A stretch of 46,193 nt of DNA, from IMG/VR virus record IMGVR_UViG_3300020455_000024, positions 1 through 46,193 of that record, one strand, 5' to 3'. Made by a program: the position numbers and the translations under genes. Source of the DNA: a virus. This document shows, piece by piece, positions 1 to 46,193 of the stretch (position 1 is the first letter of the stretch; every line of letters starts with the position of its first letter). The notes under the pieces were generated by a model. It made no database searches. It was given only the letters and a program-made list of their open reading frames with translations, and was not told where the DNA came from.

Positions 1-1220
1 TAAGCTGTTACAAGACTTCCGACTGACGTATTTCCTCCAGCAGTACCATTAGCATAATAAGTTCCCGATCCACCATTTCCTCCATTTCCTATAGTTATAG
101 AATAACTCGAACTTAAAGAACTCATGGGTGCAACATAGAAAGCACAACCACCACCGCCGCCGCCACCGCCGCCGCAGTAATGTTGACTATATCCACTTGT
201 TACACATAGGTAAGTTTTACTACCTCCTCCACCAGCACCAAGAGCGAAAATAATTACAAAAGTACCTCTTGATGGTTTAGTCCAAGTTCCATTACTTGTA
301 AAATTAAAGTGTTGAGCCCCTGCTATTGAAGCAATACTTGACCATGTCCACGCACTACCAGATCCACCAGATGTAACAACATCTCCAGAATTACCATAAC
401 TACCAGCCCAAGTCATAAGGCCATTAGCAGCAAGACTTTGTGCTGCAAGTAAATTTGAACTAGGATTCCATGCTAACCTACCAGACTCATTATCCATTTT
501 AATGGTTTGTTGCTGATTATCAGTAGCACTATCAACAAATAGTAGATTATGAAATGCACTATTATTATCAGTTCTAATTGTTGCTGTTCCAGCATTTGAT
601 GCACCTGAACCAGGGGCACCTTGAGCACCTTGAGCACCTGGGTTTCCTTGAGCACCTTGAGCACCTGCTGAACCTTGTGCTCCTGCTGAACCTTGTGCTC
701 CTGCTGAACCTTGTGCTCCTGCTGAACCTTGTGCTCCTGTAGAACCTTGTGCTCCTGTAGAACCTTGTGCTCCAGCATCACCATTACTTCCATCATCACC
801 TTGAGCACCTGGAGCACCTTGTGCTCCTTGAACACCTGGAGCACCTTGAGCACCTGGAGCACCTTGAGAACCTTGAGAACCTACAGCACCTTGAGCACCT
901 TGAGCACCAGGAGCACCTTGAGCACCTGGAGCACCTTGAACTCCTTGATGTCCCTGATGTCCTTGGTGTCCTTGATGTCCTTGGTGTCCTTGATGTCCTT
1001 GGTGTCCTTGAGCACCTTGAGCACCTTGAGGACCAGAATCACCTTGAGGACCAGGAGCACCTTGAGCACCTTGTGCCCCCTGAGCACCAACAGCACCTTG
1101 TGCTCCCTGAGCACCAGCAACAGACTGCCTTTGCCACTTTATTCCATTCCACTTAAAAACAACCCCATTTTCTGTATGGGTGTCATTTACACTAGGACTA
1201 TTTGGAAAATTAAATGCCAT
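1..1220 (-). CDS. Collagen-like tail fibre protein, 3' end beyond the window
   Basis: The frame is open from an ATG at 1220 to the left edge, about 406 codons, with no stop seen. The N-terminus (MAFNFPNSPSVND, then KWNGIKWQR) resembles the start of the fibre at 30242-34465 (MAIDFPASPSVND, then WTWNGTSWER), so it is probably a shared virion-attachment segment. A Gly-X-Y stalk of about 170 residues follows, rich in GAQ and GAP and including seven consecutive GHQ triplets. The visible C-terminal part has a run of nine glycines inside a Gly/Ser-rich region, like the glycine-rich domains of other phage fibres. Role as an extended trimeric adhesin is inferred from this architecture. The host receptor is unknown, and the tip is outside the window. 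Confidence 0.8.
   Translation of the reverse strand, partial: MAFNFPNSPSVNDTHTENGVVFKWNGIKWQRQSVAGAQGAQGAVGAQGAQGAQGAPGPQGDSGPQGAQGAQGHQGHQGHQGHQGHQGHQGHQGVQGAPGAQGAPGAQGAQGAVGSQGSQGAPGAQGAPGVQGAQGAPGAQGDDGSNGDAGAQGSTGAQGSTGAQGSAGAQGSAGAQGSAGAQGSAGAQGAQGNPGAQGAQGAPGSGASNAGTATIRTDNNSAFHNLLFVDSATDNQQQTIKMDNESGRLAWNPSSNLLAAQSLAANGLMTWAGSYGNSGDVVTSGGSGSAWTWSSIASIAGAQHFNFTSNGTWTKPSRGTFVIIFALGAGGGGSKTYLCVTSGYSQHYCGGGGGGGGGCAFYVAPMSSLSSSYSITIGNGGNGGSGTYYANGTAGGNTSVGSLVTA
596..1116 (-). repeat. Collagen-like Gly-X-Y coding repeat, first copy
   Basis: The minus strand encodes an almost uninterrupted series of Gly-X-Y triplets built from 9-base units such as GGTGCTCAA and GGTGCTCCT. Between about 940 and 1012 the unit changes to a pure GHQ tract alternating GGACAC/GGACAT. 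The DNA is nearly periodic, so it throws up long spurious frames on both strands. A second tract with many of the same units lies 600 bases away in the same orientation (1705-2310). Confidence 0.9.
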
Positions 1221-1228
1221 AATTTTAT

Positions 1229-4039
1229 TTATTCTATCTTAAGAACTTTTACCCAAGTATAAACTTCGGTAGCAAAACTGCCAGGATAACCAAAACCAGT
1301 ATTATTACGACTATCACTACATCTATGTTCTACCCTAAATGTTTTAGTTCCTGAACTAATCCAAATTCTAACAGTACCCATAGATCTAGTTTGCTGTCCT
1401 CTATCATAAGGACTTGCACCTTCCAACATTCCATCAGTAGCAAGTTCAGAAGATCCCATATATGATGTACTGTCAGTAACATTAAATAATCGTGTTTGAT
1501 GCATATCAACTCCATGAGCAGGAGCACTCCATTCTACAAGCCATACACCAACACCAAGTTGAACTGAATTACTAGTAAGAGTAATGCCAGAACCACTAGT
1601 AGGCCATGGTGCACCAGCATTTAATGATCTATGTCTCCATGCACCAGAAGTAAATGATCCTCCTGCAGTGCCTGAACTTCTTGATTCATAGAAATAGGCA
1701 ACAGCACCGCCACCTGCTGCACCTGCAGTTCCCTGGGCACCTTGTGCTCCTGGATTACCTGTTCCTGGAGCACCTTGAGCACCTGGATTACCTGTTGCAC
1801 CTTGTGCTCCTGGATTACCTCCTGAACCTTGTGCTCCAGCATTACCTGGATTACCTGCTGAACCTTGTGCTCCTGGATTTCCTGCTGCACCTTGTGCTCC
1901 AGCATCACCATTACTTCCACCAGCACCTTGAGCACCTGGATTACCTGTTGCACCTTGTGCTCCTGGATTTCCTGCTGAACCTTGTGCTCCTGGAGCACCT
2001 TGAGAACCTACAGCACCTTGTGCTCCTGGATTTCCTGCTGCACCTTGTGCTCCTGGATTTCCTGCTGAACCTTGAGCACCAACAGAACCCTGAGCACCTT
2101 GAGCACCTACAGCACCTTGTGCTCCTGGAGCACCTTGAGCACCTTGAGCACCTGGATTTCCTGGAGCACCTTGAGCACCTACAGCACCTTGTGCTCCTGG
2201 AGCACCTTGAGCACCTTGAGGACCAGCAGCACCTTGAGCACCTGGATTTCCTGGAGCACCTTGAGCACCACCAGCACCTGAAGCACCTTGTGGTCCTGCT
2301 GGACCTTGTGATACAGTAACCCATTGCTCACTATTGGTATCATCATAAAGAATACCCATCTCACCAGAATCACTATCCCACCAAAGATCTCCAACTACGG
2401 GACTTGGAGGAGGATTATCACCAATAAAAACATTTGCTCCTGCATTACCCCAACTTACACCTGCACCAGTTGAAGTAAGAACAGAACGTGCAAGACCAAC
2501 ATTGTCATGAATATCAACTAATGTACTATCTAATTCTATTGACTGCTGGAATGTGGAAAGTCCAGATACTCTTAATGTATCCGTTTCTGTATGTCCAGTT
2601 ATATTAATACCATCTTCCGAAGTAATTAATTTTTCTGTTCCATTATGAAATAAAACAGCTCTTGAATCTGCACCACTATGTAATTTTAATATAGGTTGCC
2701 AACTTTGATCAAAGAATTGATATGCTCCTGGACCATCAGCACCATCTGTCTTAAATACTATTCCCCCAGAACCCTTATCTTTAATTACTGAAGTTCTACC
2801 ATCAACAATTGAATCTCCATTAGAATCATTTTGATTCTTAAGTTCATTAGTATGATATATTTGTAAATCAGCTCCATCACCAAAGACAGTCTTTGATTCA
2901 TCTTTAAACTTAAGTCGACTATCAGACTTATCCCAAAATGCAGATGTAACACCAGCAGAACCAACAAATCTTACATCACCTTTAAATCTTGAAGTACCAT
3001 CTACATCTAATTTTACACCTGGAAGTGTGGAACCTATACCTACATTCTTACTTGTATGAATACCAGTACTACTAACACCCCATGTTCCACCAGCACCTAC
3101 ACTTATTTCTCCTCCACTAAGTCCAAAGAATGTTCCATGAAACTCTGTTGCAGTTACTATACCAGTTCCTTTAAAAATAGCATTACCACCAACTGCCAAA
3201 GCTGCTGATGCTATTGTAGTTCCTATACCTACATTTTTAGTTGTATGAATACCAATAGGATCTAACTCCCATAAAGAATCATCTTCTTGACTATTAGCAT
3301 TAGTTGAAACCCATGCAGAACTATCAACATCTTCATAAAATACATTTAGATCACCTTCTTCATTATCCCACCACAAATCACCCTGTTGTGCATTTCCTGG
3401 TGGAGTAGGTCCAACCTCAACTCTGGAAGAAACAGAACTAGTCCAACTAATTCCTGTTCCAGTTGCAATTAAAATAGAATTAGCAACACCTACAACATTA
3501 TTTTCATCATGAATATTTCCAGTAATTCTTAAGGAACCTTGTAAATGTAACTGTTGAGTAGGAGCACTAGTTCCAATACCCACTCTCTTATTAGAACTAT
3601 CATAGAAAAGGTCAGTTGCTGCAGAGAAGTCATTATTTTGATTGAAAATAACTTGCCCTGTAGATCCTGGAGAATAAACAGTGACAGTAGCAATACTACC
3701 ACCAACATTAGCACTAGCAGAAACTGCAGCACCAATAAAATCTATTTTGGATATACTATTAGCAGTTCCTACAAGAATACTCTCATCAAAAACACTAATA
3801 CCTTCAACTAACTCTGCAGGACTATCTGGTTGCCAATACCTATCATAAACAGTCCCATTTGGAATTGTTACAAGACGATAATAAGTATCTGAAACTGGAA
3901 CATCCTTTTCGCCAGGATAACCTAAATTAGGTTCAACTTCACCTGGCTCAACATATAAATGCCTATCTGTACTCAGAGAGACATTCTTCGTTATTTTTAC
4001 TCTTCCACTTAAATATCTTTGACTAGATTTTTTTGCCAT
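1229..4039 (-). CDS. Fibre protein with collagen-like stalk and jelly-roll-like tip
   Basis: A 936-residue protein. The N-terminal 550 residues are beta-rich, with short repeats of the NVGIGTT type common in cyanophage fibres. There are two copies of a 40-residue module centred on GDLWWD...YDD...QWV (near residues 215 and 555). A Gly-X-Y stalk of about 200 residues follows (roughly 580-785). The last 150 residues form a compact domain with LVEWSAPAHGVDMHQTRL, MGSSEL, FRVEHRCS and YTWVKVLKIE. Stalk plus trimeric head is the C1q/BclA-type layout. A jelly-roll fold for the tip is inferred from this pattern, not proven. It starts 2 bases from the gene to its right and ends 8 bases before the ATG at 1220. 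Likely a distal adhesin of the virion. Confidence 0.82.
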   Translation of the reverse strand: MAKKSSQRYLSGRVKITKNVSLSTDRHLYVEPGEVEPNLGYPGEKDVPVSDTYYRLVTIPNGTVYDRYWQPDSPAELVEGISVFDESILVGTANSISKIDFIGAAVSASANVGGSIATVTVYSPGSTGQVIFNQNNDFSAATDLFYDSSNKRVGIGTSAPTQQLHLQGSLRITGNIHDENNVVGVANSILIATGTGISWTSSVSSRVEVGPTPPGNAQQGDLWWDNEEGDLNVFYEDVDSSAWVSTNANSQEDDSLWELDPIGIHTTKNVGIGTTIASAALAVGGNAIFKGTGIVTATEFHGTFFGLSGGEISVGAGGTWGVSSTGIHTSKNVGIGSTLPGVKLDVDGTSRFKGDVRFVGSAGVTSAFWDKSDSRLKFKDESKTVFGDGADLQIYHTNELKNQNDSNGDSIVDGRTSVIKDKGSGGIVFKTDGADGPGAYQFFDQSWQPILKLHSGADSRAVLFHNGTEKLITSEDGINITGHTETDTLRVSGLSTFQQSIELDSTLVDIHDNVGLARSVLTSTGAGVSWGNAGANVFIGDNPPPSPVVGDLWWDSDSGEMGILYDDTNSEQWVTVSQGPAGPQGASGAGGAQGAPGNPGAQGAAGPQGAQGAPGAQGAVGAQGAPGNPGAQGAQGAPGAQGAVGAQGAQGSVGAQGSAGNPGAQGAAGNPGAQGAVGSQGAPGAQGSAGNPGAQGATGNPGAQGAGGSNGDAGAQGAAGNPGAQGSAGNPGNAGAQGSGGNPGAQGATGNPGAQGAPGTGNPGAQGAQGTAGAAGGGAVAYFYESRSSGTAGGSFTSGAWRHRSLNAGAPWPTSGSGITLTSNSVQLGVGVWLVEWSAPAHGVDMHQTRLFNVTDSTSYMGSSELATDGMLEGASPYDRGQQTRSMGTVRIWISSGTKTFRVEHRCSDSRNNTGFGYPGSFATEVYTWVKVLKIE
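1705..2310 (-). repeat. Collagen-like Gly-X-Y coding repeat, second copy
   Basis: About 200 residues of Gly-X-Y triplets, mainly GAQ, GAP, GNP, GAA and GSA, interrupted once by GSNGDAGAQG. The same interruption, DDGSNGDAGAQG, is present in the tract at 596-1116, so the two tracts share more than composition. They are direct repeats in two adjacent genes and are a natural substrate for slippage or unequal recombination. Confidence 0.88.
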
Positions 4040-4040
4040 A

Positions 4041-5972
4041 TCATACCGTACTATTCTCTAGAATACTTCCCACAAATTCCATTTGTAGTGGTCCAACCAA
4101 TCCACCAGCATTAGTCGCCTTACCCACCTGTAAAGTGATAGTATTTGTAGTTGTTGCACCAATGGAAATTGCAGTACTATATGCTGGATCAGTTGAACGT
4201 GGATATGCATGTTCAGTAGAATTTCCATCCATTGCACATGTGAATGTCAATCCATCATCTACAATTCTAACAGACTCACCAGAAACTTCGATTGCATCAG
4301 ACTCTGCTGATACCCAATAATGAGTGGAAGTATTGGAAGAAGTACTAACAGTAACCTCAATATTATCATTATCAACAACAGCAACAGGCAACCACTTATT
4401 ACTATCAGGATCTGTTGGTCTTGGATACTCATGTTGTGTTGCTCTACTATCCATATCACATTCAAATACTAATGACTTATCCTTAATTCTAATCTTATCA
4501 CCAAGTTTAATTCCATGAGATGCAATCTTTAATTTCAATTTACCAGTAGATGGATTATATGTAGTACCTGTAGTACAAGTAGTTGTTGTTGATCCAGTAA
4601 GATTATATCCAGGAGCAATTGTAACTACCATATCACCTGTAAAAGGATCATATATGGCATTTGATGGAGTATAATATACAAAATTAGATGCTCCCACATT
4701 TACTTTAAATGCTGTAGATGAAGTTACTGTAATTGGTAAATTAGAACCACTGGTTGGATCTGTTGATCTTGGATAAGTATGCTCCGTGGCATTATTATCC
4801 ATAGAACAAGTAAATGTTAAAGAATTTCCATCAATAGTTATATTATCACCCGTTGACATACTATGAGCAGCAGAAAATCCAAATGTAAGTTCTCCATTAG
4901 TTGGAGTATAAGATACAGAATTTGGTGATTTCTGAGTTCCATTCTGAGCACCACTAACCACATTAACAGAATTAGCACCTTTAACAGCACCAACATTAAC
5001 AACAAGAGTATTAACATCTGGAACAGTAATTGCTAATGCAGTATCATATACAGGATCACTAGTTCTAGGATAATAATGAGTAGATCCATGAGCATCTGCA
5101 TCACAAGTAAATGCTAATTTACCTTCACCAATTTTAATAGTATTAACTCCAGCAGTTAAACCATGATTAGAACTTGTTAATGTTAATTGCCCTGTAAGTG
5201 GATCATATACGGCATTACTTATACCCTTAAGACCAGCACCAGTAACTGTAAAGGCATCTGCAATAGTACCACCAGTATAAGTATGAGTTCCAGTATCACG
5301 CCTCCATGTATGTGTATAATTTCCACCAGTAACTATTGAATTATATTTTGCTTTTACAAATTGATGTGGAGAAGGATTATAAAAATGTTCAACACTTTGA
5401 GGACCAGTACCACCAATAACAGAAGTAAATGTTTTTGAAGTACCTACAACATCTACTATAGTATCAACAACCTGAGATTGTTGTGGATCTGGGAATATTG
5501 TAGTTGTAACACCAGCATTACTTGAACAAGTAAATGCAATTCCTGCCATTGCTATTGGATCACCTGGATTAAATCCATGTGCATTCATTGTAGTGACAGT
5601 TATAATACCAGTTGGTTCACTATATTGAACATCAGTAATAGTAACGATCCCTGTCTGATTACCTTTGATGTATACTCTATCTAATACTAAAGGGGTTTTT
5701 TCTAGAACTAATCTACCATCAACTAAGACTCCAGCATCATTTGGTGGAATCTCCATCTCATTTATAATTCTAATATCTCGTCTTAAACCAGTACTTCTAG
5801 TCTCTCTCCTATGAATAAAAGTAACTGTTGGATATGTGTTTATTCCTACGTTAGCAACTTGAGCATACAACAAAATAGCAGAAGTTCCTGTAGGTACTTC
5901 ATAAAGTAATTGCTCACCTGGGGTTACAGGAACCGCTACCGAAATAAATTTATTAACTGGTGCAATTGCCAT
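4041..5972 (-). CDS. Virion structural protein with repeated FTC...HxYPRxxDP modules
   Basis: A 643-residue protein. After an N-terminal domain (MAIAPVNKFISVAVPVTPGE, then LYAQVANVG, FIHRRETR) it is made of repeats of about 90-110 residues. Each reads roughly: YxPxTGxLxL, then SHGL...GDxIxI, then LxFTCxxDxxxTEHxYPRxTDP, then a short strand ending in VNVGA. Four copies keep the HxYPRxxDP core (coded near 4190, 4420, 4770 and 5075), and a fifth near 5490 is degenerate. Membership of a cyanophage structural family is inferred from the modular, secreted-looking beta composition and its position between fibre genes. No enzymatic motif was recognised. It begins 1 base after the stop of the next gene to the right, so the two are co-transcribed. 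Confidence 0.75.
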   Translation of the reverse strand: MAIAPVNKFISVAVPVTPGEQLLYEVPTGTSAILLYAQVANVGINTYPTVTFIHRRETRSTGLRRDIRIINEMEIPPNDAGVLVDGRLVLEKTPLVLDRVYIKGNQTGIVTITDVQYSEPTGIITVTTMNAHGFNPGDPIAMAGIAFTCSSNAGVTTTIFPDPQQSQVVDTIVDVVGTSKTFTSVIGGTGPQSVEHFYNPSPHQFVKAKYNSIVTGGNYTHTWRRDTGTHTYTGGTIADAFTVTGAGLKGISNAVYDPLTGQLTLTSSNHGLTAGVNTIKIGEGKLAFTCDADAHGSTHYYPRTSDPVYDTALAITVPDVNTLVVNVGAVKGANSVNVVSGAQNGTQKSPNSVSYTPTNGELTFGFSAAHSMSTGDNITIDGNSLTFTCSMDNNATEHTYPRSTDPTSGSNLPITVTSSTAFKVNVGASNFVYYTPSNAIYDPFTGDMVVTIAPGYNLTGSTTTTCTTGTTYNPSTGKLKLKIASHGIKLGDKIRIKDKSLVFECDMDSRATQHEYPRPTDPDSNKWLPVAVVDNDNIEVTVSTSSNTSTHYWVSAESDAIEVSGESVRIVDDGLTFTCAMDGNSTEHAYPRSTDPAYSTAISIGATTTNTITLQVGKATNAGGLVGPLQMEFVGSILENSTV

Positions 5973-5973
5973 A

Positions 5974-8900
5974 TTATCTCAACGCTAGTATTAATGGGGT
6001 TAATTGTGCTTGGATTGCTCTATTAAAATCTCTTCCTCGGATTGTAGATGTTGTTTGATCAATCACTAGACCTTCACCAATTCTAAAGTTACCTTTTTGA
6101 TCAGTACTTGTGAATGGTACTTGTCCTCCGTTGATAGCAACAATCTCATTTTCAGGAACAGGTTCACCACCCTGGAAGGGGTTTGCTCTATTTATGTCCG
6201 TCCCTGCACCGACGTATTCAAAAGAATGGGAACTTGTGATAATCCTACTAATTCTCTTAAATTCAACATCAGTTCCACTAGAAATTGAATATGGAATAAA
6301 TTCATTTAATGTTACAGTAGATAATCCAACATTAGCACTTCCTTCTGTTGCAACACTAACAGTATAATAAATCGGATCCATTTCTGCTTGTAAAGATCCA
6401 GCACCAATACCAGAAAGTGTAAGATTAACATTTTGTGATGGACCACTTCCAGTTGTTGGTAAGAAATTCCTACCACTAGAAATAACATCCACTGAAGTTA
6501 TCGTACCTGCAGCACTAACATTTACAGATAATTCAGCACGAATAGATTCTGGACCTAATGGATTAGTTATAGTAACATTTGGTGGTGCAGAAGAAGTATA
6601 ATCTCCAGGATTACCACCATTAAGAACCTTAATGCTTCTAATCAATTCAAATGGTTGTGTTAAAACAGAATTTCCAGCACTATAAGAATTAGTTGAAACA
6701 TCTTGATAATCATCTAAATCAACTTTAAAGTAAATACACTGACCATCAAATGGTTTTCTAATATTATTTGAAGTATCTTTAGTATTTGTGATTAAGAAAG
6801 AATCCTGTTCAGCATTTTTTGCACCTGATGTTGTACCAGTATATTCAACAGCACCAACACCATCAGCATAAAGACCAAAATTACCAAATGATGAGTTAGA
6901 GTTTGTTAAATCACACTGACCACCAGTATCACAATATATTGCAATTCTATTAGCAATAGTAAAGATAGAAACTAATTGGGCATATGCGTTGTTTGTAATT
7001 GATACACCAATTCCATTCTCATTATATTGTGTAAATGAGTCACAAACCATACTCTTAAAATCTTGTCCTAGATTATTAGTTCCAGTATATGAAGCATCAA
7101 CATGATTTCCATCTATTTTCATGCCAATACTACCAGTCATAAAGTTGGTGCAGTTTCTTACATAAGGTGATCTCCATCTTCCACCAAAATTAGGATTAAT
7201 CCTTGATGGACCTTCGTTAGCAGGACCAAGTTCAGTAAATCCAGTAGCTGCTTGGAATGCAAGTCCATCATCTATAGATGCTTGTATTGGTGGAAATGCT
7301 ACTGCACCACAACCAGGATGGTCTTTAGAACTTGACTCTCCAGCAAAGTTTAAATTCTGTATCAAACAACCTGCTCTAACATGGAATACATCCCTATCCT
7401 CATTAAGAGGTACAACAGTTACAAGTCTTAAATCTTCACCTGAGACTGTAACTTCAGTTCTTAAACCAATTGGATTGTTTTCTTTATAAACACCAGAACG
7501 AACAATAATAGTATCTCCTGGTTGTGCTATTTCTGCTGCAGCACCAATAGATCTCTTAGCATCACCTTCTAATAATCCAGTATTAGTATCCCATCCATCT
7601 TGTGTAACCCAAATAGCATTCTCAGTTTCAACACCTGAAGGTCTCCATGATACACCAGTTCCAACAGATGATAGTCGATAATCAGTTCTAGCAACTCCAG
7701 CACCCTTATCATTATGAACATCATATACAGTTGCTCCAAGTGCAACTGTATCATGGAATGTTGATGCAGCACCTACAGTTAAAATTCCTACAACATTTAA
7801 CGCATCAATTGCAGGGTTATATCGTATTCCATAATCAACTCTAAGAGTTTCTCCAATACCTACAGTATCTACTCTAGTACTAGTATGATTTTCAACAAAA
7901 GGTAGATAATAATATTGATTAATTTCAGTCTCATTAGTTTCAATATATTGTGATGTTGTTGCTATACCAACTCTCTGACATTCTATGGCAGTAGAAATAG
8001 TACCTGTAGTAAATCCACTGATAACCATTCCAGCATCAATAAATGTTCCCCCTTCGACAGTAAATGCCTCTTTGAACAATACATCACCACAAACCCATAA
8101 ATCTTTTTGAATGGCAGCACCACCATCAACTACTAAAGCAGCAGAATTACAAGCAGTTGCATTTGTTACACCAACAACTCTAAGATGATTTCCAACAAAG
8201 AGATTTTCCTCAATACCAACACCACCTTCAACCAATAAAGCACCAGTATCCTTACTGGTTGATCCAGTCTCATCTAATATTTGAGTCTGTTCACCAACCT
8301 TTAACTTTTTAGAAATACCAACACCACCAGCAAATGTAACAGAAGCGTCTGTAAGACTACTTGCATCTGTTGTATCATCAAATTGAGATTCACCATCAAC
8401 TTCAAGTGTGCTCTGCAACTTAGTAGGACCTTCAACATCCAATTCCGCATCTAAATTAGTATTCCCATCAACTTCCAATTCAGCATCAAATTTGACATTA
8501 CCACCAACGTTTAATCTTAAATTAACACCAACACCACCATCCATTTGAACAGATCCTGTTGTTGGACTTGAAGAATCTGTACCATCATCAAATCTAGTAA
8601 CACCTGCAACATCTAATGTATTATTAAGTGTTGTTGCACCTTCAACCTGTAATGTATTATCAAACTGTGCAGCACCTGTAGCATGAATATCACCACTAAT
8701 ATCTAATTGATATGAAGGACTATTATTATTAATACCAACCCTAGTCATCCTATAGATGTCAGTTCCATTATGACCCCAATAATCCTTAATATTGACATCA
8801 GCAATAAATACTGGATTAGCTGAATTTGGTGTTGCTGTAACTGGATCAACACCTACACCTAAACTATTACTCTGAGTGAAGTTTAATACAGTAAATGTTC

Positions 8901-9600
8901 TGGCAGTTCCAGTATTTGGAAGATAAGTACCATCATCCTGTACATATATTCCATCAGTATGATCTGGAGTACCTTGAATCCATCTAATTCCGTTACCATC
9001 TCTGTTTAAATAATATCCATTCACACCTGGTGACTCAGCAGAGTCATAGATATTTCTATCAATTTTTATACTATCACTTACTTCTAATTTTACAATACCA
9101 TCACTAGAACTTACAGAACCAGGAGCAGTAGTTCCTATTCCAACTGTCCCTAAACCCGTTACTACAAAAGCTGTATTATCAGTTTCACCAGTACCTAGAG
9201 TATTAGGACCACCAACTTGTAATCTATGATAAGGTTCTGTATTTGCTATACCAATTCTTCCTTCAGTACCAAATCCAATTAATGTTGTTCCACCAACTCC
9301 TATATTAAATATCTGCCTAACGGTCAGATAATCCATATCAACAAACGAAGTTCCAACCCCAGAGAAAGTTGTAATACCAGAGAACCAGTTATTTCCTTGG
9401 AATGTAGTCATTCCAGAAGGTCCAAAGGTTGCAATACCAGTTACATTAATATTCTCAAAATCGGCACTACCGACTTTTATATAACTTAAATCAAAATTAT
9501 TAAAATCATAGTAAAGTTTTCCGTAAATATATACGTCCTTATAAAACTTGGCATCCTCATTAAAATGAGCTTCGTAACTGGTATCAGTAAAATTTGCCAT
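5974..9600 (-). CDS. Large virion protein with beta-helix-like segment (baseplate/fibre)
   Basis: A 1208-residue protein. Residues about 1-120 (YEAHFNEDAKFYKDVYIYGK) look like an attachment domain. Residues about 300-560 are tandem beta repeats of the type LDVEG.TKLQSTLEVDG and TGALLVEGGVGIEENLFVG. From about residue 660 there is a pectin-lyase-like start (WVTQDG, then IVRSGVYKENNPIGL, VHAGC-like VRAGCLIQNLNF), suggesting a right-handed parallel beta-helix. The C-terminus ends with RGRDFNRAIQAQLTPLILAL. Beta-helices of this kind bind or cleave surface polysaccharide in other phage proteins; that role is only inferred here. It lies directly downstream of the hub operon, 3 bases after the spike-like gene, so it may be a baseplate-associated short fibre in the position of T4 gp10/gp12. 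Confidence 0.75.
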   Translation of the reverse strand: MANFTDTSYEAHFNEDAKFYKDVYIYGKLYYDFNNFDLSYIKVGSADFENINVTGIATFGPSGMTTFQGNNWFSGITTFSGVGTSFVDMDYLTVRQIFNIGVGGTTLIGFGTEGRIGIANTEPYHRLQVGGPNTLGTGETDNTAFVVTGLGTVGIGTTAPGSVSSSDGIVKLEVSDSIKIDRNIYDSAESPGVNGYYLNRDGNGIRWIQGTPDHTDGIYVQDDGTYLPNTGTARTFTVLNFTQSNSLGVGVDPVTATPNSANPVFIADVNIKDYWGHNGTDIYRMTRVGINNNSPSYQLDISGDIHATGAAQFDNTLQVEGATTLNNTLDVAGVTRFDDGTDSSSPTTGSVQMDGGVGVNLRLNVGGNVKFDAELEVDGNTNLDAELDVEGPTKLQSTLEVDGESQFDDTTDASSLTDASVTFAGGVGISKKLKVGEQTQILDETGSTSKDTGALLVEGGVGIEENLFVGNHLRVVGVTNATACNSAALVVDGGAAIQKDLWVCGDVLFKEAFTVEGGTFIDAGMVISGFTTGTISTAIECQRVGIATTSQYIETNETEINQYYYLPFVENHTSTRVDTVGIGETLRVDYGIRYNPAIDALNVVGILTVGAASTFHDTVALGATVYDVHNDKGAGVARTDYRLSSVGTGVSWRPSGVETENAIWVTQDGWDTNTGLLEGDAKRSIGAAAEIAQPGDTIIVRSGVYKENNPIGLRTEVTVSGEDLRLVTVVPLNEDRDVFHVRAGCLIQNLNFAGESSSKDHPGCGAVAFPPIQASIDDGLAFQAATGFTELGPANEGPSRINPNFGGRWRSPYVRNCTNFMTGSIGMKIDGNHVDASYTGTNNLGQDFKSMVCDSFTQYNENGIGVSITNNAYAQLVSIFTIANRIAIYCDTGGQCDLTNSNSSFGNFGLYADGVGAVEYTGTTSGAKNAEQDSFLITNTKDTSNNIRKPFDGQCIYFKVDLDDYQDVSTNSYSAGNSVLTQPFELIRSIKVLNGGNPGDYTSSAPPNVTITNPLGPESIRAELSVNVSAAGTITSVDVISSGRNFLPTTGSGPSQNVNLTLSGIGAGSLQAEMDPIYYTVSVATEGSANVGLSTVTLNEFIPYSISSGTDVEFKRISRIITSSHSFEYVGAGTDINRANPFQGGEPVPENEIVAINGGQVPFTSTDQKGNFRIGEGLVIDQTTSTIRGRDFNRAIQAQLTPLILALR

Positions 9601-9603
9601 ATC

Positions 9604-10122
9604 TTACCACCCCATTTTATCCTTTATATAATCAATTCCCAAATGACTCTTCGCTAAAACCATAGAACCAAATTTACCTCTAATTGGTGCCATATTTCCC
9701 CAAATTTGATTACCCCTAATTGAAGTTCCTCTAAATTCAATATCATTTGCTTCCATTGTAATTTTATCACCACCCTTCAATTCCATACTTTCATCTGCTT
9801 TCACGGTAACTTTTTTAGCAAATATTTTTACCTCACCATTTTTATCTGCATTAATAACAACATCTCCAGCACCACTATGAATTAAAATATCAACACCATT
9901 ACCTTGCTTAGAAGCACCAGTAACAATTTCTAAATCTTTATCTGCATGTATTTTTACTTTACCATCCTCAGAATAAGATAATATAAACTTATCATCTTCC
10001 TCAGTCCAAGCATAGTGAGTAACCACATCAGATCCACCCAATGAATTTTTTGGGTTATTGATATCAACCCTATACTTTGGGTATGCTTCAGTATAATGTT
10101 CGTGTTCAGTCTTTTTTGACAT
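9604..10122 (-). CDS. Spike-like protein with gp5-C-type beta repeats
   Basis: A 172-residue protein. After about 45 residues it consists of short alternating strands, e.g. GKVKIHADKDLEIVTG, DILIHSGAGDVVINAD, GEVKIFAKKVTVKAD, SMELKGGDKITMEANDIEFRG. This pattern resembles the C-terminal triangular beta-helix of T4 gp5 and VgrG spikes. Its start shares a base with the stop of gp5, so the two are translationally linked. I infer that it forms or extends the central needle under the hub, i.e. a separately encoded gp5 C-terminal domain. A PAAR-like gp5.4 role is less likely, because I see no metal-binding His/Cys cluster. Confidence 0.65.
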   Translation of the reverse strand: MSKKTEHEHYTEAYPKYRVDINNPKNSLGGSDVVTHYAWTEEDDKFILSYSEDGKVKIHADKDLEIVTGASKQGNGVDILIHSGAGDVVINADKNGEVKIFAKKVTVKADESMELKGGDKITMEANDIEFRGTSIRGNQIWGNMAPIRGKFGSMVLAKSHLGIDYIKDKMGW

Positions 10123-12179
10123 TAGGTTTTAATACAATCGATTACTTGTTCAACTTCACCCTGGAATTCTGGTCTTAAATCAAGATTTGCTTTTAAAATA
10201 GCACCAGTTCCTGTCTTTGAAATGACAGATAATATAGGTATTTCAGTTATATCTTTACTATTTATTGGTGTTACTTTAATGATAGATCCAGCATATATTT
10301 TGGTGTCGTATTCATTACCCAAATCATCAACGACCTTATCATCTTCCTCATACCCACTACCAGGATTAATAATAATAACATCAGTAACAATTGGTGGAGT
10401 TATATCTTCTACAGGATAATTTTCACCTTCAGATACAACATATATTGAATCAACTTTACCATCTTTTACAGTTGCTCTTGCAATAGCACCAAATCCTTGC
10501 TTACAATTATCAACTATTTCAACAAATGGTGGATATGTATATCCATTACCAGGATTAGTAACTTTTATACCAATAATACTACCAGTTTTCTTCTGATCAC
10601 CCATAATATTACCATAAAATGGTAATGCTTCTGCTTCTTTTCCACCACCACCAAAAATATTAATCTTTGGAGGACTACAAACACTTGGAACACCAGCAAA
10701 ACATTTACTACCAGAACCAGAACTAGAACCACCACCAGAACCACCTTTTATGGCACCAGATAATAAACTAAATCCACCAAGAGTTTGTTGAATAGCATCT
10801 AAAGGAGCACCAGCAATTTTAGCAGCATCAGAAATTGCTTTAGCAGCATTAGCATCTTTCATAATAGCACTCAAATCTAAGTCATCTTGCATAATAGGAC
10901 CATATCCAATTTTATACTTAGATGCACTATTAGCTGGTGATGATCCTGCTGCTGGTTTATTACAATCACCCATACCTGCCATACCAAGAAGAGAATCTAC
11001 TCCATTCCTAAGCATACCTTCAACACTAAAACCACCTAAGAAACTAGTAATTTTAGAAAGACCACCAATAGACTCACTCATACCATCTGTAATCTGCCCT
11101 ATCATACTATTCACAACAGCACCAACTGCCTGATCTCCTACACATTCAACATAATTATCAACATTATCAGCAACAGATTGTAAGATACCTTTCAAAGAAT
11201 CTTTCAAATTACCCATTATCTTATTAGTAAGACATGGTAAAAGATTATCTAAATTTGATATTGGTGGAACCATTGCTTTTTGAGCAGCAACACCTGCTGT
11301 ATTAGCAAAACTACGGGACTTAGTAGCAGCAAATACTGTAGCAAAAACTGTATCATATAACATCTCAACACCAGTACCAAGTTGTGGTGCCATATTCTTA
11401 TAAAGATTATTAGTCATACTTCCAACAATCCCAGATGAAAGTCCAGATAATTGTTCTGTTCTTTCAGAAATCATATCATTTATCTTATTTTTAGAAAAAT
11501 CCAATCCTGGATCAAGTTCTGATTTTAAATCACTCAAATCATCAACAAAACCACCAATAGCAGTTTTCATCTTATTCATAGATGCTTGTGCAACAGTTGC
11601 ACCACTCTCAATATTAATTACCTTTCCAGTAGATTTAGAATAATATGCCTCATTACCATCAACTTTTCCTACCTTTTTAGCATCTTTTGCTGATAAATTC
11701 CGTGGAGAATCCGCAACTATATTCTCATTACTATTAGAATCCTTTAAAACTTTTGTTGAATTTTTCTTAAGAGTACTTGTATATCCAGTATAAGGTCTAA
11801 ATGGTAATGGATCTCCCTCATCTGCTCTATACCTAGAATTACCCATCGCTCCAAATATAATTGGAAGTTGAGCATTATCACCATCTAAGAAAAATCCCAT
11901 AACAGTATCACCTTGCTGATACCTAACGGTTTTAAACACACAAGCAGATCCTGTCCCATAACCTGGTGGCAATAAAACTTGTGCCCAAGGTAAATCTTCA
12001 TCTGGAAGTTCTACTGTATTATAAGGATGATAACCCATAATACGAACTTTATATCTATTTCCCCATCCATCCTTAGTCTTAGTTTGTGGTTTTTGATACT
12101 CATCAGGAGCTATCTGACCGATCCACCAACGGAAACCATCTCTTCCTATAAAATTACTATTTAATAAAGAATGTTCCAT
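10122..12179 (-). CDS. 5: Baseplate hub protein gp5-like, no lysozyme domain seen
   Basis: A 685-residue protein. The first 130 residues match the gp5 OB-fold domain: RDGFRWWIGQIAP, WGNRYKVRIMGYHP, LPWAQVLLPPGYG, then DTVMGFFLDGDNAQLPIIFGAMGNSRY. The middle (about 200-440) is helical and Gly/Ala-rich, followed by a Gly/Ser linker. The last 180 residues carry beta repeats with GNGYTYPPFVEIVD, VYVVSEGENY-like and NPGSGYEEDD motifs. T4 gp5 has a lysozyme domain after the OB fold; I see no such segment or E-D-T catalytic pattern here. It lies between the gp27-like hub gene (5-base gap) and the spike-like gene. Role in the hub is well supported by motifs and position; the missing lysozyme is a reading by eye. 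Confidence 0.82.
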   Translation of the reverse strand: MEHSLLNSNFIGRDGFRWWIGQIAPDEYQKPQTKTKDGWGNRYKVRIMGYHPYNTVELPDEDLPWAQVLLPPGYGTGSACVFKTVRYQQGDTVMGFFLDGDNAQLPIIFGAMGNSRYRADEGDPLPFRPYTGYTSTLKKNSTKVLKDSNSNENIVADSPRNLSAKDAKKVGKVDGNEAYYSKSTGKVINIESGATVAQASMNKMKTAIGGFVDDLSDLKSELDPGLDFSKNKINDMISERTEQLSGLSSGIVGSMTNNLYKNMAPQLGTGVEMLYDTVFATVFAATKSRSFANTAGVAAQKAMVPPISNLDNLLPCLTNKIMGNLKDSLKGILQSVADNVDNYVECVGDQAVGAVVNSMIGQITDGMSESIGGLSKITSFLGGFSVEGMLRNGVDSLLGMAGMGDCNKPAAGSSPANSASKYKIGYGPIMQDDLDLSAIMKDANAAKAISDAAKIAGAPLDAIQQTLGGFSLLSGAIKGGSGGGSSSGSGSKCFAGVPSVCSPPKINIFGGGGKEAEALPFYGNIMGDQKKTGSIIGIKVTNPGNGYTYPPFVEIVDNCKQGFGAIARATVKDGKVDSIYVVSEGENYPVEDITPPIVTDVIIINPGSGYEEDDKVVDDLGNEYDTKIYAGSIIKVTPINSKDITEIPILSVISKTGTGAILKANLDLRPEFQGEVEQVIDCIKT

Positions 12180-12184
12180 TATTT

Positions 12185-13504
12185 CTACTTGTTATTTTTC
12201 CCATATAATCCAAAAGTATCTCTCACCAATAACATAGAAGTTATTGATTGATTCTTATCAAAATGATGACACAATTCCTTAATCATATATAGACCACTTT
12301 GCTCATCATCAAACTCATTACCAGCACCACTAACTCTTGGAAGTTTGCATTCAATAATGTCACCTGCCCTCAAATTAGTATTTAATGGTACTGTCATATT
12401 TACCTCTTGAGTAAAGAGAACATTATACCTCATAATAGATTGAGATTGATGTTTAAATGGATCAGCATTAATTTCAGTAGAAACCCCCTTCTCCACTGTT
12501 CCTCTATCAATAACCATTGTCATCATTCTACTTGGTATATCGCCTAGAGTTTCCTTAGAACCTTCAGATACTGGAGGAAGTTTTATTTCAGATCCTAAAT
12601 TCTTTGTTTTACCAACATATTTGTCAAGAGTAAATGTACCTTTCTGTGGAAGACTAAATTCACAGGTTTGAGGATCATAAGTAGCAACAAAACTAGCATA
12701 AGCACCTAATTTTAATTTCTCAACCAAATTCTGATTTTTATTTGTAAAATATTTTATAATATTAAAATCATTATTTCTCTCTATTGCACTTTTATTATAT
12801 TCAGTATAAGTATATGATGCTTTTGGTTCCTCTTTAATTAAATCATCAATAGATTTAAAATGAAATCCATCCTGAGTCTGGAAAAATACAAATCCAGCAG
12901 TACCACCTGATGACTCTACAGGAACTGCTTTAGATGCCAACCACACTAAAAGAGCATATGGTTTTTTAAGATTACCAATAAATCCATAAGGATTAGAAGT
13001 CTTATCAATATCAAGTTTTTTTTCTGTTTTCAAATATTCTTTAAGTATCTTCTCAACTGATACGTCAATAGAAGATGATGTACCAAATTTACATGGAACT
13101 CTCGTTGTCTCATTGGTAATTGTTTCTCTAGATGTCAAATTCAATACGAAAGACTCTTTCTTCTCCATAGTAATTACATCAGTAATACTTTCCACACTAA
13201 AATAATCAGAAGGACTTTTTGAAAAATCAAGTCCTTTATTATCCTCACTATTAGGAGCAACCTTTAATGATAACCTCTCACCACCTCTCAATGGAAGACC
13301 ATTATAAATTGATTGAAATTTACCATCTTTACCTTTAATAGTATCACCAGTGTTAAAAACAACTGCCTTTGCAGTAATTGTAGGAGAAAATATATCCTCA
13401 TAATAATCAAATGAAGCAATACCAGGAACAATATCAATATCCTGAGATTGATCATTAGCTTCCAATACAGCTTGTTCTATTATCGATCTATCTATTGCTG
13501 CCAT
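12185..13504 (-). CDS. 27: Baseplate hub protein, gp27-like
   Basis: A 439-residue protein (T4 gp27 is 391). The N-terminus (IEQAVLEANDQSQDIDIVPG...FDYYEDIFSPTITAKAVVFN) and the C-terminal part (MTVPLNTNLRAGDIIECKLP, then SGLYMIKELCHHFDKN, SITSMLLVRDTFGLY) have the layout of gp27/VgrG-type hub proteins, where tube-like domains end in a GxY-I..l.H.F strand. The gene directly upstream of gp5, with a 5-base gap, is where a gp27 partner is expected. It should form the trimeric torus that joins the tail tube to the gp5 spike. Identification rests on fold-like motifs and synteny, not on high sequence identity. Confidence 0.75.
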   Translation of the reverse strand: MAAIDRSIIEQAVLEANDQSQDIDIVPGIASFDYYEDIFSPTITAKAVVFNTGDTIKGKDGKFQSIYNGLPLRGGERLSLKVAPNSEDNKGLDFSKSPSDYFSVESITDVITMEKKESFVLNLTSRETITNETTRVPCKFGTSSSIDVSVEKILKEYLKTEKKLDIDKTSNPYGFIGNLKKPYALLVWLASKAVPVESSGGTAGFVFFQTQDGFHFKSIDDLIKEEPKASYTYTEYNKSAIERNNDFNIIKYFTNKNQNLVEKLKLGAYASFVATYDPQTCEFSLPQKGTFTLDKYVGKTKNLGSEIKLPPVSEGSKETLGDIPSRMMTMVIDRGTVEKGVSTEINADPFKHQSQSIMRYNVLFTQEVNMTVPLNTNLRAGDIIECKLPRVSGAGNEFDDEQSGLYMIKELCHHFDKNQSITSMLLVRDTFGLYGKNNK

Positions 13505-13508
13505 ATAC

Positions 13509-14630
13509 TTAAGTAAGATTCATTAACATAATATCTTTAATTTCTACACCACTTTGCTTTGTAGTAGTATTTAGTTGTGCTGTTGCTGCCGATGGTTGAA
13601 CTGTAGAAGACTTACCACCACCAGTATTCATTGGAACTGTAATAACTTTTCTCTTTTTATTTTTAGTCATAACAGAATCAACTTTTTTACTTATAGTTTC
13701 TTTGTTACTATCTAAAAGACCTTTAAGTTGTTCTCCAGTAAATTTTCTACTTCCACCCTTTCCATCTTCAAATCCCATATCAATATCAGATGTTTTATCT
13801 TCCACTTTTGACTTTATACTGGATAAAGTATCAGATGTTTTTGATACTGTTCCAGTAGTTAATATATCAGCAGATTTTGGTTCTATTGATTTTACCTCTT
13901 CATCTCCTGTACTTTGATTACTATTAATAGTTTCATTCAAAGCTGCACTTTTATCAACTTGATTATTTGATCCTGCAGATTCTTCTTTAATTTTCTGTTT
14001 TTGCTCTTTGCCAGCATCCTCAATTTGTTTTTTTACATCACCCTTCGCATTTTTTGCTTTTTTCTCTAAATCATTAACACCTTTTTCAGATTTTTTAAGA
14101 ACACCTTTTGCTTTATCTAATTTATCTTGTAATTTCTTCTTTTCACCATCAATTTCACCCTTATTACCAGTTATAGTGTCCCAAGCACTCTTAATACCCC
14201 CACCTATCCATTTAAAGAAATCCACAATACCAGTAACAAAATCCTTTAACTTATCAATAACAGGTTGTACTGAAGAAATAAATTGTTGTATTTTTTCAAC
14301 AATTTTTGGTAGTTGATTTACTATCCATCCAGCAAATATCAACATAAGAAATCTAAAAGGATTAAATCCACCCTTTTTAGCAAACATCTTTTTAGCACCT
14401 TTCTTCATTGATTGCCCCTTTTCTAGCAATTTCTCCTGTAATTGTCTTCTTTTCTTACTAAATTTACTCCTAATATATCTTTTCTGCACCTTAGAATCTT
14501 TTTTAAAGAATTTTCTAAGTCCTGCTGTATTTTGCTTAGATTTCATTCCAATAAATCTTTTCTTTACCTTTTTATCAGCTCTGGCGAGTTTAAACCCACC
14601 CTTCATTTTTCCGAAAACACCTTTTGCCAT
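13509..14630 (-). CDS. Basic, membrane-segment and coiled-coil hub protein
   Basis: A 373-residue protein. Residues 1-90 are extremely Lys/Arg-rich (ADKKVKKRFIGMKSKQ, KKDSKVQKRYIRSKFSKKRR). One hydrophobic segment follows at about 91-110 (FRFLMLIFAGWIVNQLPKIV), then amphipathic helices to about 150, a charged coiled coil (KKKLQDKLDKAKGVLKKSEK) to about 220, and a Ser/Thr-rich tail. It starts on the last base of the gene to its right, so it is in the hub operon. The FLMLIFAGW segment resembles FLFVVVGGW in that neighbour, so the two may be related pieces of a gp28/gp29-like tail-core complex. Exact function not recognised. Confidence 0.6.
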   Translation of the reverse strand: MAKGVFGKMKGGFKLARADKKVKKRFIGMKSKQNTAGLRKFFKKDSKVQKRYIRSKFSKKRRQLQEKLLEKGQSMKKGAKKMFAKKGGFNPFRFLMLIFAGWIVNQLPKIVEKIQQFISSVQPVIDKLKDFVTGIVDFFKWIGGGIKSAWDTITGNKGEIDGEKKKLQDKLDKAKGVLKKSEKGVNDLEKKAKNAKGDVKKQIEDAGKEQKQKIKEESAGSNNQVDKSAALNETINSNQSTGDEEVKSIEPKSADILTTGTVSKTSDTLSSIKSKVEDKTSDIDMGFEDGKGGSRKFTGEQLKGLLDSNKETISKKVDSVMTKNKKRKVITVPMNTGGGKSSTVQPSAATAQLNTTTKQSGVEIKDIMLMNLT

Positions 14631-16069
14631 TATACTACGTTATATTGAGATTGAGAATATGTTGTATATTGGTTACTAACATTACCACTAGCAACTAAAG
14701 GAAGTTCTGGGAATGTTTGTTGTTCCTCTTCAACTGAACCTTCACCACCTTGAGTATTAGACATTGGAATTAATAATGGTTGTTCATCTGGTTCTGGACC
14801 TATTTTTGATGATACATCCTTCTCTGGATGATTAATCTTAATAGTTGGTTTATTAATTTTAAGTTCATGCTCACCTCTAATAGCAGCTTCTTTCTGCTTC
14901 CATTCTTCTCTAGCAGCCTTCCAATACTCCTTTCTACCATCTTTCTTTGATGGTTCATTTGCTCTAATTTCATCAAAGTATTCTTTTTTGGATTTCTTAA
15001 TATCAGCATTCATATCATCTCTAATCTTATCAAGTCTCATCTGCTCATCTTTAAATGCTTTCCATGCAGCCTTTTGTTCTGGAGTACCAGCTTCCTCAAC
15101 AGATTTTCTATGCCTATCACCTTTTCCTCTACCACTACCAATAACTCTTCCTTGAGCATCTACTCCCATTTCTTTAAGAGTTTTCAACTTTTCATTATTC
15201 TTCTTATGTGCCTCTCTTAATTCCTTTCCACCAGCTCTCTTTTCTCTACCCCAATCAAATAATTTCTTCAATCCAAAAATAGCACCACCAACACCAATTG
15301 CTATTAATAAAGCAGTTAAAGTTACAGGATTAAACAATAACCCACCAATCACACCTATTAATGATCCCAATCCACCAAGAATCATACCCATACCACCACT
15401 AGCAAGTAGCATTACACCACCAACTGCAGCAAGACCACCTAAAAGTTGTAACCCTATTTTTGTAATCTTTTTCTTATTACCATCAGAAAATGCATTAATC
15501 AAATCAATAGATTTATTAGTAAACCATCCACCAACAACCACAAAGAGAAATTTCTTTAATTTCTCTAAAATAGGCATTGTAGATTTTGCCTTATCTTGTG
15601 CATCATTAAGTGGGGCATCATTTCCACCTTTATCATCAGGTTCACCACCTAAAGATTCAATATCAGATTCTTTATCACTTCTTCTAGTAAGTTGTTCTTC
15701 TAATTTTCTTCTTGTTTCTTCTATTTTTGCTTTATCTTTCGCATTCTCAATAATTGCCTGTTGTCCAACACGTATTTGATCAACAGAATCTCTTATACCA
15801 TTTAAAGACTGCCTTACTCCCAATAAGGACTCATCCTGCATCTTTACTCTAGTTCCTAGATCAGTAACATCTTTCTCCAACTCAATTACTCTATCAAGAA
15901 CCCTTCTCTGAGATTGAAGAGATTTCATCATTCTATCACCACTAACCATAGAGGTCATTGGTGAAACATTGCCTAATTTTGGTTGGCTGCCAAAATTAGC
16001 AAAAGAAATACTAGTTTTCTTTAGTTTTGGTGTTGCTACATTCGGAAAATTAGTATTATTAGATGGCAT
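14630..16069 (-). CDS. Tape-measure candidate (gp29 position) with membrane segments
   Basis: A 479-residue protein. Residues 40-125 predict a long coiled coil (RRVLDRVIELEKDVTDLGTR, KAKIEETRRKLEEQLTRR). Hydrophobic stretches follow at about 170-190 (KKFLFVVVGGWFTNK) and about 205-270 (LLGGLAAVGGVMLLASGG, GLGSLIGVIGGLLF, TALLIAIGVGGAIFGL), then a basic Lys/Glu-rich region to about 395. Coiled coil plus membrane-inserting segments is typical of tape-measure proteins. Its start overlaps the 60-residue T-like gene by 11 bases, the position of the tape measure after the chaperone pair in P2- and lambda-type phages. The T4 counterpart would be gp29 (590 residues). I infer tape-measure or hub function. 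Confidence 0.6.
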   Translation of the reverse strand: MPSNNTNFPNVATPKLKKTSISFANFGSQPKLGNVSPMTSMVSGDRMMKSLQSQRRVLDRVIELEKDVTDLGTRVKMQDESLLGVRQSLNGIRDSVDQIRVGQQAIIENAKDKAKIEETRRKLEEQLTRRSDKESDIESLGGEPDDKGGNDAPLNDAQDKAKSTMPILEKLKKFLFVVVGGWFTNKSIDLINAFSDGNKKKITKIGLQLLGGLAAVGGVMLLASGGMGMILGGLGSLIGVIGGLLFNPVTLTALLIAIGVGGAIFGLKKLFDWGREKRAGGKELREAHKKNNEKLKTLKEMGVDAQGRVIGSGRGKGDRHRKSVEEAGTPEQKAAWKAFKDEQMRLDKIRDDMNADIKKSKKEYFDEIRANEPSKKDGRKEYWKAAREEWKQKEAAIRGEHELKINKPTIKINHPEKDVSSKIGPEPDEQPLLIPMSNTQGGEGSVEEEQQTFPELPLVASGNVSNQYTTYSQSQYNVV

Positions 16070-16241
16070 TTTGCTGTTGCTGTGCTTTTAAGTTTTCTTC
16101 TTCAATGTGCTGTTGTAAAAGAGATAGATAAACTTCTCTTTCCCAAGGTATCATATTTTCTAGCTCTGTTAAGCTATATTTATGATGCTGCATCAAGGCA
16201 AAATTTACTTTATAGTATGACTCAAGGTTTTCATGAGCCAT
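16059..16241 (-). CDS. Small tail-assembly protein, T-domain/gp51 position
   Basis: A 60-residue protein following gp26 (ATG 2 bases after the gp26 stop, different frame). Core: NFALMQHHKYSLTELENMIP, then WEREVYLSLLQQHIEEE. The pattern F..m..h.YS..Elxxm.pwE...y...L is like the T domain of tail-assembly chaperones, whose N-terminal part is supplied by the preceding gene through frameshifting. The frame of this gene is exactly the -1 frame of gp26, open back through the gp26 stop to a slippery TTTTTTC. It may therefore be made mostly or only as a 301-residue gp26 fusion, although its own ATG has AGGT-like bases upstream. By T4 order (26-51) it occupies the place of gp51 but is far shorter. Confidence 0.7.
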   Translation of the reverse strand: MAHENLESYYKVNFALMQHHKYSLTELENMIPWEREVYLSLLQQHIEEENLKAQQQQNAI

Positions 16242-16243
16242 AC

Positions 16244-16963
16244 CTACCCGAAAAAAGCCGCTAGTCCCTCCAATACAATTTCATTTTCAACTTCTGTCTT
16301 AGGATTCTTGACTCTAATAGTATGAGACAATTTAGGCATAGTTTCAAAAAATTTCTCAATTTCTTTAAACTGTTGAGTACCCAATTGTTCAATAAAATCA
16401 ACTAATTCCTTTTTAGTAGATTCTGATGCTGGCCAAGATTCTTCTTCGGAGTAAATTTGATCAATACATGATGCAACTAAATTGAATGTATCTTCTACAT
16501 CCATACCACCCTCCATATCAAAGTTATTTTTAACAAATTCATCCAATGATGGATATTTCATCTTAAGTGATAATTTATCATCTAACTTAATATCGGTATT
16601 ATGATCATCATCTGTAATAACCTTAATATCATCCAAATTAATGAGATGTGGAACTTGTGTTTCACCATCATCTGGACAAGTAATCATAACTTCAACATCT
16701 TCTCCAACAGATTTTCCTCTAATATTGAGAAATAGATATTCTATATCAAAAGTAGAAAGTTTATCAACTTTTATACCTCTAGTAATAATACAATTTTTAA
16801 GAACATTCTTAACAGCATCTGTTATCTGTTTAGAGTCCTCACTCTCCATTGCGATAATAAGGAGTTTTTCCTCTTTGACCAAAAATGGTCTATATCTGAT
16901 TTTTCGACCAGATGAAGGAAGTACCAACTCATACGTTGGTGCGGTAATTTTTGGTAAAGGCAT
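16244..16963 (-). CDS. 26: Baseplate hub assembly protein gp26-like
   Basis: A 239-residue protein (T4 gp26 is 208). The N-terminus PLPKITAPTYELVLPSSGRK, then YRPFLVKEEKLLIIAMES, is the typical beginning of the T4-type gp26/baseplate family. It also contains a CPDDGETQVPHLINLDDI beta segment and helices up to GLAAFFG at the end. It is needed for hub assembly in T4 and is thought to act as a chaperone for the tape-measure complex. It is first in the hub operon, with a TATAAATA late-type promoter at 16989-16996, 26 bases before the ATG. The slippery TTTTTTC at codons 236-238 suggests a fraction is extended into the next gene. Confidence 0.85.
   Translation of the reverse strand: MPLPKITAPTYELVLPSSGRKIRYRPFLVKEEKLLIIAMESEDSKQITDAVKNVLKNCIITRGIKVDKLSTFDIEYLFLNIRGKSVGEDVEVMITCPDDGETQVPHLINLDDIKVITDDDHNTDIKLDDKLSLKMKYPSLDEFVKNNFDMEGGMDVEDTFNLVASCIDQIYSEEESWPASESTKKELVDFIEQLGTQQFKEIEKFFETMPKLSHTIRVKNPKTEVENEIVLEGLAAFFG
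16250..16256 (-). other. Candidate -1 programmed ribosomal frameshift site
   Basis: In the gp26 frame the message reads GCT TTT TTC GGG TAG, so the heptamer T TTT TTC has the X XXY YYZ form, five bases before the stop codon. After a -1 slip reading continues CGG GTA GGT ATG GCT and enters the 60-residue gene in frame. P2 E/E' uses the closely similar TTTTTTG. Ten bases downstream a 6-bp stem with one G-U pair can form (16234-16239 with 16219-16224, 9-base loop), which could act as a modest stimulator. The site is seen directly; its use is inferred. Confidence 0.6.
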
Positions 16964-16986
16964 AATGTTCGTAGCACTTCAGTATT

Positions 16987-16996
16987 ATTATTTATA
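16987..16996 (-). promoter_or_regulatory. Late promoter TATAAATAAT for the hub operon
   Basis: The exact T4 late -10 sequence TATAAATA, followed by AT, lies 26 bases before the gp26 ATG in the only gap (about 125 bases) in this part of the minus strand. The rest of that gap up to 17088 holds A- and T-runs but no convincing gene or terminator. Confidence 0.65.
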
Positions 16997-17088
16997 GCAC
17001 TTTTTTGAAAATCCTGTGGCTCCAAAAAATTGCGGAGTTTTTTTTGCCGTATATATGGAAAAAAAAGTCGAATTTGGTTTACGATCAA

Positions 17089-17859
17089 TTATATAAGTCT
17101 TCCTTGAGAGACAACTCTTCCTAATACATTACCCGACACACTAGCACCAGATGCTAATGAACCTATGTCCCTAAGTCTCTTCTTACCCTCAGTAAGAGCA
17201 GAACTAATTATAGTACTGTTATTATTTGCTATTCTATTATTAGAATTTCCTCTAAAGATTGAGAAACTGGAATTCTTTCCACAAATATAACGATCAAAAG
17301 CAAATGTAACACTTGCCTTTAACAAATCAGAACTCTCATATGATACAGTCATATTTCCTAGTCCTTGAGGAAATAAACCATAAAAAGTATATTCTAATTC
17401 GTGATTATAATCTTTATCAAATTTAACAATCTTTGTTTGTTGGGTCTTATAGTCATCAGGGTATTGCATTCTAAAATAGTAACCATCCTGTGAAGGATCT
17501 TCACCAGAACCACTTGATATAAATTCTATCCAGTGTTCTAAGAATTTAATGGTTTTATATTCATTATCAACATAAAATTCCAAACCAATTGTATCAAACA
17601 TTCTAGTATGTGCCATTTTTTCTTGGACACCTTGATAGTGACCATCAACACTAAAAGTTGCTGATGAACTACCTGGAAGAACAGCATTACTACAAAGCAA
17701 TCCTGCAGTCTGACCAATAAATCTAAAACCAACACCTCTTGAATTAAGATGTCTTCTTAAGGGACTAGATAAACCCCCAAAAATTACTTGATAATGAGAT
17801 GTTAATGCTAATTTAGATAGCGTAGGTTTAAAATCTGATATCTTACGAGGTTGTACCAC
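17089..17859 (-). CDS. 54: Baseplate tail-tube initiator gp54-like
   Basis: A 256-residue protein (T4 gp54 is 320). It has the tail-tube-like features NSRGVGFRFIGQTAGLLCSN, LPGSSSATFSVDGHYQGVQE, MFDTIGLEFYVDNEY, and near the C-terminus VSYESSDLLKASVTFAFDRY. gp54 binds gp48 and starts tube polymerisation on the baseplate. The first codon is GTG; no in-frame ATG was found near it, and the following residues (QPRKISDFKPTLSKLALTSH) read as a normal start. It is transcribed divergently from gp4, 32 bases away, and gp48 is encoded 0.8 kb away on the other strand. Confidence 0.75.
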   Translation of the reverse strand: MVQPRKISDFKPTLSKLALTSHYQVIFGGLSSPLRRHLNSRGVGFRFIGQTAGLLCSNAVLPGSSSATFSVDGHYQGVQEKMAHTRMFDTIGLEFYVDNEYKTIKFLEHWIEFISSGSGEDPSQDGYYFRMQYPDDYKTQQTKIVKFDKDYNHELEYTFYGLFPQGLGNMTVSYESSDLLKASVTFAFDRYICGKNSSFSIFRGNSNNRIANNNSTIISSALTEGKKRLRDIGSLASGASVSGNVLGRVVSQGRLI

Positions 17860-17894
17860 TCTAAATATTTCTATGATAATTATATTTATTTATG
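17860..17894. promoter_or_regulatory. Divergent late-type promoter region between gp54 and gp4
   Basis: Only 32 bases separate the two start codons. On the minus strand AATAAATA (17883-17890) and CATAAATA (17887-17894) lie 24-35 bases before the gp54 GTG. On the plus strand CTAAATAT (17861-17868) lies 24 bases before the gp4 ATG. Both are near matches to the T4 late -10 box, so late transcription probably starts in both directions from this spot. No Shine-Dalgarno sequence is visible for either gene. Confidence 0.5.
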
Positions 17895-18329
17895 TCCTAT
17901 AAAGGTAAATACAAACCGTTACGTCCATACAAGTATAAAGGAGACCCAACTAAAATAATATACAGATCACTTTGGGAACGTAAATTCATGCAATACTGTG
18001 ATGATAATATGAATATTTTGGAATGGGGAAGTGAAGAAATGTATGTATGGTACAAATCTCCAATAGATAATAGAGCACATAGATACTTTCCAGATTTTTA
18101 CATCAAAGTAAAAGAAAATACTGGAAAGATTAAAAAATATATCATTGAAGTTAAACCTAAGAAACAAACAAAAGCACCACCTAAACCAAAGAAACAAACT
18201 AAATCATATCTCCGTGAAGCATTTGAGTTTGCCAAAAATAAAGCAAAATGGAGAGCAGCAAATGAATGGTGTATGGATAGGGGATTTGAGTTTAAGATAC
18301 TTACAGAAACAGAACTAGGAATTAAATGA
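17892..18329 (+). CDS. 4: Head completion protein gp4 (gp50/gp4 family)
   Basis: A 145-residue protein (T4 gp4 is 150). It shows the family signature YRSLWERKFMQYCDDN, ILEWGSEEMYVWYKSP, then HRYFPDFYIKVKE and YIIEVKPKKQTK. The E...D..V/I-EVKPK pattern is that of a PD-(D/E)XK/TnsA-like nuclease fold, as known for this family. In T4, gp4 acts on filled heads so that tails can attach. It is the first gene of the plus-strand block and overlaps the next gene by 4 bases (ATGA). Confidence 0.85.
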   Translation: MSYKGKYKPLRPYKYKGDPTKIIYRSLWERKFMQYCDDNMNILEWGSEEMYVWYKSPIDNRAHRYFPDFYIKVKENTGKIKKYIIEVKPKKQTKAPPKPKKQTKSYLREAFEFAKNKAKWRAANEWCMDRGFEFKILTETELGIK

Positions 18330-18676
18330 GTCGTATAAACAACATAGTAAAAGAATTAATAGGAATTGAACATCCCGATGATTTGATGTTGGATTTAATG
18401 CAAGCATGTAATAATACAGTAACTCCTGCCCCAGACGTTGGAAAATTTTATATTTTTGTATATAATCCTAAGACTCCACGTATTAGATATGATCAAAATC
18501 CATTAGTTGCTGTGACAGATATTTTTATTTGGGGATTCCGTGGAATCAATTTTCATTGGGATGATTATAGGCAATATACATGGAAAGAAGTCGCTGGACA
18601 ACTGTATGAAGTGTATGATGATGAACTAACTGACCTTGAGCAAATACCTTTTGCAAATTTTAAGCTAAATAGTTGA
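18326..18676 (+). CDS. Conserved phage protein of unknown function between gp4 and gp48
   Basis: A 116-residue protein starting inside the gp4 stop (ATGA), hence translationally coupled. The centre GKFYIFVYNPKTPRIRYDQN followed by PLVAVTDIFIWGFRGINFHW is distinctive: an FxYxPKTP...YDxxPLV...GxNxHW pattern that I associate with small phage structural or accessory proteins but cannot assign to a named family. No signal peptide or membrane segment. Position between head-completion and tail-tube-cap genes suggests a virion or assembly role; this is inference only. Confidence 0.6.
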   Translation: MSRINNIVKELIGIEHPDDLMLDLMQACNNTVTPAPDVGKFYIFVYNPKTPRIRYDQNPLVAVTDIFIWGFRGINFHWDDYRQYTWKEVAGQLYEVYDDELTDLEQIPFANFKLNS

Positions 18677-18692
18677 AATAATAGGGTCGATA

Positions 18693-19727
18693 ATGGGATT
18701 CGCAGGACAATTATTTGATAAACCAGGTGGAAGATACTCTGTTGATAATATACAAAAACTTCAGAATAAATCAAAGAAGTTAATAAAAAATAATCCACTT
18801 TCTAGTGGTAGATCTAAAAAAGCAGGTCAAGGAGCACAACTACTAAGATATCCAAATAAAAGAATAGAAAGTTCAGCAGACTATCTAAGTATAAAAATTG
18901 TAGAATATAAACCAAGTGGAATAGGTGTAGATCAAATTAATAGTAAAGAAACTAATACAGGATCAACATTTACTGGTAAAATTGGTGCTTCATCACAGTT
19001 AGGTACAGCATCTAGTAGAGCATCTAAACAAAAACCAATAGCAAATATACTATTACCAATACCACAAGGAGTTGAAGATAAAAACGCTGTTCAATGGAGT
19101 GACTCATCATTAAATCCGTTGAAAGCACTTGGTCTTAATATGGGAATGGGTCTTATGAAAAACCCAGGTCAGACATTAAGATCTATGGTAGATAATAAAG
19201 GTGGAATGGGGCAGATTGATGAGCAAACTAGAGAAGCAATCATGTCATCTCTTGCTGCTGCAGCAATAGGTGAAGATGGAGGTGAAATTAGATCAAGGGC
19301 TTCAGGACAAGTTCTAAACCCAAATATGGAAACCATATTTAAGGGAGTAACTATTAGAACCTTCTCATTTAAATTTACTTTTGCTCCAAGAAATATGAGT
19401 GAAGCACAAGAAGTAAAGCAAATAATAAAAATGTTTAAACAATCAAGTGCAGCAAGAGGAGTAGCAGAAAATAGTGGAAATGGAATGTTTATAAGTGCTC
19501 CACATGTATTCATACTTGAGTATAAGCAAGGTAATGCACCTCACCCATTCTTAAATAAATTTAAACCATGTGCTTTAGAAAACATGGGGGTATCATACAC
19601 ACCCAATAATACATATTCAACATATCCAGATGGAACACCAACAAGTATGGACTTAAGTTTAAGTTTTAAGGAACTAAACCCAATATATGCTGAAGATTAC
19701 GAAGAAGTAGGAGGAGTTGGATTCTAA
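18693..19727 (+). CDS. 48: Baseplate tail-tube cap gp48-like
   Basis: A 344-residue protein (T4 gp48 is 364). The C-terminal third matches the tube-like domain of gp48: FSFKFTFAPRNMSEAQEVKQ, IIKMFKQSS, HVFILEYKQGN, CALENMGVSYTPNN, then SMDLSLSFKELNPIYAEDY. gp48 closes the baseplate dome and, with gp54, primes tube assembly. Bases AGGGT lie 7 bases before the ATG. The stop shares a base with the start of gp53. Confidence 0.85.
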   Translation: MGFAGQLFDKPGGRYSVDNIQKLQNKSKKLIKNNPLSSGRSKKAGQGAQLLRYPNKRIESSADYLSIKIVEYKPSGIGVDQINSKETNTGSTFTGKIGASSQLGTASSRASKQKPIANILLPIPQGVEDKNAVQWSDSSLNPLKALGLNMGMGLMKNPGQTLRSMVDNKGGMGQIDEQTREAIMSSLAAAAIGEDGGEIRSRASGQVLNPNMETIFKGVTIRTFSFKFTFAPRNMSEAQEVKQIIKMFKQSSAARGVAENSGNGMFISAPHVFILEYKQGNAPHPFLNKFKPCALENMGVSYTPNNTYSTYPDGTPTSMDLSLSFKELNPIYAEDYEEVGGVGF

Positions 19728-20395
19728 TGTCATATTTCAGAGAACTACCTGATCTTAACTATCAGTCACCCATAAAAACCAGACAATCTTCACAGGCATA
19801 TGTGAGAGTTAAAAATTTATTCAGAAGAGTTAAACTTCGTGATGATATAGCAAATAAAAATAATTTATTTACTCTCTTTGATAAATATCAAATTCCTGAA
19901 GGTGCTAGACCAGATACCCTTGCTGAAGAATTATATGGTAGTGCTGATTTAGATTGGGTTGTATTAATAACTGCTGGAATTACAAATGCTATAGACCAAT
20001 GGCCTCTTAGTTCTAAAGATTTATATAGATATGTTGAAAATAAATATGGATTAACAGAAATAAATGAAATACATCATTATGAAACAAAAGAAGTTAGAGA
20101 CTCTAAATCAAGATTAATTCTACCTAAAGGAAAGATTGTTGATAAAGAATTCTCAATGGTAAATCCAGATTCACCCACAAAAGTAAATATCACCCCTAAC
20201 CCAGTGGTAGGAGTGACAAATTACGAGTATGAAGTTATTAAAAATGAAGAAAAGAGAAATATATATTTACTGAGACCCAATTACTTACAAATGTTCTTAA
20301 ATGATATGAGAGATATTATGCATTATGATAAATCTTCTCAATTTGTAAATAAAAGACTGGCAGAAACAGAAAATACTAGAAATACTTCTCCATAA
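19727..20395 (+). CDS. 53: Baseplate wedge protein gp53
   Basis: A 222-residue protein (T4 gp53 is 196). The family pattern is clear: VKNLFRRVKLRDDI, YQIPEGARPDTLAEELYGSA, DLDWVVLITAGITNAIDQWP, LYRYVENKYG, and a C-terminal YLLRPNYLQMFLNDMRDIM. gp53 joins wedges into the six-fold baseplate. It ends 2 bases from the end of gp32 on the opposite strand. There is no room for a terminator in that convergent junction and none is visible. Confidence 0.85.
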   Translation: MSYFRELPDLNYQSPIKTRQSSQAYVRVKNLFRRVKLRDDIANKNNLFTLFDKYQIPEGARPDTLAEELYGSADLDWVVLITAGITNAIDQWPLSSKDLYRYVENKYGLTEINEIHHYETKEVRDSKSRLILPKGKIVDKEFSMVNPDSPTKVNITPNPVVGVTNYEYEVIKNEEKRNIYLLRPNYLQMFLNDMRDIMHYDKSSQFVNKRLAETENTRNTSP

Positions 20396-20397
20396 TA

Positions 20398-21270
20398 TTA
20401 CTCAGCAAGTTGTGCAAAGTAAGATAGTGTATCATCCTCCTCAGATGTAGGAATTGATGCAGTAGCAACTGCTTGCTCTGCTACACCACGATCATTGTCC
20501 TCATCAACAACTTCTGGATCCTGACGTACTTGTGCTTTATTGCCTAGTACATATTCAAGACGCTTCTTAAGTTCATCATAAGACTTGAACTGATCACTAG
20601 CAACTAATTCTGCAAGAGAGTACTCTTTCTTCCAGAGTGCTTCTAGTGCGTCATCATCATCCAATAATGGAGATGTAGCAGTAAATTCAGATGAATCGTA
20701 GTTACGATATCCAGCAACGTTCTTTGCCTTCAACTTGAAGTTAGCACCTTGCCAGAAATCAAATGGATCAATTGCTTCCTCATCCTCAAACTCAGGTTGC
20801 ATTGCTGCAGTTAGTTTGTCAAAGATCTTCTTACCGTACTTGTATAAGAATACTTTGCCTTCGTTCTCAGGATTTGCTGGATCCTTCACAACATAGATGT
20901 TACTGATGTAAGTTAATTTACGCTTCTGCTTACGAGCAGTATCTTTACCAGCATCAGTGCCGTTGTTCCATAGAGTAGTATTGTACTCAGAAACAGGATC
21001 CTTCTGACCAAGAGTAGTCAGAGAATTCTCTATAAACCAACCACCAGGTCCTTGGAAGGCATGAGAGTATAGTTTTACGAATGGTAGATCCTCACCATCG
21101 GGAGCAGGTAGGAAACGGATAACAGCATATCCATTACCACTTTTATCCACATCTAGTTTCCAGAGACGGTCATCTCCACCAGATGTAGTGTTCATTTTCT
21201 CGACTTCCTTCACAAGTTTTTGTGTAAGAGAGCCTAGTTTTGATTGCTTTTTAAGATTAGCAAACGTCAT
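20398..21270 (-). CDS. 32: Single-stranded DNA-binding protein gp32
   Basis: A 290-residue protein (T4 gp32 is 301). The N-terminal LKKQSKLGSLTQKLVKEVEK contains the LAST-type basic motif used for cooperative binding. The core SNIYVVKDPANPENEGKVFL followed by YKYGKKIFDKL is nearly the T4 sequence, and QGANFKLKAKNVAGYRNYD is also conserved. The C-terminus is acidic and ends EEDDTLSYFAQLAE. The region that holds the zinc ribbon in T4 (between SHAF and KRKLTY) has no cysteine, and the whole protein is Cys-free. It has a clear CCGAGG ribosome-binding site and its own sigma70-type promoter. It is the last gene of the replication operon and is visibly more GC-rich than its neighbours. Confidence 0.93.
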   Translation of the reverse strand: MTFANLKKQSKLGSLTQKLVKEVEKMNTTSGGDDRLWKLDVDKSGNGYAVIRFLPAPDGEDLPFVKLYSHAFQGPGGWFIENSLTTLGQKDPVSEYNTTLWNNGTDAGKDTARKQKRKLTYISNIYVVKDPANPENEGKVFLYKYGKKIFDKLTAAMQPEFEDEEAIDPFDFWQGANFKLKAKNVAGYRNYDSSEFTATSPLLDDDDALEALWKKEYSLAELVASDQFKSYDELKKRLEYVLGNKAQVRQDPEVVDEDNDRGVAEQAVATASIPTSEEDDTLSYFAQLAE

Positions 21271-21312
21271 TTAGATTACCTCGGATTAATTTGGATTTCG
21301 TTGGATGTTTAG

Positions 21313-21341
21313 ATTATAACAAATTTACGATTGATAGTCAA
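21313..21341 (-). promoter_or_regulatory. Sigma70-type promoter for gp32
   Basis: TTGACT (21336-21341) and TATAAT (21313-21318) are separated by exactly 17 bases. The element overlaps the last codons of the DUF1825 gene and lies 43 bases before the gp32 ATG. It would give gp32 extra expression from host-type polymerase, beyond readthrough from the operon. Confidence 0.75.
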
Positions 21342-21663
21342 CAAATTGTTTCAATTTATCAATAGTATTCTCCATACCTGAAAATAATACCTGTATATCA
21401 GTACCTTCTGGGAAACCCATCATGGTAACTGACTTCTGCAATTGATCTTTCAATTTCTTTGCATCAGGATCATCAGATAAAGAGAGTCTAGTATACATCA
21501 AACGTTGCTTTTCTAGCAACGTAACTAATTTATCAATGTGTTCCAATCTATCATCACGATCTAGAACATTAAATGATGTCATGTCACTATACAGTTCTTC
21601 CTGCAATGCATTAATCTCCTTTAGTTCTTCTCGAACTATTTCAGATTTAAAAAAATCACTCAT
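21325..21663 (-). CDS. DUF1825 family protein
   Basis: A 112-residue all-helical protein. FFKSEIVREELKEINALQEE at the start and FSGMENTIDKLKQFVDYQS at the end fit the cyanobacterial DUF1825 family (FFDSEIVQEEAK..., ending ...RMKAELE). The family is widespread in cyanobacteria and its biochemical role is not known to me. Its ATG overlaps the gp59 stop by 8 bases, and gp32 follows after 54 bases, so it is embedded in the helicase-loading/ssDNA-binding operon. T4 has no equivalent gene between 59 and 32. A role in replication or in host interaction is inferred from position only. Confidence 0.75.
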   Translation of the reverse strand: MSDFFKSEIVREELKEINALQEELYSDMTSFNVLDRDDRLEHIDKLVTLLEKQRLMYTRLSLSDDPDAKKLKDQLQKSVTMMGFPEGTDIQVLFSGMENTIDKLKQFVDYQS

Positions 21664-22255
21664 GTATTAGTTCCCTTAAGATAGTTTTATATTGGAATAC
21701 ATTAATATTTATGAAGGGAATATACTTCTTTATTTTTAGACTTACGGATTCCCACACTGGATCATCCAACTTCTTATCAAAATTTTTTACGAAAGAAAAG
21801 ACTTTTTCCAGTATCGTAAGCGTTTCTAAGTCGATCTCTCCACCCAAATACTTTTTTAGAACTATTGGATGCTTTTTCTTGGAGCAATCGAATAGTTCGT
21901 TCAAGTTTCCGTTGGATAGTAATTCGCTCGACTGTTCTTTGAACAAGTAAGTCAAACTCTGCTGTCTTCTCATCCACTCTGCGTAATTTCTTTCTCCAGA
22001 ATTGATAATTTCTCCAATCCATAAGTTCTGAGGGTTATCTGTTATTACAAAATTTGATAATAAAAAATCAAGTATCTGTTGATCAGAGTACTTTCTAGAA
22101 GTTTTCTCAAACCAGTACTTATCCTTTCGTTTATTAAAGGATGCCATAGTAGCACGGGACTTACCTCCATATTTAAAAAAGTCATACTTACGATTAGTAA
22201 AATGACTCTTCATAGAAAGATAAGTTTGGTAGGTTTCAAATGGTGTCACCTTCAT
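21656..22255 (-). CDS. 59: Helicase loader gp59
   Basis: A 199-residue protein (T4 gp59 is 217). It matches the T4 protein in layout: FETYQTYLSMKSHFTNRKYD, FKYGGKSRATMASFNKRKDK, FLLSNFVITDNPQNLWIGEI, NYAEWMRRQQSLTYLFKEQ, then VLKKYLGGEIDLETLTILEK. gp59 loads the gp41 helicase onto gp32-coated forks. ATG overlaps the gp33 stop (ATGA). Gene order 33-59-(DUF1825)-32 matches T4 apart from the insertion. Confidence 0.85.
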   Translation of the reverse strand: MKVTPFETYQTYLSMKSHFTNRKYDFFKYGGKSRATMASFNKRKDKYWFEKTSRKYSDQQILDFLLSNFVITDNPQNLWIGEIINSGERNYAEWMRRQQSLTYLFKEQSSELLSNGNLNELFDCSKKKHPIVLKKYLGGEIDLETLTILEKVFSFVKNFDKKLDDPVWESVSLKIKKYIPFININVFQYKTILRELIHE

Positions 22256-22512
22256 ATAGGAAGTTTTGCCTTTGAAGTTGCTTTCATAAAATTAAGACGA
22301 GTTGCATCCCATTTTATTCTTTCCTTCAAAGGTTTTGATATTAGTTTCGTTACTGATTCTACCTCAAGACTATTGATTTCGCAATAGTGTAAGATTGCAT
22401 CAATGTAATTGAGTTCATCTTCTGCTACAATTTTTTCAATTTCTATTGCAAACTTTTGTGGTGTTAAAAACTTACTTTCAATTGCTTTCTCTAATTCTTT
22501 AGTCGGTTCCAT
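22252..22512 (-). CDS. 33: Late-transcription coactivator gp33
   Basis: An 86-residue protein starting MEPTKELEKAIESKFLTPQK. FAIEIEKIVAEDELNYIDAI, then HYCEINSLEVESVTKLIS and LKERIKWDATRLNFM, line up with T4 gp33 (FIIEKMVEEFGMSYLEATTA...). I chose the ATG at 22512, which overlaps the upstream stop by 14 bases, over an in-frame start at 22617 that would overlap by more than 100. gp33 bridges host RNA polymerase to the sliding clamp at late promoters, consistent with the TATAAATA-like sites in this window. Confidence 0.8.
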   Translation of the reverse strand: MEPTKELEKAIESKFLTPQKFAIEIEKIVAEDELNYIDAILHYCEINSLEVESVTKLISKPLKERIKWDATRLNFMKATSKAKLPI

Positions 22513-23179
22513 AGATTTCCAATTTATCTCCAACAAATTTTCTAATGTATTCACCGAGGAGTTTGATATACTTTGCTTTGTCAGTTTCTTCATAGACTTT
22601 ACACTCTCCATTTTCACATGCCATAATGATTACTAATTTTTTTATTGAAATGTTATGCATTTCATATAGCATACAACCATATGCCATTGCTTGAACAAAA
22701 TAATGTTCAATCCACTCTCGTGGTTTAGGTTTCTTAGATGTCTTAAAATCTATTATCGCTAACTCGCCATCATATTCTGCAATACAATCAACGGTTCCAG
22801 CAACTCCCAATTGCCTACTATATAGCGGTCCTTCCAGAGCGTATATATTATTTATCTTATTAAGTTCCCCCTTAGCAATCTTAAATAAAAATTCAGAAAT
22901 TGGTGGAACTTCGGGAAGATTTTTGTTATACAAATAATTCTCAGTAAGAGTATGCATATCAGTACCACGTTTGGTTGCTGCCTTAGTGATACGATCTGCT
23001 TCCTCATTACCAACTCTCTTACGCCATTTAACAAAGATCTCTTTATTAAAATGACTAGTTACAGATGTAATAGAAACTAATTTAATTAGTTCTTCTTCAT
23101 TAGGAATTTTATAATACCTAACACCATCTATATGTTCTCTTTCAAGAGGTGTTAGGTCTAAATCAACATGATTAAACAT
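22499..23179 (-). CDS. PD-(D/E)XK exonuclease, MGME1/RecB-like
   Basis: A 226-residue protein. The nuclease core is intact: GTVDCIAEYDGELAIIDFKT (the D of VDC, then D-F-K), followed by SKKPKPREWIEHYFVQAMAY (the Q...Y motif). The order G-x-VDC-AEY...IIDFKTS-KPKP is very close to mitochondrial genome maintenance exonuclease 1, a RecB-type single-strand exonuclease. The N-terminal part (ATKRGTDMHTLTENYL) carries the family's R-G-T-x-x-H motif. It overlaps the phoH stop by 1 base (TAATG). Likely a replication or recombination end-processing nuclease; substrate not known. Confidence 0.8.
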   Translation of the reverse strand: MFNHVDLDLTPLEREHIDGVRYYKIPNEEELIKLVSITSVTSHFNKEIFVKWRKRVGNEEADRITKAATKRGTDMHTLTENYLYNKNLPEVPPISEFLFKIAKGELNKINNIYALEGPLYSRQLGVAGTVDCIAEYDGELAIIDFKTSKKPKPREWIEHYFVQAMAYGCMLYEMHNISIKKLVIIMACENGECKVYEETDKAKYIKLLGEYIRKFVGDKLEIYGTD

Positions 23180-23931
23180 TAAAGACCCGAATCAATTTTT
23201 GCAATAATGTATTCTTTGACAAGTCCAGATCGAACTATATCATCAACACCAAATTCTATTATATCAAAAGATGGCATTTTACGCAAGATGTTCATAAAAT
23301 CCATGATTCCATTACGATCATTTGTTTTTGTAAGATCAGACTGACTAGCATCACCACAAAACATAATCTTACTATTCTGTCCAACACGAGTAATAATAGA
23401 ATCTAATTCATGGAAATTTAAATTTTGAAACTCATCTACTATGATGATAGAATCATCTAACGTAGTACCTCTTAAAAATGATGTACTCCAAAACTTAATC
23501 GTCTCCTGTGCTTTAAGATTACCATAAAGCATCTCAAAGTCTGCATCAGATGGCATCTGAAACATATACTTTACCATATGCTTATATGGTATCTGATAAT
23601 ATGAAGACTTATCTTCATGATCACCAGGAAGGAAACCAATCTCACGAGTAGAAACTAAAGACCTAACAATATAGATTCTTTCATAAGGTGTTTTTGGATC
23701 CAATACATCTCTAAGTGCATTATAAATTGTAATAAAGGTCTTACCAGTACCAGCAGCACCATAAGCAACAAGATGTTTATCACTCTTATAAGATTCATAT
23801 AAAACCTTTTGATTGTCAGTAATAGGTTCAATATCAACCAAATATTCAGAACTAAGAGGTTTCTTCCTCTTCATTTGTTTAGTCGTCAAACCAACCCCAA
23901 TAGGTTGGTCACTCTTTTTTCTTCTTGGCAT
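23179..23931 (-). CDS. phoH: PhoH-like ATPase
   Basis: A 250-residue protein with Walker A GAAGTGKT (near residue 58), Walker B SIIIVDEFQN (near 165), and the sensor-like ITRVGQNSKIMFCGDASQSD. These define the PhoH/RecD-like P-loop family. phoH is one of the most common cyanophage genes. The family is RNA- or helicase-related, and its phage role is not established. Pho-box control is not visible; it is co-transcribed within the thyX-gp32 operon. Confidence 0.93.
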   Translation of the reverse strand: MPRRKKSDQPIGVGLTTKQMKRKKPLSSEYLVDIEPITDNQKVLYESYKSDKHLVAYGAAGTGKTFITIYNALRDVLDPKTPYERIYIVRSLVSTREIGFLPGDHEDKSSYYQIPYKHMVKYMFQMPSDADFEMLYGNLKAQETIKFWSTSFLRGTTLDDSIIIVDEFQNLNFHELDSIITRVGQNSKIMFCGDASQSDLTKTNDRNGIMDFMNILRKMPSFDIIEFGVDDIVRSGLVKEYIIAKIDSGL

Positions 23932-24179
23932 CAGACTTTTAAGTTTTGAGCACCAGGTTGTCTTGAAGCTCTATCTAATACCTCATTCCAACCAGGTTTT
24001 GCTTTAACTAACTTATCTTTCCACTCTCCAACTTCACCTACACCAGGACATGTACTTGGATCAGAAAAATCTCTACTCCAATCTGGGTTATCTTCTTTCC
24101 ATTGATCCCAATCATGAACACTCATTACAACTTCTTTAGTTTCACCAGTGTCTTTATTTTTAACAGGATATGTTGCCAT
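23931..24179 (-). CDS. Small FmdB-like phage protein without zinc cysteines
   Basis: An 82-residue protein: MATYPVKNKDTGETKEVVMS, then WDQWKEDNPDWSRDFSDPS and PGWNEVLDRASRQPGAQ. The layout MxTYxFKxKDTGE...NP...P.vg...GxxevL is that of small phage FmdB-type putative regulators, but only one cysteine remains, so no zinc ribbon can form. Its stop abuts phoH. A weak CTAAATAT late-type site overlaps the thyX stop 21 bases before the ATG. Function unknown. Confidence 0.6.
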   Translation of the reverse strand: MATYPVKNKDTGETKEVVMSVHDWDQWKEDNPDWSRDFSDPSTCPGVGEVGEWKDKLVKAKPGWNEVLDRASRQPGAQNLKV

Positions 24180-24203
24180 AATAATAACGTATTGTAAAAA
24201 TAT

Positions 24204-24836
24204 TTAGACCCATTCAAGGGCTTCTGAAACTGCAGGGAACTGTTCGGTAAACACTTTCCTACATTCTTCTGCAATTACCATATGCTCCTTCTGAGTTCCG
24301 TGTGCAGACCTTAAATTTATATAATGAATCCAAGAACGACATGAACCAGTCATATAGATTCTAGTAGGAGTACAGAGTGGTAGTACCATTCTAGCACACT
24401 CTTTAGCAACACCATCCTCTAACATCTGATTGTAAAGTGCTTTAGCAGAACTAAAGAGGGTAATCATCTGACGATTAAGGGAATCAACCATCTTAGAATC
24501 TAAATCATCAGTAGAATTCTGACGATTCTTTGTATCTTGTCTTCTAAGTTCTGGCAATTCTATATCACCAAGTGCTGTACTAGCAGCATACCTTTGAGAG
24601 AACTCTTGGAAAGTAAAAGATCTATGACGTAATATCTGTGCAGCAATAGCACGGGTAGTCTCTATCTCAAGAGTCATAGAAGATTGTTCAAACACACTCC
24701 AATGATTATGTTTGATACAATACTTCAGTAGTCCTGCATACTTTTCGTTATCCTGATTAGATGGATTAGAGACACGGGCAATATAACCCATTGTCTTTTC
24801 TGCATCAGGAGTGATGCTTACAAGTTTTACAGTCAT
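24204..24836 (-). CDS. thyX: Flavin-dependent thymidylate synthase ThyX
   Basis: A 210-residue protein with the ThyX signature RHRSFTFQEFSQRYA (near residue 83), a C-terminal RIYMTGSCRSWIHYINLRSA and the AEECRKVF helix, all diagnostic. It makes dTMP from dUMP using methylene-tetrahydrofolate and FAD/NADPH, supplying thymidine for phage DNA. Overlaps the preceding small gene by 4 bases (ATGA). Confidence 0.95.
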   Translation of the reverse strand: MTVKLVSITPDAEKTMGYIARVSNPSNQDNEKYAGLLKYCIKHNHWSVFEQSSMTLEIETTRAIAAQILRHRSFTFQEFSQRYAASTALGDIELPELRRQDTKNRQNSTDDLDSKMVDSLNRQMITLFSSAKALYNQMLEDGVAKECARMVLPLCTPTRIYMTGSCRSWIHYINLRSAHGTQKEHMVIAEECRKVFTEQFPAVSEALEWV

Positions 24837-25009
24837 TTTTTACCAAATCCTTTTGATGTTTTTGATTCTATACGAGTAAGTTCTTCTTTAAGAATTCTCA
24901 ACTGTGCTTTCATATCCTTAAGTTGTTCATCAGTATAAAGATGATCTTGCTTAATCAATCTCTCAAGCATTTTCATTAATCTTTTCGACCTATTAGTCGG
25001 GGTAGCCAT
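24833..25009 (-). CDS. Small basic coiled-coil protein
   Basis: A 58-residue protein MATPTNRSKRLMKMLERLIK, then DEQLKDMKAQLRILKEELTR. It is basic and helical throughout. I placed the start at 25009, which overlaps the upstream stop by 17 bases (GATGGCTACCCCGACTAA). The frame is open further upstream, but that part is His/Met-rich and overlaps the upstream gene. Coupled to thyX by an ATGA overlap. Function not recognised. Confidence 0.65.
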   Translation of the reverse strand: MATPTNRSKRLMKMLERLIKQDHLYTDEQLKDMKAQLRILKEELTRIESKTSKGFGKK

Positions 25010-25160
25010 CGTCATCGTCGTATAGTTCGTCATAATCGGTAGGTGGTTCAAATGCCTTTGAATTCTTGTATGCATCAACATCAGAATATACTTCTGCTTT
25101 AAGTGCATCAACTAATAGTTCCATATTACGGACTATCAACTTTAATTTGTCCCTTTCCAT
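24993..25160 (-). CDS. Small acidic protein, first gene of the thyX operon
   Basis: A 55-residue protein MERDKLKLIVRNMELLVDAL, then DYDELYDDDDGYPD, with a helical N-terminus and a very acidic tail. The start at 25160 is set by the sigma70-type promoter whose -10 box is at 25180-25185. An in-frame start at 25208 would use the TTG of that promoter's own -35 box and is rejected. Function not recognised. Confidence 0.7.
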   Translation of the reverse strand: MERDKLKLIVRNMELLVDALKAEVYSDVDAYKNSKAFEPPTDYDELYDDDDGYPD

Positions 25161-25179
25161 AACAATTAGACTTTCTATT

Positions 25180-25208
25180 ATTTTACACAAAAAAAGAGCA
25201 CCTGTCAA
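25180..25208 (-). promoter_or_regulatory. Sigma70-type promoter of the thyX-gp32 operon
   Basis: TTGACA (25203-25208), a 17-base spacer, and TAAAAT (25180-25185), 20 bases before the ATG at 25160. The -35 box lies in the loop and the spacer in the descending stem and T-tract of the terminator at 25189-25220. Confidence 0.75.
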
Positions 25209-25220
25209 TAGGTGCTCTTT
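25189..25220 (-). terminator. Intrinsic terminator of the 25583-25241 micro-operon
   Basis: A perfect 10-bp stem, AAAGAGCACC with GGTGCTCTTT, and an 8-base loop TATTGACA, run into a tract of seven T residues on the minus strand. It lies 21 bases after the stop at 25241. Confidence 0.88.
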
Positions 25221-25240
25221 ATATTTAAGTTTTCTTTAAC

Positions 25241-25384
25241 TTAACTGCAAGGGATTGCCTTGCTTCTAACCTTAAGACCACGATACATAAGATCATGTCT
25301 CTGGGTTTGAGTATGCTCGTTGATGAGCATCTTTCTGTACTCTTCAGTGTCGTACTCGACACCACGGTAAGTAACTTTTGCCAT
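25241..25384 (-). CDS. DUF4278-like small protein
   Basis: A 47-residue protein beginning MAKVTYRGVEYDTEEYRKML and containing LMYRGLKVRSKAI. The repeated (T/M)YRG(V/L) motif is that of the cyanobacterial DUF4278 family, common in cyanobacteria and their phages. Function unknown. It is the last gene before a strong terminator. An AGGTAAAG stretch lies about 8 bases before the ATG. Confidence 0.72.
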   Translation of the reverse strand: MAKVTYRGVEYDTEEYRKMLINEHTQTQRHDLMYRGLKVRSKAIPCS

Positions 25385-25424
25385 TGGCTTTACCTAAAGG
25401 TAGGGTGGATAAGACCCCGTTCCT

Positions 25425-25583
25425 TCAGTCGGCTTTTGCGTCCTCAAAGCATCCCTTCTCAGTACTCTGTGCCACAATCTGAATAAGTTCAGATTTAGGA
25501 GTTTCAGTATGCTGACGGTATATCTGTTCGACAAGACCAGTAGCATAATCACATGGTAAAAGACTGATGAGAAGTAGTTCCAT
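25425..25583 (-). CDS. Small cyanophage protein of unknown function
   Basis: A 52-residue protein MELLLISLLPCDYATGLVEQ, IYRQHTETPKSELIQIVAQS, TEKGCFEDAKAD. The first ten residues are hydrophobic but too short for a membrane span. I support it from codon structure, the dedicated promoter upstream (25650-25678) and the coordinated terminator downstream. I do not recognise a function. Confidence 0.62.
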   Translation of the reverse strand: MELLLISLLPCDYATGLVEQIYRQHTETPKSELIQIVAQSTEKGCFEDAKAD

Positions 25584-25649
25584 GAGGATGAACGATTCCG
25601 TTCCGAGTCGGCTTACTTGCGACCTCTTATGAGGTTGAACGTTGTGTTA

Positions 25650-25678
25650 ATACTAACACATTTCAATTATTTAGTCAA
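25650..25678 (-). promoter_or_regulatory. Sigma70-type promoter with a palindrome over the -10
   Basis: TTGACT (25673-25678), a 17-base spacer, and TAGTAT (25650-25655), 67 bases before the 52-residue gene. A perfect 7-bp inverted repeat TGTGTTA...TAACACA (25643-25660) covers the -10 box and may be an operator. CTAAATAAT (25666-25674) in the same stretch is also a late-type near match. The remaining leader to 25584 shows no other gene. Confidence 0.65.
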
Positions 25679-25707
25679 GTAGCAAGTAGTTTTGTAAAGT
25701 TTTAATA

Positions 25708-26055
25708 TTATTTACGTTTTTTTCCTTTGGGTTTAGGTGATTGATAACCCCAGAGATATGGTTTAATAGTTCCATTACCATAATCAATGCTCTTTAGACC
25801 ATCCTTAAACTTATCCCAATACATATCGAACAAAGATATTTTAGTACCTCTTGTAAGATCAAAGTGAATTTTATCTTCGTACATATATTTTATAATATAT
25901 GCATCAGTAGGTGCATTTTTAGTAGCAACATTTTCAAATGATCCATCTTCAACAACTATAACACATCCATAATTAGATCCAAGTTTTTCCCTTTCTTCTT
26001 TAGACCAAATAGGTACTTTCTTTTCTGGTTTCTTTAACTGTGTCTCTGTGGTCAT
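25708..26055 (-). CDS. Hypothetical protein, basic C-terminus
   Basis: A 115-residue soluble protein: an acidic/basic N-terminus (MTTETQLKKPEKKVPIWSKE), a beta-rich centre (YGCVIVVEDGSFENV, DAYIIKYMYEDKIHFDLTRG) and a very basic tail KPKGKKRK. It overlaps the stop of the gene upstream by 4 bases. No family recognised; the downstream gap contains the micro-operon promoter. Confidence 0.6.
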   Translation of the reverse strand: MTTETQLKKPEKKVPIWSKEEREKLGSNYGCVIVVEDGSFENVATKNAPTDAYIIKYMYEDKIHFDLTRGTKISLFDMYWDKFKDGLKSIDYGNGTIKPYLWGYQSPKPKGKKRK

Positions 26056-26654
26056 GCTTTATCTCTCCACACAATATCTGGATATGCTTCTTCTACAACA
26101 TCTCTTGTAATCTTATATCTATCAGATAAGTTACCATCTTTAACAAGAACAATAATTTCTGCTTCTAATGGATGAAGTCCTTGAAGTATATTAATAAACA
26201 TAGACTCTCTACGCATATTATTCATACCGTCATTACCACCTTTTACAAAGTGATAAAAATTCTTACACTCTCTTCTTATAGTTGTTCTACCTTGAGTATC
26301 TGATACACCCATAGAGAATGAACCAGTCTCATGCATAGCACGGATATCTTCTTTCATTTTAGTTGAAAGAGTTCCACTATAAGTATTTTGTTCATCATAT
26401 GATTGATATGGTACATCCCCATCTGGTAAAGCAGATTCGATTGTAGTATCAAAATTCCATAAGAATAATGTTCTTAGATGAAACTCATCATACTTCTTCA
26501 GAACCTCAACTTTCTTTACCTTACTCTTTTGTTTTGATACTAAATCAAGTACCTCAAATACAAAAGGTTTCTTAGGTAACTGGGGTATTGCAGTAGTCTT
26601 TACAACTCTTGGTTTTGATTTTCTAGTAGTCGTCGTCTTCGATTTCGTTGTCAT
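26052..26654 (-). CDS. Conserved cyanophage protein, DUF6433-like
   Basis: A 200-residue protein. After a Thr/Lys-rich start it contains FVFEVLDLVSKQKSKVKKVE, LKKYDEFHLRTLFLWNFDTT, ESALPDGDVPY, and HPLEAEIIVLVKDGNLSDRY followed by KITRDVVEEAYPDIVW. This pattern recurs in T4-like phages as a protein of unknown function; the DUF6433 name is from memory. I chose the ATG at 26654; a TTG 12 bases upstream is also in frame. It overlaps the membrane-protein gene by 32 bases. Confidence 0.65.
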   Translation of the reverse strand: MTTKSKTTTTRKSKPRVVKTTAIPQLPKKPFVFEVLDLVSKQKSKVKKVEVLKKYDEFHLRTLFLWNFDTTIESALPDGDVPYQSYDEQNTYSGTLSTKMKEDIRAMHETGSFSMGVSDTQGRTTIRRECKNFYHFVKGGNDGMNNMRRESMFINILQGLHPLEAEIIVLVKDGNLSDRYKITRDVVEEAYPDIVWRDKA

Positions 26655-26850
26655 AATTGTTTTCAAATCTAAATGCTACAATGTTATCTGGAACTAAATT
26701 ACCTAGTTCGTCAAACATCTCAGGATGTGGGCGTGGTATCTCTCGATAATTCATCATATAGTCCCTTGCTACCCATCCTATTAATCCTCCAACAAAAAAG
26801 AATAATAAAGATATTGGTAATACTAAAACTAAAATTGTGTCGAGAGTCAT
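26623..26850 (-). CDS. Small single-span membrane protein
   Basis: A 75-residue protein: one hydrophobic segment at the start (DTILVLVLPISLLFFFVGGL, then IGWVARDYMM) followed by a soluble tail HPEMFDELGNLVPDNIVAFR and an acidic end. The start at 26850 has AGGA 9 bases upstream. The frame is also open to an ATG at 26961, but that ATG lies 4 bases after the -10 box of a near-consensus promoter, has no Shine-Dalgarno and covers a TATAAATA. If 26961 is used the protein is 112 residues. Function unknown. Confidence 0.6.
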   Translation of the reverse strand: MTLDTILVLVLPISLLFFFVGGLIGWVARDYMMNYREIPRPHPEMFDELGNLVPDNIVAFRFENNYDNEIEDDDY

Positions 26851-26945
26851 ACTTCTATTTCCTATGGTAATGGTTTTACTGGTTGGTTTTTTATTACCTC
26901 CTTTTAGTATGAACTCAACCCCACGATTGATATGTTCTTTGGTTT

Positions 26946-26993
26946 TATTTATAGTTGTCATTCAAGTATATAACAAAATATATGATTTGTCAA
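26946..26993 (-). promoter_or_regulatory. Tandem early-type and late-type promoters
   Basis: TTGACA (26988-26993), a 17-base spacer and TATACT (26965-26970) form a near-consensus sigma70 promoter that starts 1 base beside the glutaredoxin stop codon. Eleven bases further on is an exact late box, TATAAATA (26946-26953). The pair would allow both early and late expression of the membrane-protein cluster. Confidence 0.65.
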
Positions 26994-27233
26994 TTAGACA
27001 ATACTTTTTTCTTTGAGATATTTAACAGTATCAGTACATCCACCAAGATTATCTCCATTTAAAACCACTTGAGGGAATGTAGAACCTTCACCAAACTGTC
27101 CGTAGAAACCATCCTTAGTAAAATGTTCATCAAGTTTATAGATAACATGACTCAATTTTGCTAGCTTCATCACCTCTTGAATTTTTTCGCAGTATGGGCA
27201 ACCGTCTTTACTATAAATGGTAAAATTCTGCAT
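26994..27233 (-). CDS. Glutaredoxin
   Basis: A 79-residue protein with the CPYC active site (GCPYCEKIQEVM, residues 12-15), the cis-proline TFPQVV and the glutathione-binding GGCTDTVKYL. A typical small dithiol glutaredoxin; in T4-like phages it probably keeps ribonucleotide reductase reduced. No Shine-Dalgarno is seen. A CTAAATAAT late-type element lies 17 bases upstream. Confidence 0.93.
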   Translation of the reverse strand: MQNFTIYSKDGCPYCEKIQEVMKLAKLSHVIYKLDEHFTKDGFYGQFGEGSTFPQVVLNGDNLGGCTDTVKYLKEKSIV

Positions 27234-27249
27234 TGTTTAACTTAAAAAA

Positions 27250-27258
27250 ATTATTTAG
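27250..27258 (-). promoter_or_regulatory. Late-type promoter element before glutaredoxin
   Basis: CTAAATAAT is a one- or two-base variant of the T4 late -10 box, 17 bases before the glutaredoxin ATG in a 44-base gap. The same TAAATAAT core recurs before gp26, HNH and the gene at 45120. Confidence 0.4.
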
Positions 27259-27277
27259 ATGTGTAGTATATCATACA

Positions 27278-27859
27278 TTAATCAAAGAAGAAAATTTGAA
27301 ATAGTCTAGAGTCTTCTTTGTTGGTTCCAAAATATTGTGATGCTGCATGTATATGTTGTGCATCAAAAATGAATAGTCTATTGAATACATTACCAATAGA
27401 ATCTACCAACTCAAACTTAGTTCCATCATAGAATCCACCATCAAAAGCACCTTCATAATTTGAATCACTAGTCCTCATAGCACCATTCTTAGTAGCATAG
27501 AGAGATGTTCCACAACTATATGCTGGATTGGGATGTAGATATATCATTGCTGCCCATGTCTGTCCATCATTATGATACACAATAGGATCTTCAGGAACAC
27601 AATACTGGAACCTACCATTCATACCATGTGATTCCCATTCACGTATCTTGATACCCATGATACGTTCAAATGCTTCCTTCGTTCCTGGGACATAGAACTG
27701 TTCTTCAGTACGTCTTCCTTTATAGTATCGTAAGTCCTCTTTAAACTCTTGCTTCAATGCAAAGTCTCTAACAGCATAAGGATCTGAATAGAAATTATCA
27801 ACTACCCATACAGTTTTCTGTGCTGCTCTATTGATTGATGTTACTGGTATAAATTTCAT
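27278..27859 (-). CDS. 2OG-Fe(II) oxygenase-like protein (DUF6445 type)
   Basis: A 193-residue protein. The core IVYHNDGQTWAAMIYLHPNP and SCGTSLYATKNG gives the HxD half of the iron site. LFIFDAQHIHAASQYFG supplies the distal His, and RLFQIFFFD supplies a 2-oxoglutarate-binding Arg. The start VVDNFYSDPYAVRDFALKQE is characteristic of this subgroup, seen near sugar-related genes in phages. Its ATG overlaps the upstream glycosyltransferase by 4 bases, so the enzymes form one translation unit. Substrate unknown; hydroxylation of a virion or cell-surface component is a guess. Confidence 0.7.
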   Translation of the reverse strand: MKFIPVTSINRAAQKTVWVVDNFYSDPYAVRDFALKQEFKEDLRYYKGRRTEEQFYVPGTKEAFERIMGIKIREWESHGMNGRFQYCVPEDPIVYHNDGQTWAAMIYLHPNPAYSCGTSLYATKNGAMRTSDSNYEGAFDGGFYDGTKFELVDSIGNVFNRLFIFDAQHIHAASQYFGTNKEDSRLFQIFFFD

Positions 27860-28956
27860 GTGTTTTCACATGCTACTTTATGTAAAAACTCTGGATACTT
27901 TCCAGAATCAATATAAAAATTAGTATTAATTAAGAAAAAATATTCTGGAAAAGGCAATTTTCTATTTGGATCTACCAATCTTTCAGTTTGTATCTTCATA
28001 GATTCAAAGTCTCCCATCTGCCTAAAGCATTCAGCAAGTCCAACAATGTGTTCGTTTCTAACTGGGCAAAACTCTTCTGCCCTAATACAACAATCCATTG
28101 CCTTCTCATAATCACCAAGGTATCTATAGAGTTCCTGAAGAAGATAATATGTATAATAACTCATCTCATTAGTACCTGCGTAATTAGTATATGCTAACCA
28201 CTCTTTAAAATAAAATATAGATCTTCTAGCATATTCAATTGAATGATTCCTTCCTAAAGGATAAAAATCTGCAGCAAAACAATCATAATAACTCTTACCA
28301 ATATACCAAAAATGATATGTATCAGTTAATAAATCACCCTCACGTATATGTTTCTCCTCTAATTTTAATGCATCAGAAAGATACTTAGTAGGAACAGTAT
28401 ATGATTCACCATCAAAAGTACCTATTTGTCTAAAACTTTTTGGTAGATCATACTTCTGAAATTCTTCACCAACTCCTGGTAGATCACAGACAATACATTC
28501 ATGTGCTAAGTCATGTTTAAAATGCCAAGGTAATCTTGCATTCCACATCCATGCACGATAATAAACACATCCAGGTTGCATTGCAGTAATATGAAACGCT
28601 TGATTGACTGTATTATTAATCGGAGTCCAATCAAAATCATCATCAACTTCTAGATACTCATCACAATCCATCTTAAGTATCCAATCACATCCATGATCTG
28701 TTTGAAGACACTTCTGTAATAGATGATCTCTATTCCATCCAAAACTTACCCAACCTTCTTCCACTTGATAAATGAATCCAGGTATATTCTTATCATTAAA
28801 AAATTCTTTTACAATATCAGGTGTGCCATCAGTGGAACCATTATCCTGCATCACATAATAATCAATGTACTTATAGCAAGATTCAAGCATCCTCTTCATA
28901 ACAGATGCCTCATTCTTAAACATTGATATCATTACAATCTTTGTTTCTTTATTCAT
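27856..28956 (-). CDS. Family 2 glycosyltransferase with helical-repeat C-terminus
   Basis: A 366-residue protein. The GT-A fold start is clear: VMISMFKNEASVMKRMLESC, DYYVMQDNGSTDGTPDIVKE, and the metal-binding WILKMDCDEYLEVDDDF (DxD-like DCD). Residues from about 260 look like TPR-type helical repeats (YLGDYEKAMDCCIRAEEFCP, HIVGLAECFRQMGDFE). Overlaps both neighbours by 4 bases. A cytoplasmic enzyme; no signal or membrane segment. Acceptor unknown. Confidence 0.85.
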   Translation of the reverse strand: MNKETKIVMISMFKNEASVMKRMLESCYKYIDYYVMQDNGSTDGTPDIVKEFFNDKNIPGFIYQVEEGWVSFGWNRDHLLQKCLQTDHGCDWILKMDCDEYLEVDDDFDWTPINNTVNQAFHITAMQPGCVYYRAWMWNARLPWHFKHDLAHECIVCDLPGVGEEFQKYDLPKSFRQIGTFDGESYTVPTKYLSDALKLEEKHIREGDLLTDTYHFWYIGKSYYDCFAADFYPLGRNHSIEYARRSIFYFKEWLAYTNYAGTNEMSYYTYYLLQELYRYLGDYEKAMDCCIRAEEFCPVRNEHIVGLAECFRQMGDFESMKIQTERLVDPNRKLPFPEYFFLINTNFYIDSGKYPEFLHKVACENT

Positions 28957-30182
28957 ATTGCTAATTCTCCTGGAAAACGTTCTTGATTATCTTTAATTGC
29001 AATTAACCATGCAGATACAACAGGAATTTGTGGTGCCATATCCCAAGTATCCAAACGATATGTTTGAAATCTTATATCTGTATTACGTATGAACTGTGCC
29101 TTGTCACGATTAGTATAGTACCAGAAACTATGTTCATTCCAGAAGCTAACATGAGTTGGATCTTGCCATGCTCCTCTACCATCAGTAGAAGGGACTTCAA
29201 TCATTGCCCATCCACCGTGTGCCAATACCCTATGAATCTCACGCATCGTCTTTATAGGGTCTTTTAGATGCTCTATAATATGACTAGCATTAAGAACACC
29301 AACACTATTATCTGGTAATGGAATACCTTCATCTAAATTACAAGTAATATCAGCACCCTCTTGATCTATAGTTAGATATCCTTCTCTTGGATATAATCCA
29401 CCACCAATATCAACCTTTGATAATCCTCTAATATCAGCATCTCTTTCTGCTAATTGAAAAGCATATTGATTATAAAGTTCTCTAGTTTTCTTTTGTATAT
29501 TTTCTGATCTTTCTAACCATGTATTATCTCCAGTAACTCTATAAATGTAAAGTGGTTTCTTTATATGAAACATCTTTGTTTTGAGATATGTACGAATACA
29601 AAGATCATGATCATCACAAATATCCAACTCAACATTATGACCACCGAGTTCTATATACAATTCTCTTCTCCATGACCTTACATGATCAGGGGCATACCAA
29701 ATATAAGATAAACTATGACTTGTTGGTTCCCATGAATTCATTACGTAATATTTTTTACCACGAAATTCATACTCATACTGAGTCCATCCATGATTACTAT
29801 TATATGGAATAAAATCATCCTGATACATTAATACATCACTATATGCAAATCCAATCTCAGGATCCTGATATGCCTTACATAATTCATCAAGACAATCTGA
29901 TCTAATTAGATCATCAGAATCTATCTCAACCAGAACATCACCTGTTCCTTTATGAAATGCATTATGTTTATGATATCCTACACTCTTTGAATCACTTTCA
30001 GTCCTATGAATAATAACTCTATCATCATCAATTATATCTTTATCTAAATCAGATTCATGCAGTTCATTATTCAACCAAAGAATCCATTCCCAATTATCAT
30101 ATGTCTGGGCAACTATGCTGTCATATAATTCTTTAATATATGGTGTCTTCTTATGAGCAGGAGTTATAATACTAAACTTCAT
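28953..30182 (-). CDS. Glycosyltransferase family 2 fused to a SAM methyltransferase
   Basis: A 409-residue bifunctional protein. Residues 1-230 are GT-A: FSIITPAHKKTPYIKELYDS, DVLVEIDSDDLIRSDCLDEL (DxD) and ELGGHNVELDICDDHDLCIR. Residues about 255-400 are a class I methyltransferase: KVDIGGGLYPREGYLTIDQE (SAM loop), LPDNSVGVLNASHIIEHLKD, REIHRVLAHGGWAMIEVPS. First gene of a three-gene translationally coupled cassette with its own promoter. It probably transfers and methylates a sugar; the target (virion protein, DNA or host surface) cannot be told from sequence. Confidence 0.85.
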   Translation of the reverse strand: MKFSIITPAHKKTPYIKELYDSIVAQTYDNWEWILWLNNELHESDLDKDIIDDDRVIIHRTESDSKSVGYHKHNAFHKGTGDVLVEIDSDDLIRSDCLDELCKAYQDPEIGFAYSDVLMYQDDFIPYNSNHGWTQYEYEFRGKKYYVMNSWEPTSHSLSYIWYAPDHVRSWRRELYIELGGHNVELDICDDHDLCIRTYLKTKMFHIKKPLYIYRVTGDNTWLERSENIQKKTRELYNQYAFQLAERDADIRGLSKVDIGGGLYPREGYLTIDQEGADITCNLDEGIPLPDNSVGVLNASHIIEHLKDPIKTMREIHRVLAHGGWAMIEVPSTDGRGAWQDPTHVSFWNEHSFWYYTNRDKAQFIRNTDIRFQTYRLDTWDMAPQIPVVSAWLIAIKDNQERFPGELAI

Positions 30183-30205
30183 TCAACATCACGTCACATA
30201 ATATA

Positions 30206-30224
30206 ATTATAGCACTGGTGTCAA
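30206..30224 (-). promoter_or_regulatory. Extended -10 promoter of the glycosyltransferase cassette
   Basis: TGCTATAAT (30206-30214) is a perfect extended -10 box 23 bases before the ATG at 30182. A TTGACA at 30219-30224 is too close to pair with it but is 15 bases from an alternative TATTAT. This is the only gap (59 bases) between the cassette and the fibre gene upstream, and no terminator is visible in it. Confidence 0.5.
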
Positions 30225-30241
30225 CCTATTATATTTTTATC

Positions 30242-33200
30242 CTAGCTAGTTGTCCCAATACCTACTGGTGCAACCATAGGAATGTCACCACCTTCAGGTA
30301 CATTCTGTACTTTAGGAAATTCAACTATAAGTTCACCATCATCATTAGTTCTATCATCTGATTTAATCTGTTCATCTTTACGTTCTCCAACTACTATCCA
30401 AGAAATAGTATCAGTAGATGTATTATCCTGTGCAGTAATAGTCAATATATTACCAGATACTGAACCTTTAACAGCACCCCATCCAGTTTCATTTGAAGTA
30501 TGACACTGAATATTAGTATTCAATACAACAAATGTTCCATCTGTCATATTAGAATTATTATCAAGATTAACTGTAGCAGTTCCTGATGATAAAGTTATCT
30601 TACCACGATATATGTTGTCACATTGTGGACTTTCAACACTAGAATGAACTAACTCATGTGTATCCTTTTTAGATGTAAGTGGATGAGGAATCTGGAATGT
30701 TTTACTTCCTGTTACATTTAAACCTTCAAAGACATGTGTTCCTCTATGCCTTAGTCTAAATACTCTCCAACCAGAAATATAACATATTCTATCTCCACTA
30801 TTATTAACATAATTAAATAGTGCCTGTGGTGTCCAATACTTTCTAGCACCTCCAGTAAAACCAGATCTAAATTCACCATAAGAACTACCATGATTTGGTC
30901 CTATTGTTCCAGTTACCCTTGTCCAAGATGTTGAGTTGATAGTTTGGTTAACCATTGCCCAATAACCATAAGATCCAGGGTTACCAGTACCATTTTCCAT
31001 ATTGCAATCATATTCAATAGAACCCATATAATGATTCTGACTACCATTATGTGTTCTCATCCAACATTCCATACGGAATGAATCACCGTCATCTATTGGA
31101 ATATAAGGGAATCCTGATCCATAATCACCACCACAATTAACTGCACCAGAAACCATAATTGCATATCCGCCAGGAGCATCACCAATGTTTAACCAACTTA
31201 CAGAATCAGTATTAAAGAATTTTCGCAATTCTGATTGACTCCAAGATGGGTCTATAGAGAATACACATTCACCTTCTCCACCAGAAACAACAGGAGCATA
31301 TACATCATTACATCCATATGCAGTACTATATCTTGTTCTATTCTTTCCAATCATCAATCCATAATTTATATGGACATCACTATTTCCTACTCTAGTTTCA
31401 TTACTAGTATTTTCCCCATATATGTTTAATACATCTCTACCATGAGTTTCATCATAGATTCTAAATCTATGAGTGTTAGTACCAGTTGAACCCAATATTC
31501 TCCAAGTTGTACTAGGACCACTACTAGTCAACCAAATATCTGCTTCTGTTCCTGTTATATTCAATTGCTGACTTGATGGTCCTGATAAACTAAGCCTACC
31601 TTGGTGAGAAAGAGTCATTCTTGTTCCAATGGTACTTGGTGTTCCTGTAGAGAAGCATAATTGATTAGCACCATTAGTACTATCTGTCATCTCTGCACGA
31701 ATGTTTGCAGAAACTCCTGCATTTCCACTTCCATCAGCACCGTCTCTTTGTTCAAACTCAATCATTCCACAAATTGTACCATTATTAATGCTGGTTAAAG
31801 TATTGGTAAGTCTTATAACACCACCATTACTTGCATCTGATATATGAAGAGTTCTATCAGGACTTACTTCATTGATACCAACTCTTCTGCTGCTTGCTAA
31901 TGATAATACCGTTTCAGCAGCAACATCTGCAAAATCACTATTACTTGTTCCTACTCCAAAGTCTAAATTACCCCAAGCAGAATCATCATTTCTTATTCTC
32001 CAGTTTCTTGATGATGAACTACTATGAGACTTGAAGGATATACCTTTGTTGTCTCGAATATGAATACCACCGTCATTTCTTGTATCAACGGGAGTGAAAT
32101 CACCTACAACTACATTACCACTTGATGTAATATGCAGTCTTTGTGTTGTTGTGGTTGCTTCTCCAGTATAAAAAGCTAGGTGAGCAACACCTTGTCCATT
32201 ACCACCACGTATTTCTATTGCATCTGATAACCTTCCTAAATTATCAATTGATTTAAGAGCACCATATCCACGATTACCAACACTTCTTCCACCTTGGATT
32301 GCAAGTCCTCTATCATTTGCATGATTCAATACAATAGTTGCACCACTATTATCAGCATCAGTTCCAGATCCAAATCTGGCAAGGAGTTCATATGCACCAC
32401 TTTGAGAATTATCACCTAGAATATGGAATTTTGGTGCTGCAAATGATGCACCACTTGCTAAATCACCAGCAGTAGGTGTGACAATTCCAAGACCAACTTT
32501 ACCTGTTTGATTTACAGTAAAATGAATATCACTAGTATCATTATCATATACCAAAAAGTTTGCTGTAGTGCTACAACCCCAATATCCTCTTGTTGCACCA
32601 CCTGTCCTTAATTCTATCTGTGTATTAGAAGTATCACCTCTCTCAAGTACTACAGGATGTCCAGTAGTTCCTGAAAAAATATGCATCATTCTAGCAGGAG
32701 ATGAGGTATTGATACCAATTTTTTTATCACCACAAATACGAAATACTTCTGTTCCTCCTGTAGATTGTGAATCAACTCTGAATATATGATCTCTATCATT
32801 TACAAAGGTATCATAATATACGTGACCAGTGCCACCCTCACACATAAATCTATATTGATTTACACCTGCTTGTTTATAAAATATCCCTGCTTTATAATTT
32901 GATGCTCCATCAATTGTAAGATCCTGTGTTGTATTTGGAACCGAAGTACTAATTCCTATATTACCTGCTGCCGTAAAAGACATGACAGCAGCATCACCAA
33001 GACTGCTATTTCTTAAATGTAAAGTTCCAGCAGCACCACTTTCAACTGTTCCATTTCCATCATTATCAAAATCCCAACTTAATACGCTATTATTTAATCT
33101 TATAACAGCATCAGCAGCACCAGTAGATTGAACAGCAAGTTGTTGAGTACCAGAACCTGATATGTCAAGATTGTATGCTGGAACCGCACTTCCTATACCA

Positions 33201-34465
33201 ACTTTACCTGCTGATGTGATGCGAAGTGCTTCTGCTGTTGTACTATCAGCATTAACTTCAAATTTTGTAAATGTATTTGATCTGAAGATTTGTTCTCCAC
33301 CACTTCCTGTTGCTAAAAAAGTATCTCCAGCATCTGACTGACTATTACTTGTACCTTTAAGATATAACCTTGGAGAAGTACCAGAAGAAGATCCAAAAGT
33401 TAAATTGAATGAATTATCAAACTTAACACCCTTATATGCATTTGTTGCTGCATCAATCAGTAAATCAGAACCATTAAAAGTTAAGTTGGCACTGTCAGTT
33501 AAAGTTTTGTCACTATCTACATAAACAACACGACCTGCAGTCAGTGTTTGATCTTTTATACCATTACGTGCAGTTACAAGTCCTACAGCATCTACATTCT
33601 TTACATCTTCATATGTTAATACACCACCAATAGTAGCATTACCAGTCACATTCAATTGACCAGTAGTTGTAGTACCAACTATATTAACACCTGAACTAGT
33701 CGTTTCAAATTTAAGTCCGTTGCTTGAACTAGTATCATTATAATATAATTTTACACCTTCATAAAGATGAAAATCTGCAATACTATCATTTTGACCACTG
33801 CTTGGGGAATCTGGACTACCTTTAATTTGAACATCCTTTGAATAGAAAATCAAAGGGTTTGATCCACTATCACCGTGTGTTGCATAATCTAAATATTGCT
33901 TCCATACAGTTGAATGGGTAGCAGCATTACCTTGATGATATACATGTGTATTACTACCATCTCCAAAATATAAATTTGTTAAATCAGATAATCTTAATAT
34001 TCCATGAGAACCAGGAGATTCCCACCTCATAAATCTATCAGGAATACCTCCATACCAAGTTACTTGATCTCCACCAAAATGAACACTATTACTATAGGTG
34101 GTTATTCCAGAAATAGTTGTAACACCAGTAACATTTAATGACCCTAATGTTCCAACTGATGTAATATTAGTTTGTGCAGCAGTATTAAGAGTACCAGTAA
34201 AACTTGTAGCAGTTAAAGTACCATTACTAGCATTAAAAGAAACACTTTTAGATGAAGTTGTTGCTATTTTAGCAGTATTAGATCCAGTGCCTGTTACTAA
34301 AACAGGATATACTGTTGATGTTGTATTATCATTAGTAGCTGATATAGTATCTCCTGGACCTGGTGTCCCAGACCTTTCCCATGATGTTCCATTCCAGGTC
34401 CATCTCTTACCACCACTAGTGTGGATATCATTTACCGAAGGACTAGCAGGAAAATCTATTGCCAT
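30242..34465 (-). CDS. Large tail fibre protein
   Basis: A 1407-residue protein, the longest in the window. The N-terminus MAIDFPASPSVNDIHTSGGK with WTWNGTSWERSG matches the start of the collagen-like fibre at 1-1220. Near residue 285 it has the segment VLTYEDVKNVDAVGLVTARN, shared with two other fibres here. The middle is made of beta repeats of the type SAGKVGIGSAVPAYNLDISG and SSGNVVVGDFTP, usual for cyanophage fibres. The C-terminal 180 residues (HVFEGLNVTGSKTFQIPHPL, TSKKDTHELVHSSVE, then GRI-like GKITLSSGTATV) look like a receptor-binding or folding domain. A CATAAATA late-type site lies 20-27 bases before the ATG. Confidence 0.85.
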   Translation of the reverse strand: MAIDFPASPSVNDIHTSGGKRWTWNGTSWERSGTPGPGDTISATNDNTTSTVYPVLVTGTGSNTAKIATTSSKSVSFNASNGTLTATSFTGTLNTAAQTNITSVGTLGSLNVTGVTTISGITTYSNSVHFGGDQVTWYGGIPDRFMRWESPGSHGILRLSDLTNLYFGDGSNTHVYHQGNAATHSTVWKQYLDYATHGDSGSNPLIFYSKDVQIKGSPDSPSSGQNDSIADFHLYEGVKLYYNDTSSSNGLKFETTSSGVNIVGTTTTGQLNVTGNATIGGVLTYEDVKNVDAVGLVTARNGIKDQTLTAGRVVYVDSDKTLTDSANLTFNGSDLLIDAATNAYKGVKFDNSFNLTFGSSSGTSPRLYLKGTSNSQSDAGDTFLATGSGGEQIFRSNTFTKFEVNADSTTAEALRITSAGKVGIGSAVPAYNLDISGSGTQQLAVQSTGAADAVIRLNNSVLSWDFDNDGNGTVESGAAGTLHLRNSSLGDAAVMSFTAAGNIGISTSVPNTTQDLTIDGASNYKAGIFYKQAGVNQYRFMCEGGTGHVYYDTFVNDRDHIFRVDSQSTGGTEVFRICGDKKIGINTSSPARMMHIFSGTTGHPVVLERGDTSNTQIELRTGGATRGYWGCSTTANFLVYDNDTSDIHFTVNQTGKVGLGIVTPTAGDLASGASFAAPKFHILGDNSQSGAYELLARFGSGTDADNSGATIVLNHANDRGLAIQGGRSVGNRGYGALKSIDNLGRLSDAIEIRGGNGQGVAHLAFYTGEATTTTQRLHITSSGNVVVGDFTPVDTRNDGGIHIRDNKGISFKSHSSSSSRNWRIRNDDSAWGNLDFGVGTSNSDFADVAAETVLSLASSRRVGINEVSPDRTLHISDASNGGVIRLTNTLTSINNGTICGMIEFEQRDGADGSGNAGVSANIRAEMTDSTNGANQLCFSTGTPSTIGTRMTLSHQGRLSLSGPSSQQLNITGTEADIWLTSSGPSTTWRILGSTGTNTHRFRIYDETHGRDVLNIYGENTSNETRVGNSDVHINYGLMIGKNRTRYSTAYGCNDVYAPVVSGGEGECVFSIDPSWSQSELRKFFNTDSVSWLNIGDAPGGYAIMVSGAVNCGGDYGSGFPYIPIDDGDSFRMECWMRTHNGSQNHYMGSIEYDCNMENGTGNPGSYGYWAMVNQTINSTSWTRVTGTIGPNHGSSYGEFRSGFTGGARKYWTPQALFNYVNNSGDRICYISGWRVFRLRHRGTHVFEGLNVTGSKTFQIPHPLTSKKDTHELVHSSVESPQCDNIYRGKITLSSGTATVNLDNNSNMTDGTFVVLNTNIQCHTSNETGWGAVKGSVSGNILTITAQDNTSTDTISWIVVGERKDEQIKSDDRTNDDGELIVEFPKVQNVPEGGDIPMVAPVGIGTTS

Positions 34466-34484
34466 CTATATAATTATTTTTAGT

Positions 34485-34492
34485 TATTTATG
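34485..34492 (-). promoter_or_regulatory. Late-type promoter element before the 1407-residue fibre
   Basis: CATAAATA, one base from the T4 late box TATAAATA, lies 20 bases before the ATG at 34465 in a 39-base gap. Confidence 0.45.
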
Positions 34493-34504
34493 ATCTAACA
34501 TTTA

Positions 34505-34792
34505 TTATAATCCCAACAACCCCTTTAACTCATCAACAGTGAGACCAGCATTTTTTAATTTTTCTTCAGCAGTTGGTTCTGGTTGTGATGGATGTGGATT
34601 GTCTAACATCCATTGTGTTTCTGCTGCCATAAAAGCATCAAATTCAGATCGTGTCATTTCTTTCCATTCACCTTCAATGAGATTTCCATCACTATCTCCA
34701 ACTTTACCACTAGGTTCTTTATCTGGTGATAAATCCTGAGTCATCCATATTTTGTCGTTAGAATCGACGAATTTGTAAACTTTGTTTTCCAT
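34505..34792 (-). CDS. Small protein between fibre genes, possible fibre accessory
   Basis: A 95-residue protein: ENKVYKFVDSNDKIWMTQDL, GEWKEMTRSEFDAFMAAETQ, then PTAEEKLKNAGLTVDELKGL with LGL at the end. The AEEKLKNAGLTVDELKxLLGL tail is common in small phage proteins encoded next to fibres. Its ATG lies 1 base after the stop of the fibre to the right, and its stop is 39 bases before the next fibre gene. Fibre chaperone or co-fibre is a positional guess. Confidence 0.65.
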   Translation of the reverse strand: MENKVYKFVDSNDKIWMTQDLSPDKEPSGKVGDSDGNLIEGEWKEMTRSEFDAFMAAETQWMLDNPHPSQPEPTAEEKLKNAGLTVDELKGLLGL

Positions 34793-34793
34793 T

Positions 34794-37697
34794 TTAATCT
34801 TTATAAAGAGTCATTGATCTTCCTGGATGCCACAACATTATAACATAATACATACCACCACCATAAGAACCAGCAGATTTCTGTATTCTTAGTTTGTTAT
34901 TAGCTGGTCTAGTAATTGACCATGCACCCTGTGTGCTTGAGTTTCTTGCCCATATTTCTCTAAGAGTAATACCAGAATAAGAATCACCAAATATGAATCC
35001 CTCCCAATAAAGATCATATCCAGCAGTCCAATGAGATGCCCACATAGTTGCCCTTATACCACCATTACCACCTGCATTCCAAGTATAATCAAACTGAAGA
35101 GTAGAAGTACCAACTAAATATCCACCTTCTACTTGTAGATATACACTTCCATCACCATGACCACCAAAGTTTAACTGACCTTTAGTTCCTGCATAAGCAA
35201 GTTCTATGTTGGTATGACTACTGGTTGAATTGGCTGTTACTACTGCTGATGAATGTGATGCTGATGAATGACCCTGAACTAAAATTCCTCTCTGACCAGT
35301 AGATTGTCGAATATAAATTCCACTGTCATGAGTAATGTCTATACCTGAACTAGCTGAACTGTATATCTTTAAAGTGGATTGAGCACTATTAACGGTTGTA
35401 TTTGTTGTTTCAATATATGCTTGTGTGCCTTCACCATATCCTTGGAATAATATTTGTGTTCCAAATCCAGTTGATGCAGCATAAGGATTTTCTAATTGAA
35501 GAACTGCTCTTCTTGCATTATCATTATATCTTAAAGACATATGTGAGAACTGTTCAGAAGAAGGATTCTGATTAATCGTCATATAACGATTATCACTATT
35601 ACTTCCAATAAACAATGCAGTATCAGTACCCACAGCAGCAGGAGTATTAATATGAAGAGCACCAAGTGCAGCTCCACTATTTCCTTCACCTATATTGACT
35701 CTACCACCAGAAGTCATGGTCATTAACTTACTTGGACCACCTCCACCAGAAGAACCTGACCACCATTCATGAGTTATTTTAGTACCACCACCCAAGTTTG
35801 CAGGATAAGCATTACCAGTGAATACTAAAGCACCATTTCCATTACTTCCAATAGTTCCATAAGAAGAAACACTACCTAGTGCTATACCATCATACTGTCC
35901 TGTTGATTTTACTTGAAATCTTGCACTTCCTCCATTACCAGCACTAATACCAGGTTCAGAAATTTGTATTAATCCTGTTTGCGTGATAGCAAAATCTATT
36001 CCGTTTGAATTATTGTCTATAAAGAACAATCCATTACTATCCAAAAGACCCATATAGGCATCATAATTATTTGTTCCACTACTTACCATCCATTCTAAAC
36101 CTGCCCAACCACCTGTTGATACGTTTTCAAGTTTAATAATACCAGGTCCTTTGATATGAACCTTTCTTCCTGGAGTTTCAACACCAAGGCCAATTTGTCC
36201 GTTTGTATCAACCGTAATAAATTTTGTTTCTAATGTATTCTTAGCACTACCACCAGTTTTTGCAAGAGTAAACTTATTATCACTAATACCTTGTTGCCAT
36301 GCTAACTGTCCAACTCTATGGAAACTAAGATAACTCCAATCATTATTAATATTAGATGCACCACTCTTTTGGAATTCTACTTGTCCATACTGTGCATCTG
36401 ATACAGTTAAGGAACTATCATAAAAATTAGTAATTTTTCCATCTGTATTGACACGAAGTTTTACATAATTTGCAACTTCAAGATCAAAACGATTACTATT
36501 AATTCTTGCTACTGCATATTCATTAGTAGCATTTCTCCATCTCAATACTGGTGAAGATCCACCTACCCATAACTCACTATTAGTCTTAAGATAACCAGTA
36601 TCATTTATGAAAACACTAGTGGCCCAACTTAATGCAGCATCTGGAGATCCAGAAGAAGGTGATCTAAGAAATTGGATACCTCCATTAGACATTGTGATAC
36701 CACTTGCATCATCAGCACCAATAAATTCCCATCTATTATTTGTACTATCATAATAAGCATTATTAGTTAAAGCTAATTCCTGACCATCTACTGGATTCTG
36801 TCCAGAAAGTGCTGCTCCACCAATTTGTATAACTCTTCTATCAGTATGCCATGCTTTTGGTGTTACTCTGACACCTAATCTACCGTTTGTATCGATGCGA
36901 AGTCTTTCATCTACTCCACTACCAGTAGCAAGTAAGAAATTACCTGAACTATCTGTTCCAAGATAAACTGGAACTGATGCATTATTTCCAGCAAGTCCCA
37001 TTACATAATTATTATTTGTACTCTTAAAATCTGCAACTACACTTGTTCCTGTTATAATAATATCATCTGCAACAACAGCTCCAGTTACATCTATTCCCGT
37101 ATTAGTCGTGGAAAATTTAGGAGACGTATTATAAAAGAGATCCACAGCTCCATCAGCATCAAAGCGAGCCATTGATTGACCATCAGGTCTGTTTCTAATA
37201 TAAACATCATCAGCAGTCAATCTTAATGTTTGTCCAGCAGTTCGTGCCTGAAAATATACATGACTACCACTACTGTATATCTCACCATCATTTGGACCAG
37301 TATTAGTACCAAGAAGAAGTTTTTGATTATCTGGTATATGTACACCTGCTCTTGCAGTTACTAATCCAACTGCATCTACATTCTTTACGTCTTCATAAGT
37401 TAATACACCACCTACAGAAACATTACCACTAAAGGTTCCAGTAGTTGCTGTTAGGGTAGTTGCTGTTAGGGTTGGTATATTAACACCACTATTGTTTATA
37501 GTAAATCTATTTGAACCACCAGTATGAAAATTAAATTCATTAGATGAAGGATTTATTATTGTTGCACCAGTTCCTACATAAAACTCCCCATTCGCAAAAG
37601 TTGTTATACCACTAAACTGAACACCACCATTCGCAAAGGTTATGGTTCCTAGACCAGCCCTATTAGTTAATTGATTTACACGAATCTCAGATGCCAT
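34794..37697 (-). CDS. Tail fibre protein
   Basis: A 967-residue protein. N-terminus ASEIRVNQLTNRAGLGTITF is typical of cyanophage fibre families. Residue about 100 carries VLTYEDVKNVDAVGLVTARA, shared with the fibres at 30242 and 38036. The body has repeats such as RLRIDTNGRLGVRVTPKAW, QIGLGVETPGRKVHIKGPG and SGGRVNIGEGNSGAALGALH. The C-terminus has QFDYTWNAGGNGGIRATMW, YDLYWEGFIFGDSYSG and YYVIMLWHPGRSMTLYKD, probably the tip domain. No enzymatic motif. Transcribed with the small gene at 34505. Confidence 0.82.
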   Translation of the reverse strand: MASEIRVNQLTNRAGLGTITFANGGVQFSGITTFANGEFYVGTGATIINPSSNEFNFHTGGSNRFTINNSGVNIPTLTATTLTATTGTFSGNVSVGGVLTYEDVKNVDAVGLVTARAGVHIPDNQKLLLGTNTGPNDGEIYSSGSHVYFQARTAGQTLRLTADDVYIRNRPDGQSMARFDADGAVDLFYNTSPKFSTTNTGIDVTGAVVADDIIITGTSVVADFKSTNNNYVMGLAGNNASVPVYLGTDSSGNFLLATGSGVDERLRIDTNGRLGVRVTPKAWHTDRRVIQIGGAALSGQNPVDGQELALTNNAYYDSTNNRWEFIGADDASGITMSNGGIQFLRSPSSGSPDAALSWATSVFINDTGYLKTNSELWVGGSSPVLRWRNATNEYAVARINSNRFDLEVANYVKLRVNTDGKITNFYDSSLTVSDAQYGQVEFQKSGASNINNDWSYLSFHRVGQLAWQQGISDNKFTLAKTGGSAKNTLETKFITVDTNGQIGLGVETPGRKVHIKGPGIIKLENVSTGGWAGLEWMVSSGTNNYDAYMGLLDSNGLFFIDNNSNGIDFAITQTGLIQISEPGISAGNGGSARFQVKSTGQYDGIALGSVSSYGTIGSNGNGALVFTGNAYPANLGGGTKITHEWWSGSSGGGGPSKLMTMTSGGRVNIGEGNSGAALGALHINTPAAVGTDTALFIGSNSDNRYMTINQNPSSEQFSHMSLRYNDNARRAVLQLENPYAASTGFGTQILFQGYGEGTQAYIETTNTTVNSAQSTLKIYSSASSGIDITHDSGIYIRQSTGQRGILVQGHSSASHSSAVVTANSTSSHTNIELAYAGTKGQLNFGGHGDGSVYLQVEGGYLVGTSTLQFDYTWNAGGNGGIRATMWASHWTAGYDLYWEGFIFGDSYSGITLREIWARNSSTQGAWSITRPANNKLRIQKSAGSYGGGMYYVIMLWHPGRSMTLYKD

Positions 37698-37721
37698 TAT
37701 TACTTTATTGTAGTTATTATT

Positions 37722-37997
37722 TTATACAGGTGGTGAGTTTTGAAATTCAGCATTTCTTTGTACTGCTGTTTTAACAACACCCAAATCATATGCTTGAGTA
37801 ACCTGTGCATCTATACCAACTGCGATAGATATACCATTTTCATTACAATACTCAGTATTTAATTTAACTATCTCTTCTTTTGCTATTCTTGCTCTATTGG
37901 TAGCAGCATTTTTAATCCAGTGATCAACATCAAGAGCAACATAATCAAATGCTTTCTTTTCAGTATCAGTTAGAGTTACAGTATAATAACTAGGCAT
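37722..37997 (-). CDS. Small protein between fibre genes, own late promoter
   Basis: A 91-residue protein MPSYYTVTLTDTEKKAFDYV, DHWIKNAATNRARIAKEEIV, DAQVTQAYDLGVVKTAVQRN, AEFQNSPPV. The YTVTLTDxExxAxxYVA...W..NA...R.RIA.EEI layout is known to me from small phage proteins near fibres, function unknown. I chose the ATG at 37997. The frame is open further up to 38108, but that stretch overlaps the fibre gene and the promoter. It has an exact TATAAATA 24 bases upstream. Confidence 0.7.
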   Translation of the reverse strand: MPSYYTVTLTDTEKKAFDYVALDVDHWIKNAATNRARIAKEEIVKLNTEYCNENGISIAVGIDAQVTQAYDLGVVKTAVQRNAEFQNSPPV

Positions 37998-38020
37998 TTT
38001 TAAAAAATTGTATGTACGTT

Positions 38021-38028
38021 TATTTATA
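38021..38028 (-). promoter_or_regulatory. Late promoter TATAAATA before the 91-residue gene
   Basis: An exact T4 late -10 box in the 38-base gap between the fibre gene ending at 38036 and the small gene starting at 37997. It would also drive the fibre genes further left. Confidence 0.6.
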
Positions 38029-38035
38029 ATGAAGA

Positions 38036-41032
38036 TCAAGCGATTAATTCTATATGCCAACAGACACCATTTGCATTTCCTGGTGCGGAATAAGACTGAT
38101 GATAACATAATGATAATTCATCATTTGCAGCACAATAGAATGTATGTTGAACACCCATAGGCATATATGTAAAATGACTAGCAGTAAATGCTGTTCCTGA
38201 TGCTGCAGTAGCATCAGCAGTTATTGGTGGCCACCAAGTAGAAGACTTAGTAACACCATTTAATATAACATAAATTCCAATCCACAAATTATATGATGCT
38301 CTATGATTAACATGTCCATGTATCTGATAATATCCTGCAACAGGACAAGTGAATACACCAGTACTATTATCAAAGTGACCTCCTTGATTCACATTTACCC
38401 TAGTGGCTCTTAATGGAATAATATTAGTTTGAACTGCAGGTGGAGCAGTACCTGTATTAAAACCATCACCATCCCAAACAGGTTTTTTAGGATAACGCAT
38501 ATATCCTTCTGGATGCACATCCATAAACTTGGTTGTTTGAACACCAGTTTTACCATTCCACATCTCAAACATACCAGTACTGGTATGTTCCATGTACATG
38601 TAGTCAGAACCACTTGCTAAAGGATTACCTGCTTCTCCATCAAGCATGAAATAAGCACCAGAACCATCCGTACTACCCGTTACCGTTCCATACCTACCAG
38701 CAAACTGATGAGTGATTTGACCTGTTCTATGTAAATACCATTTTTGAGTCAAGTTTGTAGCACCACCTGCAGCAATTGTTGAACTATCACCAGTAAATAT
38801 TGTAATAGCACCATTCAGATCCATTTTAAGTGCAGATCTACCAATAGCACCACCACCATAAGAACTCACCCATCCAGTAGAAGTTCCAGTTGGTCGAATT
38901 CCCATTCCAAGATGTAAAGCTCCACTACTATACTCAGTCCAAATATTTGTATAGTTGGAATTAGTTCCACCCCAACCCATACCTCTATTCAGTGTTCCTG
39001 ATCCAAAGTCAATCAGATTTATTGCACCACCACTTGAATAGTTACCACCATTATCACTACCAGTACCAAATTGAACAGCTCCGTCAGAATTCAGGCAGAA
39101 TTTAGTAGAACCTGAACTATTCGTACCGAACAACATTTCATCACTACCATGATTATAAGCAATAAATCCAGCATATCTTGCACCACCACTAGTACCATCC
39201 GCAAAATGAAGTCTAGAATATCCATTTGTACTACTAGAAGCAATTGTCAAACCAGTATTTGATTCTGACGTATTACCAATAGTCATATCTGTATAACCAC
39301 TGGAGTATCCTGTATCCTGACAATTAACTAAAAAGAATCCATCTGATGATAGACGCATCTTTTCTGATGGATTCGCTGCTGAGCTATTAGCAGTCGTCAT
39401 AAATCTTAGATGAGTTCCATGTGCAGAATTAATAGTCCAATCCTGATCTGCTCTTCCAGAAATTGTTGCTCCTAATTTATCTTGACTACCAAATGTAATT
39501 TGTCCTAATGTTCCTAGATTAGAAGGGGTATTACCCATTTCTAATTGTATTGTGCCTGGATTCGTTGTATAAGAATTACTATTACCTACTATAACTAAAG
39601 ATGTTTCTCTAGTTGAAGAAACTTTTCCATATAATAACCTACCACTTGTATCGATGCGAAGTCTTTCAGTAGTACCATGATAGAAAACAAATGGGCCAAC
39701 AGTTCCTGCTTGGTAGAAATTCATTGAATTTGCACCACCATATCCACCACCACTTGGTCCCTGATTCCATATCTGACAATCAAGAGTGGGAGTTTTGAGT
39801 GATAGTCCAATATAATTTGAATTTGTATTCGTATTCTCTACTCTCAAATAATGATTTGATGTTTGATTTCGTTTTAATGAAAGAGATACAGTTGGGCTGT
39901 CATCACCAATACCAACTAAACCACTACCATCAATAGTTAATCTCTTACCAGGTCCGTTTGTTACTAAATGAAGTTTCTTATTATATCTTGTACCAAAGGT
40001 TAAATCTGTTGATCCATATGACCAAATATTTGCCTCACTATTTTGATAAACATATCTTAAATCATAAGTGCTTTCATGACCAGTTAATAATCTTAATAAA
40101 TTACCATCAGAATCATGAACTTGCAATCTATATGATGGACTATCAGTTCCTATGCCAACATCACCATCTGATTTGATACGAAGTCTTTCTCCAGCAGAAC
40201 GATCATTTGTACCAAAAATTATATTTCGATGTGTGCCTTCAGCAGAACTACCATAAAATTGCCATCCTCCAGAGTGATTTAATATCTGTGCAGGTGCAGT
40301 TGTACTGCCAGGTGTATCAGCATCATTAAATTTAACACCACCACCTGATGTAATTTCTAATGCCTGATCTCCATTAGTCTCAAATGTAATTGTATCATCA
40401 GCAGGGAATCTTATCTTTGTATTATCACCACTCTCACCTCGATGAATAATAGAATCTGATGTGTACAATGAAGTTGCAATTACATCATTAATACCAGAGA
40501 TGTTTGTTGAGTTATCACCTACAATATTTCCATTCGCAGTTATGTTTCCACTAAATGTTCCTGTACCAGTTACATCTATTCCCGAACCAGTAGTTGATAA
40601 TCTAACTGTATTACCATGAGAAAGAGTAACTTGTGCTCCAGCAATACAAGATATAGCTTCACTAGAACTATTACTCCATATTCTTAAATTACCATTAACA
40701 CATTTAATATTATTGTGGTTGCTGTCATGATATATTTCTAAATCTGAACTTCCAGCTGCGTTTCCTAGTTGTAATTTTTTACTATCTGGTAAAAATATTC
40801 CTTCTCTTGCTGTTACAATACCTATTGCATCTACATTCTTTACATCTTCATATGTCAATACACCACCAACATATAGATTGTTAAAAGTAGAAACTCCAGA
40901 TGTTGTATTAAAGTTAGCACCATCAAACTGTACAGCACCTAACGTACCATCAGATTTATAAAATTGAATAATATCACCCTGAGCCGTAACAGAGGCAACA
41001 CCACTTATTGAATTTGGATTAATAACAGTCAT
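38036..41032 (-). CDS. Tail fibre protein with C1q-like tip
   Basis: A 998-residue protein. The N-terminal region TVINPNSISGVASVTAQGDI leads into VLTYEDVKNVDAIGIVTARE, the module shared with two other fibres. The body has beta repeats (RLRIKSDGDVGIGTDSPSYR, RLTIDGSGLVGIGDDSPTVS). The last 140 residues read as a C1q/TNF-like jelly roll: VNVNQGGHFDNSTGVFTCPV, AGYYQIHGHVNHR, IYVILNGVTKSS, FYCAANDELSLCYHQSY. FDNSTGxFTCPVAGYY is close to the C1q signature. Such heads are trimeric binding domains, so this is a good candidate receptor-binding fibre. Confidence 0.85.
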   Translation of the reverse strand: MTVINPNSISGVASVTAQGDIIQFYKSDGTLGAVQFDGANFNTTSGVSTFNNLYVGGVLTYEDVKNVDAIGIVTAREGIFLPDSKKLQLGNAAGSSDLEIYHDSNHNNIKCVNGNLRIWSNSSSEAISCIAGAQVTLSHGNTVRLSTTGSGIDVTGTGTFSGNITANGNIVGDNSTNISGINDVIATSLYTSDSIIHRGESGDNTKIRFPADDTITFETNGDQALEITSGGGVKFNDADTPGSTTAPAQILNHSGGWQFYGSSAEGTHRNIIFGTNDRSAGERLRIKSDGDVGIGTDSPSYRLQVHDSDGNLLRLLTGHESTYDLRYVYQNSEANIWSYGSTDLTFGTRYNKKLHLVTNGPGKRLTIDGSGLVGIGDDSPTVSLSLKRNQTSNHYLRVENTNTNSNYIGLSLKTPTLDCQIWNQGPSGGGYGGANSMNFYQAGTVGPFVFYHGTTERLRIDTSGRLLYGKVSSTRETSLVIVGNSNSYTTNPGTIQLEMGNTPSNLGTLGQITFGSQDKLGATISGRADQDWTINSAHGTHLRFMTTANSSAANPSEKMRLSSDGFFLVNCQDTGYSSGYTDMTIGNTSESNTGLTIASSSTNGYSRLHFADGTSGGARYAGFIAYNHGSDEMLFGTNSSGSTKFCLNSDGAVQFGTGSDNGGNYSSGGAINLIDFGSGTLNRGMGWGGTNSNYTNIWTEYSSGALHLGMGIRPTGTSTGWVSSYGGGAIGRSALKMDLNGAITIFTGDSSTIAAGGATNLTQKWYLHRTGQITHQFAGRYGTVTGSTDGSGAYFMLDGEAGNPLASGSDYMYMEHTSTGMFEMWNGKTGVQTTKFMDVHPEGYMRYPKKPVWDGDGFNTGTAPPAVQTNIIPLRATRVNVNQGGHFDNSTGVFTCPVAGYYQIHGHVNHRASYNLWIGIYVILNGVTKSSTWWPPITADATAASGTAFTASHFTYMPMGVQHTFYCAANDELSLCYHQSYSAPGNANGVCWHIELIA

Positions 41033-41053
41033 TCTACTTTGTCTCCATTTTTA

Positions 41054-41061
41054 TATTTATT
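41054..41061 (-). promoter_or_regulatory. Late-type element before the 998-residue fibre
   Basis: AATAAATA, one base from TATAAATA, 22 bases before the ATG at 41032. It overlaps the stop codon of the upstream fibre. A GGAG Shine-Dalgarno follows it. Confidence 0.4.
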
Positions 41062-43090
41062 AGACCACAACATAATTGCCATCCACAGATAACGTACCTT
41101 CAATAGTAACTGGACCTGCCATTAAACCATTAAAAGCAGTTCCAATATAATGATTTCCACTAAGAACATTGTCCATAATCATCATACCATTAGATACATA
41201 CATTCCTTTAAAGGAATTACCAATACCTTGAAGATCACCATCATTAATTGTACTGGTATTGATACCTACAGAAGTATTTGTATTCAAACCAACCGAATCT
41301 TGACCCCAATACCCTGCAGTAACACCCTCAAATATTTGACCAACAAATTTAGTAGCAGTTATAATACCTGCACCAGGTTTATCAATTGTCATATTACCTG
41401 CAGAACATATAGTTACTGCAGTACCAACTTGTAAATTACCACTTGTGTTAATACGAACTCTTTCTGTTCCTTCTATAGTAAATTTGATATGACCATTAGA
41501 ACCAGTATCAATAGTCTCTACTTCCGTATTACCTTCAAATATCTTATCAGCGACTATACCAGTTAATTGTGAACCATCACCATAATATTTTGTAGCACTT
41601 ACAATTCCTGAATTACCATAGACAGTTACACCAGTACCAACTTGTAGATCTGCCTGTGGATTTGTGGTTCCGATACCAACATTCCTTCCAGTAGTATGAA
41701 TACCTGCACTATTTACTAACCAATAATTAACCTGTGAACTATTAGCAGCAACCCATTGTGAAGTATTAGCATCAACATAATAAACATATAAATCACCAGT
41801 TTCACTATTCCACCATAGATCACCTGTTTGAGGATTACCAGGAGCACCAGTACCAACCTGAACTATAGAATCTCCACCACTGGCATCAACCCATTGTTCT
41901 GTATTACCATCATCATAATATATCTTTAATTCTCCAGTATCACTTTCCCACCATAAATCACCAGCATTAGGATTAGATGGAGGTGTGTCAGATACATCTA
42001 CCGCACCACCTTCAATACTAACATCTACTGTATTTGTTGAAGAATTATATTTAAAAGTATTTCCTGTACCAACAAAATTTAATATGGTAACACCCGTTCC
42101 AATAATAGAACCACCAGAGTGAATACCAATACCAGATATAACACCAGTTAAATTTGAACCATCACCCCAAAATTCTGTCGCACTTACAATTCCAGCATTA
42201 CCATAAACAGTTACACCAGTACCAACCTGTAAATCTGCTTGTGGATTCGTAGTTCCAATACCCACATTTTGTGTAGTACTAATACCAGCAGAAGTAGAAT
42301 TCCAATACTGAACAAATGATGCTGCGTTTGCATCTACCCATTGAGAACTATCTGCATCCTGATAATATATCTTTAATGATCCAGTATTACTATTCCACCA
42401 TAGATCACCATCATTAGGACTTGATGGTGCAGTATCTGATGTAACAACTGTATTAGAACCACCAGATGCTTCTACCCATTGGTTACTACTACCATCTGTA
42501 TAATAAACATATAACTCACCTACATCTGACTTAAACCATAAGTCACCATTACTTGGAGAACTAGGAGCACTATCACTAACAGTAACAGAAGCACCACCAC
42601 CTCCTCCACCACCTCCAGTGGTAACAGCATGGAAGAATATTGTACCTATTCCTGCAGTTGCATCATACTGTGCAGTGGTAACACCTGGACCCCTAAAATC
42701 TATTATTGTTGCACCAAGTCCTGCAATACCACCAGCAGTCTTAATACCTACACCAGAAACACCAGAACCTGATTGAAATAAAGTATGATTCTGATATAAA
42801 TTACCAGAAAAATTTATATTACCACCAACATCTAAATTATAACCAGGTTGTGTAGTCCCTACACCAACTCTACCTGCCGTGAAATATGTATTATATGCAG
42901 TCGTACCAACACCGACACTCCAAGGGTTAACAGCAACTACTGTTACACCCACACCTGCTGCTTGATCCTGTTCTAGGTATAGTTTTCCTTCATATGTATT
43001 AATCGCTAATTCCCCTAACTGCAATTGATCAGTAGTAGGAACTTTATTAGGCGTGGCCGAACGCCTAATCTTAATTTTAGGATCTGCCAT
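41060..43090 (-). CDS. Virion/tail fibre protein with four GDLWW modules
   Basis: A 676-residue protein. The start ADPKIKIRRSATPNKVPTTD followed by QLQLGELAINTYEGKLYLEQ is the standard N-terminus of a large cyanophage structural family. It then has four copies of a 40-residue module: PSxPxxGDLWWxSxTGxLxIYY, then DxxxSQWVxA. Two copies of ADLQVGTGVTVYGN with IVSATxFxGDGSxLTG separate them. The C-terminus ends VTIEGTLSVDGNYVVV. Likely an attachment or proximal fibre component; no enzymatic motif. It begins the fibre cluster, just left of a perfect palindrome at 43118-43131. Confidence 0.8.
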   Translation of the reverse strand: MADPKIKIRRSATPNKVPTTDQLQLGELAINTYEGKLYLEQDQAAGVGVTVVAVNPWSVGVGTTAYNTYFTAGRVGVGTTQPGYNLDVGGNINFSGNLYQNHTLFQSGSGVSGVGIKTAGGIAGLGATIIDFRGPGVTTAQYDATAGIGTIFFHAVTTGGGGGGGGASVTVSDSAPSSPSNGDLWFKSDVGELYVYYTDGSSNQWVEASGGSNTVVTSDTAPSSPNDGDLWWNSNTGSLKIYYQDADSSQWVDANAASFVQYWNSTSAGISTTQNVGIGTTNPQADLQVGTGVTVYGNAGIVSATEFWGDGSNLTGVISGIGIHSGGSIIGTGVTILNFVGTGNTFKYNSSTNTVDVSIEGGAVDVSDTPPSNPNAGDLWWESDTGELKIYYDDGNTEQWVDASGGDSIVQVGTGAPGNPQTGDLWWNSETGDLYVYYVDANTSQWVAANSSQVNYWLVNSAGIHTTGRNVGIGTTNPQADLQVGTGVTVYGNSGIVSATKYYGDGSQLTGIVADKIFEGNTEVETIDTGSNGHIKFTIEGTERVRINTSGNLQVGTAVTICSAGNMTIDKPGAGIITATKFVGQIFEGVTAGYWGQDSVGLNTNTSVGINTSTINDGDLQGIGNSFKGMYVSNGMMIMDNVLSGNHYIGTAFNGLMAGPVTIEGTLSVDGNYVVV

Positions 43091-43117
43091 TATTAGTGAC
43101 GGTATTTACCAATTACT

Positions 43118-43131
43118 GCAGTATATACTGC
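43118..43131. repeat. Perfect 14-bp palindrome upstream of the fibre cluster
   Basis: GCAGTATATACTGC is identical on both strands. It lies 28 bases before the ATG at 43090, between the HNH stop and a GTAAATAC late-type near match (43102-43109). With no T-tract after it, it is not a terminator; an operator or recombination site is possible. Confidence 0.5.
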
Positions 43132-43144
43132 TGTTCTATTTAGA

Positions 43145-43501
43145 CTATCTAGGACGGTAAGTAAAAAGATTGACTGGTGGATCAGGTTTCATCCACTCAA
43201 TAATATTATTATACCTATTAAAAGAGAAAAACTCCTGAGAAGAATACCAATCTTCCCAAGGAGTCTGTGCTTTAGATTGATTGCAAGAATGACAGCAGCA
43301 TACTACATTTTTAGTAATGTCTCTACCACCCTTTGATTGTGCGACTATGTGATCAATTGTAATGTTATCATCCGATCCACAATAGGCACACTTATAGTCC
43401 CAACTTTCTCTTATCTTCTTCCTCCATAACCTTTTTGCATCCGATGAACTTAAAGTTTCCAAATTAAACAAATAATGATTAGGAGTAGATAAGATTTTCA
43501 T
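43145..43501 (-). CDS. HNH endonuclease
   Basis: A 118-residue protein with the complete HNH motif: CAYCGSDDNITIDHIVAQSK, then GGRDITKNVVCCCHSCNQSK. The two CxxC pairs bind zinc, and DH plus N-x-x-x-C-x-x-C-N are the catalytic part. The N-terminal WRKKIRESWDYK helix is usual. Free-standing HNH genes of this type in cyanophages are usually homing-like; a role in packaging is less likely so far from terminase genes. A CTAAATAAT element lies 19 bases upstream. Confidence 0.88.
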   Translation of the reverse strand: MKILSTPNHYLFNLETLSSSDAKRLWRKKIRESWDYKCAYCGSDDNITIDHIVAQSKGGRDITKNVVCCCHSCNQSKAQTPWEDWYSSQEFFSFNRYNNIIEWMKPDPPVNLFTYRPR

Positions 43502-43519
43502 AAGTACTTGCGACTTACG

Positions 43520-43528
43520 ATTATTTAG
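43520..43528 (-). promoter_or_regulatory. Late-type element before the HNH gene
   Basis: CTAAATAAT, 19 bases before the HNH ATG at 43501 and 5 bases after the stop of the 50-residue gene. It is the same sequence as the element before glutaredoxin. Confidence 0.4.
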
Positions 43529-43532
43529 AAAC

Positions 43533-43685
43533 TTAATCTTTTATTTGGATTATAATACGATCATTTTCATAGTCTGCTTTAAACTCAAGTTCTACATCAT
43601 GAGGCCACATCATTTCCTCATATAAAGCATTAAGTCGATCCATATCTTCCCATAGATCATTAATATGACGTTCATCATCAATCAT
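43533..43685 (-). CDS. Small acidic protein downstream of purC
   Basis: A 50-residue protein MIDDERHINDLWEDMDRLNA, LYEEMMWPHDVELEFKADYE, NDRIIIQIKD. Its ATG overlaps the purC stop by 8 bases (ATGATTGA), so it is translationally coupled. Rich in Asp/Glu with a clean helical first half and a strand at the end, it reads as a real gene although short. Function not recognised. Confidence 0.68.
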   Translation of the reverse strand: MIDDERHINDLWEDMDRLNALYEEMMWPHDVELEFKADYENDRIIIQIKD

Positions 43686-44373
43686 GCAATAACCTCTCTA
43701 ATTTTTGTAAGATGTTATTATATGCTTCTACTATATCACCTTCCCCCTTTCTAAACAAGTCTTTATCAAAACTTTTGCCTTCTTTCCAAAGCCGCATTCC
43801 ATCAGGTGATAGTTCATCAGCAAGGAGTAAATTTTTATTAACATCGTAACCAAACTCCAATTTAAAATCAACAAGTGTAAGACCTATCTCACGAAAGATC
43901 TTTGACATTATACCATTAACTTCTCTAGCAGTCTGTTCCATATCTCTTAATGGATAATCTCCCATTAATCTGATACGATCTTCTGTAAGTAATGGATCAT
44001 CTTTTTCATCATCCTTAAGGTAGTACTCTACCAAAGGCCAATTAAAAATTCTACCTTCCTCTAAGGTAGTCTGTCTAACAATAGAACCAGTAGCAACATT
44101 CCTTACTACAACTTCTATTGGAATAATATCTACCTTCTTACAAGACATTATTCTTTCAGGATAAGTATCAATATAATGAGTACTTATTCCATACTTTTCT
44201 AAAGTCTGAAAAAGAAGTTCAGATATTTCCATACAGACTTTTCCTTTTCCTTGAGGAAAATCTATCTTCTTACCATTACCAGCAGTAACTCTATCCTCAT
44301 ATTGTATGAGAACTTTATCAGGTTCAGATGTAGTGAATACAGTCTTAACCTTTCCTTTAATAATTTCAGTCAT
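43678..44373 (-). CDS. purC: SAICAR synthetase PurC
   Basis: A 231-residue protein of normal family length. Motifs: KGKVKTVFTTSEPDKVLIQY at the N-terminus, IPIEVVVRNVATGSIVRQT (signature 1), and LVDFKLEFGYDVNKNLLLAD followed by ELSPDGMRLW (signature 2). It joins aspartate to CAIR in purine synthesis, boosting nucleotides for phage replication; a common cyanophage auxiliary gene. Overlaps the upstream gene by 4 bases. Confidence 0.94.
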   Translation of the reverse strand: MTEIIKGKVKTVFTTSEPDKVLIQYEDRVTAGNGKKIDFPQGKGKVCMEISELLFQTLEKYGISTHYIDTYPERIMSCKKVDIIPIEVVVRNVATGSIVRQTTLEEGRIFNWPLVEYYLKDDEKDDPLLTEDRIRLMGDYPLRDMEQTAREVNGIMSKIFREIGLTLVDFKLEFGYDVNKNLLLADELSPDGMRLWKEGKSFDKDLFRKGEGDIVEAYNNILQKLERLLHD

Positions 44374-44597
44374 TTTTCAACTTTAGAGTTCCATTCTTTA
44401 AATGAAGATTGACAATTAGGTGGTTCAGGATCTTTATATCCTTTTACCTTTTTCCATTTATTATACAAAGCACCTAATATCCAAGATTGAGATAAACTTC
44501 TAGGTCCATTCTCTAGCAACTCAAGTTGCTTCTTGTCACTGGTGTATGCTTTATATTCTTCTCTCCAATTGGAGTCATCATAAGGTTTAGTTGTCAT
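44370..44597 (-). CDS. Small hypothetical protein before purC
   Basis: A 75-residue protein MTTKPYDDSNWREEYKAYTS, LLENGPRSLSQSWILGALYN, KWKKVKGYKDPEPPNCQSS. Start at 44597 overlaps the upstream stop by 11 bases (TTATGACAACTAA); the further upstream extension to 44675 would lie inside that gene. No family recognised; coupled to purC through an ATGA overlap. Confidence 0.65.
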   Translation of the reverse strand: MTTKPYDDSNWREEYKAYTSDKKQLELLENGPRSLSQSWILGALYNKWKKVKGYKDPEPPNCQSSFKEWNSKVEK

Positions 44598-45120
44598 AAT
44601 GAAATGTTCTATCCTTGTTTTTAGGATTGGATAATTTACTACCTCTTGTACGCTTTTCGCCAGTCTGTCCATCACCTTTAGGATGATTTCCAGGTTTTGC
44701 TTTCTTACCTATGTTGTAAGACGCACTAGGTTTCTTGGACTGTGTATCATGTAATCTTGCTGGTTTCCCTGCCTTCTTAGTGATAACAGTCTCCTGTCCT
44801 GCTTCTCTTCCAGCACGACGCATGGTTTTACCAAACTTACGTTTGGACATACCTTCTGGTTTAGTTGTATGGTAAGAGACCTCCCTTCCAGTTGATCCAT
44901 CATCATACTTATAACTTCCAGTGGATTTTTTATAACCAATGCCTTTCTTTTTTAATTTACCTTCAAGTTTCTTACGTTTCTCACGGTTTGCAGATTCATC
45001 ACTTCCACGATCTGCAGAAATGTGACCACTATCATGAGTATCAGATTTACTTATTGCTCTAGAAAGTCCTCCTTCGTCTAGTTGCGAACATTCTAGCATA
45101 AATTCTTGATATGTCTTCAT
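44587..45120 (-). CDS. Basic cyanophage protein of unknown function
   Basis: A 177-residue, strongly basic, low-complexity protein. MKTYQEFMLECSQLDEGGLS begins like many short phage virion-associated proteins (MKTYxEFM). Then DSGHISADRGSDESANREKR, KKLEGKLKKKGIGYKKSTGS and KRKFGKTMRRAGREAGQETV (an Arg/Lys block) follow. I chose the ATG at 45120; an in-frame TTG at 45156 overlaps the upstream stop. An ATAAATAAT late-type box lies 19 bases before it. It could bind nucleic acid or sit in the capsid; not established. Confidence 0.65.
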   Translation of the reverse strand: MKTYQEFMLECSQLDEGGLSRAISKSDTHDSGHISADRGSDESANREKRKKLEGKLKKKGIGYKKSTGSYKYDDGSTGREVSYHTTKPEGMSKRKFGKTMRRAGREAGQETVITKKAGKPARLHDTQSKKPSASYNIGKKAKPGNHPKGDGQTGEKRTRGSKLSNPKNKDRTFHYDN

Positions 45121-45139
45121 TGCTTGTGACACTTTTTGA

Positions 45140-45424
45140 TTATTTATCCCAATCAAAACCTTTCTGCTCTTTCCAATGTCTATACATCTGTCCGTATATC
45201 ATACCCTCATGTGATCTTATATATCTACCCTGAAGTAACTCTATCTGTTGTGCAGATAACTTACTCTTATTCTCTTTAAGATAATCAAGTTCCCAATTAG
45301 AAATTGCCTTTGTCAGTATTTTCATTTTTTCAGTTAGTGTCATTTTTTCCCACTCCTCGTGGTGATGTACTTGTACATTGTAGCGAATATCTGGTTGTTC
45401 GCCATGCAAATTATCTCCAGACAT
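45140..45424 (-). CDS. Small hypothetical protein downstream of psbA
   Basis: A 94-residue protein. First part SGDNLHGEQPDIRYNVQVHH, then HEEWEKMTLTEKMKILTKAI, WELDYLKENKSKLSAQQIEL, and the end MYRHWKEQKGFDWDK. It is helical and soluble. The ATG at 45424 touches the T-tract of the psbA terminator and has no ribosome-binding site. An ATG at 45343 (MTLTEKMKIL) has GAGGAG at a good distance and may be the true start. Function not recognised. Confidence 0.6.
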   Translation of the reverse strand: MSGDNLHGEQPDIRYNVQVHHHEEWEKMTLTEKMKILTKAISNWELDYLKENKSKLSAQQIELLQGRYIRSHEGMIYGQMYRHWKEQKGFDWDK

Positions 45425-45453
45425 AAAAAAAGGGGGAATAACTTCCCCCTTAG
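45425..45453 (-). terminator. Intrinsic terminator of psbA
   Basis: Stem AAGGGGG with CCCCCTT, an 8-base loop AAGTTATT, followed by a run of T residues on the minus strand, 24 bases after the psbA stop. It isolates psbA from the genes to its left. Confidence 0.9.
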
Positions 45454-45476
45454 TATATCATATTGTATTGATTATA

Positions 45477-46193
45477 TCAACCAACTGAAGGAGCAACAAG
45501 TGCAACTTCACTAGTCTCAGCAGATGCTAAGTCCAGAGGAAAGTTATGAGCATTACGCTCATGCATCACTTCCATCCCAAGGTTTGCTCTGTTAAGAACA
45601 TCACCCCAAGTAGGAACAACCTTACCAGAAGCATCAACAACCGACTGGTTGAAGTTGAATCCATTGAGGTTGAATGCCATTGTGCAGATACCCATAGAGG
45701 TTAACCATACACAGATAACAGGCCATGATGCAAGGAAGAAGTGAAGACTTCTTGAGTTATTGAAAGATGCATATTGGAAAATAAGTCTTCCGAAATAACC
45801 GTGTGCAGCAACGATGTTGTATGTCTCTTCTTCTTGTCCGAACTTGTAACCATAGTTCTGTGAATCTAAACCAGTGGTTTCACGGATAAGTGAAGATGTA
45901 ACAAGAGAACCGTGCATAGCAGAGAATAATGCTCCACCGAACATACCTGCAACACCTGCCATATGGAATGGGTGCATAAGGATGTTATGTTCTGCTTGGA
46001 ATACGAACATGAAGTTGAATGTTCCTGAAATACCTAAAGGCATACCGTCTGAGAATGAACCCTGACCGAATGGGTATACAAGGAATACAGCAAATGCTGC
46101 GGATACAGGTGCTGAGTAAGCAACACAGATCCAAGGACGCATACCTAAACGGTATGAAAGTTCCCACTGTCTGCCCATATAAGCAGAGATTCC
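45477..46193 (-). CDS. psbA: Photosystem II D1 protein, 5' end beyond the window
   Basis: The last 238 codons of psbA. Visible landmarks: [20 protein letters not shown] (Tyr161 and Asp170 region), [19 protein letters not shown] (Glu189, His190, His198), [17 protein letters not shown] (His215), and [20 protein letters not shown] (His332, Glu333, Asp342 and the Ala344 cleavage point). All manganese and chlorophyll ligands in this part are kept. Residue 130 appears to be Gln (GRQWELS). Phage D1 replaces the fast-turning host D1 during infection to keep photosynthesis running. The gene is more GC-rich than its surroundings, as expected of host origin. Followed by a strong terminator. Confidence 0.97.

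Follow-up and report, generated by a model that had tools for sequence, protein, structure and literature searches.

Does the short open reading frame (ORF) that follows the gp26-like gene of this virus encode a protein of its own, or is it the −1 extension of gp26, in the manner of the G/GT tail chaperones? The window, that is, the whole stretch of 46,193 nucleotides (nts) analyzed here, is positions 1 to 46,193 of IMG/VR virus record IMGVR_UViG_3300020455_000024. A sequence-only reading had proposed a G/GT-type −1 frameshift for gp26 and the gene at the gp51 position, and this proposal is supported by the conservation of the heptamer and the −1 frame and by collinearity with T4 gp51. We put the probability at about 0.9 that the locus makes a short and a frameshifted long tail assembly chaperone, with stimulation by a Shine-Dalgarno (SD)-like element and a hairpin. 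The features discussed below are collected in Table 1.

Table 1. Positions of the features at the gp26 locus and of the ORF that follows (window coordinates)
Feature	Position	Strand	Remarks
gp26-like short form (TAC-N)	16244..16963	−	239 aa; stop TAG 16246-16244
Shine-Dalgarno-like GAGGGA	16265..16270	−	about 10 nt before the heptamer
Slippery heptamer T TTT TTC	16250..16256	−	read directly from the sequence
Hairpin	16214..16244	−	arms 16244-16234 and 16224-16214; 5 nt after the heptamer
60-codon ORF, annotated gp51 in relatives; TAC-C domain of the fusion	16059..16241	−	
Predicted −1 frameshift product (TAC-NC)	16059..16963	−	301 aa; junction AAFF-RVG-MAH; from translation
Next ORF, candidate tape measure or part thereof	14630..16069	−	479 aa

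The 3′ end of gp26 reads GAG GGA CTA GCG GCT TTT TTC GGG TAG on the minus strand, and the ATG of the small ORF (16241-16239) is located 2 nt past the gp26 stop, in the −1 frame relative to gp26. According to the translation, a −1 slip at T TTT TTC would give AAFF-RVG-MAHENL..., a protein of 301 residues with the predicted junction peptide AAFFRVGMAHENLESYYK. Upon re-reading, the X XXY YYZ phase of the heptamer, the open −1 frame, the 60-residue ORF and the 301-residue fusion were all found to have been described correctly. The heptamer had been placed five bases before the gp26 stop, and its actual end is 3 nt before the TAG; the GAGGGA upstream had not been mentioned.

The in-phase TTTTTT is the sole instance among 2883 codon positions when ten neighbouring genes were scanned. 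All 80 close relatives from IMG/VR have the heptamer in an identical position (10 nt ahead of the stop) and a −1 frame that enters the same domain. The comparison set consisted of 162 distinct loci, comprising the window and these close relatives, loci from further scans, and named isolates. Of these, 161 have TTTTTT(C/G) in phase and a −1 frame open into the conserved C-terminal domain; the heptamer is TTTTTTC in 160 and TTTTTTG in one (a Rhizobium phage), and neither is present in Vibrio D531. Its position from the stop is −10 in 151 of the 161 loci and −7 in 10, and all three stop codons occur at the end of gp26 across loci. The sequence-only reading had suggested checking whether relatives keep the heptamer and its phase, and had named relatives without the heptamer, or with a stop in the −1 frame, as evidence to the contrary: both are kept in 80/80 of the IMG/VR loci and in 161/162 of the distinct loci, and such contrary cases number none and one, respectively.

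The spacing to the stop is usually a single codon, and in the ME01 group and Pseudomonas phage Astolliot (L085, L173-L183 and L087) the heptamer directly abuts the stop (TTTTTTC-TAA/TAG). In a Vibrio group (D531, K452), both domains are present, the canonical heptamer is absent and TAATG overlaps occur, the gp26 ends being CTT TTT GCG TAATGATGG in K452 (L190) and CTT TTC AAG TAATGG in D531 (L090). These phages may use re-initiation by stop-start coupling, or a weaker slip site, instead of canonical frameshifting. A scan of viral contigs with the D531 protein as query found no relatives.

Constraint beyond the protein sequence is visible at the level of single codons. All 161 loci have T as the base preceding TTT TTC, where about 101 would be expected from the codon usage of gp26; the codon to which it belongs encodes Ser, Asn, Asp, Ala or Gly, and its wobble T is nonetheless constant. 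Among 90 representatives, taken below 80% nucleotide identity, TTT and TTC are invariant whereas other Phe columns mix both codons, and the two columns are among the most constrained synonymous columns of gp26. The sequence evidence for the predicted −1 slip is very strong.

Cis stimulators of the kind found with frameshifted tail assembly chaperones (TACs) are present on both sides of the heptamer, namely a GAG bias and a downstream hairpin. Of the 90 representatives, 79% use GAG for the Glu codon approximately 10 nt upstream of the heptamer, compared with about 30% at Glu codons elsewhere in gp26; this codon and the following Gly codon form the Shine-Dalgarno-like GAGGG. Judging from its sequence, GAGGGA is a probable 5′ stimulator of the frameshift. 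On the 3′ side, the sequence-only reading had noted a weak stem-loop 10 bases downstream; the structure found instead begins 5 nt after the heptamer and has an 11-bp stem, GGUAUGGCUCA pairing with UGAGUCAUACU, with a folding energy of −14.6 to −14.9 kcal/mol. Against dinucleotide shuffles its z-score is −5.9 in a 40-nt window and −4.3 in a 48-nt window. Averaged over the approximately 90 representatives, z is −3.2 at the hairpin site and near zero at distances of at least 20 nt to either side.

Because the hairpin region is coding, a second null was used in which the protein was kept and synonymous codons were redrawn. The mean z was again −3.2, and p < 0.05 was reached in 79% of the representatives, whereas the range over four control windows was 4-24%. 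The upper value came from the control at +90, so this null is not perfectly flat. Different lineages have unrelated stems at the same place (GUAUGGCUC/GAGUCAUAC; GUUCUAUAAUA/UAUUAUAGAAC; AAUGAUGCAC/GUGCAUCAUU). When the pairing scheme of the window's stem was applied to 139 distinct sequences, 71% of the pairs could form, compared with 27-49% when the partners were slid. No structure emerged from a single RNAalifold consensus of the 139 ungapped sequences, because the stem differs between lineages in both position and sequence, and the synonymous-codon null was therefore applied to sequences folded one by one. A search of Rfam gave no match to the hairpin.

We compared both ORFs with protein families and with T4. 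The gp26 short form matches PF12322 (T4_baseplate; E 6.9e-76) and phrog_150 (baseplate hub; E 6.9e-84), and the small ORF matches phrog_634 (hub assembly catalyst; E 8.6e-29). In addition, gp26 covers columns 5-232 of phrog_150 and the small ORF covers columns 239-280, so the family profile holds both ORFs as one protein. T4 gp26 (208 aa) is a PF12322 protein that aligns with the short form, and in T4 gp51 (249 aa) the PF12322 part is extended at the C terminus, with phrog_150 matching almost the entire protein. The short form is therefore homologous in sequence to T4 gp26 and the long form to T4 gp51, the fusion being collinear with T4 gp51 from end to end and across the junction (AAFFRVGMAHENLESYYKVNF...HKYSLTELENMIPWERE versus a T4 segment ending SNYSLNSISKMIPAERG). 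Since T4 gp51 resembles the fusion and T4 gp26 the short form, the cyanophage "gp51" would be the C-terminal part of a G/GT-type chaperone.

An AlphaFold2 model of gp26 (pLDDT 86.6) matched T4-like baseplate hub proteins in a viral fold library. In a fold search of the PDB, the two matches of highest probability were non-significant: 2ob9 (probability 0.54, TM 0.48 of target, E 1.3) and 3fgx (probability 0.41, E 3.9). Both 2ob9, from HK97, and 3fgx are tail assembly chaperones (PMC9603447). The PDB sequence search with both profiles returned only chance-like matches, and the PDB fold search of the small domain returned nothing.

The start codons of the small ORF bear on whether the domain is also made on its own. 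A start stands just past the stop in most relatives: within the initial 12 codons of the −1 frame, an ATG occurs in about 131 of the 161 loci. Some small protein initiated on its own might accompany the frameshift fusion. This double output is unlikely, however, as the start codon has been lost freely in several lineages (no ATG among these 12 codons in 30 of the 161 loci, and no ATG, GTG or TTG in 20), is buried inside the hairpin in the window, and is not preceded by a good Shine-Dalgarno sequence between the gp26 stop and the ATG. The start-less loci, including L018, a close relative of the window, keep the protein sequence of the domain; with no start codon nearby, frameshifting from gp26 is the sole evident route to it in the 20.

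The small ORF could instead be a separate gene, gp51, re-initiated after the gp26 stop, the heptamer being incidental. It is annotated in this way in database records, the short distance from the stop to the ATG in the window would suit it, and in the distant Vibrio phages stop and start overlap. We nevertheless consider it very improbable. Besides the missing starts and the enclosure of the ATG in the hairpin, the −1 frame continues uninterrupted past the stop in 161 of 161 loci, and the heptamer, the wobble T and the GAG are conserved more than the amino acids require. Moreover, the small ORF alone would lack the first 200 residues of T4 gp51 (for the size gap, see PMC3037559).

The fusion might also arise by transcriptional rather than ribosomal slippage, as RNA polymerase could slip on six T/U. 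Six T is short for transcriptional slippage, and the phase requirement, the SD-like element and the hairpin at a 5-nt spacing fit ribosomal slippage, which leaves the transcriptional route, if anything, a shade less credible than the separate gene. An error of sequencing or assembly at the six-T run, splitting one gene in two, has next to no chance of being the explanation, since, prone to error as T runs are, the identical split is found in isolates and in contigs of independent projects with the neighbouring bases varied.

Our preferred reading, ribosomal −1 frameshifting from gp26, would make the locus one translational unit with two proteins. Most ribosomes would read gp26 to its stop and produce the short form of 239 residues. 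A minority, delayed on T TTT TTC by the upstream GAGGGA and by the hairpin five bases downstream, would slip back by one base, bypass the stop, and add three linker residues and the 60-residue domain to give the 301-residue long form. The two would be the TAC-N and TAC-NC of a T4-like cyanophage, equivalent to lambda G/GT and T4 gp26/gp51. By analogy with lambda, the short form may coat the tape measure protein and the C-terminal domain may recruit tail tube subunits. We infer the slippage, its rate and the chaperone action from the anatomy, conservation and homology described above.

The sequence-only reading had also described the next gene as overlapping the small one and carrying coiled-coil and membrane segments like a tape measure. 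The next ORF (16069-14630) indeed shares 11 nt with the small ORF, and a hydrophobic stretch occupies its centre, at about residues 204-271 (compare 228-258 of T4 gp29). It shows weak similarity to P-SSM2_016; Pfam-type and phrog profile searches gave no family match and no tape-measure match, and BLAST comparisons with T4 gp27, gp28 and gp29 revealed no homologue among the downstream genes. From its position, the overlap and the gp29-like hydrophobic stretch, we consider this ORF a candidate for the tape measure or a part of it. At the corresponding position, S-PM2 and ME01 have long genes behind gp51 with endolysin or peptidase family matches (L084:3386-5714; L085:3434-5705), and that of S-SM2 (L194:4483-7001) is annotated as a transglycosylase; the ORFs of the window are shorter there and carry no wall-degrading domain. 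It is possible that these long genes of S-PM2, ME01 and S-SM2 are tape measures with wall-degrading domains.

Directly upstream of gp26 is a gene for a tail-tube-like protein (PF23849; 17089-17859, minus strand, GTG start), which occupies the place of T4 gp54 in the Vibrio relatives. Between the two genes, the T4 late promoter core TATAAATA occurs at 16989-16996 (minus strand), 26 nt upstream of the gp26 ATG, and two further copies are on the same strand at 26946 and 38021. The three copies in the window are fewer than the 7.7 expected by chance, so their placement matters more than their number. Elsewhere in the window, two adjacent genes between structural genes (27856-30182, minus strand) have weak beta-1,4-glycosyltransferase and methyltransferase family matches.

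We finally compared the locus with known systems. The three-part signal is shared with the −1 signal of E. coli dnaX, which has an upstream SD-like sequence, the heptamer A AAA AAG and a downstream hairpin at approximately 5 nt; the gene and the heptamer differ. Phage P2 likewise has a short chaperone with a low-level −1 extension (E/E′) just before the tape measure gene, and the heptamer of lambda G/GT is GGGAAAG, different from the TTTTTTC of the window. Frameshifting is said to be conserved in several T4-like groups, the T4 pair reportedly being genes 26 and 51. In lambda, the short chaperone and its low-level −1 extension are encoded immediately before the tape measure gene (PMC5009743). 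This arrangement of a short chaperone and a predicted −1 extension is what the window would have in common with lambda G/GT and P2 E/E′, although its proteins have no detectable sequence similarity to theirs. The TAC locus of the Vandenendeviridae (Pseudomonas phage Adele, PMC12846349) also has a −1 frame open in all alleles, a T-rich slippery motif and a small ORF mis-annotated as a gene; the motif is GTTTTT and the phage family is another one.

A review from 2016 named T4 as the one case that does not follow the G-T frameshift rule (PMC5009743). Vladimirov, Gautam and Davidson (2022, Virology 566:9-15) reported T4-like phages with one short and one long chaperone gene and no frameshift, as cited in PRFect (PMC10274946), and poly-T slippery signals in the TAC-N genes of T4-like phages, as cited in PMC12846349. 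To judge from these citing papers, the mechanism has been on record for T4-like phages since 2022, and the window locus appears to be a new example of that kind; therefore, the present results confirm and extend a known mechanism. In the literature, with the 2022 paper represented by the papers citing it, we found no statement on the SD-like element, the rebuilding of the hairpin or the loss of start codons. The comparison also bears on a size puzzle noted in 2010, when cyanophage and marine vibriophage gp51 was found to be without about 200 N-terminal residues, the cyanophage protein reaching only some 20% of T4 gp51 in length (PMC3037559): it would be short because the missing part is supplied by gp26 through the frameshift. 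Where gp26 and gp51 are annotated separately, as in hundreds of cyanophage genomes, a real product would accordingly be missing, and the heptamer, SD-like site and hairpin make a well-defined, testable signal in a very abundant group of marine viruses.

The closest comparison is T4 itself, in which gp26 corresponds to the short form and gp51 to the long form. The two are separate genes on opposite strands in T4, and also in its subgroup relatives, in contrast to the one locus with a frameshift in the window; thus the same short and long pair would be made by frameshifting here and from two genes in T4. With more than even confidence, though well short of that for the locus itself, we favor the view that what is annotated as gp51 in Kyanoviridae and in several further T4-like groups is a −1 extension of gp26, made through the three-part signal with a hairpin rebuilt in each lineage. 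The frameshift would then be ancestral, the two-gene 26/51 arrangement of T4 would have arisen by duplication and in-frame fusion, and Vibrio D531 and K452 would represent a third solution without the canonical heptamer. One conserved protein pair would thus be reached by two genetic routes, a frameshift or two genes.
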